39,230 bases of DNA from a virus: IMG/VR virus record IMGVR_UViG_3300048927_000817, positions 1 through 39,230 of that record; one strand, given 5' to 3'. Below are positions 1-39,230 of the stretch, one piece after another. Made by a program: the position numbers and the translations under genes. The notes beneath the pieces are model-generated. The model worked only from the letters and a program-made list of their open reading frames with translations, searched no databases and had not been told where the DNA came from. How positions within the stretch are numbered: the stretch's first letter is position 1; the number at the start of each line of letters is the position of its first letter.

Positions 1-1083
1 TTATCCTGCTTTTTCAACGGGATCAGCGTCGCTAGCCAAAACGGGATTTCCGGCGCTAGCCAAAACCTGCATTGCAAGTTCGGCCATCTTGGCCTGCTCT
101 GCATCGCGGGTATAGCGGCTCACTTCACTGTCGGTTTTATGGCCGGTGATCGATTTGATGAGCTGGTTCGATAGCCCAACTTCGGCCATGCGGCGCGATG
201 CAGCTTTGCGCAGCCCATGCATGGCGAAGCCGTCCAGGCCTGCCGCCCGGCACTTGCGCCCGAACCACATGCCGAAGCTATCATAGGTGTAGGGTGAACC
301 CTTCGCGCTGATGATGTAGGCTAGGTGGCCGGTCTTCGTGGCAGCAATGCTTTTTGCGAGCTTGGGGTGAATTGGGATTTCGACGGTCGTGTCCGTCTTG
401 ATCTGCTTGACCTTGATCCTGCCGTTTCTCAGGTGTTGGGGCCCCATCAGGCGGACGTCTGACTTCCGCTGCGCGGTGTACAACGCGAGGTCGAACGCTA
501 GCCGTGCCGTCGTCCCGAGCGGATAGGCGGCTTCGAAGATTGCGATCTGCTCTTCCTGCCAGGTCGGGAAGCCGCCCTTTCGGGTCTTGAGCGCCCGCAC
601 TGCTCGCGCCGGGTTGTCGGTCCGCATCCCCTGGCGCTGGGCAAAGTCGAAAAGCTGCCCGAGTCGTTTGCGAAGATTGTTGGCTGCGCTCGGTGTCGCC
701 TTCATGCCGATCAAGAGGTTGGAGACGTGCTTCGCTGTCATCGTGGCTGCGTTGCGGTCACCATACTTGGCTCGGAAACGCTCCAGTTCGCCGCGATAGG
801 TCTCGCGGGTCGTGGCCTTGAGATCGGACCATTCCGTGCTCTTGTAGAAGCGGGTGATCAGGTCGTCGAAACTGCCCGGTTTGACGCGGGCCTCCCCGAC
901 CTTGATCTGGCCGTTCTTCTGCCAATTCGTGTAGGCCTCGGTGAACTCAGGCGTCCCGACGGCGGCAGGCACGTAGATCGTTTGCCATCCCGTGCGACGG
1001 AGCCTAATTCGCTCCGTGCCGCGGTTGTCGATGAACGCGCTGGCGTACTTGGGAAGCACCCGGTTCAGTCTAGGTCTGCCCAT
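1..1083 (-). CDS. int: Tyrosine site-specific integrase
   Basis: Phage integrase that would recombine attP with the host attB. It is 360 residues long. The catalytic set of the tyrosine recombinase family is visible: Arg206 in TAQRKSDVRL, His289 and Arg292 in HGLR, His315 in TGHKTD and the nucleophile Tyr324 in SRYTRD. The N-terminal part (about residues 70-165) looks like the SAM-like core-binding domain. The frame stays open upstream to 1290, but the start at 1083 was chosen because the extra N-terminus reads like out-of-frame sequence from the gene before it. It overlaps the 57-codon gene upstream by 19 bases and is the last gene of the leftward operon. The attachment site is expected just left of base 1, outside the window. 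Confidence 0.93.
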   Translation of the reverse strand: MGRPRLNRVLPKYASAFIDNRGTERIRLRRTGWQTIYVPAAVGTPEFTEAYTNWQKNGQIKVGEARVKPGSFDDLITRFYKSTEWSDLKATTRETYRGELERFRAKYGDRNAATMTAKHVSNLLIGMKATPSAANNLRKRLGQLFDFAQRQGMRTDNPARAVRALKTRKGGFPTWQEEQIAIFEAAYPLGTTARLAFDLALYTAQRKSDVRLMGPQHLRNGRIKVKQIKTDTTVEIPIHPKLAKSIAATKTGHLAYIISAKGSPYTYDSFGMWFGRKCRAAGLDGFAMHGLRKAASRRMAEVGLSNQLIKSITGHKTDSEVSRYTRDAEQAKMAELAMQVLASAGNPVLASDADPVEKAG

Positions 1084-1238
1084 TCGTTCGATTCTCTGGC
1101 TTTCTTGTGATCGCCCGGAATGATGACGATTTTGCCAAGCGGGTCTATCTCGATTTTTGCGATGTTCAGGCCTGCCGCCAGCGTGCCAGATGCAGCCCGC
1201 TTCACGTCGGCCTGGGTAAATCTCGCAGGAGCCGTCAC
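1065..1238 (-). CDS. Small protein preceding integrase, function unknown
   Basis: A 57-residue protein starting at GTG 1238, which overlaps the stop of the MazG-like gene as GTGA. An AAAGGA ribosome site lies about eight bases upstream. The sequence (VTAPARFTQADVKRAASGTL, then a stretch around KIEIDPLGKIVII) resembles short proteins often found just before the integrase in alphaproteobacterial prophages; I recall no proven function for them. Its position suggests a role in directionality or integrase control, but no clear helix-turn-helix is visible, so excisionase activity is only a guess. A longer reading from 1433 is rejected because it covers the MazG-like gene in another frame. Confidence 0.7.
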   Translation of the reverse strand: MTAPARFTQADVKRAASGTLAAGLNIAKIEIDPLGKIVIIPGDHKKARESNEWADLD

Positions 1239-1708
1239 TTTTGAAGTCCTTTCTCTTGCTGGGAGAGGTGGAGGCGGTGCGGAAAGCCATTGGCTTCGCT
1301 GGTTTTGTTGAACTTCGCGGCGGTTACCGTTGCGAGATCGAGGCCATAGGTACGGGCGATCGTGTCCAGGCAGACGATGCAATCGCCCAACTCTTCGCCG
1401 AGCTTCTCGGTGGTCGTGCGGCTTCCCTTCCATCCGCGTTGTTCGCGGACCAGCTTCTTGACCTCGTTCTGCACCTCGCCCGCTTCGCCGCCGAACTCGT
1501 TGGACGCATAGAGCGGATCTTCACCGTCACCTTGCGCCCAAGCCGCCCACCGCGCGCCGTTGACGCGCCGGAGCTGGGAAAGGAAGTCCTCGCCGAGGGT
1601 CCGCGCCGGTTCCGGTTCGGGCGTCTGGTGATCGCACGGCTCAGTGCGGAGCCAGGCGTGATCCTTGAAACCGGTGTCGTCGCACATCGTGCAATCGGGC
1701 TTGCTCAT
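1235..1708 (-). CDS. MazG-like nucleotide pyrophosphohydrolase with N-terminal Cys cluster
   Basis: A 157-residue protein. The all-alpha NTP pyrophosphohydrolase (MazG/dUTPase-like) signature is visible: acidic residues in NEFGGEAGEVQNEVKK followed by EELGDCIVCLD, the E-x3-E plus E-E-x2-D metal-binding pattern. The family hydrolyses (d)NTPs to monophosphate and pyrophosphate, which in phages fits pool cleaning or blunting alarmone signalling. The first 30 residues carry a CxxC pair and a CxH pair (CTMC and PCDH) that could bind zinc, an addition to the usual minimal domain. The start at 1708 overlaps the methyltransferase stop (ATGA), so the two are probably translationally coupled. Substrate is unknown. 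Confidence 0.8.
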   Translation of the reverse strand: MSKPDCTMCDDTGFKDHAWLRTEPCDHQTPEPEPARTLGEDFLSQLRRVNGARWAAWAQGDGEDPLYASNEFGGEAGEVQNEVKKLVREQRGWKGSRTTTEKLGEELGDCIVCLDTIARTYGLDLATVTAAKFNKTSEANGFPHRLHLSQQEKGLQK

Positions 1709-3366
1709 GCTGCCTTTACCTCCTGTTCGGCGATCTCGTCGGCCATGTTGGCGCGCACGAGAGCTTCGGCGATTGGCGGGCACACGCTGTTGCCGCACTT
1801 CGCCACCTGGGCGGTCTTGGTGATGGGGGCGCCGTGGGCGTCGGTGTCGATCTGGTAGTCGGCGGGGAAGCCCTGCGCGTTGAACAGCTCGCGCGGCGTC
1901 AGCATCCGCATGCCGATATCGACAATCACATATTCCTCACCCTCGATCGTCACGGTCACGAGGCCGAAGCGGGCTTGATGCGTGATGGTGTGGAGAGGCT
2001 CGTCTAGTTCCTGCCCATGCTGCGCGGCGCTGTAGTACTTCAGCAGGAAGGCGCGGACCTCGCCCATGTGGGTTCCGCCAGCGCTAACCGTGTGGAGCGG
2101 TGTTTCAACGCTTTGGCCGTCACGGCAGGTGCCGCGCAGCTTTACCAAGCTGGATGCCACGACAGCATGCCGCGGAGCGCCTGCCATTACAGTATGCAGG
2201 GGGTCGCCGAGATCCACGCCCTGTCCGTTCTGCGCGAACTTCTGCATGAAAGCGGCCACAACGCATGCATCGGCCTTGGTGGTGGTCGTCGGATAGGGCT
2301 GCTCGGGGCCGGTCGGTCCGCTCTGACCGCGCCTGCCACCGCAGCCGACGACCACTGGTGAGACGACGGCCTCCACCAAGCCGAGCGGCGCACTGCCGCC
2401 GGGGCGCTTCACGAAGCTGTTCGCCGTCACCGTGTGCAACGGCTCGTCTGCCGCGTGACCGATCGCGCCGGAACGGAACTTGGTGATGTGCGGCATGACG
2501 ACGGCCATCTCGCCGCCCTTGGCCGTCGTTATGGTCCGCAGCGGCTCATCACCGGGATAGAAGCGGTCGCCTGCCCAGTTCGTGTTGCAGATCGGCACGA
2601 CGAATGGGGCCGGGTTGTTGACGACGAACTTCATGATGCCGTGGGCGATCCGGCGCAGGGTCTTTTCGGCCAGCGGCTTCTTCCGTTCGAAGATGGATGG
2701 GCACGGTATCGACCAATCGATGATTTCGGCCGCGGTGCGCCAGGGCTTGCGCTGGCCGCTCAGGACTTCGGTGGAGCCGGGCTTGCCGTGCGTGGGCTTG
2801 GGCCAGACGATGGGCTTGCCGTCACACCGGGCGATCATGAAGAGGCGCTTGCGGATCGTCGGTGCGCCATAGTCGCAGGCCCGCAGCTCCTTCCACTGGA
2901 GGCGGTATCCGGCCTTGCGCAGGGCCTTGCACCACTTGTCGAACGTCTCGCCCGCCCGCTCCTTGATCGGTTTGCCCTCCTTGCAGAGCGGCCCCCAAGT
3001 GCGGAATTCCTCGACGTTCTCCAGCAGGATCACGTCGGGCCTAACGCGCTCGGCCCACATCACCACGACCCACGCGAGATCGCGGATGGACTTTTCGCGA
3101 GGCTTGCCGCCCTTCGCCTTCGAGAAGTGCTTACAGTCCGGCGAGAACCAGGCGAGGTCCACGTGCCGTCCCCGCACCACATCGCGAGGGTCGATCTGCC
3201 AAATGTTGTTGCGGATATGCATGGTGCCGGGGTGGTTGGCCTCGTGCATGCGGATCGCCTGTTCGTCGTGGTTGATGGCTATGTCCACGGCGCGGCCAAG
3301 CGCGGCCTCGATCCCGGTGGAGGCGCCGCCGCCCCCGGCGAAGTTGTCGACGATGATGCCAGTCAT
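1705..3366 (-). CDS. DNA (cytosine-5) methyltransferase with repeated recognition region
   Basis: A 553-residue C5 cytosine methyltransferase. Motif I is DNFAGGGGAS (7-16, SAM binding). Motif IV carries catalytic Cys78 in SPDCKHFS, where the usual PCQ is PDC. Motif VI is ENVEEF (116-121), motif VIII surrounds RKRLFMIAR (172-180), and motifs IX/X are LTPRELFNAQGFP (489-501) and KCGNSVCPP (523-531). Between motifs VIII and IX lies a long region with six copies of an xPLHTVT-type motif (274, 308, 356, 388, 422, 456), mostly 34 residues apart, where a target-recognition domain is expected. Probably it protects phage DNA from host restriction. Both ends overlap their neighbours by four bases. The start at 3366 replaces a longer reading whose N-terminus is shadow sequence. 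Confidence 0.92.
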   Translation of the reverse strand: MTGIIVDNFAGGGGASTGIEAALGRAVDIAINHDEQAIRMHEANHPGTMHIRNNIWQIDPRDVVRGRHVDLAWFSPDCKHFSKAKGGKPREKSIRDLAWVVVMWAERVRPDVILLENVEEFRTWGPLCKEGKPIKERAGETFDKWCKALRKAGYRLQWKELRACDYGAPTIRKRLFMIARCDGKPIVWPKPTHGKPGSTEVLSGQRKPWRTAAEIIDWSIPCPSIFERKKPLAEKTLRRIAHGIMKFVVNNPAPFVVPICNTNWAGDRFYPGDEPLRTITTAKGGEMAVVMPHITKFRSGAIGHAADEPLHTVTANSFVKRPGGSAPLGLVEAVVSPVVVGCGGRRGQSGPTGPEQPYPTTTTKADACVVAAFMQKFAQNGQGVDLGDPLHTVMAGAPRHAVVASSLVKLRGTCRDGQSVETPLHTVSAGGTHMGEVRAFLLKYYSAAQHGQELDEPLHTITHQARFGLVTVTIEGEEYVIVDIGMRMLTPRELFNAQGFPADYQIDTDAHGAPITKTAQVAKCGNSVCPPIAEALVRANMADEIAEQEVKAA

Positions 3367-4250
3367 GCTGCTTTCCTCAGGGTATCGCGCAGTACGATGG
3401 CCCGTTCGAACTCTTGGGCTTCGACCGCCTTCGCCAGAGCGTCTGCCAGGCGCTGAGCGCCGTGGGGGTGAAGGCGCCGGGGGGCGACGCGCGGATCGCA
3501 GAGGAAAAGCTCCCAATTCGACACATGCGTGTGATCGCGCAGGCCGGGGCCGAAGATCACCATCCAGCGCCCATTGATCCCGCCGTAGCAGCGGCCGCGC
3601 ATGAGATGTCCGCGGTGCGTGCGGAAGTAGCGCATTGAGCCGTGCTCGATTTTTACCTTGTCGCGATCGAGGTTGTGGCCATACGAGCCGATCTCGCTCT
3701 CATCTGGCCAACCGTCCGGACCGCGGCGGAAACGGTGCGTACCGGTACGGCGCTCGTGTTCCATGTCCCACTTTGCATTGAAGTAGGCCATCGGATCGGG
3801 AACGGGGCTGTCGATCTTCACCTCTTCGGTAAAGCCTCGCTCGATCAGGTGCGCGCGAGCGCGACGCAACGCTGCTTCGAATGCCTTGCCGATCAGATAC
3901 GGCATCTTTTCGCGGCGATCGAAGTCGTACTTGCCACCGTGGCTGTTCACCGTCACGACCTGCTGGAAGAACTCAATCTCCATGCCGATCGGGTAAACGT
4001 GAGCGGATAGCCACAGGTCTCCGGCCGGAGTGGGGCGGCGGCCTTCGCGGTGATACTTGCCGATGATCTTGTGATGCTCCTCGACCTGCGGGTCACGGCC
4101 GATCTGGAAGCCGAAGTCGGCAAGCACCGCCAGAAGGCGATTGAACGTTTCATAGTCGGGGCGATTCCAGAACTTGCGGCGATCCAGTTCGCCGGTGTTG
4201 CTGCGAACGAAGAGTTTCGTGTCGTGCAGGCGGAAGCTGCGGTCGGTCAT
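3363..4250 (-). CDS. Phage protein of unknown function with UVR-like C-terminus
   Basis: A 295-residue protein that I do not recognise as a whole. The first 230 residues are rich in aromatic and charged residues and contain several His/Asp/Glu clusters (for example EEHHKIIGKYHREGRR and HGGKYDFDRREKMPY), but no catalytic pattern I can name. The last 30 residues, around LADALAKAVEAQEFERAIVL, match the UVR motif (a helical hairpin seen in UvrB/UvrC and McsA that binds partner proteins). It lies between a cupin-like gene and the methyltransferase, with ATGA overlaps at both ends, so all three are probably made together. A role in DNA modification is possible from context only. Confidence 0.75.
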   Translation of the reverse strand: MTDRSFRLHDTKLFVRSNTGELDRRKFWNRPDYETFNRLLAVLADFGFQIGRDPQVEEHHKIIGKYHREGRRPTPAGDLWLSAHVYPIGMEIEFFQQVVTVNSHGGKYDFDRREKMPYLIGKAFEAALRRARAHLIERGFTEEVKIDSPVPDPMAYFNAKWDMEHERRTGTHRFRRGPDGWPDESEIGSYGHNLDRDKVKIEHGSMRYFRTHRGHLMRGRCYGGINGRWMVIFGPGLRDHTHVSNWELFLCDPRVAPRRLHPHGAQRLADALAKAVEAQEFERAIVLRDTLRKAA

Positions 4251-4756
4251 GCGCGATGCTCCCCTGGGATGGTGGTCGGCGAGAGGTCGCCGTGTTCGCC
4301 GCAGCCACGGCCGGTGCGGCTGCTGTCGTGTTCGTTGGTGAAATCCTGCCAGTGGACCCAGCCATGTTCGCAGGCGAAGCCCCATTCCCGGACCTTCGGG
4401 CCAGTCATGAACAGGGAGATCGCGCGTTCGCCGGGGATCACTTCGAGGCGGTGGAGCGCTTCGGCGGGCCGATAGATCACGTCCCCGGCCTTGCGGACGA
4501 AGGTGCCTTCCGGCGTGTGCTCGATGTAGCTGCCGAACAGCAGCAGGCTGGTGTTCGGCCACGGGTGATCGTGCATCGCCCGGTCATCATCGCTCTTGAG
4601 GATGTGGTGGAGGTAGACGTTCGCGCTCTCGTTGCGCGGGATCACCCACCAGCGGTGCATGTAGTCGTCGCCGATCGTGTAGTCGCGCGGGCGCGCCATT
4701 ACGCCTGCGGCCCAATCCTGCATCTGCGGCAGGGTCGCGTAGGGAACGCCGCTCAT
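4247..4756 (-). CDS. Cupin-like phage protein, function unknown
   Basis: A 169-residue protein with a pattern typical of a cupin/RmlC-like beta barrel: MHDHPWPNTSLLLFGSY (an HxH motif near residues 62-64), then GDVIYRPAEALHRLEV with a third His at the place expected for the second cupin motif. Such barrels bind a metal or a small substrate; the reaction cannot be read from sequence. Proteins of this type, with a conserved YMHRWWVIPRN segment like the one here, recur in phage early regions. The start at 4756 overlaps the upstream stop by four bases (ATGA), and the end overlaps the next gene in the same way, which indicates translational coupling. Confidence 0.78.
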   Translation of the reverse strand: MSGVPYATLPQMQDWAAGVMARPRDYTIGDDYMHRWWVIPRNESANVYLHHILKSDDDRAMHDHPWPNTSLLLFGSYIEHTPEGTFVRKAGDVIYRPAEALHRLEVIPGERAISLFMTGPKVREWGFACEHGWVHWQDFTNEHDSSRTGRGCGEHGDLSPTTIPGEHRA

Positions 4757-5007
4757 GCCGCGTTTGCCGTCTTCGGATCTCCGAGCGTGGAGCCGGGAAG
4801 ATGGCCGGGAACGGGAAGGGTGAACGGTGCGCGCAAAGAGGCCGGAGCGGGCAGCGGGTGCGAAGCGCGGCGGGCGCGCAAGATGCAGTCCGCAACCTTG
4901 TAGTTGCCCACGGCCAACATCAATTCGAGGGTTTCGCGGGCCTTCGGCAAATCGTCGGCAAAGACAGCATGTGCCAAGTCCGAAAACATTTCATTGTCGA
5001 TCTTCAT
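4753..5007 (-). CDS. Small hypothetical protein
   Basis: An 84-residue protein with a strong GGAGGAATT ribosome site directly before ATG 5007. The first 45 residues (MKIDNEMFSDLAHAVFADDL, then a stretch around RETLELMLAVGNYKVADC) look like two or three helices. The C-terminal 35 residues are rich in Pro and Ala and look unstructured. I do not recognise the family. It starts 12 bases after the sliding-clamp gene ends and overlaps the cupin-like gene by four bases, so it belongs to the same operon. Confidence 0.7.
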   Translation of the reverse strand: MKIDNEMFSDLAHAVFADDLPKARETLELMLAVGNYKVADCILRARRASHPLPAPASLRAPFTLPVPGHLPGSTLGDPKTANAA

Positions 5008-5019
5008 GGAATTCCTCCC

Positions 5020-6117
5020 TCAAACGCGCATGGGCATGACGCCGCAGACGGTGCCGTCGCGGACGGTTCGGCGGATCAGGGCGACTGCGGTGGAGTCAGC
5101 CTGGTGGATTTCGACGGTATCTCCGCCAACGGCTTCGAGCGCGCCCGCGAGGTAAGAGACATTGAAACCCGTCTTGAATCCGGTCTCACAACTCGCGGGC
5201 ACTTGCTCGCTCGCCTCCCCCGAGCTGCTGGCATCGGACATCCGCAGATCGATGACCCCGTTTCCCCGCTCGAACACGATTGAGCGGGATTTCTCAGTCC
5301 CGATCAGTTCGATTCGGCGAAGCGCCTTGCGGAGAGTTTCAGGGTCGGCGGAGAGTGGGTTCTCTACGTCCTCCGGGATGACACGTCGGTAATCGGGGAA
5401 TGTAGCTTCCACGAGATTGCCGGTGATGCTGACTTCGCCGATCGTCGCGCGGATCTTGCGCTGGTCCCACACGAGGTCGACGCTAGGCGCTTCGGCGGAG
5501 AGCCGTTCCAGCACGCGGGCGAACTCGACGGGGACGATCACCTCCGGCGCATCGCCCGGCCATTCCGTGTCCGTGTCAAGCACGACGATGGTGTGACCGT
5601 TGGTGCAGGCAACCCGAAGCTTCCCGGCCTCGGCATTGAGGAACAGCCCCGAGAGTTGCGGCCGGGCCTGCTCGTTCAGCGTTGACCAGGCGGTGCGGGA
5701 TATCAGCCGCGCGAGATCCTTACCGGCGAAGACTGTGCCCGAGGCCTCGTTTTCAGACGGCATCAGCGGGAAGTCAGTGGCTGGCAGCGCGGGCAGAACC
5801 CATCGGCTGCGGCCGGACTTCACCGTCATGCGGCTGTCCTTCAGCGAAAACGACATCTGCGCGCCTTCGGAGGCCGCCGCGCCTGCGAGCGCGGACAGCT
5901 TCTTCGCGTCGATCGTCGTCGACAGGCCGGACCCGCTGACCAGCGGCACAAGCTGGCGGTACTCGGTGTCGAGGTTGCTGGTGACAATCTCCAGTTCGCC
6001 GCCCTTCGTCTCGATGCGGGCGTTGGCAAGGATGGGAATCGTGTTCGTGCCCTTCACGATGGCGGCAGCAGACTTCATGGCGCGCGACAGCACACCAGCC
6101 TCGATGATCATCGTCAT
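5020..6117 (-). CDS. dnaN-like: DNA polymerase III beta subunit (sliding clamp) homologue
   Basis: A 365-residue protein, the usual length of a bacterial beta clamp. Family features include the N-terminal strand IIEAGVLSRAMKSAAAIV, the NTIPILANARIE segment, TDFPLMPSE (about 115-123) between domains 1 and 2, the VACTNGHTIVVLD region in domain 2, and the C-terminal VMPMRV that forms part of the hydrophobic partner-binding pocket. As a clamp it would ring DNA and hold polymerase III. Phages rarely carry their own copy, and here it lies in the leftward operon, away from the primase-helicase genes. AGGAG precedes ATG 6117; an internal ATG two codons later is possible. Host replication takeover is an inference. 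Confidence 0.9.
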   Translation of the reverse strand: MTMIIEAGVLSRAMKSAAAIVKGTNTIPILANARIETKGGELEIVTSNLDTEYRQLVPLVSGSGLSTTIDAKKLSALAGAAASEGAQMSFSLKDSRMTVKSGRSRWVLPALPATDFPLMPSENEASGTVFAGKDLARLISRTAWSTLNEQARPQLSGLFLNAEAGKLRVACTNGHTIVVLDTDTEWPGDAPEVIVPVEFARVLERLSAEAPSVDLVWDQRKIRATIGEVSITGNLVEATFPDYRRVIPEDVENPLSADPETLRKALRRIELIGTEKSRSIVFERGNGVIDLRMSDASSSGEASEQVPASCETGFKTGFNVSYLAGALEAVGGDTVEIHQADSTAVALIRRTVRDGTVCGVMPMRV

Positions 6118-6243
6118 CGGCTTACTCCTGTGGGTTGTTGGATCGCCGCCGCCTTGGCGGGGGGGGGGTATTGCGGGCGACGGCGATCCGGGTGCGATCG
6201 AGGCGAGTTGGGTTGAGGTCGCCTCGACCAGCGGGGGGTTACG
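6118..6243 (-). other. Intergenic region with two inverted repeats and a G10 run
   Basis: A 126-base gap in an otherwise packed operon. It holds a perfect 9-bp inverted repeat TCGAGGCGA (6198-6206) / TCGCCTCGA (6219-6227), a second perfect 9-bp repeat GGATCGCCG (6140-6148) / CGGCGATCC (6181-6189) enclosing the small hairpin CCGCCTTGGCGG (6149-6160), and ten G in a row at 6159-6168. No T run follows the hairpins on the transcribed strand, so a classic intrinsic terminator is unlikely. It may be an attenuator, a processing site or a regulatory leader for the clamp gene. Confidence 0.6.
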
Positions 6244-6438
6244 TCACGGCCAGAGCCGATAAATTGCGAGTGCGATCACCGCGGCGCCGAGCACCGCGCA
6301 GGCCCAGGTGAGAACGAACCACTGCCAGCGGGCGAGCGTCACCAGCAGGGCAATGCGGTCGATCAGAACCGCGTCGTCCAGCTCCAGCGCGTCGGCATCG
6401 TACTGGAAGTAGTACGGGCGGAGGTCCTCGTGCTTCAT
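6244..6438 (-). CDS. Small single-pass membrane protein
   Basis: A 64-residue protein. Residues 1-20 are acidic and aromatic (MKHEDLRPYYFQYDADALEL). Then comes a probable membrane helix around WFVLTWACAVLGAAVIALAI near the C-terminus, ending with YRLWP. The arrangement suggests the N-terminus is cytoplasmic. Short early membrane proteins in phages can affect the host envelope or superinfection, but nothing here shows that. ATG 6438 overlaps the preceding stop as ATGA. A longer upstream reading is out-of-frame shadow of the neighbouring gene. Confidence 0.65.
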   Translation of the reverse strand: MKHEDLRPYYFQYDADALELDDAVLIDRIALLVTLARWQWFVLTWACAVLGAAVIALAIYRLWP

Positions 6439-6929
6439 GCAGCCATCCTTTCCGGTGCCTGCACCTGCGTCGTGCGGCGATCCCGCCACGGCACGGTGAC
6501 TTCGAGAGCGCGGGAGAGCGTCGCGAGATCTCGCCAGTTCGCCAGCGTCTCGGCGGTGGGGTTCTGGGTGTGGCGCTCCGCCGCGCGGTTGGTCGCCTCG
6601 CCAAGTTCCCGGCCCCAACGGAGCGGGGAGCAAAGCGTGGTCGCCAGCAGCGAGCGCGCCTCCCATTCCTCCATCAGGTAATCCTTGCGGCCGGGCTGGC
6701 AGTTGCCGGGATAGTGGACCACCGGGCGGCGGATATCGTTGTAATCCGCCTCATCCTCGGCAGACAGCGCAGCGATGTCGCAGCCTGCAAGGACGCAGAT
6801 GGCTTTCCACGGGCGAAGCACACGGTCGGCGGCCTCGTCGGACCACTTGCCGTTCCTGACCATGCCGGAGACGACGTTCGCGCGGGCACGCCAGACGCGA
6901 TTGGCGATGGTGGCGAGTTCGTCAGCCAT
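6435..6929 (-). CDS. Hypothetical early phage protein
   Basis: A 164-residue protein of unknown family. It is mainly helical by composition, with a basic N-terminal third (ANRVWRARANVVSGMVRNGK), a central segment containing HYPGNCQPGRKDY, and a conserved-looking WEARSLLATTLCSPLRWGRE stretch. No known motif is visible. It overlaps the upstream gene by eight bases and the small membrane protein gene by four, so it is part of the promoter-proximal block of the left operon, where phages often place host-takeover or anti-defence functions. Confidence 0.68.
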   Translation of the reverse strand: MADELATIANRVWRARANVVSGMVRNGKWSDEAADRVLRPWKAICVLAGCDIAALSAEDEADYNDIRRPVVHYPGNCQPGRKDYLMEEWEARSLLATTLCSPLRWGRELGEATNRAAERHTQNPTAETLANWRDLATLSRALEVTVPWRDRRTTQVQAPERMAA

Positions 6930-7437
6930 CGGCTTGATCCAGATTGCGCAGGCCGATGCCGGTGCGATGCTTGATGCCGCCCGAGAGCTTCTTCACGCCG
7001 AAGCCACGTTCCGTCATGGCGAAGCCGAAACGGATCAAGGTCCACTGATCCGGGTTGAACAGGCCGGTGTCGGCCATCCAGAGCCGGAAATCATCGAATA
7101 GAGCGGACGACTTCGTTTCGTGGCGGCCGCCGATCACACAGCGGGCGCGGAGCCATTCGCTCAGGGCGTCTCCGCGTTCCACCGGAGAGCCGAGGCCGAA
7201 AGCAGTAGGGGCGGCATGCTGGAAGTCGGCTTCGGCCTGCGCCAGATCGTCCGTGGCGAGGCGCAAAGCGTTCTGAGCGCGCATGACCTCGCGGTATGCA
7301 TCGTTCTTGCGCTCCTGCGCATCCCGCACCGCACCGGCAAGGGCCATGAGTTCGGAAAGGTCGGGGCCGTCGTTCTCGACGACCTTGATGTGGGCGCGTG
7401 TCGTAGCCGCGCGCCGGGCGGTGCTGCGCGCCGTCAC
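6922..7437 (-). CDS. Coiled-coil protein with P4-primase-type winged-helix C-terminus
   Basis: A 171-residue protein. Residues 25-75 form an Ala/Glu/Arg-rich helix that looks like a coiled coil. Residues about 112-165 (LFDDFRLWMADTGL, then RFGFAMTERGFGVKK and GIKHRTGIGL) resemble the winged-helix domain that normally ends D5/P4-family primase-helicases. Here that domain stands apart from any helicase. It may bind DNA or act as a partner for the helicase encoded on the right arm; this is inference. The start is GTG 7437, overlapping the previous stop as GTGA. The family name is tentative. Confidence 0.65.
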   Translation of the reverse strand: MTARSTARRAATTRAHIKVVENDGPDLSELMALAGAVRDAQERKNDAYREVMRAQNALRLATDDLAQAEADFQHAAPTAFGLGSPVERGDALSEWLRARCVIGGRHETKSSALFDDFRLWMADTGLFNPDQWTLIRFGFAMTERGFGVKKLSGGIKHRTGIGLRNLDQADG

Positions 7438-7685
7438 TTGCTGCGAGCCTTGGCACGGCGGGCGCGCTTCGGCGCCGGGGCGGGCTGCTCGGTTTCGCGG
7501 AGCGAGTCGAGCGGGACCGTGCGGTTGCCGCTGGCGATCTGGCGGGGAAAGCGGTGCCGCGTCAGCGCGATCAGGACGTTGCCGTCACCATTGTCGCGGA
7601 GGATGCGGACGGGTTCGATGCTCTGGCCATCATCGAGGAAGGCGTGGGAGCCGACCTGCGGGAATTCAGTGGGAACGGAAAGCAT
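7434..7685 (-). CDS. First gene of the left operon, hypothetical
   Basis: An 83-residue protein, MLSVPTEFPQVGSHAFLDDG onward, ending in a very basic tail (KRARRAKARSK). The middle resembles a small beta-barrel (SHAFLDDGQSIEPVRILRD and GNVLIALTRHRFPRQIASG), but I cannot name a family. I chose ATG 7685 because GGAG lies six bases upstream. The frame also opens at TTG 7751, but that TTG is the first part of a good -35 box (TTGACG) of the phage leftward promoter, so translation from there is unlikely. ATG 7697 is another option. It plausibly nicknames the lambda N position, though no antiterminator motif can be claimed. Confidence 0.62.
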   Translation of the reverse strand: MLSVPTEFPQVGSHAFLDDGQSIEPVRILRDNGDGNVLIALTRHRFPRQIASGNRTVPLDSLRETEQPAPAPKRARRAKARSK

Positions 7686-7722
7686 TTCCAACTCCATCAG
7701 GCCGGATGCCTGTTGGAGGTCG

Positions 7723-7751
7723 ATATGCGATAATCGAACTTGCTGCGTCAA
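7723..7751 (-). promoter_or_regulatory. Leftward early promoter (PL-like)
   Basis: On the minus strand, TTGACG (7751-7746) lies 17 bases before GCATAT (7728-7723). Transcription would begin near 7716, about 30 bases before ATG 7685. Operator O1 covers the spacer and the -10 box, and O2 sits just upstream of the -35 box. The -10 is a weak match to TATAAT, but the same GCATAT box appears at the same distance from the operator on the rightward side. Confidence 0.62.
7725..7739 (-). promoter_or_regulatory. Operator O1
   Basis: On the minus strand this reads GTTCGATTATCGCAT, an imperfect dyad. With four further bases (ATCG) it matches the sequence at 8692-8710 at 18 of 19 positions in opposite genomic orientation. 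It overlaps the leftward promoter, as expected of a repressor or Cro binding site. Confidence 0.72.
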
Positions 7752-7760
7752 GGAGAAAAA

Positions 7761-7775
7761 GTGCGAATATCGAAC
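7761..7775 (-). promoter_or_regulatory. Operator O2
   Basis: On the minus strand this reads GTTCGATATTCGCAC. Its centre is 36 bp from that of O1. It lies directly upstream of the leftward -35 box. On the plus strand it contains GAATAT, which could serve as the -10 of a weak rightward promoter toward the small gene at 7869, mirroring how O3 covers the repressor promoter. Confidence 0.7.
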
Positions 7776-7821
7776 CTATCGCCTTACTCGGCTTTCCCTT
7801 GCAAAGTTTGTTCGACTTATG

Positions 7822-7833
7822 TTCTCATGAGAA
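7822..7833. promoter_or_regulatory. Perfect 12-bp palindrome TTCTCATGAGAA
   Basis: A perfect palindrome about 35 bases upstream of the small rightward gene at 7869. A single operator half-site GTTCGA lies just before it at 7810-7815. It could be a site for another regulator, or chance; its sequence differs from the four O sites. Confidence 0.35.
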
Positions 7834-7868
7834 TTCGATTTTAGCAGCGAATCAGAACGGAGGTTGGA

Positions 7869-8054
7869 ATGTTGCTTTACCGCGTCACCGTGTTTGGAAA
7901 GCCTAAGGGACCATGGCGGCGCGTGAGGCAGCAGGCGCAAAATGATGCGCTGCTGCTCGGCCTTGGCCACATTGATGAGTGGGGAAAATTCTTCGTATCA
8001 GTCCCTGGAGAGATTGAGGAACTGCACGAGCGCTTCGTTACCGAGGCCGCCTAG
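7869..8054 (+). CDS. Small immunity-region gene, convergent with repressor
   Basis: A 61-residue protein, MLLYRVTVFGKPKGPWRRVR onward, with an excellent ribosome site (GGAGG seven bases before ATG 7869). It contains a charged middle and an acidic C-terminal half (GEIEELHERFVTEAA). I do not recognise it. Its last 17 bases overlap the 3' end of the repressor gene on the other strand, so its mRNA would be antisense to the repressor transcript's end. It sits between the two operator pairs, where lambda carries rex genes. A role in lysogeny control or superinfection defence is possible but unproven. Confidence 0.66.
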   Translation: MLLYRVTVFGKPKGPWRRVRQQAQNDALLLGLGHIDEWGKFFVSVPGEIEELHERFVTEAA

Positions 8055-8622
8055 GCAAATCGATATCGCGCATGGTGTAGGAGTACACCCTACCCAAGAT
8101 CATTATTGGTTCGGCGCCGAGCAAGATGTCCTGATGGCTATCATCAGTAGACAGCGGCACGAGTCGCGCGGGGTCGGATTGGAATTCCTTGTACGTCGTT
8201 TGGCCGTCTTCGGTTTGAATGACGTACCGCCGCCCCGGCCATAAGGCCTTGTCATCAGGGTCGATTGTGAGCGTGGTTCCGCTGGGAACCACGAGATCCA
8301 TCGAATTCCCCTCAACAGTTAGGGCGTAAGCATTGGGCGGCGTTTCGGGATCGGACACCGCAATACGACGCCCGCCCTGCTGTTCGGCTGCACGAAATTT
8401 GCCCGCCGGAACGGAACCCAAAAGCGGTATGGTCCGAATGCGGCTGCTTAGATCCTCAGGCCGAAGAACATTCTGGATTGCGATCAGCTCTTCTGCGGTC
8501 AGCTTGCGATCGCCACGTAGAGCTTTGCCCAGATAATTCTGGTTCATGCCGATGGCTTCGGCGAGGTCGCGGATCATCATTCCGCGCGCATCTAACTCAG
8601 CTCTGATCTGTTCCGGGCGCAT
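8038..8622 (-). CDS. LexA/CI-type repressor with S24 autocleavage domain
   Basis: A 194-residue repressor. The N-terminal helix-turn-helix is around residues 13-35 (RGMMIRDLAEAIGMNQNYLG). The C-terminal S24 domain has the cleavage site Ala73-Gly74 in GSVPAGKF, catalytic Ser107 in GNSMDLVVPSG and Lys145 in TTYKEF. It would keep the phage silent by binding the O1-O4 operators and would cleave itself during RecA-mediated SOS induction. I chose ATG 8622 because a promoter with TCGAGA (8690-8685) and GATTAT (8667-8662), 17 bp apart, lies just before it, with O3 over the -10. A longer N-terminus from ATG 8673 would start inside this promoter. Confidence 0.9.
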   Translation of the reverse strand: MRPEQIRAELDARGMMIRDLAEAIGMNQNYLGKALRGDRKLTAEELIAIQNVLRPEDLSSRIRTIPLLGSVPAGKFRAAEQQGGRRIAVSDPETPPNAYALTVEGNSMDLVVPSGTTLTIDPDDKALWPGRRYVIQTEDGQTTYKEFQSDPARLVPLSTDDSHQDILLGAEPIMILGRVYSYTMRDIDLPRRPR

Positions 8623-8656
8623 TCGCTCTAACTGAACGGCCTCGCGATTCCCGCAA

Positions 8657-8671
8657 GTTCTATAATCGCAC
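8657..8671 (+). promoter_or_regulatory. Operator O3
   Basis: Reads GTTCTATAATCGCAC, two mismatches from the minus-strand reading of O2. It covers the -10 box of the repressor's own promoter, so it probably mediates autoregulation or Cro repression. Its centre is 35 bp from O4. Confidence 0.68.
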
Positions 8672-8690
8672 ATTCCGGGCTTGATCTCGA
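8662..8690 (-). promoter_or_regulatory. Repressor promoter (PRM-like)
   Basis: On the minus strand TCGAGA (8690-8685) and GATTAT (8667-8662) are separated by 17 bp; each matches four of six consensus bases. Transcription would start near 8655, giving a leader of about 30 bases before ATG 8622. Its -35 overlaps that of the divergent rightward promoter. Confidence 0.5.
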
Positions 8691-8708
8691 TGTTCGAATA
8701 TCGCATAT
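8681..8708 (+). promoter_or_regulatory. Rightward early promoter (PR-like), probably leaderless
   Basis: TTGATC (8681-8686) and GCATAT (8703-8708) with a 16-bp spacer, arranged around O4 exactly as the leftward promoter is around O1. A start site seven bases after the -10 falls on the ATG of the Cro-like gene at 8716, so the mRNA would have no leader. Confidence 0.55.
8692..8706 (+). promoter_or_regulatory. Operator O4
   Basis: Reads GTTCGAATATCGCAT and overlaps the -10 region of the rightward promoter. Together with four further bases it is nearly identical to O1 in the opposite orientation. Confidence 0.72.
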
Positions 8709-8715
8709 CGATCCC

Positions 8716-8994
8716 ATGAGCACCGACGCTAACGCCGTAATCGACCATCTGGGCGGAACTTATGCCGTCGCGAAGATGATCGAGGCGCCCCCCACCACCG
8801 TCCATAGCTGGCGGAAGAACGGTATCCCGCGGTCCCGCATGGCGCACCTGCGCCTTGCGGCTAAGGACGCGGGAATCGATCTTCCTGCTGGATTGGGCGG
8901 GCATCATCATGGATCAAATGATGAAGCTAAGTGCTCTCCGAGGTCCACCAGACAAACCAACGACTTGTCCGGTCAGCAGGAGCAGGCGGCGTGA
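8716..8994 (+). CDS. Cro/YdaS-like helix-turn-helix regulator
   Basis: A 92-residue protein. Residues 7-50 (VIDHLGGTYAVAKMIEAPPT, then a stretch around VHSWRKNGIPRSRMAHL) form a Cro/YdaS-type helix-turn-helix: a GG-x-x-AVA first helix and a TTVHSWRK recognition helix. It faces away from the repressor and is the first gene of the rightward operon, so it most likely plays the Cro role and turns down the repressor promoter. The C-terminal 35 residues are His/Ser/Gln-rich and look disordered. No ribosome site precedes ATG 8716; the predicted promoter suggests a leaderless message. The end overlaps the next gene as GTGA. Confidence 0.82.
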   Translation: MSTDANAVIDHLGGTYAVAKMIEAPPTTVHSWRKNGIPRSRMAHLRLAAKDAGIDLPAGLGGHHHGSNDEAKCSPRSTRQTNDLSGQQEQAA

Positions 8995-9455
8995 ACGGGG
9001 CGCTCGCACGAATCAAGCGGGCGATCCGCAACACGATAGAGGCTTGCGGCGGTGTGGACGGGGCGGGCGCGACCACGGGCCGCCATCGCTCCACGGCAGG
9101 TGACTGGAACAACCTGAACCATTCCGCCTTCCCACCGCTCGATTGCGCCCTGGCGCTGGACGAAGTGGCGATCGCGAAAGGCCAGTCGCCTGAAATTCTG
9201 TCGGCGCTGGCAGCCGAGTTGAAGCACGTTTGCGTGCGTCTGCCGGACAGCGCCATGCAGAGCGGTGACCTGAATGCCGCCCTTATCGATGCCAGCGCCG
9301 AGTTCGGCGACATCGCGGCAGAGATTCGGGAGGCGACGCGCGACCATAAGGTCTGCCGCAGCGATCAGAACAAGATTTCCATTCAGATCGACGAAGCGAT
9401 GGCTGCGCTGGTGCGGCTCCGCTTCGTCGTCAACGTCATCGAAAAGGGGGAGTGA
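8991..9455 (+). CDS. CII-like phage regulatory protein (tentative)
   Basis: A 154-residue protein starting at GTG 8991, which overlaps the Cro stop. The N-terminal part (RAIRNTIEACGGVDGAGATT, then HRSTAGDWNN and FPPLDCALALDEVAIAKG) has the layout of CII-type proteins: a helix ending in GG, a second helix with a turn, an asparagine-rich stretch and a P-L-D helix. The C-terminal 70 residues are helical and could mediate oligomerisation. In related phages CII-like proteins sit right after Cro and activate lysogeny promoters. The similarity is at pattern level only. Confidence 0.6.
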   Translation: MNGALARIKRAIRNTIEACGGVDGAGATTGRHRSTAGDWNNLNHSAFPPLDCALALDEVAIAKGQSPEILSALAAELKHVCVRLPDSAMQSGDLNAALIDASAEFGDIAAEIREATRDHKVCRSDQNKISIQIDEAMAALVRLRFVVNVIEKGE

Positions 9456-9457
9456 CG

Positions 9458-9982
9458 ATGATGCTGGCTATGGAGCGGGAAAGCGTCACCTATCGTATCC
9501 CCGCCCTGACGACGTATGTCGACGTGGACGAGCTGCGCGAGAACTTCGAACGGGCGCAAGCCGGGGACCGCGTGACTTATGCGATTGGGCCGTACCTGAA
9601 GCCCGGCGCCCTGGTCCCGGCGGTGGCTCGCAAGCTTGCAGAGGGTGGTCGCGGCCATCTTTTGCAAGAGCGCGAGGGGCGGGGCTATCGCTATTTCATC
9701 GTCAAGAGCACTGCCCCGCGTCTGCGCGTGGTGGAGGCGCTGAACCCGGCCTCTGCCGAAGCGCGGGTGCTGGCGCTGCTGATCGAAGCAGCGCAGGCCG
9801 GGCGCCGGTGCCCCGGCAATACCGAGATAGCCGACCGGCTTGACCTCGACAGCCGATACCAGGCGCGCGACCGCGTGCAGGCTCTGGTCCGGCTTGGACA
9901 CATCCGCGTCGTCGAACAACTGCGGTTCGGCGGGCGCGTCATCGAAATCGTTGCGAGCGGCCTGCGCACCGCAGGCTGCTGA
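9458..9982 (+). CDS. Winged-helix DNA-binding protein, hypothetical
   Basis: A protein of 174 residues from ATG 9458. The N-terminal half (RIPALTTYVDVDELRENFER and KPGALVPAVARKLAEGGRGH) is unfamiliar. Residues about 95-165 (EARVLALLIEAAQAGRRCPG, NTEIADRLDL, VQALVRLGHIRVVEQ) read as a winged helix with a final beta hairpin. A GGGGGAG ribosome site at 9446-9452 lies five bases before ATG 9458 and eight before ATG 9461. GTG 9452, overlapping the previous stop, is a third possible start but would sit on top of that site. Its place before the DnaA-like gene suggests regulation or replication. Confidence 0.7.
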   Translation: MMLAMERESVTYRIPALTTYVDVDELRENFERAQAGDRVTYAIGPYLKPGALVPAVARKLAEGGRGHLLQEREGRGYRYFIVKSTAPRLRVVEALNPASAEARVLALLIEAAQAGRRCPGNTEIADRLDLDSRYQARDRVQALVRLGHIRVVEQLRFGGRVIEIVASGLRTAGC

Positions 9983-9999
9983 GCAGCAGGAGAACCGAC

Positions 10000-10143
10000 A
10001 TGAAGGATTCGGATATCCGCTTCGGCGGAGCCGCCCTCGCGTTCGCCGCAGGCGTGATGGCGCTCGGCCTGGCCTGCCTGATCGGCGGGATCGGGGCGGT
10101 GGCCTTGGTCGCCTGCCTCGGCGGCAAGTGGGGTGCGCTGTGA
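10000..10143 (+). CDS. Tiny hydrophobic membrane protein
   Basis: A 47-residue protein preceded by AGGAGA seven bases before ATG 10000. After a short charged start (MKDSDIRFGG) the sequence is a run of Ala, Gly, Val, Leu and Cys, long enough for one or two membrane spans, and it ends GGKWGAL. Its stop overlaps the GTG of the DnaA-like gene. Function unknown. Confidence 0.6.
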   Translation: MKDSDIRFGGAALAFAAGVMALGLACLIGGIGAVALVACLGGKWGAL

Positions 10144-10889
10144 GTGCGCTCAACGCCTCCGTCGGGAGGATGGAGTTTTACGGCTCGGCAGGTTTCGAGC
10201 GGGACGCTGATCAGATCAGCCAGCCCGAAAGCTACGCTGCGCGTCTGGTGACTTACATCCGCGATAACTCGACAGTCAGGGCGCGCGTGGCGGATCGCTT
10301 TGGTCGGTCTCGTCTGCCTTCTATCGAGCGGATAGCGGAAATCCGGTCAGAGACGATCGCGCTTAGGGAAGAAATCGCACGGCGATATGACGTTGACGAG
10401 CCTACCGAAGCCGACGAATTCGATTTCTGCCCGACCAGCGAACCCTTTTCTGTCCGGACGGCAGTGCGGCGGCGGCGCGATCAACAGGCGCGCCTTGAGC
10501 AGTTGAGCCGCCTGCACAGGGCTGAGGAAGCACGGGCGCGGCAGATCGTGACGGTCGCCAATCCCCGAACGATGCTGGAGAACGTGATCCGGTTTCGCGG
10601 GATTTCCCGCGCGATCCTTTTGAGCAGAAGCCGCTTTCGAAAAGATGTGCAGAATCGGACCTTGGCCTATGCGTTGATGCGGACCTGCGCCGTGTCTTGG
10701 CCGGTTATCGGCCGGATGATGGGCGGGCGGGATCACACGACAATCATGGATGGTGCGCGTGTTTTCTTTGAGCGCGACCGGCACGATCCAGAGTTGTCCG
10801 CCGCTTGGGAAAAGCTGGCGCCCTGTATCTTTCGTGCGGTGCGGACCTTCGAAGAGCTGCAGGCGATGACGGCGGTGGACCATGGCTAA
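10140..10889 (+). CDS. DnaA domain IV-like replication/DNA-binding protein
   Basis: A 249-residue protein starting at GTG 10140. The C-terminal part contains the DnaA domain IV signature: a helix-turn-helix (SRFRKDVQNRTLAYALMRTC, then VSWPVIGRMMGG) followed by GGRDHTTI at 195-202, the loop that contacts the DnaA box in host DnaA. There is no Walker A motif and no AAA+ domain, so it can bind but not melt DNA like DnaA. The N-terminal 150 residues are helical and unfamiliar. It may recognise the phage origin or redirect host DnaA; the neighbouring primase and helicase support a replication role. ATG 10170 is a less likely start because its purine stretch is too close. Confidence 0.8.
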   Translation: MSALNASVGRMEFYGSAGFERDADQISQPESYAARLVTYIRDNSTVRARVADRFGRSRLPSIERIAEIRSETIALREEIARRYDVDEPTEADEFDFCPTSEPFSVRTAVRRRRDQQARLEQLSRLHRAEEARARQIVTVANPRTMLENVIRFRGISRAILLSRSRFRKDVQNRTLAYALMRTCAVSWPVIGRMMGGRDHTTIMDGARVFFERDRHDPELSAAWEKLAPCIFRAVRTFEELQAMTAVDHG

Positions 10890-11034
10890 GCTCACCCCGC
10901 TGGAACAGTTTGCAGAGCTGCTTTCCGAGGACCTGACCCTGCCCGAGATCTGCACACGGATGAAGATCGGAGCGCATCAAGGCGAAAAGCTACTTACACT
11001 GCTGCGCAAGACGATGGGGTGGCAGGCGCGATGA
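10882..11034 (+). CDS. Small helix-turn-helix-like protein
   Basis: A 50-residue protein, MAKLTPLEQFAELLSEDLTL, continuing PEICTRMKIGAHQGEKLL. The pattern of two helices around a turn (LTLPEICTRMKIGAHQGEKL) suggests a minimal DNA-binding fold. It overlaps the DnaA-like gene by eight bases and the methyltransferase by four (ATGA). Function unknown. Confidence 0.6.
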   Translation: MAKLTPLEQFAELLSEDLTLPEICTRMKIGAHQGEKLLTLLRKTMGWQAR

Positions 11035-11561
11035 TGGACGATCTCCCCTCCGCGCACTTCCAGTGCATCCTTGCCGATCCGCCCTGGGCCTTCCGGACCC
11101 ATTCCGGCAAGAAGTCCACGCCGCACCGCTGCGCCGAGGACCACTACAGCACGATGTCCTTTGAGGAAATGTCGGCGCTGCCGGTCGAGCGCGTGGCCGC
11201 CAAAAACTGCGCCCTGTTTATGTGGGTGATCGGCAGCCACCTGGATGAGGCGATCCGCCTTGCTGGGGCTTGGGGCTTCGAGTTCAAGACCGACGCCTTC
11301 TACTGGATCAAGCAGAAGCTGATCGACTGTGACCAGATCGACTTGTTCACGCGCGGCGCGCCGAAGCGACTGGCCAAGGGTGTGCGGCAGGTGATCGTGG
11401 AGCCGCGCCGTGAGCATTCGCGCAAGCCCGATTGCCAGTACGAGCGCGTCGAAGAACTGGTGGGCGGGCCGTATCTGGAAATGTTCGCCCGCAACACCCG
11501 GCCCGGTTGGACCGCCTGGGGGAACCAGACCGACAAGTTTTCGGAAGGAGCGGCGGCATGA
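11031..11561 (+). CDS. MT-A70-family adenine N6-methyltransferase, internally shortened
   Basis: A 176-residue protein. The catalytic DPPW motif is at residues 17-20 (CILADPPWAF), and the family C-terminus is intact (VRQVIVEPRREHSRKPD, then GPYLEMFARNTRPGWTAWGN). Typical members carry a G-x-GYWTR-x3-E segment between the FYWIK strand and the TRGAPKRL loop. Here FYWIKQKLIDCDQIDLF runs directly into TRGAPKRL, so roughly 25 residues appear to be missing. The enzyme may be inactive, have changed specificity, or represent a compact subfamily. It would methylate N6 of adenine in DNA, probably against restriction. ATG 11031 overlaps the preceding stop. Confidence 0.85.
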   Translation: MMDDLPSAHFQCILADPPWAFRTHSGKKSTPHRCAEDHYSTMSFEEMSALPVERVAAKNCALFMWVIGSHLDEAIRLAGAWGFEFKTDAFYWIKQKLIDCDQIDLFTRGAPKRLAKGVRQVIVEPRREHSRKPDCQYERVEELVGGPYLEMFARNTRPGWTAWGNQTDKFSEGAAA

Positions 11562-12832
11562 CGGGCGTGATCGAGCAGCGCGAACGCACGGCGGCGCGCG
11601 TGGCGGCGGTGAAGGCCGGGGTATCCCTTGCGGCGCTGATCGGCCAGTCCGTGAAGCTGCGCAAGATCGGGCGGGAGTATGTCGGGCTGTGCCCGTTCCA
11701 CAACGAGAAGTCGCCGTCCTTCAGCGTGGTCGAGGACAAGGGCTTCTATCACTGCTTCGGCTGCGGTGCGCATGGCGACGTGATCAGCTTCAAGGTCCAG
11801 CATGATGGGCTGGCATTTCCGGATGCCTTGGCTGCGCTGGAAGCGGACAGCGGATTGGCGGCAGCGTCCGCCATCGTGCAGCTCGAATCGAAGCGGGAGG
11901 TCCAGAAGCCGAGCCGCTATATCGAAAGTCGGGCGGCGGCCGCAGTGGTCTGGCAGGCCGCCGGTCCGGCACGCGGAACGATCGCGGAGAACTGGCTGCG
12001 GGCGCGCGGGATCGACCCCGATGCTTCTGGCGCGCTCGATGTGATCCGCTTCCACCCCCGGTGCCCGGCGGCGCTATGGCGGGAATGGGAGCATCCTGAC
12101 TATGCCCGGCGTAATGCCCCGGCGCTGGTGACACCGTTTCTGCGCGTTGTAGGCGCGCCATCGGAGCGGGCGCTGCGGCTGACCGGCGTGCACCTGACCT
12201 TCCTGTCCGGCGACGGCCGGTCGAAAGCCTATTTCGAGGCCTATAGGGAGCGACGTACCGGCTCCCTGGTCCATCCGCCAACGCGCGTGTTCTGGGGTTC
12301 GGCCAAGGGTGGAGCGGTGCTGATGCCTGCTCGCCCGCTTGAAGGCGGTGCCGATGTGTCCGCGCAGCTCATTGCGCTGCTGGACGATGTGGCGGCCGGT
12401 CCGCTGTTGGTCGCCGAGGGGTTGGAATCGACGTTATCGGCGATGCGGCGGGTTCCGGCGGCGCGCATGGGTTGCGCAACCCTGTCCTTGCTGAACCTTC
12501 AGGGCGGCGCGGCGGGCGTAGGCACGCACAATGCCCTGCCGTTGTGGGACTTGGTGGGCGATCCCGATTCGCCACCGTTCCTCGTCGATGCGCCCGGCGC
12601 GGTGGTGCTAGGCGTGGATGCCGACATGAAGCCGGAGAACCGATGGGTTCAGGAACGGCGCGGGCAGTCGGGCGTGAAGAGGGCGCTGTCCTCGCTGGAG
12701 CGGTCGCAAATCTGCGCCGGGCTGGCCGCCTGGCACTGGCGGCGCGCCGGGGCCGAGCCGGTGACCACCATGCGCCCGCCGATGGGCTGCGATTTCAACG
12801 ATCTGGATCAGGGAGGCCGCCATGCAGGATGA
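11558..12832 (+). CDS. DNA primase, CHC2 zinc finger plus Toprim
   Basis: A 424-residue primase. The CHC2 zinc finger spans about residues 45-71: CPFHNEKSPSFSV followed by FYHCFGCGAHGD (Cys, His, Cys, Cys ligands). A Toprim domain lies in the last third, with GPLLVAEGLEST giving the catalytic Glu and VVLGVDADMKPE the DxD metal site. It would lay RNA primers for phage replication. There is no helicase domain; that function is encoded two genes downstream. AAGGAG precedes ATG 11558, which overlaps the methyltransferase stop. Its end overlaps the GapR-like gene by 11 bases. Confidence 0.9.
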   Translation: MTGVIEQRERTAARVAAVKAGVSLAALIGQSVKLRKIGREYVGLCPFHNEKSPSFSVVEDKGFYHCFGCGAHGDVISFKVQHDGLAFPDALAALEADSGLAAASAIVQLESKREVQKPSRYIESRAAAAVVWQAAGPARGTIAENWLRARGIDPDASGALDVIRFHPRCPAALWREWEHPDYARRNAPALVTPFLRVVGAPSERALRLTGVHLTFLSGDGRSKAYFEAYRERRTGSLVHPPTRVFWGSAKGGAVLMPARPLEGGADVSAQLIALLDDVAAGPLLVAEGLESTLSAMRRVPAARMGCATLSLLNLQGGAAGVGTHNALPLWDLVGDPDSPPFLVDAPGAVVLGVDADMKPENRWVQERRGQSGVKRALSSLERSQICAGLAAWHWRRAGAEPVTTMRPPMGCDFNDLDQGGRHAG

Positions 12833-13517
12833 TCGGCTGCGGCAATATGTAGAGCGTATCGAGCGGCTCTACGAAGAGCGCAAAGGCATCAGCGACGATA
12901 TCGCTGACGTGTTCAACGAGGCAAAGGCGGTTGGTTACGATGCTGCGATCATCCGCAAGGTCATCGCGCGGCGTCGGATGAAGCCGGACGACCGGCGCGA
13001 GAACGACATGATACTGGAGACCTACGAGGCCGCCCTTGACGGCAGCGGTCCGGAAATCGTCCCGACCGACGCCAAGGTGCGTGCCGCCGAGCTGGCGCAC
13101 GAAATGCTGGCCGAGCAGATCGCCGGGCTTGAGGACGAGGCCACGGCGGCGATGCTGGTCGAGCATGTGATGTTCCTGCTCGATCTGCGGGCCGAGATCG
13201 CCGTGCTGCGCGATCAGGAGGCGGCGCGACGGAAGGTCGCGAAGCTGGACGGGTTCCAGGTGGCGCAGCTCGCCATGGTGGTTCGCTGGATCGAGAAGTG
13301 CGCCAAGCACGGCGCCGAGGCCATGCGGGCCGGTGAGGCCACTTATCTGATGTACCGCGGGACGGTCGACGCGCGCGAGGCCGCCAGCGACCCGTCCCTA
13401 TCGATCAACGATGCCACGCTGGCCGCGAAGTTTGCGAAGCCGGCACCAAAAAAGGCGACCGCGCGTGACAAGCGGTTCGCCGAGACGATGGCCTGGGCAG
13501 GAGGGAGCAAGGCGTGA
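12822..13517 (+). CDS. GapR/DUF2312-like DNA-binding protein with C-terminal extension
   Basis: A 231-residue protein. Residues 1-70 match GapR (DUF2312): LRQYVERIERLYEERKGISD, NEAKAVGYDAAIIRKVI and RRRMKPDDRRENDMILETY. GapR of alphaproteobacteria clamps overtwisted DNA ahead of replication forks and is normally about 80-90 residues long. Here about 150 residues follow: a helical region (DAKVRAAELAHEMLAEQIAG onward) and a basic tail (KPAPKKATARDKRF). A strong GGGAGG site precedes ATG 12822. It lies between primase and helicase, so a role in fork progression of phage DNA is likely. Confidence 0.85.
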   Translation: MQDDRLRQYVERIERLYEERKGISDDIADVFNEAKAVGYDAAIIRKVIARRRMKPDDRRENDMILETYEAALDGSGPEIVPTDAKVRAAELAHEMLAEQIAGLEDEATAAMLVEHVMFLLDLRAEIAVLRDQEAARRKVAKLDGFQVAQLAMVVRWIEKCAKHGAEAMRAGEATYLMYRGTVDAREAASDPSLSINDATLAAKFAKPAPKKATARDKRFAETMAWAGGSKA

Positions 13518-15169
13518 GTGCCGAAGTGATAGTGATGACGCCGCCCGATCCCGAGCGGCTTGCCTGGTACGAAATGAACGACCTGGGCAATGCCGAGCGG
13601 TTGAAGGCGCGCAGCGGCGGCCTGCTGCTCTACGTTCGGGAGAAAGGCTGGATCGCCTACGACGGCAAACGCTGGTCGTACGACGACGGTGCCCGGCGGG
13701 CGAACCAGCTTGCGCACGACGTGGCGCGGGCGATCCGCGACGAGGTGAAGGCCTTGGGCGAACAGATCCGCGCCGGGCGCCTGCCGAAGTCCATGGTGGA
13801 GGCGATGGGTGAAGAGGCGGCGGCCGAGGCGGCTAAGGAAAAGCTGGCCTCGCTGCACAAGTGGGCGATCAAAAGCGGCAACGCCGCGCAGACCAAGGGA
13901 ATGCTGACGCAGGCGGCGGACGAAATGGCGGTGCCTGCCGACAGTTTCGACACCGATGCCTATGCGCTCAACTGCCAGAACTGCACGCTGCGCTTTCTGC
14001 GCGGGCCGGATGGCTGGCGCGTGGAAGCCCGCCCGCACGATCCTCTCGACCGGATCACCCGGCTTGCCGACATGACCTATGTGCCGGGGGAAGAGTGCCC
14101 GCGCTGGGCCGGGCGCTTCGCCATGATCCAGCCCGACGAGGACCAGCGGCGGCAGTTGCAGGTGCTGATGGGTTATTGCCTGCTCGGCCTTGTCAGCGAT
14201 CAGCAGTTCTACCTCAATCAGGGGCCAGGCGGTGATGGCAAGACCATGAGCTGGGGCACGTTCGCCAAGCTGCTCGGCGATTATCACCGCCGCGCCAAGG
14301 TGCAGACGTTCCTGGCCACGGGGCAGCGTAGCGGCGCAGACCATTCCAGCGACATTGCCCGCCTTTCCGGCGATATCCGCCTTGTGACCTGCGCCGAGCC
14401 GCCGAAGCGATCGACGTTCAACAGCAACCTGATCAAGGAGGTGACCGGCGCGGACAAGGTAACGGCCCGCGCCCTGCGCGAGGCGGAGATCGAGTTCCTG
14501 CCGCGCTGGAAGCTGGTGATGGAGTGCAACGGCCTGCCGCGCGTGGATACCGGCGACGATGGCTGGTGGCGGCGCGTGCGCATGATCCCCTGGCCGTTCC
14601 AGTTCAAAAGCCGGGGCGTTCAGACCGAGCAGCCCCACGTGCTGCAAGCAGCTCTGCTGGCGGAAGGGTCCGGCATTCTTAACTGGGCCATCATCGGCGC
14701 GCTCGAATGGCTGGAGCATGGCGGCGTTCCCGAATCGCGCACCAGTGCCCGCGCGCTGGCTGAGTATCGGAGGTCTACCGACCCTTTTGACGAGTGGTAT
14801 ATGGACTGGTGCGTCACCAACGACCGCGATGTGTCCACGCGCGCCTCGGATCTCTACGCCAGTTTCAAGGAATTCTCCGACCTTCGGGGTACCGAGAAGA
14901 TCATGTCGTCGACAAGTTTCGGTTTGAAGCTTGCGGAGAAGCAGCATGAGAAGCACAAGAGCAACGGCAACATCTTCCGATTGGGGATTCGCCTGCGCAC
15001 CGACGCTGAACGTGCCGCCATGGAGCGGACGCAGGAGGCCGAGGATCGCGCAGCGGGCATCCGTGTGGTCTCGGATGTGGCGCAGCCTTCCACGGCCAAT
15101 GACGATCGCTATGGCGCCGGTATCGGAGACGATTTCGGCAGAGGCGACGATCTGCCGGAGGGCTGGTGA
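13514..15169 (+). CDS. D5/P4-family DNA helicase (primase C-terminal type)
   Basis: A 551-residue SF3-type helicase. The D5_N domain spans about residues 20-220 (including YVREKGWIAYDGKRWSYDDG and YALNCQNCTL). Walker A is GPGGDGKT near residue 237. The Walker B-like strand is DIRLVTCAEPP, sensor 1 sits around KLVMECNGLP, and the arginine finger region is GWWRRVRMIPWPFQF. A winged-helix C-terminus (STSFGLKLAEKQHEKHKS) precedes an acidic tail. As a ring helicase it would unwind the phage origin, working with the separate primase. GTG 13514 overlaps the GapR-like stop as GTGA. The repeat cluster downstream is its likely target. Confidence 0.9.
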   Translation: MSAEVIVMTPPDPERLAWYEMNDLGNAERLKARSGGLLLYVREKGWIAYDGKRWSYDDGARRANQLAHDVARAIRDEVKALGEQIRAGRLPKSMVEAMGEEAAAEAAKEKLASLHKWAIKSGNAAQTKGMLTQAADEMAVPADSFDTDAYALNCQNCTLRFLRGPDGWRVEARPHDPLDRITRLADMTYVPGEECPRWAGRFAMIQPDEDQRRQLQVLMGYCLLGLVSDQQFYLNQGPGGDGKTMSWGTFAKLLGDYHRRAKVQTFLATGQRSGADHSSDIARLSGDIRLVTCAEPPKRSTFNSNLIKEVTGADKVTARALREAEIEFLPRWKLVMECNGLPRVDTGDDGWWRRVRMIPWPFQFKSRGVQTEQPHVLQAALLAEGSGILNWAIIGALEWLEHGGVPESRTSARALAEYRRSTDPFDEWYMDWCVTNDRDVSTRASDLYASFKEFSDLRGTEKIMSSTSFGLKLAEKQHEKHKSNGNIFRLGIRLRTDAERAAMERTQEAEDRAAGIRVVSDVAQPSTANDDRYGAGIGDDFGRGDDLPEGW

Positions 15170-15514
15170 TATGCGGTTTCCGACAGGGACCCCTTGGAGC
15201 AACTCTCCCCGAAAGGGACAGTTCGGTTCCAACATGGCGGTTTCGAAATCGGCAGCGGCGATCACGCGCCCTACATTGATCGTCTCAGGCGATCAGCGGG
15301 GAGAGGAACTGTCCCTCTGTCCCCAAACTCTCCCCGGCCTGAACATCAGGCAAACTGCGGGATAGGGACAGTTAGGGAGAGTAGGGACAGTTTTGCGGAC
15401 ATGATTGGATATATGCGTATGCGCGCCCATGTGTGCGCGGCAAGCGCATCCAACTGTCCCTGTGTCCCCAAACACTCCCTCAAGAATCAATATTCTAATC
15501 TGAGGATCAGGTTC
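15170..15514. repeat. Iteron-like repeat cluster, candidate replication origin
   Basis: A 345-bp stretch without a convincing gene. The 9-mer AACTGTCCC occurs exactly five times: plus strand at 15307-15315 and 15452-15460, minus strand at 15215-15223, 15365-15373 and 15384-15392. AACTCTCCC occurs at 15201-15209 and 15326-15334, with close variants at 15375-15383 and 15471-15479. Two 28-base direct copies (15307-15334 and 15452-15479) differ at two positions. AT-rich sequence with a small hairpin AGAAT-CAAT-ATTCT (15483-15496) follows. Repeats plus an AT-rich element beside helicase, primase and DnaA-like genes fit a phage origin; this is inference. Confidence 0.65.
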
Positions 15515-15982
15515 ATGGGTGAAGTAGTTACCTGGCAAGAAGCGGAAGACGCGATGATCGCCGCCGTCGAATATCTGGCGGCGCTGCCGGACAGAGAGCG
15601 CGGGTTCCTTGCCGCCGGATCGCGTTCAGCATGGCCGGAGATCATCCGGGAACGGCGCGAGGGTGATTACCCCGATGCGGAGGTGGCTCCCTCCCCCCAG
15701 CTCTCGCGGCGGATGATGGCCCATCTGGAGCGGATGCTGCTCACCGAGCGCGCCGCTGGCCTCGCGGTTGCCGAGGGGCACCGGGCTCTGGTGGGCCGCG
15801 TGCTGATGATGAAGCGGTTGCCCGGCCCCGATGGCTTCCGCTGGGAGAGCGTGTGGGAGCGCGAGGGCGGCAAGGCCTGCGGGGTGACCAGCGATGCGCT
15901 GCGGATGCGGTACGAGCGCGGCATCGGCAAGGTGGCGGTGCGGATGCAGGCGCTCGGCATGGGGCGCGGCGAGGCGGCCTGA
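15515..15982 (+). CDS. Phage protein, DUF6362-like, function unknown
   Basis: A 155-residue protein starting at ATG 15515, with GAGG nine bases upstream. The layout resembles DUF6362-type proteins of alphaproteobacterial phages: an N-terminal helix with AAVEYLAALPDRERGFLAAG, a W-P-E-I-I motif, a PSPQLSRRMMAHLERMLLT helix, and a C-terminal stretch (SDALRMRYERGIGKVAVRMQ) that looks like a sigma-like or DNA-binding helix. It is the last gene before the packaging genes, where late-gene activators often sit, but no function is established. The frame stays open back to 15194, across the repeat cluster; that reading has no ribosome site. Confidence 0.72.
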   Translation: MGEVVTWQEAEDAMIAAVEYLAALPDRERGFLAAGSRSAWPEIIRERREGDYPDAEVAPSPQLSRRMMAHLERMLLTERAAGLAVAEGHRALVGRVLMMKRLPGPDGFRWESVWEREGGKACGVTSDALRMRYERGIGKVAVRMQALGMGRGEAA

Positions 15983-16184
15983 GGCAAACTTAAGGATTCC
16001 CGGCGGGGCAGCGTGTCAACCCGTTCATTTGTCGCCCAGTAAAATAAAGGGTGTTCGTTCGCCCCGTGAACTCAGGTTACGACATGTCATCCTTGGAGAT
16101 CGTGTGTCCCGAGGATGACATCCTCTCCCAAACTGCGGGCGGTGGCGGCTTCGGCCTCTGCCGCCCGCTCTCGTTGGAGCTTCC
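15983..16184. other. Non-coding region with two strong inverted repeats before packaging genes
   Basis: A 202-base gap. It has a perfect 10-bp inverted repeat ATGTCATCCT (16084-16093) / AGGATGACAT (16112-16121) with an 18-base loop, then a GC-rich hairpin GCGGGCGG (16135-16142) / CCGCCCGC (16161-16168) enclosing a GGC-TTCG-GCC mini-hairpin, ending 16 bases before the HNH start. An AT-rich patch with TAAAAT (16040-16045) lies upstream, but I see no good -35 partner. Location next to HNH and terminase makes it a candidate for cos and for late-gene control; neither is shown. Confidence 0.5.
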
Positions 16185-16487
16185 ATGGGCCGCCTCAAGT
16201 CGATGCCGTCGCGCCTCGGTGCACTGCCGTCGCGTGTGGCTGCGATGCCCAAGGTGGCCGACAGCTTCTACCAGTCGCCCGAGTGGGCCGCTGCAAGGCG
16301 TGCGCAACCGAACAAGTGGTGCGCGGTCTGCGGCTCTACCAAGCGGCTGATCCTCGACCACAAGCAGGAGCGGAAGGACGGCGGTGCCGACCTCGATCCG
16401 GCGAACCTCGAATGGCTCTGCCAGCCTCACCACAACGCCAAGACGGCGCGGGAGCGGGCGCGGCGGGCGCGCGGCGGTCGCGGGTAG
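16185..16487 (+). CDS. HNH endonuclease
   Basis: A 100-residue HNH nuclease. A zinc knuckle is visible (CAVCGSTKRLILDHKQE gives CxxC and the first catalytic His after L-I-L-D), followed by LDPANLEWLCQPHHNAKTAR with the Asn, the second Cys pair residue and the His-His. In HK97-like phages an HNH protein encoded next to the terminase is needed for cos cleavage, so this one probably works with the terminase. A basic tail (RERARRARGGRG) follows. GGAG lies seven bases before ATG 16185. Confidence 0.9.
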   Translation: MGRLKSMPSRLGALPSRVAAMPKVADSFYQSPEWAAARRAQPNKWCAVCGSTKRLILDHKQERKDGGADLDPANLEWLCQPHHNAKTARERARRARGGRG

Positions 16488-16530
16488 GGGGGTGGTCCAA
16501 AGTTCGGGGGCCTCGGCCCCTCTGGACCGC

Positions 16531-16558
16531 ATCTCGTCCCATTCGGAGATTTTTTTTT
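16531..16558 (+). terminator. Possible intrinsic terminator between HNH and terminase
   Basis: ATCTC (16531-16535) pairs with GAGAT (16546-16550), and the last T begins a run of nine T (16550-16558). A second, GC-rich hairpin built on GGTCC/GGACC with GGGG-CCTC-GGCCCC inside lies just before it. The stem is only five pairs, so strength is uncertain. Either HNH is expressed separately from the terminase or this is a partial attenuator. Confidence 0.5.
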
Positions 16559-16592
16559 GTCGCACGATGGAATTTCGGAGGGTCAGACCGAC

Positions 16593-17045
16593 ATGTTCGG
16601 CCTGCCGTTGCTGCCTGAAAAGGGGCGCGGTCGGCCTGCACATGTCTGGACTGCCGAAAATTCCAACAAAGTCAGTCTCTTATTTGCTTGCGGGCACAAA
16701 TCTGCCGATATCGCCAGGGTGCTCGGCATCACTAAGCCCACGTTTTACAAGCATTATTTTAACGAGATCGCCCGCGCCGGGCATGCGCCCTTGATGATGA
16801 AGGCGCGGCAGCTCGAACGGCTTAACCAAGCGGCCGAGGGCGGCAACGTTGCGGCAGAGAAAGCGCTGGCTGGCATGATCCAGGCCGAACAGGTCCGGAC
16901 GCTGGGCGAAAAGATCAAGGATCGAGGCCGGTCCGAGGGGGCGCCATCGCCCCGTCTGGGGAAGAAGGAAGCCGCGAAGGAAGCGGCTGCAAACGCCAGT
17001 GGCAAATTCGCCGCCCGCACACCGCCGCCGCTTCTGCTGAACTGA
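16593..17045 (+). CDS. terS: Terminase small subunit
   Basis: A 150-residue protein. It has an N-terminal helix-turn-helix (FACGHKSADIARVLGITKPT, then FYKHYFNEIA), a helical middle (LERLNQAAEGGNVAAEKALA) for oligomerisation, and a basic Ala-rich tail. This is the usual layout of small terminases that recognise the packaging site and recruit the large subunit. GGAGGG lies ten bases before ATG 16593; the frame also opens at TTG 16557 but lacks a ribosome site there. The large subunit follows after four bases. Confidence 0.8.
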   Translation: MFGLPLLPEKGRGRPAHVWTAENSNKVSLLFACGHKSADIARVLGITKPTFYKHYFNEIARAGHAPLMMKARQLERLNQAAEGGNVAAEKALAGMIQAEQVRTLGEKIKDRGRSEGAPSPRLGKKEAAKEAAANASGKFAARTPPPLLLN

Positions 17046-17049
17046 GGCC

Positions 17050-18819
17050 ATGACTGCGCCGAAGTGGTCCACCGCCTGCCTCGACTGGCAGGAACGGATC
17101 GTTGCGCGCAAAAGCCTGGTGCCGTGTCCGCCCCTTTTTCCCGGCAAGGCTGAGGATGCGCTTGGCGTCTTCAAGTCCTTGCAGGTCGTCGATCTGCCCA
17201 AGGTGGTGGTCGGCGGAGAAGAACGGCACCCGACGCTGGGCGAGGTCTGCGACGAATTCGTATTCGACCTGGTTGCCGCGATCTTCGGCGCCGAAGATCC
17301 GGAGACTGGGAATCGCCTGATCAAGGAGTTCATGCTCCTGATCAGCAAGAAGAACGGCAAGTCCATGATCGCCGCGGGCATCATGGTGACGGCATTGATC
17401 GTCAACTGGCGGCCGAACGCGATTTTGCAGATCCTCGCGCCAACACTGGAGGTCGCGAACAACAGCTTCGACCCTGCCATGGGCATGGTCCGGGCCGACC
17501 CTGAATTGTCGGTGGTCCTGAAGGTCATCGAACACCAGCGCCAGATCAAGCATCTGGACACCGGCGCGGTGCTGAAAGTGATTGCGGCGGACAGCGATAC
17601 GGTCGCAGGCGGTAAAGCATCGATCACGCTGATCGAGGAGCTGTGGCTGTTCGGCAAGAAGCCGAAGTCGGCGGCGATGCTCCGCGAGGCTCTTGGCGGC
17701 GGTTCGGCCCGGCGAGAGGCGTTCACGCTCTACATTACGACCCATTCGGACGAGCCGCCGAGCGGGGTCTATAAGTCAAAACTCGCCTATTTCCGAGATG
17801 TCCGTGACGGGGTGATCGACGATCCAGCGACGATGGCCATGCTCTACGAGTGGCCTGAGGAAATGCTGGATGCGGAGACCTACCTCGATCCGGCGTTTTT
17901 CTACGTCACGAATCCGCACATTGGCAGGTCGGTTACGGTCGAATGGCTCCGAGCCGAGTTGGCAAAGGAACAGATCGGCGAGGGCGAAGGCCTGCAAGTC
18001 TTCCTCGCCAAGCACTTGAACGTGGAAATCGGCCTGCGCCTTCGGCGCGATCGCTGGCGCGGGGCCGATTACTGGGAAGTTTGCGCCGACACCACACTCA
18101 CCCTGGCGAGCCTTTTGGCTCGCTGCGAAGTTGTGGTGGTCGGCGTGGACGGCGGCGGCTTGGACGACCTTTATGGGCTGTGCGTCGCGGGACGGGAACG
18201 TGGCACCGGACGCTGGCTATACTGGTTCAAGGCGTGGTGCTGGCCGGACGTGCTGACCCGCCGCAAGGAAATCGCGGCCCAGCTTCAGGACTATCAGAGC
18301 GACGGCGACCTCGTGATCTGCTCCGAGGAAGTGTCGGAGACGCTCGGCCTGGAGGAAGGCGACGCGGCTTACGAGCGCCCTCAGGACATCCGCGAAATCG
18401 TCGAGCTGATTGCAGAGGTCAAGGCAAGCGGTCTGCTTCCCGAACGCGGGGCAATCGGCCTCGATCCTCAAGGAGTGAGCGATTTGGTCGATGCGCTAGC
18501 GGAAATCGGTCTGGCCGACCCGCAGGTTGTGTCGGTCGGACAGGGTTTCCGCCTCATGTCGGCAATCGTCGGTCTAGCGCGGAAGCTGAAATTCAACGGC
18601 GCGGTCCATGACGGCTCGCGCATGATGTCCTGGTGCGTGAGCAACGCCAAGGAAGAACTCGGACGGCAAACGGTGATGATCGTGAAGAACACCCAAGGGA
18701 CGGGCAAGATTGACCCGTTCATGGCGGGCCTGAACGCCACCAAGCTGCTGGAACTGAACCCAGTTGCCGCGAACGACAATAGCTCGGTTTACCTTGAGCG
18801 TGGACTGCTGGTGCTCTGA
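17050..18819 (+). CDS. terL: Terminase large subunit
   Basis: A 589-residue large terminase of the HK97-type (Terminase_1). The ATPase has a Walker A-like SKKNGKS at about 98-104 and a Walker B around ITLIEELWLFG. The nuclease domain begins with VVVVGVDGGGLDDLYGL, including Asp367, with further acidic residues downstream (ICSEEVSE and GLDPQGVSDLVDALAE). It cuts concatemeric DNA and pumps it into the prohead at the portal. TGAGG precedes ATG 17050. The stop overlaps the portal start by one base (TGATG). The length is normal for the family. Confidence 0.94.
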   Translation: MTAPKWSTACLDWQERIVARKSLVPCPPLFPGKAEDALGVFKSLQVVDLPKVVVGGEERHPTLGEVCDEFVFDLVAAIFGAEDPETGNRLIKEFMLLISKKNGKSMIAAGIMVTALIVNWRPNAILQILAPTLEVANNSFDPAMGMVRADPELSVVLKVIEHQRQIKHLDTGAVLKVIAADSDTVAGGKASITLIEELWLFGKKPKSAAMLREALGGGSARREAFTLYITTHSDEPPSGVYKSKLAYFRDVRDGVIDDPATMAMLYEWPEEMLDAETYLDPAFFYVTNPHIGRSVTVEWLRAELAKEQIGEGEGLQVFLAKHLNVEIGLRLRRDRWRGADYWEVCADTTLTLASLLARCEVVVVGVDGGGLDDLYGLCVAGRERGTGRWLYWFKAWCWPDVLTRRKEIAAQLQDYQSDGDLVICSEEVSETLGLEEGDAAYERPQDIREIVELIAEVKASGLLPERGAIGLDPQGVSDLVDALAEIGLADPQVVSVGQGFRLMSAIVGLARKLKFNGAVHDGSRMMSWCVSNAKEELGRQTVMIVKNTQGTGKIDPFMAGLNATKLLELNPVAANDNSSVYLERGLLVL

Positions 18820-20102
18820 TGGGATGGTTCCGTCAGATACTCGGCCTCGAGCGCGACGGGCCGGGCGGGATCGTCGGTCCTGCCCCGATGGCAATGTCAG
18901 CCGGCGCCGCGGGCTTCGTCGTCGACAACTCGGGCGATCTCGATAACGCCCTTCGGCACGGTAATGTCTCGAAAGCCGGGCAACCGGTCAACGAGCGGAC
19001 TGCCTTGAAGGTGGCGACCGTATTTGCATGCCTCCGTATCCGTACCGGTGCACTGGCAAACACGCCGCTCAGCATCAAGCGTCGGATCGACGAGCGCACC
19101 CGCGTTGACGCCATCGACAACCCGGTGTGGGCCGTGATGAACCGCCGGCCCAACGTCTGGCAGACGCCGTCCCAGTTCAAGCGGATGATGGAGGGGCACT
19201 TGCTCCTTCGCGGCAATGCCTATGCGGTGAAGGTTTACGGCGTCGGGCAGAAGCTGATCGGCCTTATTCCGCTGCATCCCGACCGGGTGGTCAAGCGGCA
19301 GCGCGACGACAACCGCCTTGAATTCGTCTGGACCCGAAAGGACGGCGGACAGGTCCTGATCAAACAGGAAGACATGTTCCACCTGGTCGGTCTGACGCTG
19401 GACGGCGTGAACGGCTTGTCGGTGCTGAGCTATGCCCGCGAGGCGATCGGCCTGTCGCTGGCGCAGGAAGCCCACGGGGCCACCACGTTCCGTAACGGCG
19501 CCAACGTGAGCGGCGCGCTCAAGATGCCGGAGGGCCAGTACCTGCCGCCCGACAAGATCGAGCTGCTGCGCGGCCAGATGGACGAGTACCGATCTGGCGG
19601 CGCGAAGGAAGGCAAGGTAATCGTCCTCGAAGGCGGCCTTGAATTCCAGCAGATGGCCTTGTCGGCCGAGGACGCCCAATGGCTGGAAAGCCGAGAGTAC
19701 TCACGAACCGACGTGTGCATGTTCTTCGGCGTGCAGCCGCACTTAGTCGGCATCACCGCAGGCACGACGCAGTTGGGCAGCAGCATCGAGGCGATGGGTC
19801 AGGGTTTCCAGACCTACACCCTCGAAGACAGTTACGTGACCTGGGAAGAAGCGATCGGGCTTCAGTGTCTCGACTGGGACCGCAACCCGGATCTCTACGC
19901 CCGCTTCAATCGCAACGCGCTGGTGCGCGCGGACTTCAAGACCCGCTGGGAAGGCTACGTGAAGGGCCTGCAGTGGGGCGTGTGGAGCCCGAACGACGTG
20001 CGCGCCCTCGAAGACGAAAACCCGCGTGAAGGCGGGGACATCTATTACCCGCCGCCGAACATGACGGCGACGAAAACCGGAGACAGCAATGTCGATTCGT
20101 GA
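18819..20102 (+). CDS. Portal protein, HK97 family
   Basis: A 427-residue portal protein, the dodecameric DNA gate at the head vertex. Family features include the N-terminal AALKVATVFACLRIR-like segment (here ERTALKVATVFACLRIRTGA), NRRPNVWQTPSQFKRMMEGH, GNAYAVKVYG, LIPLHPDRVV, the stem/wing helices (EQEAHGATTFRNGA-like region), and the C-terminal SREYSRTDVCMFFGVQPHLVG segment. It is placed between the terminase and the protease, the standard HK97 order. Its last 14 bases overlap the protease gene. Confidence 0.94.
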   Translation: MGWFRQILGLERDGPGGIVGPAPMAMSAGAAGFVVDNSGDLDNALRHGNVSKAGQPVNERTALKVATVFACLRIRTGALANTPLSIKRRIDERTRVDAIDNPVWAVMNRRPNVWQTPSQFKRMMEGHLLLRGNAYAVKVYGVGQKLIGLIPLHPDRVVKRQRDDNRLEFVWTRKDGGQVLIKQEDMFHLVGLTLDGVNGLSVLSYAREAIGLSLAQEAHGATTFRNGANVSGALKMPEGQYLPPDKIELLRGQMDEYRSGGAKEGKVIVLEGGLEFQQMALSAEDAQWLESREYSRTDVCMFFGVQPHLVGITAGTTQLGSSIEAMGQGFQTYTLEDSYVTWEEAIGLQCLDWDRNPDLYARFNRNALVRADFKTRWEGYVKGLQWGVWSPNDVRALEDENPREGGDIYYPPPNMTATKTGDSNVDS

Positions 20103-20931
20103 TCTGCCGCAGGCCCGGCTCCCGCAGCGTCCGCAGAATTTCCAATGGGACGCGCCATCCGATGCCCTCGCGCGTTGGGCGGAGGGGCCGCGCGCTGCCG
20201 CCAGTGACGACGCCAACACCATCACGATCTATGACGTGATCGGGCAGGACTGGTGGACCGGCGAAGGAGTGACTTCGAAACGCATCGCATCCGCCCTGCG
20301 CTCGATCGGCGACAATGATGTGGTCGTGAACGTGAATTCACCGGGCGGCGACATGTTCGAGGGCATCGCGATCTACAATCTGCTCGCGGCCCACAAAGGC
20401 CGCGTGACCGTGAACGTGATCAGCCTTGCGGCCAGTGCTGCCTCCATCATTGCGATGGCCGGGGACACGATCAACATGGGCATCGGCTCCTTCATCATGG
20501 TCCACAATGCCTGGGGCGTCGTGGTCGGCAACCAGAACGATTTCCGGGACGCTGCCGATATGTTCGCCGGCTTCGACAGCGCGCTTGCCGATATCTACGA
20601 GGCCCGCACCGGTCTCGCCCGTGCCGATATCGTCGCTCTCATGGACGGCGAGACCTTCATGGGGCCGACCGATGCTATCGCCTGCGGCTTCGCCGATGCC
20701 ACAATGAGCGAACTGCCGGACACTGCTCCGTCCAACTCGATGGACCGAGGCCTTATGGCTCGGCGTACCACTGAAGCGGCTCTTGCTCGGGCCGGATTTT
20801 CCCGCGGCGATCGTCAGCAGATGATCTCCGCCCTTGGAGGTGCCCAGCGCGATGCAAGCCCTCCCGCCGCGCGAGATGCAGGCGACGCCATCGAGGGCCT
20901 CGACGCCCTCATCGCTGCAATGAAACCCTGA
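20089..20931 (+). CDS. ClpP-like prohead protease
   Basis: A 280-residue serine protease of the ClpP/SppA-like phage maturation type. NSPGGDMFEGIAIYNLL is the oxyanion-hole segment; the nucleophile is Ser116 in SLAASAASIIAMAG and the catalytic His is His139 in FIMVHNAWG. It would remove scaffold sequence from the capsid precursor during head maturation. Residues after about 215 form a linker and helix (including ARRTTEAALARAGFSRGDRQ) that may be an extra scaffold-like tail. CGGAGA precedes ATG 20089, and the capsid gene follows 11 bases after the stop. Confidence 0.92.
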   Translation: MSIRDLPQARLPQRPQNFQWDAPSDALARWAEGPRAAASDDANTITIYDVIGQDWWTGEGVTSKRIASALRSIGDNDVVVNVNSPGGDMFEGIAIYNLLAAHKGRVTVNVISLAASAASIIAMAGDTINMGIGSFIMVHNAWGVVVGNQNDFRDAADMFAGFDSALADIYEARTGLARADIVALMDGETFMGPTDAIACGFADATMSELPDTAPSNSMDRGLMARRTTEAALARAGFSRGDRQQMISALGGAQRDASPPAARDAGDAIEGLDALIAAMKP

Positions 20932-20942
20932 AAGGGCCTATC

Positions 20943-22175
20943 ATGAACAAGAGTGCCTACCCCCGCGTTCGCGGGATCGTCGCCGCGCGCGCCGAAACCC
21001 GAGACGTCAATGCCACGCTCGCCGAGCTGAACCGCACCTTTGCGGCTTTCCGTGAGCAGAACGACCGCCGCCTCTCCGAACTCGAAAGTGGTCGCGAAGA
21101 CGTGGTCACCAACGAACACGTCGATCGCATCAACGCCTCGCTCGGTGACCTGACGACGCTGGTCAACGAACAGCAGCAGACCATTGCCGCGCTGCGTCTC
21201 GGCCCCAACGGCAACGAACCAGCCAGCGACCCCGAGTATCGCAATGCCTTCAACTCCCACTTCCGCCGAGGCGACGTCAACAATGCGCTGCAGGTTGGTG
21301 TCGATGCCGAGGGCGGCTATCTGGCACCGGTCGAATGGGATCGAACGATCACAGGGGCGCTCCGCGAAATTTCGCCCATCCGCCAGTACGCACAGGTCAT
21401 CCAGACGGGCAACGCTGGCTTCCGCCGGCTTTACAGTGACCGAAACGTGGGATCGGGTTGGGTCGGCGAAGTCGCAGCGCGACCGGAAACAGTCACGCCG
21501 GGTATCTCGGAACTGGCATTCGGTCATGGTGAAATCTATGCCAACCCGGCCGCAACACAGCAGTTCCTCGATGACGCGCTGGTGAATGTCGAACAGTGGT
21601 TGGCGGACGAGGTCAACACCGAGTTTGCCTATCAGGAAGGCGTCGCTTTCCTGTCCGGCAATGGCGTCAACAAGCCGTTCGGCATCCTGACCTATGTCAC
21701 CGGCGCCGCGAACGCTGCCAAGCATCCTTTCGGTGCAATCAAGGCAGGCACCACGGCCGCAACAGCCGAGATCGATCCCGACGAGCTGGTCGACATCATC
21801 TACGATCTGCCTTCGGCACGTCGAGCTGGTGCGCGGTTCTTCATGAATAACGGCACGATGGCGGCTGTGCGCAAGCTAAAGGATGGCGATGGCACGTATC
21901 TCTGGCAGCCGGGCTTCCAAGACGGCGAGCCGGGCCGCATTCTTGGCTACCCCACCACCGAAATCGAGGGCATGCCCGATGTCGCGCCTGGCGCCATCCC
22001 GCTGCTGTTCGGCGACATGCGTCAGACCTACCTGATTCTCGATCGCATGGGCATCCGCATCCTGCGCGATCCGTACACCAACAAGCCGTTCGTGAACTTC
22101 TACACGACCAAGCGCGTCGGTGGCGGTGTGCAGAACCCCGAATTCATGCGCGCGCTCAAGATGAAGGCCGCCTGA
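20943..22175 (+). CDS. Major capsid protein, HK97 fold
   Basis: A 410-residue capsid precursor. Residues 15-85 are a charged coiled-coil delta domain acting as built-in scaffold. The HK97 fold follows after about residue 105 (VGVDAEGGYLAPVEWDRTIT, SPIRQYAQVIQTGNAG, NTEFAYQEGVAFLSGNG, ARFFMNNGTMAAVRKLKDGD, GYPTTEIEGMPDVA, and the end segment VGGGVQNPEFMRALKMKAA). The upstream protease probably cuts between the delta domain and the fold. AAAGGG precedes ATG 20943. It is expected to be among the most abundant phage proteins. Confidence 0.95.
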   Translation: MNKSAYPRVRGIVAARAETRDVNATLAELNRTFAAFREQNDRRLSELESGREDVVTNEHVDRINASLGDLTTLVNEQQQTIAALRLGPNGNEPASDPEYRNAFNSHFRRGDVNNALQVGVDAEGGYLAPVEWDRTITGALREISPIRQYAQVIQTGNAGFRRLYSDRNVGSGWVGEVAARPETVTPGISELAFGHGEIYANPAATQQFLDDALVNVEQWLADEVNTEFAYQEGVAFLSGNGVNKPFGILTYVTGAANAAKHPFGAIKAGTTAATAEIDPDELVDIIYDLPSARRAGARFFMNNGTMAAVRKLKDGDGTYLWQPGFQDGEPGRILGYPTTEIEGMPDVAPGAIPLLFGDMRQTYLILDRMGIRILRDPYTNKPFVNFYTTKRVGGGVQNPEFMRALKMKAA

Positions 22176-22181
22176 TTAACC

Positions 22182-22236
22182 GGCGGGGCGCTCCGGCGTC
22201 CCGCCCTCCTTCTCGCGCGTGTTCGTCAGGCGCGAG
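22182..22236 (+). other. Tandem hairpins after the capsid gene
   Basis: Two stable stems lie in the 87-base gap: a nine-pair stem GGCGGGGCG / CGTCCCGCC (22182-22205, one G-T pair) and CTCGCGC (22212-22218) / GCGCGAG (22230-22236). No T run follows. They may protect the capsid mRNA 3' end or reduce read-through into the joining genes. Confidence 0.5.
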
Positions 22237-22262
22237 GCGGGGTGGAAACGTAGGAGACTAAC

Positions 22263-22541
22263 ATGGCTGCCACGACGAAAACCGTATCTGCCGCCAAGAC
22301 CACGACGGCCGCTCCCAAGACTGAAACCGCCGCCTCGGTCGAGGCGTCCGGCGCAATTATCGAGGATGTTGCGAAGGCGGTGGTCGATCTGACGCATCCG
22401 GCCGTGGATTCGAACCCACGGGCGAGCGCGCCGGACCATGCCAACCTGATCGATTTCAACGATCCGACGATCAGCGCAAAGGAGGCTGTCGCGAAGAACT
22501 TGGCCGCCGCGGCTGACGCTGACGTCGACCAGGCCGACTGA
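22263..22541 (+). CDS. Small head-region protein, hypothetical
   Basis: A 92-residue protein. The first 30 residues are rich in Ala, Thr and Lys (MAATTKTVSAAKTTTAAPKT), and the rest contains a helix (EASGAIIEDVAKAVVDL) and an acidic end. AGGAG precedes ATG 22263. Position between capsid and connector suggests a head accessory or decoration protein, but the composition is low-complexity and no family is recognised. Its middle includes a near-palindrome CCGTGG-ATTCGAAC-CCACGG that resembles a tRNA T-arm by chance. Confidence 0.66.
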   Translation: MAATTKTVSAAKTTTAAPKTETAASVEASGAIIEDVAKAVVDLTHPAVDSNPRASAPDHANLIDFNDPTISAKEAVAKNLAAAADADVDQAD

Positions 22542-22567
22542 GAAAAGCGGCTGAAGGACCCGCAACC

Positions 22568-23149
22568 ATGATCTTTGAGCTGCTGCACGCGCCGTTCCCG
22601 GACGGGTACGGAGAAGCGATCCTGTCGCTTCAGGCATGCAAAGACCATCTGCGAGCCGATGGCGATGACGAAGACGATCTGATCGAGGCGCTGCGTGACG
22701 CCTCGATCGACTTCGTCGAGCGCTACTGCTCGGTCAAAATGGGTCCGACCGAGGGAATTGAGTGGACTGCCCAAGGCTTTCCGGCGCAGGCTCGATGGCC
22801 TCTGTCGCTGAGCGTGGCGCCCGTCACCGCAATTACCTCTGTTGACTGGCTCGACCGCAGCGGCACCGCCGTTGACGGTGCTGTTGACGATTTTCGGATC
22901 ACTCCGTCGGGCGACGTGCTTCCGAAACTCGGTTCCCGTTGGCCGGCCAATGTCGGTGGCGATGTACGATTTCAGTTTTCTGCAGGATACGCCGAAGGTG
23001 CGGCGCCGCCCTCGTTGATTTCGGCCGTTCGCCTCTTTCTCGGCCATCTCTACAAGAACCGTGAGGCGGTTACCGACCGAGGGACTGAAGGCGAAGTGCC
23101 CTTTGGCGTTCGCCAGCTCTGCGCGCCGTTTCGCCGGGTGCTGATCTGA
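22568..23149 (+). CDS. Head-tail connector, gp6-like
   Basis: A 193-residue protein of the HK97 gp6/DUF-type head-tail connector family. Typical features are the early helical region (LQACKDHLRADGDDEDDLIE, then ALRDASIDFVERYC), a beta core with WPLSLSVAPVTAITSVDWLD and the C-terminal helix (PPSLISAVRLFLGHLYKNRE). It forms a ring beneath the portal. AAGGAC precedes ATG 22568, and its stop overlaps the next start (TGATG). Confidence 0.85.
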   Translation: MIFELLHAPFPDGYGEAILSLQACKDHLRADGDDEDDLIEALRDASIDFVERYCSVKMGPTEGIEWTAQGFPAQARWPLSLSVAPVTAITSVDWLDRSGTAVDGAVDDFRITPSGDVLPKLGSRWPANVGGDVRFQFSAGYAEGAAPPSLISAVRLFLGHLYKNREAVTDRGTEGEVPFGVRQLCAPFRRVLI

Positions 23150-23502
23150 TGGGCATGATCGCTGCGGGCTCGCTGGATCGTCGCATCCAGTTCGAGCGGC
23201 CGGTCACTACCCGTGATCCGACTTACAACACGTCGAAGACGACCTGGGAGCCGCATGTGAAAGTGTGGGCGCAGGTGCGGGACGTGCTGCCGAGCCGCGC
23301 GGAGAGCGTGGACGAAAGCATTTCCATCCAGCGTCGGCCAGCACGCGTTCGGATCCGTTACCGCGAAGACATCACCGCTGACATGCGTGTCATCTACAAG
23401 GGCCGGGTGATGGAGATCATCAGCGGCCCTGCAGAACTGGGTCGGCGCGAAGGCCTAGAGATGATGGTCGAAGAGCTATCAACCCATGGAGACGCCCCGT
23501 GA
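23149..23502 (+). CDS. Head closure / head-tail adaptor protein
   Basis: A 117-residue protein of the SPP1 gp16-like head-closure family. Signature segments are AGSLDRRIQFERPVTTRDPT, WEPHVKVWAQVRDVLPSRAE, and VRIRYREDITADMRVIYKGR, which give the small beta-barrel with family-typical I-x-Y-R. It would seal the connector after packaging and offer a surface for the tail. The start overlaps the previous stop; the end overlaps the next gene as GTGA. Confidence 0.88.
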   Translation: MGMIAAGSLDRRIQFERPVTTRDPTYNTSKTTWEPHVKVWAQVRDVLPSRAESVDESISIQRRPARVRIRYREDITADMRVIYKGRVMEIISGPAELGRREGLEMMVEELSTHGDAP

Positions 23503-23822
23503 GCGACAGCGAATACCACATGGTCGAGTTTCGCCCGGTGAACGGTGGGCCTGTGCAACTGGTCCGCGGCCGGAAGAAGACCGAAGCCGAATTGCAGGCA
23601 GAAGCGGAGGCCGAGGCTGTGCCCGAGAACGAGGAATCAGCGTCCCTTCTGATCCGCGTCGTCGATGGCTGCTACACGGCAGGCGGAAAAGCCCTTTTGC
23701 TGTGCGATCAGGACGGCAAATTCCTGCCTAACCAGGTAGGCGCTACGGTGAAGCAGGACGATGAGCGCACTGAAATCACGGTGACGTTCCTCGTGGACGG
23801 TGAAGGGGTGAGCTTCGCATGA
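23499..23822 (+). CDS. Hypothetical head-tail region protein
   Basis: A 107-residue protein starting at GTG 23499, overlapping the head-closure stop. It contains a Glu/Ala-rich helix (KKTEAELQAEAEAEAVPENE) followed by a beta-rich half (SLLIRVVDGCYTAGGKALLL, then EITVTFLVDGEGVSFA). I do not recognise a family. Its position among the joining genes and four-base overlaps at both ends make co-translation likely. Confidence 0.7.
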   Translation: MSDSEYHMVEFRPVNGGPVQLVRGRKKTEAELQAEAEAEAVPENEESASLLIRVVDGCYTAGGKALLLCDQDGKFLPNQVGATVKQDDERTEITVTFLVDGEGVSFA

Positions 23823-24382
23823 GCAAGCAGTTCCCCGTCACCGGCCTTAAGGATGTGGACGCATACCTTTCGGCATTGCCCAAGAACATCCAGAAGAACG
23901 CCGTCCGATCAGGGCTCCGTCAGGGGGCGATCCAGATCGCGAGAGAGGCAGAGCAGCGCGCACCGGGCCGCATTGCCAATTCTATCAAGGTGGGGAGCGC
24001 ACGGGCGAACGAGGACGGGACGATCTCGATCCGCGTCTACGTGGATGAGCGCAAGGGCACGATCGGTTTCGTCGGTTATTTCTTAGAATACGGTGTTGCG
24101 CCGCACCTGATCGCGCGGACCGGCGGGGGCGAAGGCCGCGTTGCCATCCGTAAGGCTAAGGAAGGCAAGGGTAAGATCAAGAGCCGCGTTATGAAAATCG
24201 GAGACCGCTACGTTTCCGGAATCATCAGCCATCCTGGACATGCCGCGCACCCTTTCATGCGCCCTGCGCTGGACGCGAAGGCAAAGCAGGCCATCGAGGC
24301 GTTCGCAGACCAGATCCAGAATTACATCTATGGCAAGACCGGGCTGATAACGCCCTATGTCGACGTGGGCGAGGCCGCCTGA
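23819..24382 (+). CDS. HK97 gp10-like neck/tail protein
   Basis: A 187-residue protein of the HK97 gp10 family. Residues 8-45 (LKDVDAYLSALPKNIQKNAV, GLRQGAIQIAREAEQRAP) and the segments FLEYGVAPHLIARTG and HPGHAAHPFMRPALDAKAKQ are characteristic: the E-Y-G and H-P-F-M-R-P-A motifs are conserved in the family. It belongs to the head-tail interface, possibly at the tail end. The start is ATG 23819, overlapping the preceding stop as ATGA. Confidence 0.9.
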   Translation: MSKQFPVTGLKDVDAYLSALPKNIQKNAVRSGLRQGAIQIAREAEQRAPGRIANSIKVGSARANEDGTISIRVYVDERKGTIGFVGYFLEYGVAPHLIARTGGGEGRVAIRKAKEGKGKIKSRVMKIGDRYVSGIISHPGHAAHPFMRPALDAKAKQAIEAFADQIQNYIYGKTGLITPYVDVGEAA

Positions 24383-24789
24383 TGGACGGCGTTGCAGCCT
24401 TGCGCGCCGTCCTGGCCGCCAATGCCGATCTGGTCGCCATCGTGGCGCCCGAAAATATCAGTGCCGGCCCCCGTCCTGTCGGTATGCCGCTGCCGTCGGT
24501 CATGATTTCCCGCGTGTCTGCTAATGATCGCAACATCCCTTCACCCGGCACGACGCGGCATGTTCGCGAGCGGGTGCAGGTCACGGTGCTGGCCCGCAAC
24601 TACCCGCAGCAGAAGGTCCTTCTGCGCGCGGTACGACATGCTGCTGCTGACCGCTCGGGCATCGAGGTGCCTGGCATCGCCAACATCACCATCCACACCG
24701 AATCTGCTGGGCCGGATTTCATGTCCGAAGACACATCCATCTGGATCGGGGTGCAGGATTTCATCCTAACCTACACGGAGACACGCTGA
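24382..24789 (+). CDS. Tail terminator/completion protein, DUF3168-like
   Basis: A 135-residue protein with the tail-completion pattern: an N-terminal helix (ALRAVLAANADLVAIVAPEN), LPSVMISRVSANDR, a central VRERVQVTVLARNYPQQKVL strand-helix unit, and a final strand around SIWIGVQDFILTYTETR. Such proteins cap the tail tube and join it to the head. The start overlaps the gp10-like stop by one base, and the stop overlaps the next start in the same way. Confidence 0.82.
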   Translation: MDGVAALRAVLAANADLVAIVAPENISAGPRPVGMPLPSVMISRVSANDRNIPSPGTTRHVRERVQVTVLARNYPQQKVLLRAVRHAAADRSGIEVPGIANITIHTESAGPDFMSEDTSIWIGVQDFILTYTETR

Positions 24790-24977
24790 TGATCGACGCC
24801 ATCGCCACCCGGCGCACGACCCTGAACGGCAAGACCTATGAGAAGGGCGCCATCGTCCCCATGCCCGCGCAGCAGCTCGAAGACCTCAAACCGACCAAGC
24901 GGTTCACGGGCGCACCGGCGAAAAAGGTGACGTCCGGCAAGGCCGACGACACCAAATCGAGCGCCGCCGCCGACTGA
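24789..24977 (+). CDS. Small tail-region protein, hypothetical
   Basis: A 62-residue protein. The first 40 residues (TRRTTLNGKTYEKGAIVPMP, then QQLEDLKPTKRF) look like a small beta unit, perhaps SH3-like. The end is Lys/Ser/Asp/Ala-rich and likely disordered. It shares one base with the previous gene and is followed by an intrinsic terminator, so it closes the head-joining transcription unit. Confidence 0.7.
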   Translation: MIDAIATRRTTLNGKTYEKGAIVPMPAQQLEDLKPTKRFTGAPAKKVTSGKADDTKSSAAAD

Positions 24978-25006
24978 CACGAGATTGCCGATCCCGGCGA
25001 TGTGAT

Positions 25007-25031
25007 GCCCTGCCTTCGGCGGGGCTTTTTT
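25007..25031 (+). terminator. Intrinsic terminator before tail tube gene
   Basis: Eight-pair stem GCCCTGCC / GGCGGGGC (25007-25025, loop TTC, one T-G pair), followed by six T (25026-25031). Very similar in sequence to the terminator after the next gene. Confidence 0.85.
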
Positions 25032-25044
25032 ATGGAGCAATGAA

Positions 25045-25512
25045 ATGGCTGTAAGCACCAGCGCCGGGACGAAGTTCTCGGTTTCCGCCGCCGCGCCGGC
25101 TACCTACAACGAGGCGGGATATTCGGCCTTGGCCTTTACCGAGGTGGGCGAAGTCAGCGACCTGGGAGACCTGCCCGAGCGGGTCTACGAGGTCGTTTCG
25201 TGGCGCAACATTGCCAATCGCGGCGAGAGCAAGGCCAAGGGCGGTTATACCCTCGGGAGCCAGACGATCACTGTCGGCATCGACCCCGATGACGCGGGGC
25301 AGGATCTTATCGACACTTTGAGCCGCTCCGACGATCCGGCCTCCATCTCGTTCGAGCATCCCAAGCTGGGCACCATCTACGGCCGTGCGCTGGCGATGGG
25401 CGGCACCCGCAACTATGGCGACGTCAACACGATCGCCACCCGTCAGATCACGCTGGAATGGACCATCGTGAGCCAGGAGGAAGACGGCATCGTCTACGTT
25501 CCGGCGCCCTGA
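25045..25512 (+). CDS. Major tail tube protein
   Basis: A 155-residue tail tube protein. The sequence fits the family: an N-terminal strand (MAVSTSAGTKFSVSAAAPAT), FTEVGEVSDLGDLPERVYEV, GSQTITVGIDPDDAGQDLID, DPASISFEHPKLGTIYGRAL, and a final strand QITLEWTIVSQEEDGIVYV. Many copies would stack to form the tail tube. GGAG precedes ATG 25045. The gene stands alone between two intrinsic terminators, which lets it be expressed at a level different from its neighbours. Confidence 0.85.
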   Translation: MAVSTSAGTKFSVSAAAPATYNEAGYSALAFTEVGEVSDLGDLPERVYEVVSWRNIANRGESKAKGGYTLGSQTITVGIDPDDAGQDLIDTLSRSDDPASISFEHPKLGTIYGRALAMGGTRNYGDVNTIATRQITLEWTIVSQEEDGIVYVPAP

Positions 25513-25539
25513 CAACATCCTACAGCCCCTGAGCTTATG

Positions 25540-25561
25540 CCCTGCCTCTGGCGGGGTTTTT
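25540..25561 (+). terminator. Intrinsic terminator after tail tube gene
   Basis: Seven-pair stem CCCTGCC / GGCGGGG (25540-25556, loop TCT) followed by five T (25557-25561). It matches the terminator at 25007 in almost every stem position, and both are set in the same TATGCC/TGATGCC and ATG surroundings. Confidence 0.82.
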
Positions 25562-25618
25562 CATGTCCGGCCTGCCGTCAGGGCGGTGGGCCGGGCACCT
25601 TCCCTGAAAGGTTCAAGA

Positions 25619-26068
25619 ATGCCTCTCGACATCACCACCAAGCGCGTTGCCGATGTCAGCGACCTGCCCGTCAAGAACGCGGACGGCTCGCCCATGATCG
25701 ACCCGGACACCGGCAACCCCATCACTGCCGTCGTATTCGGCCCCGCCACCAAGGTCTGGCAGGCCGCCGATGGTCTGCGCCGGCGCAAGGGCATCAAGCG
25801 GTCGCGCGAAGCCAACGGCAAGTTCGAAGCTGCGCTTGATCACGAGGTGCCGGACACCATCGAATTTCTGTGCGCGATCACGAAGCGGTTCAACGGCATC
25901 GAGATCAGCGGCGTTCAGGGCGATGCCGACACCGTCCGCGCCGTCTACACCGATGCGAACCTCGGCTTCGTGCGTGACCACATGTTTGAAGATACCCGGA
26001 ACTGGGAAAATTTTATGAAGGCCTCGCAGACGCCCTCGACCTCTGGGTTCGGCAACTCGCCTGGCTGA
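25619..26068 (+). CDS. Tail assembly chaperone, G part
   Basis: A 149-residue protein equivalent in position to lambda gpG. Recognisable segments are TKRVADVSDLPVKNADGSPM, VWQAADGLRRRKGIKRSREA, and VPDTIEFLCAITKRFNGIEI. Such proteins wrap the tape measure during tail assembly. AAAGG lies before ATG 25619. At codons 130-132 the reading frame crosses A-AAT-TTT (26008-26014), and ribosomes that slip back by one base continue into a second open frame. The zero-frame ends in a short low-complexity tail (SQTPSTSGFGNSPG). Confidence 0.85.
   Translation: MPLDITTKRVADVSDLPVKNADGSPMIDPDTGNPITAVVFGPATKVWQAADGLRRRKGIKRSREANGKFEAALDHEVPDTIEFLCAITKRFNGIEISGVQGDADTVRAVYTDANLGFVRDHMFEDTRNWENFMKASQTPSTSGFGNSPG
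26008..26014 (+). promoter_or_regulatory. -1 ribosomal frameshift slippery site A-AAT-TTT
   Basis: The zero frame reads GAA-AAT-TTT-ATG. The heptamer AAATTTT fits the X-XXY-YYZ rule exactly: both tRNAs can re-pair after a step back to AAA-TTT. The next codon becomes TAT and the -1 frame runs open to 26478 with good protein sequence (YEGLADALDLWVRQLAWLNA). The zero frame stops 52 bases later. Confidence 0.85.
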
Positions 26069-26478
26069 ACGCTGCACCTGAAACCAAATCCACCGGCAAG
26101 GGAGCGCCTCCCGAGCCGGTGTCGAGGTTTGAGACCATGAAGGCGCAGGGTTGCGAGCCAGTCCTGCCCTTCAATCCCGCCCCGCACATTACCGACTGGC
26201 TTTTCGAAATCGGCCCGATGGCCGGTGAAGGCCCGATAGACTGGCAGGACATGGTCGCATGGTCGCAGCTGACTGGCATCGACCTTAATCCGTGGGAGGC
26301 GAGGACCCTGCGGCGGTTGTCCAAGGCTTTCGTCAACCAGCGGTGCGATGCGCGGAAAGCCAATTGCCCTGAGCCGCTCGTGCAAGCCGATGAGGTTGCC
26401 GTGCGCAAGAAGGTGGAAGGGCAGTTCGCGGCGATGGTGGCGGCGCTGGGACGTGAGACTCGTCAAAACCCTGACTGA
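26014..26478 (+). CDS. Tail assembly chaperone, T part (made by -1 frameshift)
   Basis: The -1 frame from 26014 encodes 154 residues, beginning YEGLADALDLWVRQLAWLNA and containing TDWLFEIGPMAGEGPIDWQD and SQLTGIDLNPWEARTLRRLS. It has no good start of its own; GTG 26119 lacks a ribosome site and would drop a well-formed N-terminus. The fusion (25619-26014 then 26014-26478) is 286 residues. In lambda the gpGT ratio is critical for tail length control. The segment ITDWLFEIGP-like plus NPWEARTLRRLSKAFVNQ is shared with chaperones next to tape measure genes in other phages. Confidence 0.85.
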   Translation, partial: YEGLADALDLWVRQLAWLNAAPETKSTGKGAPPEPVSRFETMKAQGCEPVLPFNPAPHITDWLFEIGPMAGEGPIDWQDMVAWSQLTGIDLNPWEARTLRRLSKAFVNQRCDARKANCPEPLVQADEVAVRKKVEGQFAAMVAALGRETRQNPD

Positions 26479-26510
26479 TCAGTAGCATCCAGCTTTTTGG
26501 GGTGGATTGG

Positions 26511-26873
26511 ATGCTGAGAGTTGCAGCTGGTTTTCTTGCGGTAATGGCTCTCACCGCGTGCGGGGGGCAATATGAGGACGGCATTGACCGGTGCGAAGCT
26601 GATTTGATCAGCGGCCTGAAAGCGCCTTCAACCTACAAGCGGATCAACGCCCAAGCTATCCTCATAACCGAGGAAATCTCACGTAAGTCTAACGAGGAAC
26701 TGCGGAAAATGGGCGTTCCGGAGGGTGAGATAGATGCGCGCGAGGGCGACTACCTCTCCGTTAATATCGAATATGACGCTTCGAATTCCTTCGGGGTTCC
26801 TCTGAGGGATACGCGCTTTTGCCGCTTCCCAATGACGAGCGGAAAACCAGACTACGATCATATGCTTAAGTAA
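26511..26873 (+). CDS. Lipoprotein, probable moron
   Basis: A 120-residue protein with a lipoprotein signal: MLRVAAGFLAVMALTACGGQ, lipobox LTAC with Cys17. The mature part is about 104 residues, charged, with two more Cys (one early at DRC, one at RFC) and sequence such as SEELRKMGVPEGEID-like stretch; no family is recognised. It is visibly lower in GC than the tail genes around it and uses codons like ATA and TTA-type more often. It is followed by an intrinsic terminator and sits between the tail chaperone and tape measure, which are normally adjacent. This fits a moron expressed in lysogens, for example for superinfection exclusion. GTG 26502 is an alternative start. Confidence 0.75.
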   Translation: MLRVAAGFLAVMALTACGGQYEDGIDRCEADLISGLKAPSTYKRINAQAILITEEISRKSNEELRKMGVPEGEIDAREGDYLSVNIEYDASNSFGVPLRDTRFCRFPMTSGKPDYDHMLK

Positions 26874-26933
26874 CTAGACCCGTTGCAGCAGCGTCTCCGA
26901 TCATCGTCGATCTAAACGCATAATAATCTTCCA

Positions 26934-26960
26934 GGGCGGTTCTTCGGAGCCGCCCTTTTT
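26934..26960 (+). terminator. Intrinsic terminator after lipoprotein gene
   Basis: A nine-pair stem GGGCGGTTC / GGAGCCGCCC (26934-26955, TTCG tetraloop, one T-G pair) followed by five T (26956-26960). The stop of the lipoprotein gene is about 60 bases upstream and the tape measure start is 16 bases downstream. Confidence 0.85.
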
Positions 26961-26975
26961 CTATGAGGTAACGGC

Positions 26976-29900
26976 ATGGCGGGCATTCAGGCGGGCGGTG
27001 GCAGCGCCGGGCGGTTGAACATCGAGCTGGTCGCGGAGATCGCGCGCCTGCAATCCGACCTCGATAGAGCGAAGCAGCTAGTCAACGCAGCGTCCGGAGA
27101 CATGGCGAAGTCTGCACGGGCGGCCAATGATAATCTGGCGGCCATTGGACGCGGCGCAGGAGGCGGGTTGCAGCAGTTTTCGCGGGAAATCGCGGCGGTA
27201 AAAGCGCAGCTGGATCCGATGTACGCCGCGCAGCAGCGGTTCAACCAGCAAATGGACGTTCTGGATGACGCGCTCCGCGTAGGCGCGATCCGCCAGCATG
27301 AATATGCAGCTGCAACGGCTCAGGCTCGCTTAGCACTTCAAGAGCACGCGCAGGCCGTCATGCGAAACCAGGCGGTGCTGGAAGATGTCGGCGACGGTTT
27401 CAAGAAGTCATCCGGCAATGCCCGAAACTTCTCGCTCCAGATGAGCCAGGTAGGTCAGCAGGTTATGGCGGGCACCGGCGTGATCCAGGCGCTGGCGATC
27501 CAGCTCCCGGACATGACTGCCGGCATGCACGGAGCGCAGGAGGGCGCAGGACGCTTCGCTGCGTTCATGGGCGGCCCTTGGGGCATCGCCTTGACCACTG
27601 CAATCGGTCTCGCGGCGACATTTGCAATGACGTTGATTGAGGAAGGCGAATCTCTGGACGCCAATCTGGAGAAGCTGCGCAAGGATGCCGCGCAAACAGC
27701 AGCAACGGCGACCGCGAAGGCTGAGTTCGAGAAGACACTGGACGGCGTCATCGCCGCAATTCGCGAGCAAAGTGAGGCGCTTGATAAGTCGATCATAACT
27801 TCCCAGCAGGCGGAAATTCAAACCTACAACGAGGCCGTACAAAGGCGTAACAACACGGTTGAAATTCGAGAACAGACTGTTGCTCTTCTTGAACAGCAGA
27901 AGGTGCTTGCCGAAAACGCCAAATCTACGAACATATTTGCGGGCGGACCGGGCGGCGCGCAGTCCATCGTCGCCAACCAATATGCTGCGGAAGTAGAACG
28001 GGTCCAACGTGAGCTGGACAAGGCAAAGGCCGCCGTAGCCGACGCCGAGAAGAATGTCCGGAAGGCAGAAATCCCGCGCAATCAGCGGGCGGTGGCAGAG
28101 GCTATGGATGCGGCTGCGGCAGCTACCGGCCGCTATGAGCGCAACCTTGAGAAGTTGAACGCCCAGCGCATCAGTGGGGCGATCAGCCAGAAGCAGTATA
28201 TCGCGCTCGACAGGGCTGCTCAGGAAACGCGCGACAAGGCGATCAAAGCCGCTCAGGACGCGGAGAAAAAGCACCGGCCCACATCCGACGAGCGCCGGGC
28301 GGAGCGGCTCGGCCGCGAGGCTGATGCGACGCAGGCGCTGATCGCGGGTCTCTACAAGTCCGCCGACGCCTATGCCGTCAGCACCGCTGCGGGCATCCGC
28401 GCGCGCGTCGAAGCCGAGGCGACCGCCAAGGGCATCAAGAAGCAGGCCGACGTGCAGTCGTATGTTGCTGCCGAGCTGCGCAGCTATGTGGCCGATCAGG
28501 TCACCGGGTCGGCCGAGGCGGTTGCCGCGATGAACGACCAGACCCGCGCGCAGGAGTTCGTGAACAAGGCCATCAGCAGCGGCGCTCTCGACGCCAGCAA
28601 GGCGTCCGAGGCGCTGGCCGACATGGCCGAGCAGCAGAAGCTCACGACGACCATGGCCGTCGCTGCCATGAACAAAGACGAGGAGGGTTACAAAGCGGCG
28701 AAGAAGGCGCTGAACGACCTGACGGAAGCTCAGCTCGCCAACAAGAAGGCGCGCAAGGCAACCGAGGACGCCATCCAGTCCGCGCAGATCAGCCGCGCGA
28801 TCGAAGACATCCGAACCGAGACGAAGCTGACTTCGGACCTGGGCGCGGCTCGCCTGAAGGCGCTGCGCGGCCTGTCCGGCGCGGCGCTGGAAGACGAACT
28901 GGCCCGGATTGCGCTGGAACAGGAAAAGATCGCCATCCAGGTGCGCGCCGAGACCGAAGCCCGGCGCCTGCGCGACGCTGGCCTGACGAAATCGGCCGAC
29001 TTGAGGATGCAGGAGGCGGAAGCCGCCAAGCAGCAGGCTGATGCTCGCTTCGAGATCGAGAAGCAGACCGTCGCGATCGATCGCTATAACGATCGCTTGC
29101 GCGACACCATCGACCTGCTGGGCGACCTCGGCAAGGTCGGTCAGGGCCTTGGCGCGCTGCTCGGCATCTTCACCGGCAATACAACCGGCATACGTGGCCC
29201 GCTCGGCGACCTGCTCAATACCAGCATGACCGGCAAGAACGACAAGGGCGAGGATATTGCCTCGTCCATCGGCGAGGAAATATCGAAGATCTTCAAGAAG
29301 GACGGCGCATTCGTGAAGGCCGTCGTCCCCGTGCTGCAAAACGCCGCGACGGGCATGGCCGCCAGCTCGGCCCTGTTCGGCAAGCAGTCTGCGTCCGAAC
29401 AGGCCGGGTCTGCAATCGGCGGTGCCCTTGGCGGCAAGATCGCAGAGAAAGCGCTGACCAAGGGCATGAACGACCTCTTCAAGGGGTTGGGCGACTTCGC
29501 CGGTCCGCTTGGCTCGATGCTCGGCGGTGTGCTGGGCAGCGCGCTCGGCGGCGCGTTCACCAAGGTGAAGTGGGGCCGAGTCGATCTGTCGGCGGCGGGT
29601 GTGTCCGGCGCGTCCGGCAACAGCGGTTCCTCGCAGAAGGCCGCGCTGGCCGCTGGCAACAGCATCTATGGCGGCCTTGCCGATCTCGCCTCGCAGTTTG
29701 GCGGCACCATCGGCAACTTCGGGAACATCAGCGTCGGCGTTCGCCATGGTGATTACCGCGTCAATGCCGGGGGCACCTCGCTCAAGGTCAAGAAAGGCGC
29801 AGTCGACTTCAACGACGACGCCGAAGCGGCGGTCGCCTACGCCATGAAGCTGGCGATCGAGCGTGGCGCCATCAACGGCATCCGCGCGTCCACGAACAAC

Positions 29901-30917
29901 CTGTTGAAGGCCGGGGACGATCTGTCGGCCCAGATCAACAAGGCTCTCAGCTTCGAGAACGTGTTCACCGAGTTGAAGACGTACCTCGATCCGGTCGGCG
30001 CCGAACTGGACACGATCGACAAGGAATTCGCCAACCTGCGCACCATCTTCGCCGAGGCAGGGGCCACGGCGGCGGAATATGCCCAGCTCGAACAGCTCCT
30101 GTCGATCAAGCGCCAGGAGGCGATGAACAAGGAAACGGATGCCCTCAACGACATCCGCTCGCGCATCGCGGAGGCTCAGGGCGACGAAGCCACCGCGACC
30201 GCCATCGCCCGCGCCAAGGAACTGCGCGACGCCACCAGTGACGCGCAGCGCGCGCTGCTCCAGCAGCTCTACGCGATCGAGGACGCCAACGCCGCGCAGG
30301 ATAAGCTGACCGAGGCGCAGGAAGCCGCGGCCACCGCAGCCGAGCAGCTTCGCCAAGCATGGGAATCCGTCAGCGACAGCCTGGTGGACGAGGTGAACCG
30401 CATTCGCGGCCTCACCGGCGGCGACGATGCCGCCAGCTTCGCCACGCTGCAGGGCCGGTTCAACGAAGCAGTCCTTGCGGCGCGCGGCGGCGATCAGGAG
30501 GCGGCGGCCAAGCTGGCCGAACTCAGCCAGTCGCTGCTCGATGTCGCGGGCAACGTTGCCACGAGCCGCCAGGAACTGGAACGCATCAAGGCCGAGACGG
30601 CAGCGAGCCTGGAAGGCGTCATCGATGCGACCAAGGGCTATGCAGGCGGCAGCTCGTCCGCCTCGTCCGCGTCCGCCACGGCATCGACGGCGATCGATGC
30701 GGTCAGCTCGGCAACGGGCACGGCGTCGGCGAGCAGCAGCAACGATAACACCGCCGAGCTGCGAGCCATGCGCGCGGAGCAGGCCCAAATGCGGGCCGAC
30801 TTGAACAACGGGCTGGCGGCAATCGCCAGTGGCGTGAACCGCTCTGCGCGGGTGTTGGAAGACGTGAGCGCGGAAGCTGACGGGCGGGCCATTGTCGTGT
30901 CGGGAGTTGCGAAGTGA
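26976..30917 (+). CDS. Tail tape measure protein
   Basis: A 1313-residue protein, the longest helical protein of the tail, which sets tail length and is ejected with the DNA. It contains extended Ala/Gln/Glu/Lys-rich coiled coils (for example residues 10-60, 340-430, 600-730), a membrane-like segment around residues 198-222 (GGPWGIALTTAIGLAATFAM), and a Gly/Ala-rich hydrophobic region around 811-870 (LGSMLGGVLGSALGGAF). The C-terminus is a Ser/Ala linker and a coiled coil. GAGG precedes ATG 26976. The end overlaps the tail-tip gene as GTGA. No peptidase or lysozyme motif was seen. Confidence 0.92.
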   Translation: MAGIQAGGGSAGRLNIELVAEIARLQSDLDRAKQLVNAASGDMAKSARAANDNLAAIGRGAGGGLQQFSREIAAVKAQLDPMYAAQQRFNQQMDVLDDALRVGAIRQHEYAAATAQARLALQEHAQAVMRNQAVLEDVGDGFKKSSGNARNFSLQMSQVGQQVMAGTGVIQALAIQLPDMTAGMHGAQEGAGRFAAFMGGPWGIALTTAIGLAATFAMTLIEEGESLDANLEKLRKDAAQTAATATAKAEFEKTLDGVIAAIREQSEALDKSIITSQQAEIQTYNEAVQRRNNTVEIREQTVALLEQQKVLAENAKSTNIFAGGPGGAQSIVANQYAAEVERVQRELDKAKAAVADAEKNVRKAEIPRNQRAVAEAMDAAAAATGRYERNLEKLNAQRISGAISQKQYIALDRAAQETRDKAIKAAQDAEKKHRPTSDERRAERLGREADATQALIAGLYKSADAYAVSTAAGIRARVEAEATAKGIKKQADVQSYVAAELRSYVADQVTGSAEAVAAMNDQTRAQEFVNKAISSGALDASKASEALADMAEQQKLTTTMAVAAMNKDEEGYKAAKKALNDLTEAQLANKKARKATEDAIQSAQISRAIEDIRTETKLTSDLGAARLKALRGLSGAALEDELARIALEQEKIAIQVRAETEARRLRDAGLTKSADLRMQEAEAAKQQADARFEIEKQTVAIDRYNDRLRDTIDLLGDLGKVGQGLGALLGIFTGNTTGIRGPLGDLLNTSMTGKNDKGEDIASSIGEEISKIFKKDGAFVKAVVPVLQNAATGMAASSALFGKQSASEQAGSAIGGALGGKIAEKALTKGMNDLFKGLGDFAGPLGSMLGGVLGSALGGAFTKVKWGRVDLSAAGVSGASGNSGSSQKAALAAGNSIYGGLADLASQFGGTIGNFGNISVGVRHGDYRVNAGGTSLKVKKGAVDFNDDAEAAVAYAMKLAIERGAINGIRASTNNLLKAGDDLSAQINKALSFENVFTELKTYLDPVGAELDTIDKEFANLRTIFAEAGATAAEYAQLEQLLSIKRQEAMNKETDALNDIRSRIAEAQGDEATATAIARAKELRDATSDAQRALLQQLYAIEDANAAQDKLTEAQEAAATAAEQLRQAWESVSDSLVDEVNRIRGLTGGDDAASFATLQGRFNEAVLAARGGDQEAAAKLAELSQSLLDVAGNVATSRQELERIKAETAASLEGVIDATKGYAGGSSSASSASATASTAIDAVSSATGTASASSSNDNTAELRAMRAEQAQMRADLNNGLAAIASGVNRSARVLEDVSAEADGRAIVVSGVAK

Positions 30918-33900
30918 GGGTAGTTCTCGACAGCGGCGAAGTTCTGGACCTCGGCGAGACCGAGGCCACGCCGACGATCGGCATCGTCGACTATAGCCGC
31001 CGGGTGACCGACGACTATGGCGTGACGACTGTCGTCGAGCGCGGCTTTGCGCGGCGCATGTCTGTGAATCTGGTCGTACCGTTCGACCAGACGGACGCGC
31101 TCCAGCGCAACCTTGCTGCCATTCGCGCCAAGCCCGCGCGCTGGATCGCCGATGAAGGCGTGGACTGGCTGGACTTCCGGGGGTTCTACAAGGACTTCGA
31201 GGTCAACCTGCCCGTCCCGCCGAAGGCCTATTGCACCCTGACGGTGGAGGCGCTGACCGCGACCGAGGCCTTCGCCGATCCCGGCGGAGATCCTGCACCG
31301 CTCGGCCATGCCTCCACGTTGCAGTTGCTCCAGCCTGCCACGATCGAGGGCGGTGCGCTGGTGGCGAGCACGGTACCGGAGAACGACTATCCGGAGTGGT
31401 CGGCGGGGACGACGTACCCGCTCGGCGCCCGCGTCATCAAGGCGGCGACGCACCGGATCTACGAAAGCGGCTCGATCGGCAACGTCGGCAACGATCCGAC
31501 CGGCACGTCCGGCAAGTGGCAGGACATCGGCCCCACGAACCGGTGGGCGATGTTCGACCAGGCGCTTGGCTCGACCACCGAGGCGGCGGGCCAGATCACG
31601 GTGTCGCTCGCGCCGGGCGCGGCGAATGCGGTTACCCTGCTGGACGTGAAGGCGGCGACGGTGCGCGTCGTGACCACCGGCTATGACCGCACGCTTGCTC
31701 CCAATGCCAGCGGGACGGTCACCTTCCTCGACATGCCGGAGACGGCCGGGCAGGTCACGGTTGTGATCACCGGGCCGGGCAAGGTCGAGGTCGGCACGCT
31801 GCTGGTCGGCAAGCTGGTCGGCCTCGGCTCGACCACCGACGACGCCAAGGCTGGGATCACGGATTTCAGCCGCAAGGAAGCCGACGAGTTCGGCGAGATC
31901 CAGATCGTGGAGCGCGCCTGGGCCAAGCGCATGACGCTGCCCGCCAAGCTGCGCCGCGATGCCATCGATCTCGTCGCCGGGCGCATCGCCGCAGTGCGCG
32001 CGAAGCCCTCGCTGTGGATCGGCAAGGAGGGAATGGAGACCCTTACCGTCTACGGGTTCTTCAAGGACTTCTCGATTGCCGTTGACACAACGATCTGCAC
32101 GTTATCCCTATCGATCGAGGGCCTGAGCACGGCGGGGAAGGTTGAGCCGCTAACCGCGAGCGTGGCCTGGCCTGACATCACCGATCCTGACGGCACCAAG
32201 CCTGCCGACAACGCGACCCGCAACGTCAACCGCGGCGAATGGGCGCTTGGCGTCGCATACGAGGTGGGCGATTTTCTCCAGTATGGCGGATCCTCGTATA
32301 CGGTCATCACCGCCCACGTCTCCACGGCAGAGCTGCCGCCGCCGAACCAGTTCGTGTCGCTGCTTGCCTCGGCAGGGGAGCCGGGCGAACCGGGTGAGCC
32401 TGGCCAACCGGGAACGCCAGGGGCCCCAGGCACCCCCGGCGAGGCGGCAATCACGCCCTCGCTCACAGCGCCTGCGCGGCAGGTCTGGGCCTATGCCAAT
32501 GGCGCCGTAAAGGGCTACAACGGCGCCAGCACTACGTTTGTCCTGAAGCAGGGCAGCGTGGACGTGTCCGCGAATTTCAACGTGGTGATCGCCTCCAATC
32601 CGAACGGCCTCCAAGTGTCGCTGTCAGGACGTACTGCCACGGTGGTCGGGGCGACTGCGAACGCGGGGGAGTTCGGCAACGTCAACGTCCTCAGTGCAAC
32701 GCTTACGCTGCGCGCGACCGGCACGGGAGCGTTCACCGGCCGCAACTTCGACCTGACCTTCACGCTTGGCAAGCTCCTGGGCGGCTACGAGATCGTGGCG
32801 ACCCTGCCGACGACGAACCTGTTCGAAGGCCGGATCGTCTACAACAGCACTGACGGCAAGCTCTACACCTACACCAACGGAGCCTGGAAGACAGGCGTCA
32901 ACGCCTCGGACATTGCCGGTGACATCGTCGCGGACCAGTTTGCTCCGAACATCGAGCCTGTTTCGCTGGTGACGTCTGTGCCTTCGGTGAAGAGCACCAG
33001 CGTCATCTTCAACCAGACCGACGGCAAGACATACCGCTGGAACGGAAGCGCCTACGTCGCCACCGTGGCGGCGGCCGACATCGCCGGCGGCCTGACGGCT
33101 ACGCAGTTCGCCTCCGGCATCGAGCCGGTCACGCTTGTGTCGGGCGCCTTGCCGACCACGCGCATCACCAACGTGATCACCTATGGCGGTAAGCTCTACC
33201 GCTGGAACGGCTCGGCATATGTCGCGACTACTGCCGCCGCCGATGTTACCGGAACGCTGACCAGCGCCCAGATCGCTTCTCTCGATGCGGCCAAGCTTGC
33301 TGGTCAGATCGTCGGCACCCAGATCACGGACGCTGCGATCTCGACCGCAAAGCTGGCGGCCGGTTCGGTAACCGCCGGGCAGATCGCGGCCGGATCAATC
33401 CTCGCGTCCAAGATGGCGATCACGGGCGAGAACCTTTGGCCCGACCCGCAGTGCCAGGACATCGACTGGTGGAAGGGACCGTCTCAGGGCGCGCTGACGT
33501 CGGCCTTCGGTTACGTGAACCCCGAAAACCCCAGCAACAGCCAGAGTGCGGGCTGGCAGTTTGTGCCATCCGGGCTGTCTGCGTTCTCCGATCGCGTTGG
33601 CGGTTCGAAGGGCATGTGGCAGCTCTGGTCGGGTAACAACAACGACCAGTTCACGTCCGGCGCGATTGCGCAGGTAGTCCCGCCCTCGATCTGGGCCAAG
33701 CCGAGCACGACCTACGAAATAGGCATCGGCTGCTTCAACTCGTCGAACAAGCCGGTCAATTTTACGGTGAACATGATCAACGCTGCGGGCGCGATCATCA
33801 ACACCGTGACGCCGATCGTCTGGTCCGCTGGTGACGCCAGCACGCGGTATTACAAGGCCAAGATCAAGACGACTGCCGATACCGTCTCGATTCGCCTGTA

Positions 33901-35536
33901 TTTCGAGGTGCCTGCTGGTGCAGCGTTCTCCGGTGCGGTGAACGTTGGCAACATCAGCGTCCGCGAGGCCGCTGGCGGCACCATGATCGTGGACGGCAGC
34001 ATCACCGCCGGTCATATCGCTGCCGATACCATCACGGCGGCGCAGATCGCAGCGGGCGCCATCAGCACGTCGGAACTGGCCGCCGGGGCCGTGACCACCG
34101 CGAAACTGGCGGTCGTTCCAAACAACCTCATACCAGACCCCTACTTCGCCGACACCGTTTGGTGGACCGCGACGCGCCTGGACGCGGGCGGATGGTATTT
34201 CGAGGACAATAGCAACCCGGGTGGCGCCGCCCTTGGCATGGGCGTGCCGAAAATCCTGGTGCTCGGGCCGCAGAACAGCCTGCGCAAGCATTGCTGGTCG
34301 GCCAGTGTGCCATTCTCTGGTCAGGGCCAAGTCGTTCGGCTGCGAGCCATGGGGTCCAACTCCACGTCCGATCGCATGTATCTCACCGTCCGTTTCCGCG
34401 GCCCAGCTGGCGACCTCGGCGACCTCGGCATCAACTGGGAGCCGGGGGCAGGAACGAATATCCTGCGATCGGCGCAGATGGCTGTGCCGACCGGAACCAC
34501 GCACTACCAGGTGATCGCCTTCAACGAGGGCAACACCAACACCAGCGGTTGGATGTGGGTCGGCGCACCTAAGCTGGACATCGCAGCGTCGGCCGACCTT
34601 CTGGTGGACGGCTCGATCACCGCCAGCAAGATTGCGGCCGACACAATCACTGCCGGGCAGATCGCAGCGGGCGCGATCTCCTCCTCCGAGATCGCCGCCG
34701 GAGCGGTCACGGCCGCGAAGATGACCGTGGCGGAATTCGAGAATCTGTTGCTCAATGGAGACCTTGCCTCCGGCAACCTGGACGGTTGGTCGCGCAACTA
34801 CAACGGCGTGGATGGCATGATCATCCAATGCGAAGACGGCGGGATCGGCACCGGCTGGCCGTCTCGCTATGTTCTCCACATGCTGCGCAACGGCAGGACG
34901 GGGGTCAACGAACTCAGCATCACGAACGGCTTGGGCACCTGGGACAACAACGACAAGCGCTACGGCATCCCGGTAAGTCCTGGGGACGAGTTCGCTTTCG
35001 AAACCACCTGCTGGTGCTCTAACGGCGCAAACGTCCAGTTCGACATGATCATGTTGGACACCAGCGGCCAGCTTCAATGGATGGCCTGCGAGGCGGTGTA
35101 TAACACCTATCTGAACAGCACCACCAATCTCGGCGCAACGCCTGGCGAGGGCTACGTCGTTCTCAAGGGCACGTTCAAAAATGTCAGCGGCAGGCAGGGA
35201 CGGGCAAACGTCCGCTTCATGGGGCCAATCGCCTCGACGCCGAACGCGCACTGCTACTTCTGGAATAGCAAGATGCGCCGCCGGAACGCGGCCGAGCTGA
35301 TCGTTGACGGGCAAGTCACCGCCAGCAAAATCGCTGCCGGTGCAGTCGTGACCGACCATCTCAGTGCTGGCGCGGTCACGGCGGCGAAGCTCGCAGTGAC
35401 CGAGCTTTCGGCAATCACCGGCAATATCGGCCTGCTCCGCACTGCTACGAGTGGCCAGCGCACCGAAATCGATAACAACGGGGTTCGAAGCTACCACCCG
35501 AACGGCGCAATGGCCGGCCGCTTCGGGAACTGGTGA
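30914..35536 (+). CDS. Large modular tail-tip/fibre protein
   Basis: A 1540-residue protein starting at GTG 30914. Residues about 1-115 and 297-410 are diverged copies of one domain (DYSRRVTDDYGV...VERGFARRM versus DFSRKEADEFGE...VERAWAKRM). Carbohydrate-module-like segments follow (GTTYPLGARVIKAATHRIYE and VAYEVGDFLQYGGSSYTVIT). Then come a short collagen-like GEPGEPGEPGQPG stretch, three copies of a DGKxYRWNGSAYVA unit, and three probable jelly-roll modules (starting NLWPDP, NLIPDP, NLLLNG). Each module is joined by hydrophobic repeats such as AGQIAAGAISTSELAAGAVT. It is very probably the receptor-binding part of the tail; the exact lambda J or HK97 counterpart is unclear. Confidence 0.82.
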   Translation: MRVVLDSGEVLDLGETEATPTIGIVDYSRRVTDDYGVTTVVERGFARRMSVNLVVPFDQTDALQRNLAAIRAKPARWIADEGVDWLDFRGFYKDFEVNLPVPPKAYCTLTVEALTATEAFADPGGDPAPLGHASTLQLLQPATIEGGALVASTVPENDYPEWSAGTTYPLGARVIKAATHRIYESGSIGNVGNDPTGTSGKWQDIGPTNRWAMFDQALGSTTEAAGQITVSLAPGAANAVTLLDVKAATVRVVTTGYDRTLAPNASGTVTFLDMPETAGQVTVVITGPGKVEVGTLLVGKLVGLGSTTDDAKAGITDFSRKEADEFGEIQIVERAWAKRMTLPAKLRRDAIDLVAGRIAAVRAKPSLWIGKEGMETLTVYGFFKDFSIAVDTTICTLSLSIEGLSTAGKVEPLTASVAWPDITDPDGTKPADNATRNVNRGEWALGVAYEVGDFLQYGGSSYTVITAHVSTAELPPPNQFVSLLASAGEPGEPGEPGQPGTPGAPGTPGEAAITPSLTAPARQVWAYANGAVKGYNGASTTFVLKQGSVDVSANFNVVIASNPNGLQVSLSGRTATVVGATANAGEFGNVNVLSATLTLRATGTGAFTGRNFDLTFTLGKLLGGYEIVATLPTTNLFEGRIVYNSTDGKLYTYTNGAWKTGVNASDIAGDIVADQFAPNIEPVSLVTSVPSVKSTSVIFNQTDGKTYRWNGSAYVATVAAADIAGGLTATQFASGIEPVTLVSGALPTTRITNVITYGGKLYRWNGSAYVATTAAADVTGTLTSAQIASLDAAKLAGQIVGTQITDAAISTAKLAAGSVTAGQIAAGSILASKMAITGENLWPDPQCQDIDWWKGPSQGALTSAFGYVNPENPSNSQSAGWQFVPSGLSAFSDRVGGSKGMWQLWSGNNNDQFTSGAIAQVVPPSIWAKPSTTYEIGIGCFNSSNKPVNFTVNMINAAGAIINTVTPIVWSAGDASTRYYKAKIKTTADTVSIRLYFEVPAGAAFSGAVNVGNISVREAAGGTMIVDGSITAGHIAADTITAAQIAAGAISTSELAAGAVTTAKLAVVPNNLIPDPYFADTVWWTATRLDAGGWYFEDNSNPGGAALGMGVPKILVLGPQNSLRKHCWSASVPFSGQGQVVRLRAMGSNSTSDRMYLTVRFRGPAGDLGDLGINWEPGAGTNILRSAQMAVPTGTTHYQVIAFNEGNTNTSGWMWVGAPKLDIAASADLLVDGSITASKIAADTITAGQIAAGAISSSEIAAGAVTAAKMTVAEFENLLLNGDLASGNLDGWSRNYNGVDGMIIQCEDGGIGTGWPSRYVLHMLRNGRTGVNELSITNGLGTWDNNDKRYGIPVSPGDEFAFETTCWCSNGANVQFDMIMLDTSGQLQWMACEAVYNTYLNSTTNLGATPGEGYVVLKGTFKNVSGRQGRANVRFMGPIASTPNAHCYFWNSKMRRRNAAELIVDGQVTASKIAAGAVVTDHLSAGAVTAAKLAVTELSAITGNIGLLRTATSGQRTEIDNNGVRSYHPNGAMAGRFGNW

Positions 35537-35537
35537 G

Positions 35538-35846
35538 ATGTCGGGCGCTGGAGCCGAGTTCTTCTATCCCGACGGTCGCCTGAAACAGTCCCATACCGAC
35601 TATGCCGGCGGCTTTTACGGATCCTTCGCGACAGGGGGCGCCGCGTCCGGATCCATTCAGGACGTCCGCCTTGTCGGCAAGCTGCTGCTCGCCTTTCCGC
35701 TCTACTCATCGGGTAATTTCGGCGGGCCCAACCTATCCCTGGACTCGAACACAGGCATCATTTCCTGGTCGTTTACAGCGTCTGCGACGAACGGCGCCTC
35801 TACCGGTGCCCCGCCGAACCAGACCATAATCTACGGAGGCTACTGA
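35538..35846 (+). CDS. Small tail protein, hypothetical
   Basis: A 102-residue protein starting at ATG 35538, two bases after the large tail gene stops. It is rich in Gly, Ser and aromatic residues (FFYPDGRLKQSHTDYAGGFY, then VRLVGKLLLAFPLYSSGNFG) and looks beta-rich, like a fibre tip or a fibre-associated protein. The next gene begins on its stop codon (TGATG). No family is recognised; no strong ribosome site is seen, so translation may depend on the upstream gene. Confidence 0.7.
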   Translation: MSGAGAEFFYPDGRLKQSHTDYAGGFYGSFATGGAASGSIQDVRLVGKLLLAFPLYSSGNFGGPNLSLDSNTGIISWSFTASATNGASTGAPPNQTIIYGGY

Positions 35847-36610
35847 TGCCCGCCGGCATGGAGACGACGACGCCGGACGGCCGCGTTCAGCTGACTACGG
35901 ACATGATCTACTTCCGCCTGGAGCAAAAGATAGATCTGCCTGCTGACAGCAATGGCTGGGCGCAGTTCGGCACCGGCTCGGGGCAGCGCGACATCTTCGT
36001 GGCGGGGCTGACCGTAGCAGACGGCCCGTTGCTTGCCCTGGCTAGTCAGTCCTTCACCTGGGCGGAGATAGTTGGAACCTCGGGAGGCGGCATCACGTGG
36101 CGGGTCTACAGGTCCGGCACCAATGCCGTAACCTTGTACGTGTTCTCGCAGCGCCGCCCTCCTGTCAGCGCACACATGGCCGGGTGCGAGCTGTACGAGT
36201 ACGCAGGGCCAATCGTCTATTCATCGGACTACCCGATCATTCGACCGCTGGGCATGCTCACCAATCCCGCGCCAGGCACCTATTCGGGCGTTAGCCTGGC
36301 CGGGCGAAGTGTAGCGCACGTGCCGATAAAGCAGGAGGTGACGAGCGCCGTCTCCTTCACCAGCGCAGGGATCGGCTCCTGCTACTACAGCAGTGTGCAA
36401 GGCTATCAGATCTACCGGCGGGACCAATGGTCGCGCGGCGGTGTGGTTGCTTGGGGCAATTCTGTGTCCGGCTCCGGCAACGCCTTTTTCCAGGATAGCG
36501 GCACCTTCCAATACCAGTGTGTGCCCTCCGCGAGCGCCATCCCCGCCAGCCAACAGGTGAGCAGCACCGGCGGTTGGCGCAGCATGATCATCGACGTCAC
36601 CAACATCTAA
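35846..36610 (+). CDS. Tail-region protein of unknown function
   Basis: A 254-residue protein that overlaps the previous stop. It is beta-rich with many Gly, Ser, Tyr and Trp residues, for example WAQFGTGSGQRDIFVAGLTV, WRVYRSGTNAVTLYVFSQRR and SCYYSSVQGYQIYRRDQWSR. This composition fits a tail spike or fibre component. I cannot name a domain. It is probably co-translated with the small tail protein before it. Confidence 0.72.
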   Translation: MPAGMETTTPDGRVQLTTDMIYFRLEQKIDLPADSNGWAQFGTGSGQRDIFVAGLTVADGPLLALASQSFTWAEIVGTSGGGITWRVYRSGTNAVTLYVFSQRRPPVSAHMAGCELYEYAGPIVYSSDYPIIRPLGMLTNPAPGTYSGVSLAGRSVAHVPIKQEVTSAVSFTSAGIGSCYYSSVQGYQIYRRDQWSRGGVVAWGNSVSGSGNAFFQDSGTFQYQCVPSASAIPASQQVSSTGGWRSMIIDVTNI

Positions 36611-36622
36611 GGAACCTGACCC

Positions 36623-37303
36623 ATGTACATCATCCAGGACATTCCTGGCTCGACGCCGCTGTTCCACAAGATCGGCGCGGTCACCATCAACGGTCCCGCA
36701 ATCATGGCGGCAATCGATACCGTCTCCGCTGAACCACAGCCGGTCCCCGGCGGCACCTCGACCACGTTCTACGGCGGGCGGAGCTACACCCTGCCGGAGG
36801 GCACGATTCCGGAGGAGAACGTCTCGCAGCGCGCCGTCAGCGAGTGGATGGTCTCGCCCGATGGTCCCTTCCCCGGCTCGGAGCTCTCCTCCGATTCAGA
36901 CTTCATCTACGTTTCGAAGCGCGCGCTGCTCCTGGCCAAGGTCCGCAACCGGCGCGACCAGGTGCGCGACGGCGGTTGCCTCGTCGAGATCCAGGGTGGG
37001 ACGTGTCGAGTGGAAACGGATGCCACGAGCCGGGTGAACATCTCGGGCTCGGTTGTCATGGCCATGCTCGCGCTTCAGGGCAGCGAGGACTTCGCCACCG
37101 ATTGGCGCATGGCGGACAACTCCATCGTCGCCCTCGATGCCGCCGACATGATCCGGCTCGGCAAGACTGTCGCCACCTTCGTCGAAGCCGGTCAGCGCCG
37201 GAAGAATGAGCTGGATGCACTCATCGCCACGATCGCGCAGGGTGCGACCGAGGAAGAGATAGCCGACATCGAGGCTCAGGTCCTCGCCGATTGGCCCGAG
37301 TAA
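36623..37303 (+). CDS. Tail fibre assembly-like protein, DUF4376-like C-terminus
   Basis: A 226-residue protein with AAGGAA before ATG 36623. Residues about 100-205 resemble DUF4376, a domain found at the end of phage tail-associated proteins: LLLAKVRNRRDQVRDGGCLV, TDATSRVNISGSVVMAMLAL, and WRMADNSIVALDAADMIRLG. The first 90 residues are beta-rich with FYGGRSYTLPEGTIPEEN. The gene lies between fibre genes and lysis genes, in keeping with a fibre accessory or chaperone role. Confidence 0.75.
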   Translation: MYIIQDIPGSTPLFHKIGAVTINGPAIMAAIDTVSAEPQPVPGGTSTTFYGGRSYTLPEGTIPEENVSQRAVSEWMVSPDGPFPGSELSSDSDFIYVSKRALLLAKVRNRRDQVRDGGCLVEIQGGTCRVETDATSRVNISGSVVMAMLALQGSEDFATDWRMADNSIVALDAADMIRLGKTVATFVEAGQRRKNELDALIATIAQGATEEEIADIEAQVLADWPE

Positions 37304-37436
37304 CCACAGTGTAGCGGCGGGCCGATCCAGGCCGCCAACCGCCTCAGCAGCTTTGATCCCCACTGACAACCGCGCGGCTCGCCGCTGCGGGCGAAGGCTG
37401 CTGTCACCTTTCCACACCGCAACCAGCGAGACCGTC

Positions 37437-38027
37437 ATGAACGATCCCCGCAAAGACACATTCGATGCCGTCCGCGCGATCACGCCGCCCGGCCTGTTCA
37501 ACGATCCCGGCAATATCCTTGCCCTCAATAATCTCCTCGACGCTTTTGGAGCACAGCGCATGCCCGCGACCGATATCCCCGAAGAATACTGGCCCATGCT
37601 CTCCAAAATCGAGAGCGGCGACCGGCCTTACGTCAAGGCCGCCAGCTCCAGCGGGTCTGGCCTCTATCAGTTCCTGAAAGCGACGTGGATCGGCGAGGGC
37701 GGCAAGTGGGGCTCCGACATGCGCCTCGCGTTCGGCGGACTCAAGCCGTCCGCCGATGAGCAGCTGGCCCGCGTGAAAACCTTCACCGAGAAGAACGCGG
37801 CGTCGCTGCGCGGTAAGAAAATCGCGATCAACAAGGCATCGCTCTACGCCGCGCACTTCTTCGGCGCGGGCACCGCGGCGAAGGTCATTGCCGCCGACGT
37901 CAACGCCCGCGCCGATGAGATCGCGGGCGAGGCCGCCACCAAGGCAAACCCTTCGATCCTGAAGGGCAAGACCGTGGGTCAGTTCCTGATCTGGCTGCAC
38001 GGCAAAACCGGCGAATGGGCTCGCTGA
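37437..38027 (+). CDS. Endolysin, lytic transglycosylase-like
   Basis: A 196-residue lysozyme-superfamily protein. The catalytic Glu59 lies in LSKIESGDRPYVKA, followed by SSSGSGLYQFLKATWIGEGG, the SGLYQF-x3-TW pattern of soluble lytic transglycosylases. It would cut peptidoglycan glycan strands. No signal peptide is seen, so release depends on the holin encoded next. I start it at ATG 37437; the frame is open to TTG 37353, but the extra part is not family-like. The 133 bases before it hold GC-rich hairpins but no clear promoter. Confidence 0.85.
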   Translation: MNDPRKDTFDAVRAITPPGLFNDPGNILALNNLLDAFGAQRMPATDIPEEYWPMLSKIESGDRPYVKAASSSGSGLYQFLKATWIGEGGKWGSDMRLAFGGLKPSADEQLARVKTFTEKNAASLRGKKIAINKASLYAAHFFGAGTAAKVIAADVNARADEIAGEAATKANPSILKGKTVGQFLIWLHGKTGEWAR

Positions 38028-38043
38028 GCCAAACGGGGGCATA

Positions 38044-38409
38044 ATGGAACACTTCTCGCTATCCGACTGGCTCACGTCGTTAGGCTATGCCCTGCTGTCC
38101 GCGATCGCTGGCGGCCTGGGTTACGTCATGCGTGAGAACGACAAGGGCAACAAGCTGAACGGGTGGCGGGCTCTTACCGAGATCGCAGCGTCCGGCCTTG
38201 TCGGCTTCCTCGTCATGCTTCTGTGCCGGGCCATGGAGGTAAATCCGCTGTGGACCGGATTCATCGTCGGCGTTTTCGGTTGGCTCGGTGCGAACGTCTC
38301 GATCCGTCTGCTCGAACGCATTGTCTACGAACGCCTCGGCATCAAGCTCCGCGCCAACACGGACAAGCGCGTCGAGGCGGCTAAGACTCAAGTGGAGGAA
38401 CAGCTGTGA
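38044..38409 (+). CDS. Holin, multi-span membrane protein
   Basis: A 121-residue protein with three probable membrane helices near residues 10-29, 46-64 and 68-87 (LTSLGYALLSAIAGGLGYVM, ASGLVGFLVMLLCRAM, TGFIVGVFGWLGANVSI) and a charged C-terminal tail. The size and position between endolysin and spanins fit a LydA/holin-type pore former. GGGGGC precedes ATG 38044. Its stop overlaps the spanin start as GTGA. Confidence 0.82.
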   Translation: MEHFSLSDWLTSLGYALLSAIAGGLGYVMRENDKGNKLNGWRALTEIAASGLVGFLVMLLCRAMEVNPLWTGFIVGVFGWLGANVSIRLLERIVYERLGIKLRANTDKRVEAAKTQVEEQL

Positions 38410-38795
38410 AATGGCTCTCGAAGCTCATCGCGCCCATCAAGTCCGAGCTACTTGCCATGGTGGGCGTGGTCGCCATCTGCGGCATCGGCGCGACGATCGC
38501 CGGATATTTGCACATCCAGCGCCAGAACGACCAGATCGCCACGCTGGACAAACGGAACGCCGATCTCGTCACCGCGAACAAGGGCTGGGCCAACCGCGTG
38601 GCGGAGCAGGACCGTCTGCGCGCCCAGGAGCAAAAGAACGTGCTGCTGCTCCAGGACAAGCTCGCCCTCATCGAACAGCAGAACACAGCCGCCGCGGCGC
38701 AGCTCAAACAATTGGAGGCCACCAATGCCGAGGTTAAGGAATATCTGTCTCGCCCTATCCCTGCTGACCTGCGCCGCTTGCTCGAAAAGAAGTGA
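38406..38795 (+). CDS. Inner-membrane spanin (Rz-like)
   Basis: A 129-residue protein starting at GTG 38406. An N-terminal membrane anchor (ELLAMVGVVAICGIGATIAG) is followed by a long periplasmic coiled coil (QRQNDQIATLDKRNADLVTA, then QKNVLLLQDKLALIEQQNTA) and a C-terminal PADLRRLLEKK. This is the Rz i-spanin layout. With the outer-membrane partner nested at its 3' end it would fuse the two membranes in the last step of lysis. Confidence 0.9.
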   Translation: MKWLSKLIAPIKSELLAMVGVVAICGIGATIAGYLHIQRQNDQIATLDKRNADLVTANKGWANRVAEQDRLRAQEQKNVLLLQDKLALIEQQNTAAAAQLKQLEATNAEVKEYLSRPIPADLRRLLEKK

Positions 38796-39006
38796 GGTGG
38801 CCTCCGCCCCGCCCCCTCCTGCCTATCAGGGTATCCCGGCCGGTCTCATGGCGCGCTGCACCGTCAAGGATGTGCCGCTCGAGACCACGGCGGACATCGT
38901 CACGAGCCGCGGCATCTACAAGGAAGGGTTCGAGAAGTGCGCGGCCAAGGTCGACGCGATCCGTGCCCATGATGCCGAGGCGCGCGCCGGGCGCCCATCT
39001 CAATAG
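38725..39006 (+). CDS. Outer-membrane spanin lipoprotein (Rz1-like), nested
   Basis: A 93-residue protein that starts inside the Rz-like gene in the +1 frame, sharing 71 bases, with GGAGG six bases before ATG 38725. It has a lipoprotein signal (MPRLRNICLALSLLTCAACS; Cys16 or Cys19 is lipidated), then a Pro-rich segment (SAPPPPAYQGIPAG) as in Rz1 and a helical C-terminus. It is longer than lambda Rz1. It would pair with the i-spanin across the periplasm. Its 3' end overlaps the facing gene by seven bases. Confidence 0.88.
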   Translation: MPRLRNICLALSLLTCAACSKRSEVASAPPPPAYQGIPAGLMARCTVKDVPLETTADIVTSRGIYKEGFEKCAAKVDAIRAHDAEARAGRPSQ

Positions 39007-39230
39007 CAGATGCGGTCAAGCTCGGGATCACGGAGCCGGGGTATCTCGATGAAGTCGGCCGCCTGCTGCATCTTCTCCCGCAGGCGTTGAAGGATAGCTG
39101 GAAAAATGTCGACAAGCTGGAGGTAATCCTCCGTCGTCGCTCCTTCGCGATCCGCTTGCGAATGGCGGTGCACGGCAAGCGTGATGAGGTCATCGTCAGC
39201 GAGGGGAAGCGTGAATTGATCGGTAGCCAT
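39000..39230 (-). CDS. Hypothetical leftward gene at right edge
   Basis: A 76-residue protein whose ATG is the last three bases of the window. The sequence (MATDQFTLPLADDDLITLAV, then GATTEDYLQLVDIFPAILQR and a C-terminal helix) is mainly helical and not recognised. It faces the lysis genes and overlaps the outer spanin by seven bases, so it is transcribed from beyond the window, perhaps as an accessory gene close to the right attachment site. No regulatory sequence can be seen. It could also be a host gene if the prophage ends here. Confidence 0.55.
   Translation of the reverse strand: MATDQFTLPLADDDLITLAVHRHSQADREGATTEDYLQLVDIFPAILQRLREKMQQAADFIEIPRLRDPELDRICY

Follow-up and report, generated by a model that had tools for sequence, protein, structure and literature searches.

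Here, we describe a cluster of short repeats in IMG/VR virus record IMGVR_UViG_3300048927_000817, which was analysed over its whole length of 39,230 bp and is called the window in the following. On the 5' side of the cluster, the genes encode an integrase, a C5 methyltransferase, a beta clamp, a CI-like repressor, a DnaA domain IV protein, an MT-A70 protein, a CHC2 primase, a GapR-domain protein and a D5_N helicase. On the 3' side, a 155-aa protein, termed P0003, is followed by the terminase region (Table 1). The original prediction placed a D5-type helicase directly before the cluster and listed a DnaA-domain-IV protein and a primase among the phage proteins; all three are confirmed by Pfam (D5_N, Bac_DnaA_C and CHC2). 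The DUF6362-like identity proposed for P0003 is unsupported, as Pfam gave no match. A DNA polymerase III beta clamp (5020-6117) is encoded by the phage itself, as is the protein with the GapR-type DNA-binding domain (12822-13517). An inverted repeat, GTCATCCTTGG...CCGAGGATGAC (16086-16119), lies in a cos-like position between P0003 and a 100-aa gene (16185-16487) and is not conserved in the close relatives L003, L004 and L005.

Table 1. Features at and around the repeat cluster of the window.
Feature	Position	Strand	Details
DnaA domain IV-like protein	9840..10889	+	Bac_DnaA_C, E=3.9e-11
CHC2 (DnaG-type) primase, same module	11432..12832	+	Zn_ribbon_DnaG, E=4.1e-30
GapR-domain protein, 5' of helicase	12822..13517	+	GapR_DNA-bd, E=1.8e-27
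D5_N/SF3-type AAA+ helicase, proposed initiator	13514..15169	+	551 aa; Pfam D5_N, E=4.9e-22
Left outer iterons	15203..15221		CTCTCCC at 15203 (+), GGGACAG at 15215 (CTGTCCC on -)
Inner iteron cluster	15299..15334		GGGAGAG at 15299, then CTGTCCC t CTGTCCC c aaa CTCTCCC (15309, 15317, 15328, +)
Inner opposed cluster	15365..15390	-	GGGACAG 15365, GGGAGAG 15375, GGGACAG 15384
Conserved core between opposed iterons	15393..15451		GGATATATGYGC...GTGYGCG; 59 bp, CpG-rich, 58% GC
Right iteron pair	15452..15469	+	CTGTCCC t gTGTCCC, 8-bp period
AT-rich flank	15469..15514		39% GC; small AGAAT-N4-ATTCT hairpin (5-bp AGAAT/ATTCT)
Downstream gene P0003	15515..15982	+	155 aa, no Pfam match; array occupies its 5' leader
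TerL	17050-18819

The cluster occupies positions 15201-15480 (approximately 280-290 bp) and begins about 30 bp past the stop codon of the helicase. The repeats reported earlier were all recovered: five exact copies of the 9-mer AACTGTCCC (15215-, 15307+, 15365-, 15384- and 15452+) occur in both orientations, and every copy of the window lies inside the cluster. At one mismatch, 12 matches against 5.45 expected are found in the window, seven of them within the cluster, and the two 28-mers starting at 15307 and 15452 agree in 26 of 28 positions. The AT-rich stretch with its small hairpin is likewise present after the cluster, with the hairpin retained in L003 only; this flank is possibly an unwinding element or the leader of the next gene. 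CTGTCCC occurs six times in the array and CTCTCCC four times, about ten CTSTCCC-type iterons in both orientations, and a single TGTCCC completes it. Six CTGTCCC in 300 bp compare with a maximum of three in 300 dinucleotide shuffles of the window; when the best of all 7-mers is counted, six per 300 bp is attained in 2 of 60 shuffles. Repeat number alone is thus just moderately unusual, which makes conservation the better test and the decisive evidence.

Three close relatives carry the array at the same place, with helicase identities to the window of 94% (L003), 75% (L005) and 73% (L004). Within the alignment of the four phages, 60 of 76 iteron columns are invariant as compared to 63 of 210 other columns (odds ratio 8.75, p=1e-13). 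The orientation of the iterons is kept too, and the inner opposed clusters, counted from the preceding CTGTCCC pair, are 41 bp apart in all four phages. The outer iteron copies are expanded to three to four in L004 and L005. In L004, the bases around the core motif are altered together in most copies, such that CGTCTGTCCC replaces AACTGTCCC. The core between the opposed iterons is built of alternating purines and pyrimidines with an 18-bp run. Across it, the distance between iteron starts is 70, 65, 67 and 67 bp in the four phages; these lengths are not all multiples of three, which speaks against coding.

For a wider view, 63 D5-helicase loci were gathered by helicase alignment, blind to the repeat motif, and de novo 7-mer enrichment was run on the stretch past the helicase stop. 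Significant opposed arrays (p<2e-6) were obtained in 48 of the 64 D5 sets analysed, and approximately one quarter of the D5 loci lack a clear array over some 640 bp. The iteron varies by clade and includes CTGTCCC, CTGTCGG, CTGTTCG, CCTCCCA, CCTTCCA, CTCTCCA, CTCCATT and others. An alternating purine/pyrimidine core resembling GTGCGCGC between the opposed clusters is common to many phages with other iterons (e.g., L078, L092, L102, L080 and L096), and roughly one half of the phages examined have alternating runs of significant length (p<0.05). Relatives of the GapR-domain protein, of P0003 and of the DnaA-like protein each occur near a minority of arrays; for the GapR-domain protein, possibly an accessory factor, this amounts to 11 of 63 D5 loci. 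Distant BLAST searches of the array against phage and plasmid collections returned nothing useful, because such arrays are too short.

An AlphaFold2 model of the helicase (mean pLDDT 87.8) predicts a C-terminal winged helix at approximately residues 424-494, the fold being judged by the succession of helices and strands. In a set of 36 dereplicated loci, similar iterons go with similar helicase C-termini when the helicase core is held constant (partial Mantel r=0.32, p=0.0005, with permutations that do not fully model phylogeny and a simple calling of iteron consensus). The correlation between iterons and core that is left after removing the C-terminus (r=0.22) is expected from shared descent. 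With overall similarity controlled, an unsupervised sliding window over the whole helicase has its maximum at residues 436-449 (partial r 0.315); the mean partial r is 0.20 for the winged-helix domain, -0.01 for the AAA+ core and 0.06 for the N-terminus (family-wise p=0.003). The mosaic genomes provide other proteins as controls. Between iteron and helicase similarity, rho is about 0.75, compared to 0.12 for TerL, 0.13 for a TerS-like protein, 0.13 for gp16185 and 0.21 for P0003. For the GapR-domain protein (8 loci) the correlation of 0.34 falls to 0.13 once the helicase is controlled, and for the primase (15 loci) from 0.28 to 0.21. Since the repeats and the DNA-binding tail of the helicase vary jointly, it is most likely the helicase that reads the repeats; the initiator is very probably the helicase itself, acting through its C-terminal winged helix.

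Several other functions of the array have to be weighed against this. With the packaging genes downstream, it could represent a pac or cos site for recognition by the small terminase, whose gene lies about 1 kb further on. The iterons, however, track the helicase and neither TerL nor the TerS-like protein, whose partial correlations are -0.05 and -0.03, and L003 combines a near-identical array and the most similar helicase with a TerL and a TerS-like protein of 41% and 39% identity, so that a packaging site appears exceedingly improbable. It is very unlikely, too, that the repeats are bound by the DnaA domain IV protein as the initiator, with the helicase only loaded by it. Such a protein is encoded in the early region, but relatives were found in no more than three of the nine phage records searched and in 6 of 63 flanking stretches (these reach about 4 kb upstream only), whereas the arrays are general, and the iterons follow the winged helix of the helicase. 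TTWTNCACA boxes are absent from the window, on which ground an origin of the DnaA/oriC type was also rejected.

The intergenic position in the P0003 leader would suit an operator of the helicase/P0003 operon or an early-late switch, worked by the CI-like repressor or by the helicase itself, and origin-binding proteins often autoregulate. Searches revealed no sigma-70 promoter in the array and no promoter-like site near it; moreover, the motif is missing from the rest of the window, the CI region included, and the iterons do not follow P0003. We regard an operator as highly improbable, and autoregulation by the helicase would be an added role and not a competitor to the origin. The inverted repeats could also act as RNA structure (attenuator or terminator) or be REP-like mobile repeats: shuffled sequences fold less well than the array strand (z -5.7), and some Bacillaceae CTGTCCC arrays adjoin a Y1/RAYT-like transposase (L029). 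Against this, the array has neither an Rfam match nor a terminator, the direct copies of a cluster vary in concert, and neither RNA structure nor REP repeats would be expected to co-vary with a helicase winged helix. The window holds a single array, whose neighbours are the helicase and P0003 and not a transposase, and we consider this explanation almost negligible. A recognition site of a primase was rejected, as the NrS-1 PrimPol uses other sequences (TTTGGTTA, GTG).

The cluster is, with high probability, the replication origin of the phage and forms one helicase-origin cassette with the gene just upstream. Position, conserved footprint and co-variation give strong sequence-based support to the iteron-built origin that had been supposed likely at the outset. 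Counting against this reading are the core, which unlike SaPI origins is not AT-rich, the D5 loci that lack a clear array, and the GC skew, which shows no switch at the array. Such a switch is often missing from short mosaic phage genomes. We infer the following course of initiation. The C-terminal winged helix of the helicase would bind the double-stranded iterons of 7-9 bp, and the opposed clusters would seat two hexameric rings, one on each side of the 59-bp core. Melting may then occur in the alternating purine/pyrimidine core or in the AT-rich flank, whereupon the phage primase would prime and the host polymerase, together with the phage beta clamp, would carry on.

The nearest solved bacterial relative of the helicase by profile is SaPI5 Rep (PDB 7ola, E=6.2e-22); profile relatives also include ASFV C962R and poxvirus D5, and the fold matches ASFV PrimPol C962R and mpox E5. 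For SaPI Rep and SCCmec Cch2, the origin is reported to lie directly downstream of their own gene and to consist of short iterons bound by the C-terminal domain, which for Cch2 (AAGTG iterons) binds them even in isolation (PMC7581432). The phage resembles the SaPI Rep-ori system in its D5-type (D5/Primase_Cterm) AAA+ helicase, homologous to SaPI5 Rep, in the predicted C-terminal DNA-binding domain and in the iterons directly 3' of the helicase gene. It differs in being a full-size temperate phage with a separate CHC2 primase, where SaPI has an AEP domain, and in its iteron sequences. The centre of SaPI origins is an AT-rich region, which in SaPIbov1 is flanked by opposed iteron sets; this is not so in Cch2. 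In the phage, the opposed sets flank the CpG-rich alternating tract of 58% GC and the AT-rich stretch lies outside them, and we therefore file the proposed phage origin as a variant of the SaPI/SCCmec type and not as a plain member. Compared with Cch2, where direct repeats fall within 23 bp and inverted repeats are dispensable, the phage array spans about 280 bp and comprises several opposed clusters. By analogy, the phage origin most likely works like the SaPI Rep/Cch2 system. The suggested novelty of the initiator-iteron pairing holds in so far as a new instance is added; the arrangement is already known from these two systems and no new principle emerges. In the literature searched, no prior description of CTGTCCC or GGGACAG as an origin or iteron was found.

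Phage P4, too, encodes a D5-type helicase, the alpha protein, which attaches to short iterons with its C-terminal domain. Replication of P4 depends on ori and crr, which are separate regions, and on a fused primase, whereas the phage of the window has one array and a separate primase; a second CTGTCCC cluster was not found elsewhere in the 39-kb window. The minimal replicon of pRN1 comprises a primase-helicase gene and then an essential downstream stretch, thus placed 3' of the helicase gene as in the phage. Unlike the phage, pRN1 is a crenarchaeal plasmid, and the part of its description considered here mentions no such iteron array.

TGTCCC repeats recur beside other helicases. The pattern CTGTCCCNCTGTCCC-(30-55)-GGGACAG was found in 20 viral-contig stretches, three of which are relatives of the window and three of which look like one phage. 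The same search gave one match for the reversed, GGG-containing motif (a tandem repeat), on which ground a G-quadruplex reading was set aside, none for the permuted one and seven for the natural iteron CCTTCCA (mostly D5-helicase contigs); with so few controls, we take the recurrence for a lead only. CTGTCCC arrays adjoin D5, DnaB/AAA_25, PrimPol-AAA_25, Toprim-AAA_25, DUF927 and CHC2-Toprim proteins, and some adjoin terminase or portal genes instead. Bacterial genomes contribute 41 matching loci from many phyla, some of which are clearly different things, e.g., REP-like repeats adjoining a Y1 transposase. An exclusive link of CTGTCCC to one helicase family was rejected, as the motif occurs beside several families and each of the three surveyed has other iterons as well. 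In the DnaB/AAA_25 family (L133-L139), arrays 3' of the helicase stop come with a CCYTATARGGG-type hairpin, and the iterons shift among CTGTCCC, CTGTACC, CTGTTCC and CTGCCC, with two types mixed in one array in L134 and L137. Diversified arrays directly 3' of the helicase in the AAA_25 family (L147-L162) include TGTCCCA, GTTGCGC, GTGGTCCA and TGTCTCA. The simplest reading is that independently evolving iterons converged on TGTCCC. That CTGTCCC-type arrays stand beside non-homologous replicative helicases of several phyla far above the level of permuted 7-mers is a tentative and rather unlikely proposition. If true, a shared factor or a physical constraint would favour TGTCCC as origin repeat, whatever the initiator.

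A similar element with equal array spacing was seen in genomes labelled Eubacterium, Prevotella, Parabacteroides and Leyella (L032, L034, L054 and L055), where a GGGACA/TGTCCC-rich stretch overlaps the start of a DUF6371/zinc-ribbon gene; L032 and L034 are near-identical in protein. In the Bacillaceae loci L029, L030 and L035, GGGACA/TGTCCC palindromic repeats have the TGTCCC core in common with the phage iterons, and those of L029 adjoin the Y1 transposase. CTGTCCC arrays by portal or terminase genes and not by a helicase are found in L024 (2649-2880), L010 and L020, and L024 contains a duplication of about 110 bp.

From a biological point of view, the array and the helicase provide a candidate origin and a candidate initiator shared by an entire group of temperate phages. 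Through genome mosaicism, numerous helicase tails have been combined with numerous iterons, such as CTGTCCC, CTGTCGG, CTGTTCG, CCTTCCA, CTCCATT and others, within one and the same geometry. These loci may thus serve as a natural data set from which to read how D5-type winged helices recognise DNA, and the rules obtained would be testable by domain swaps.
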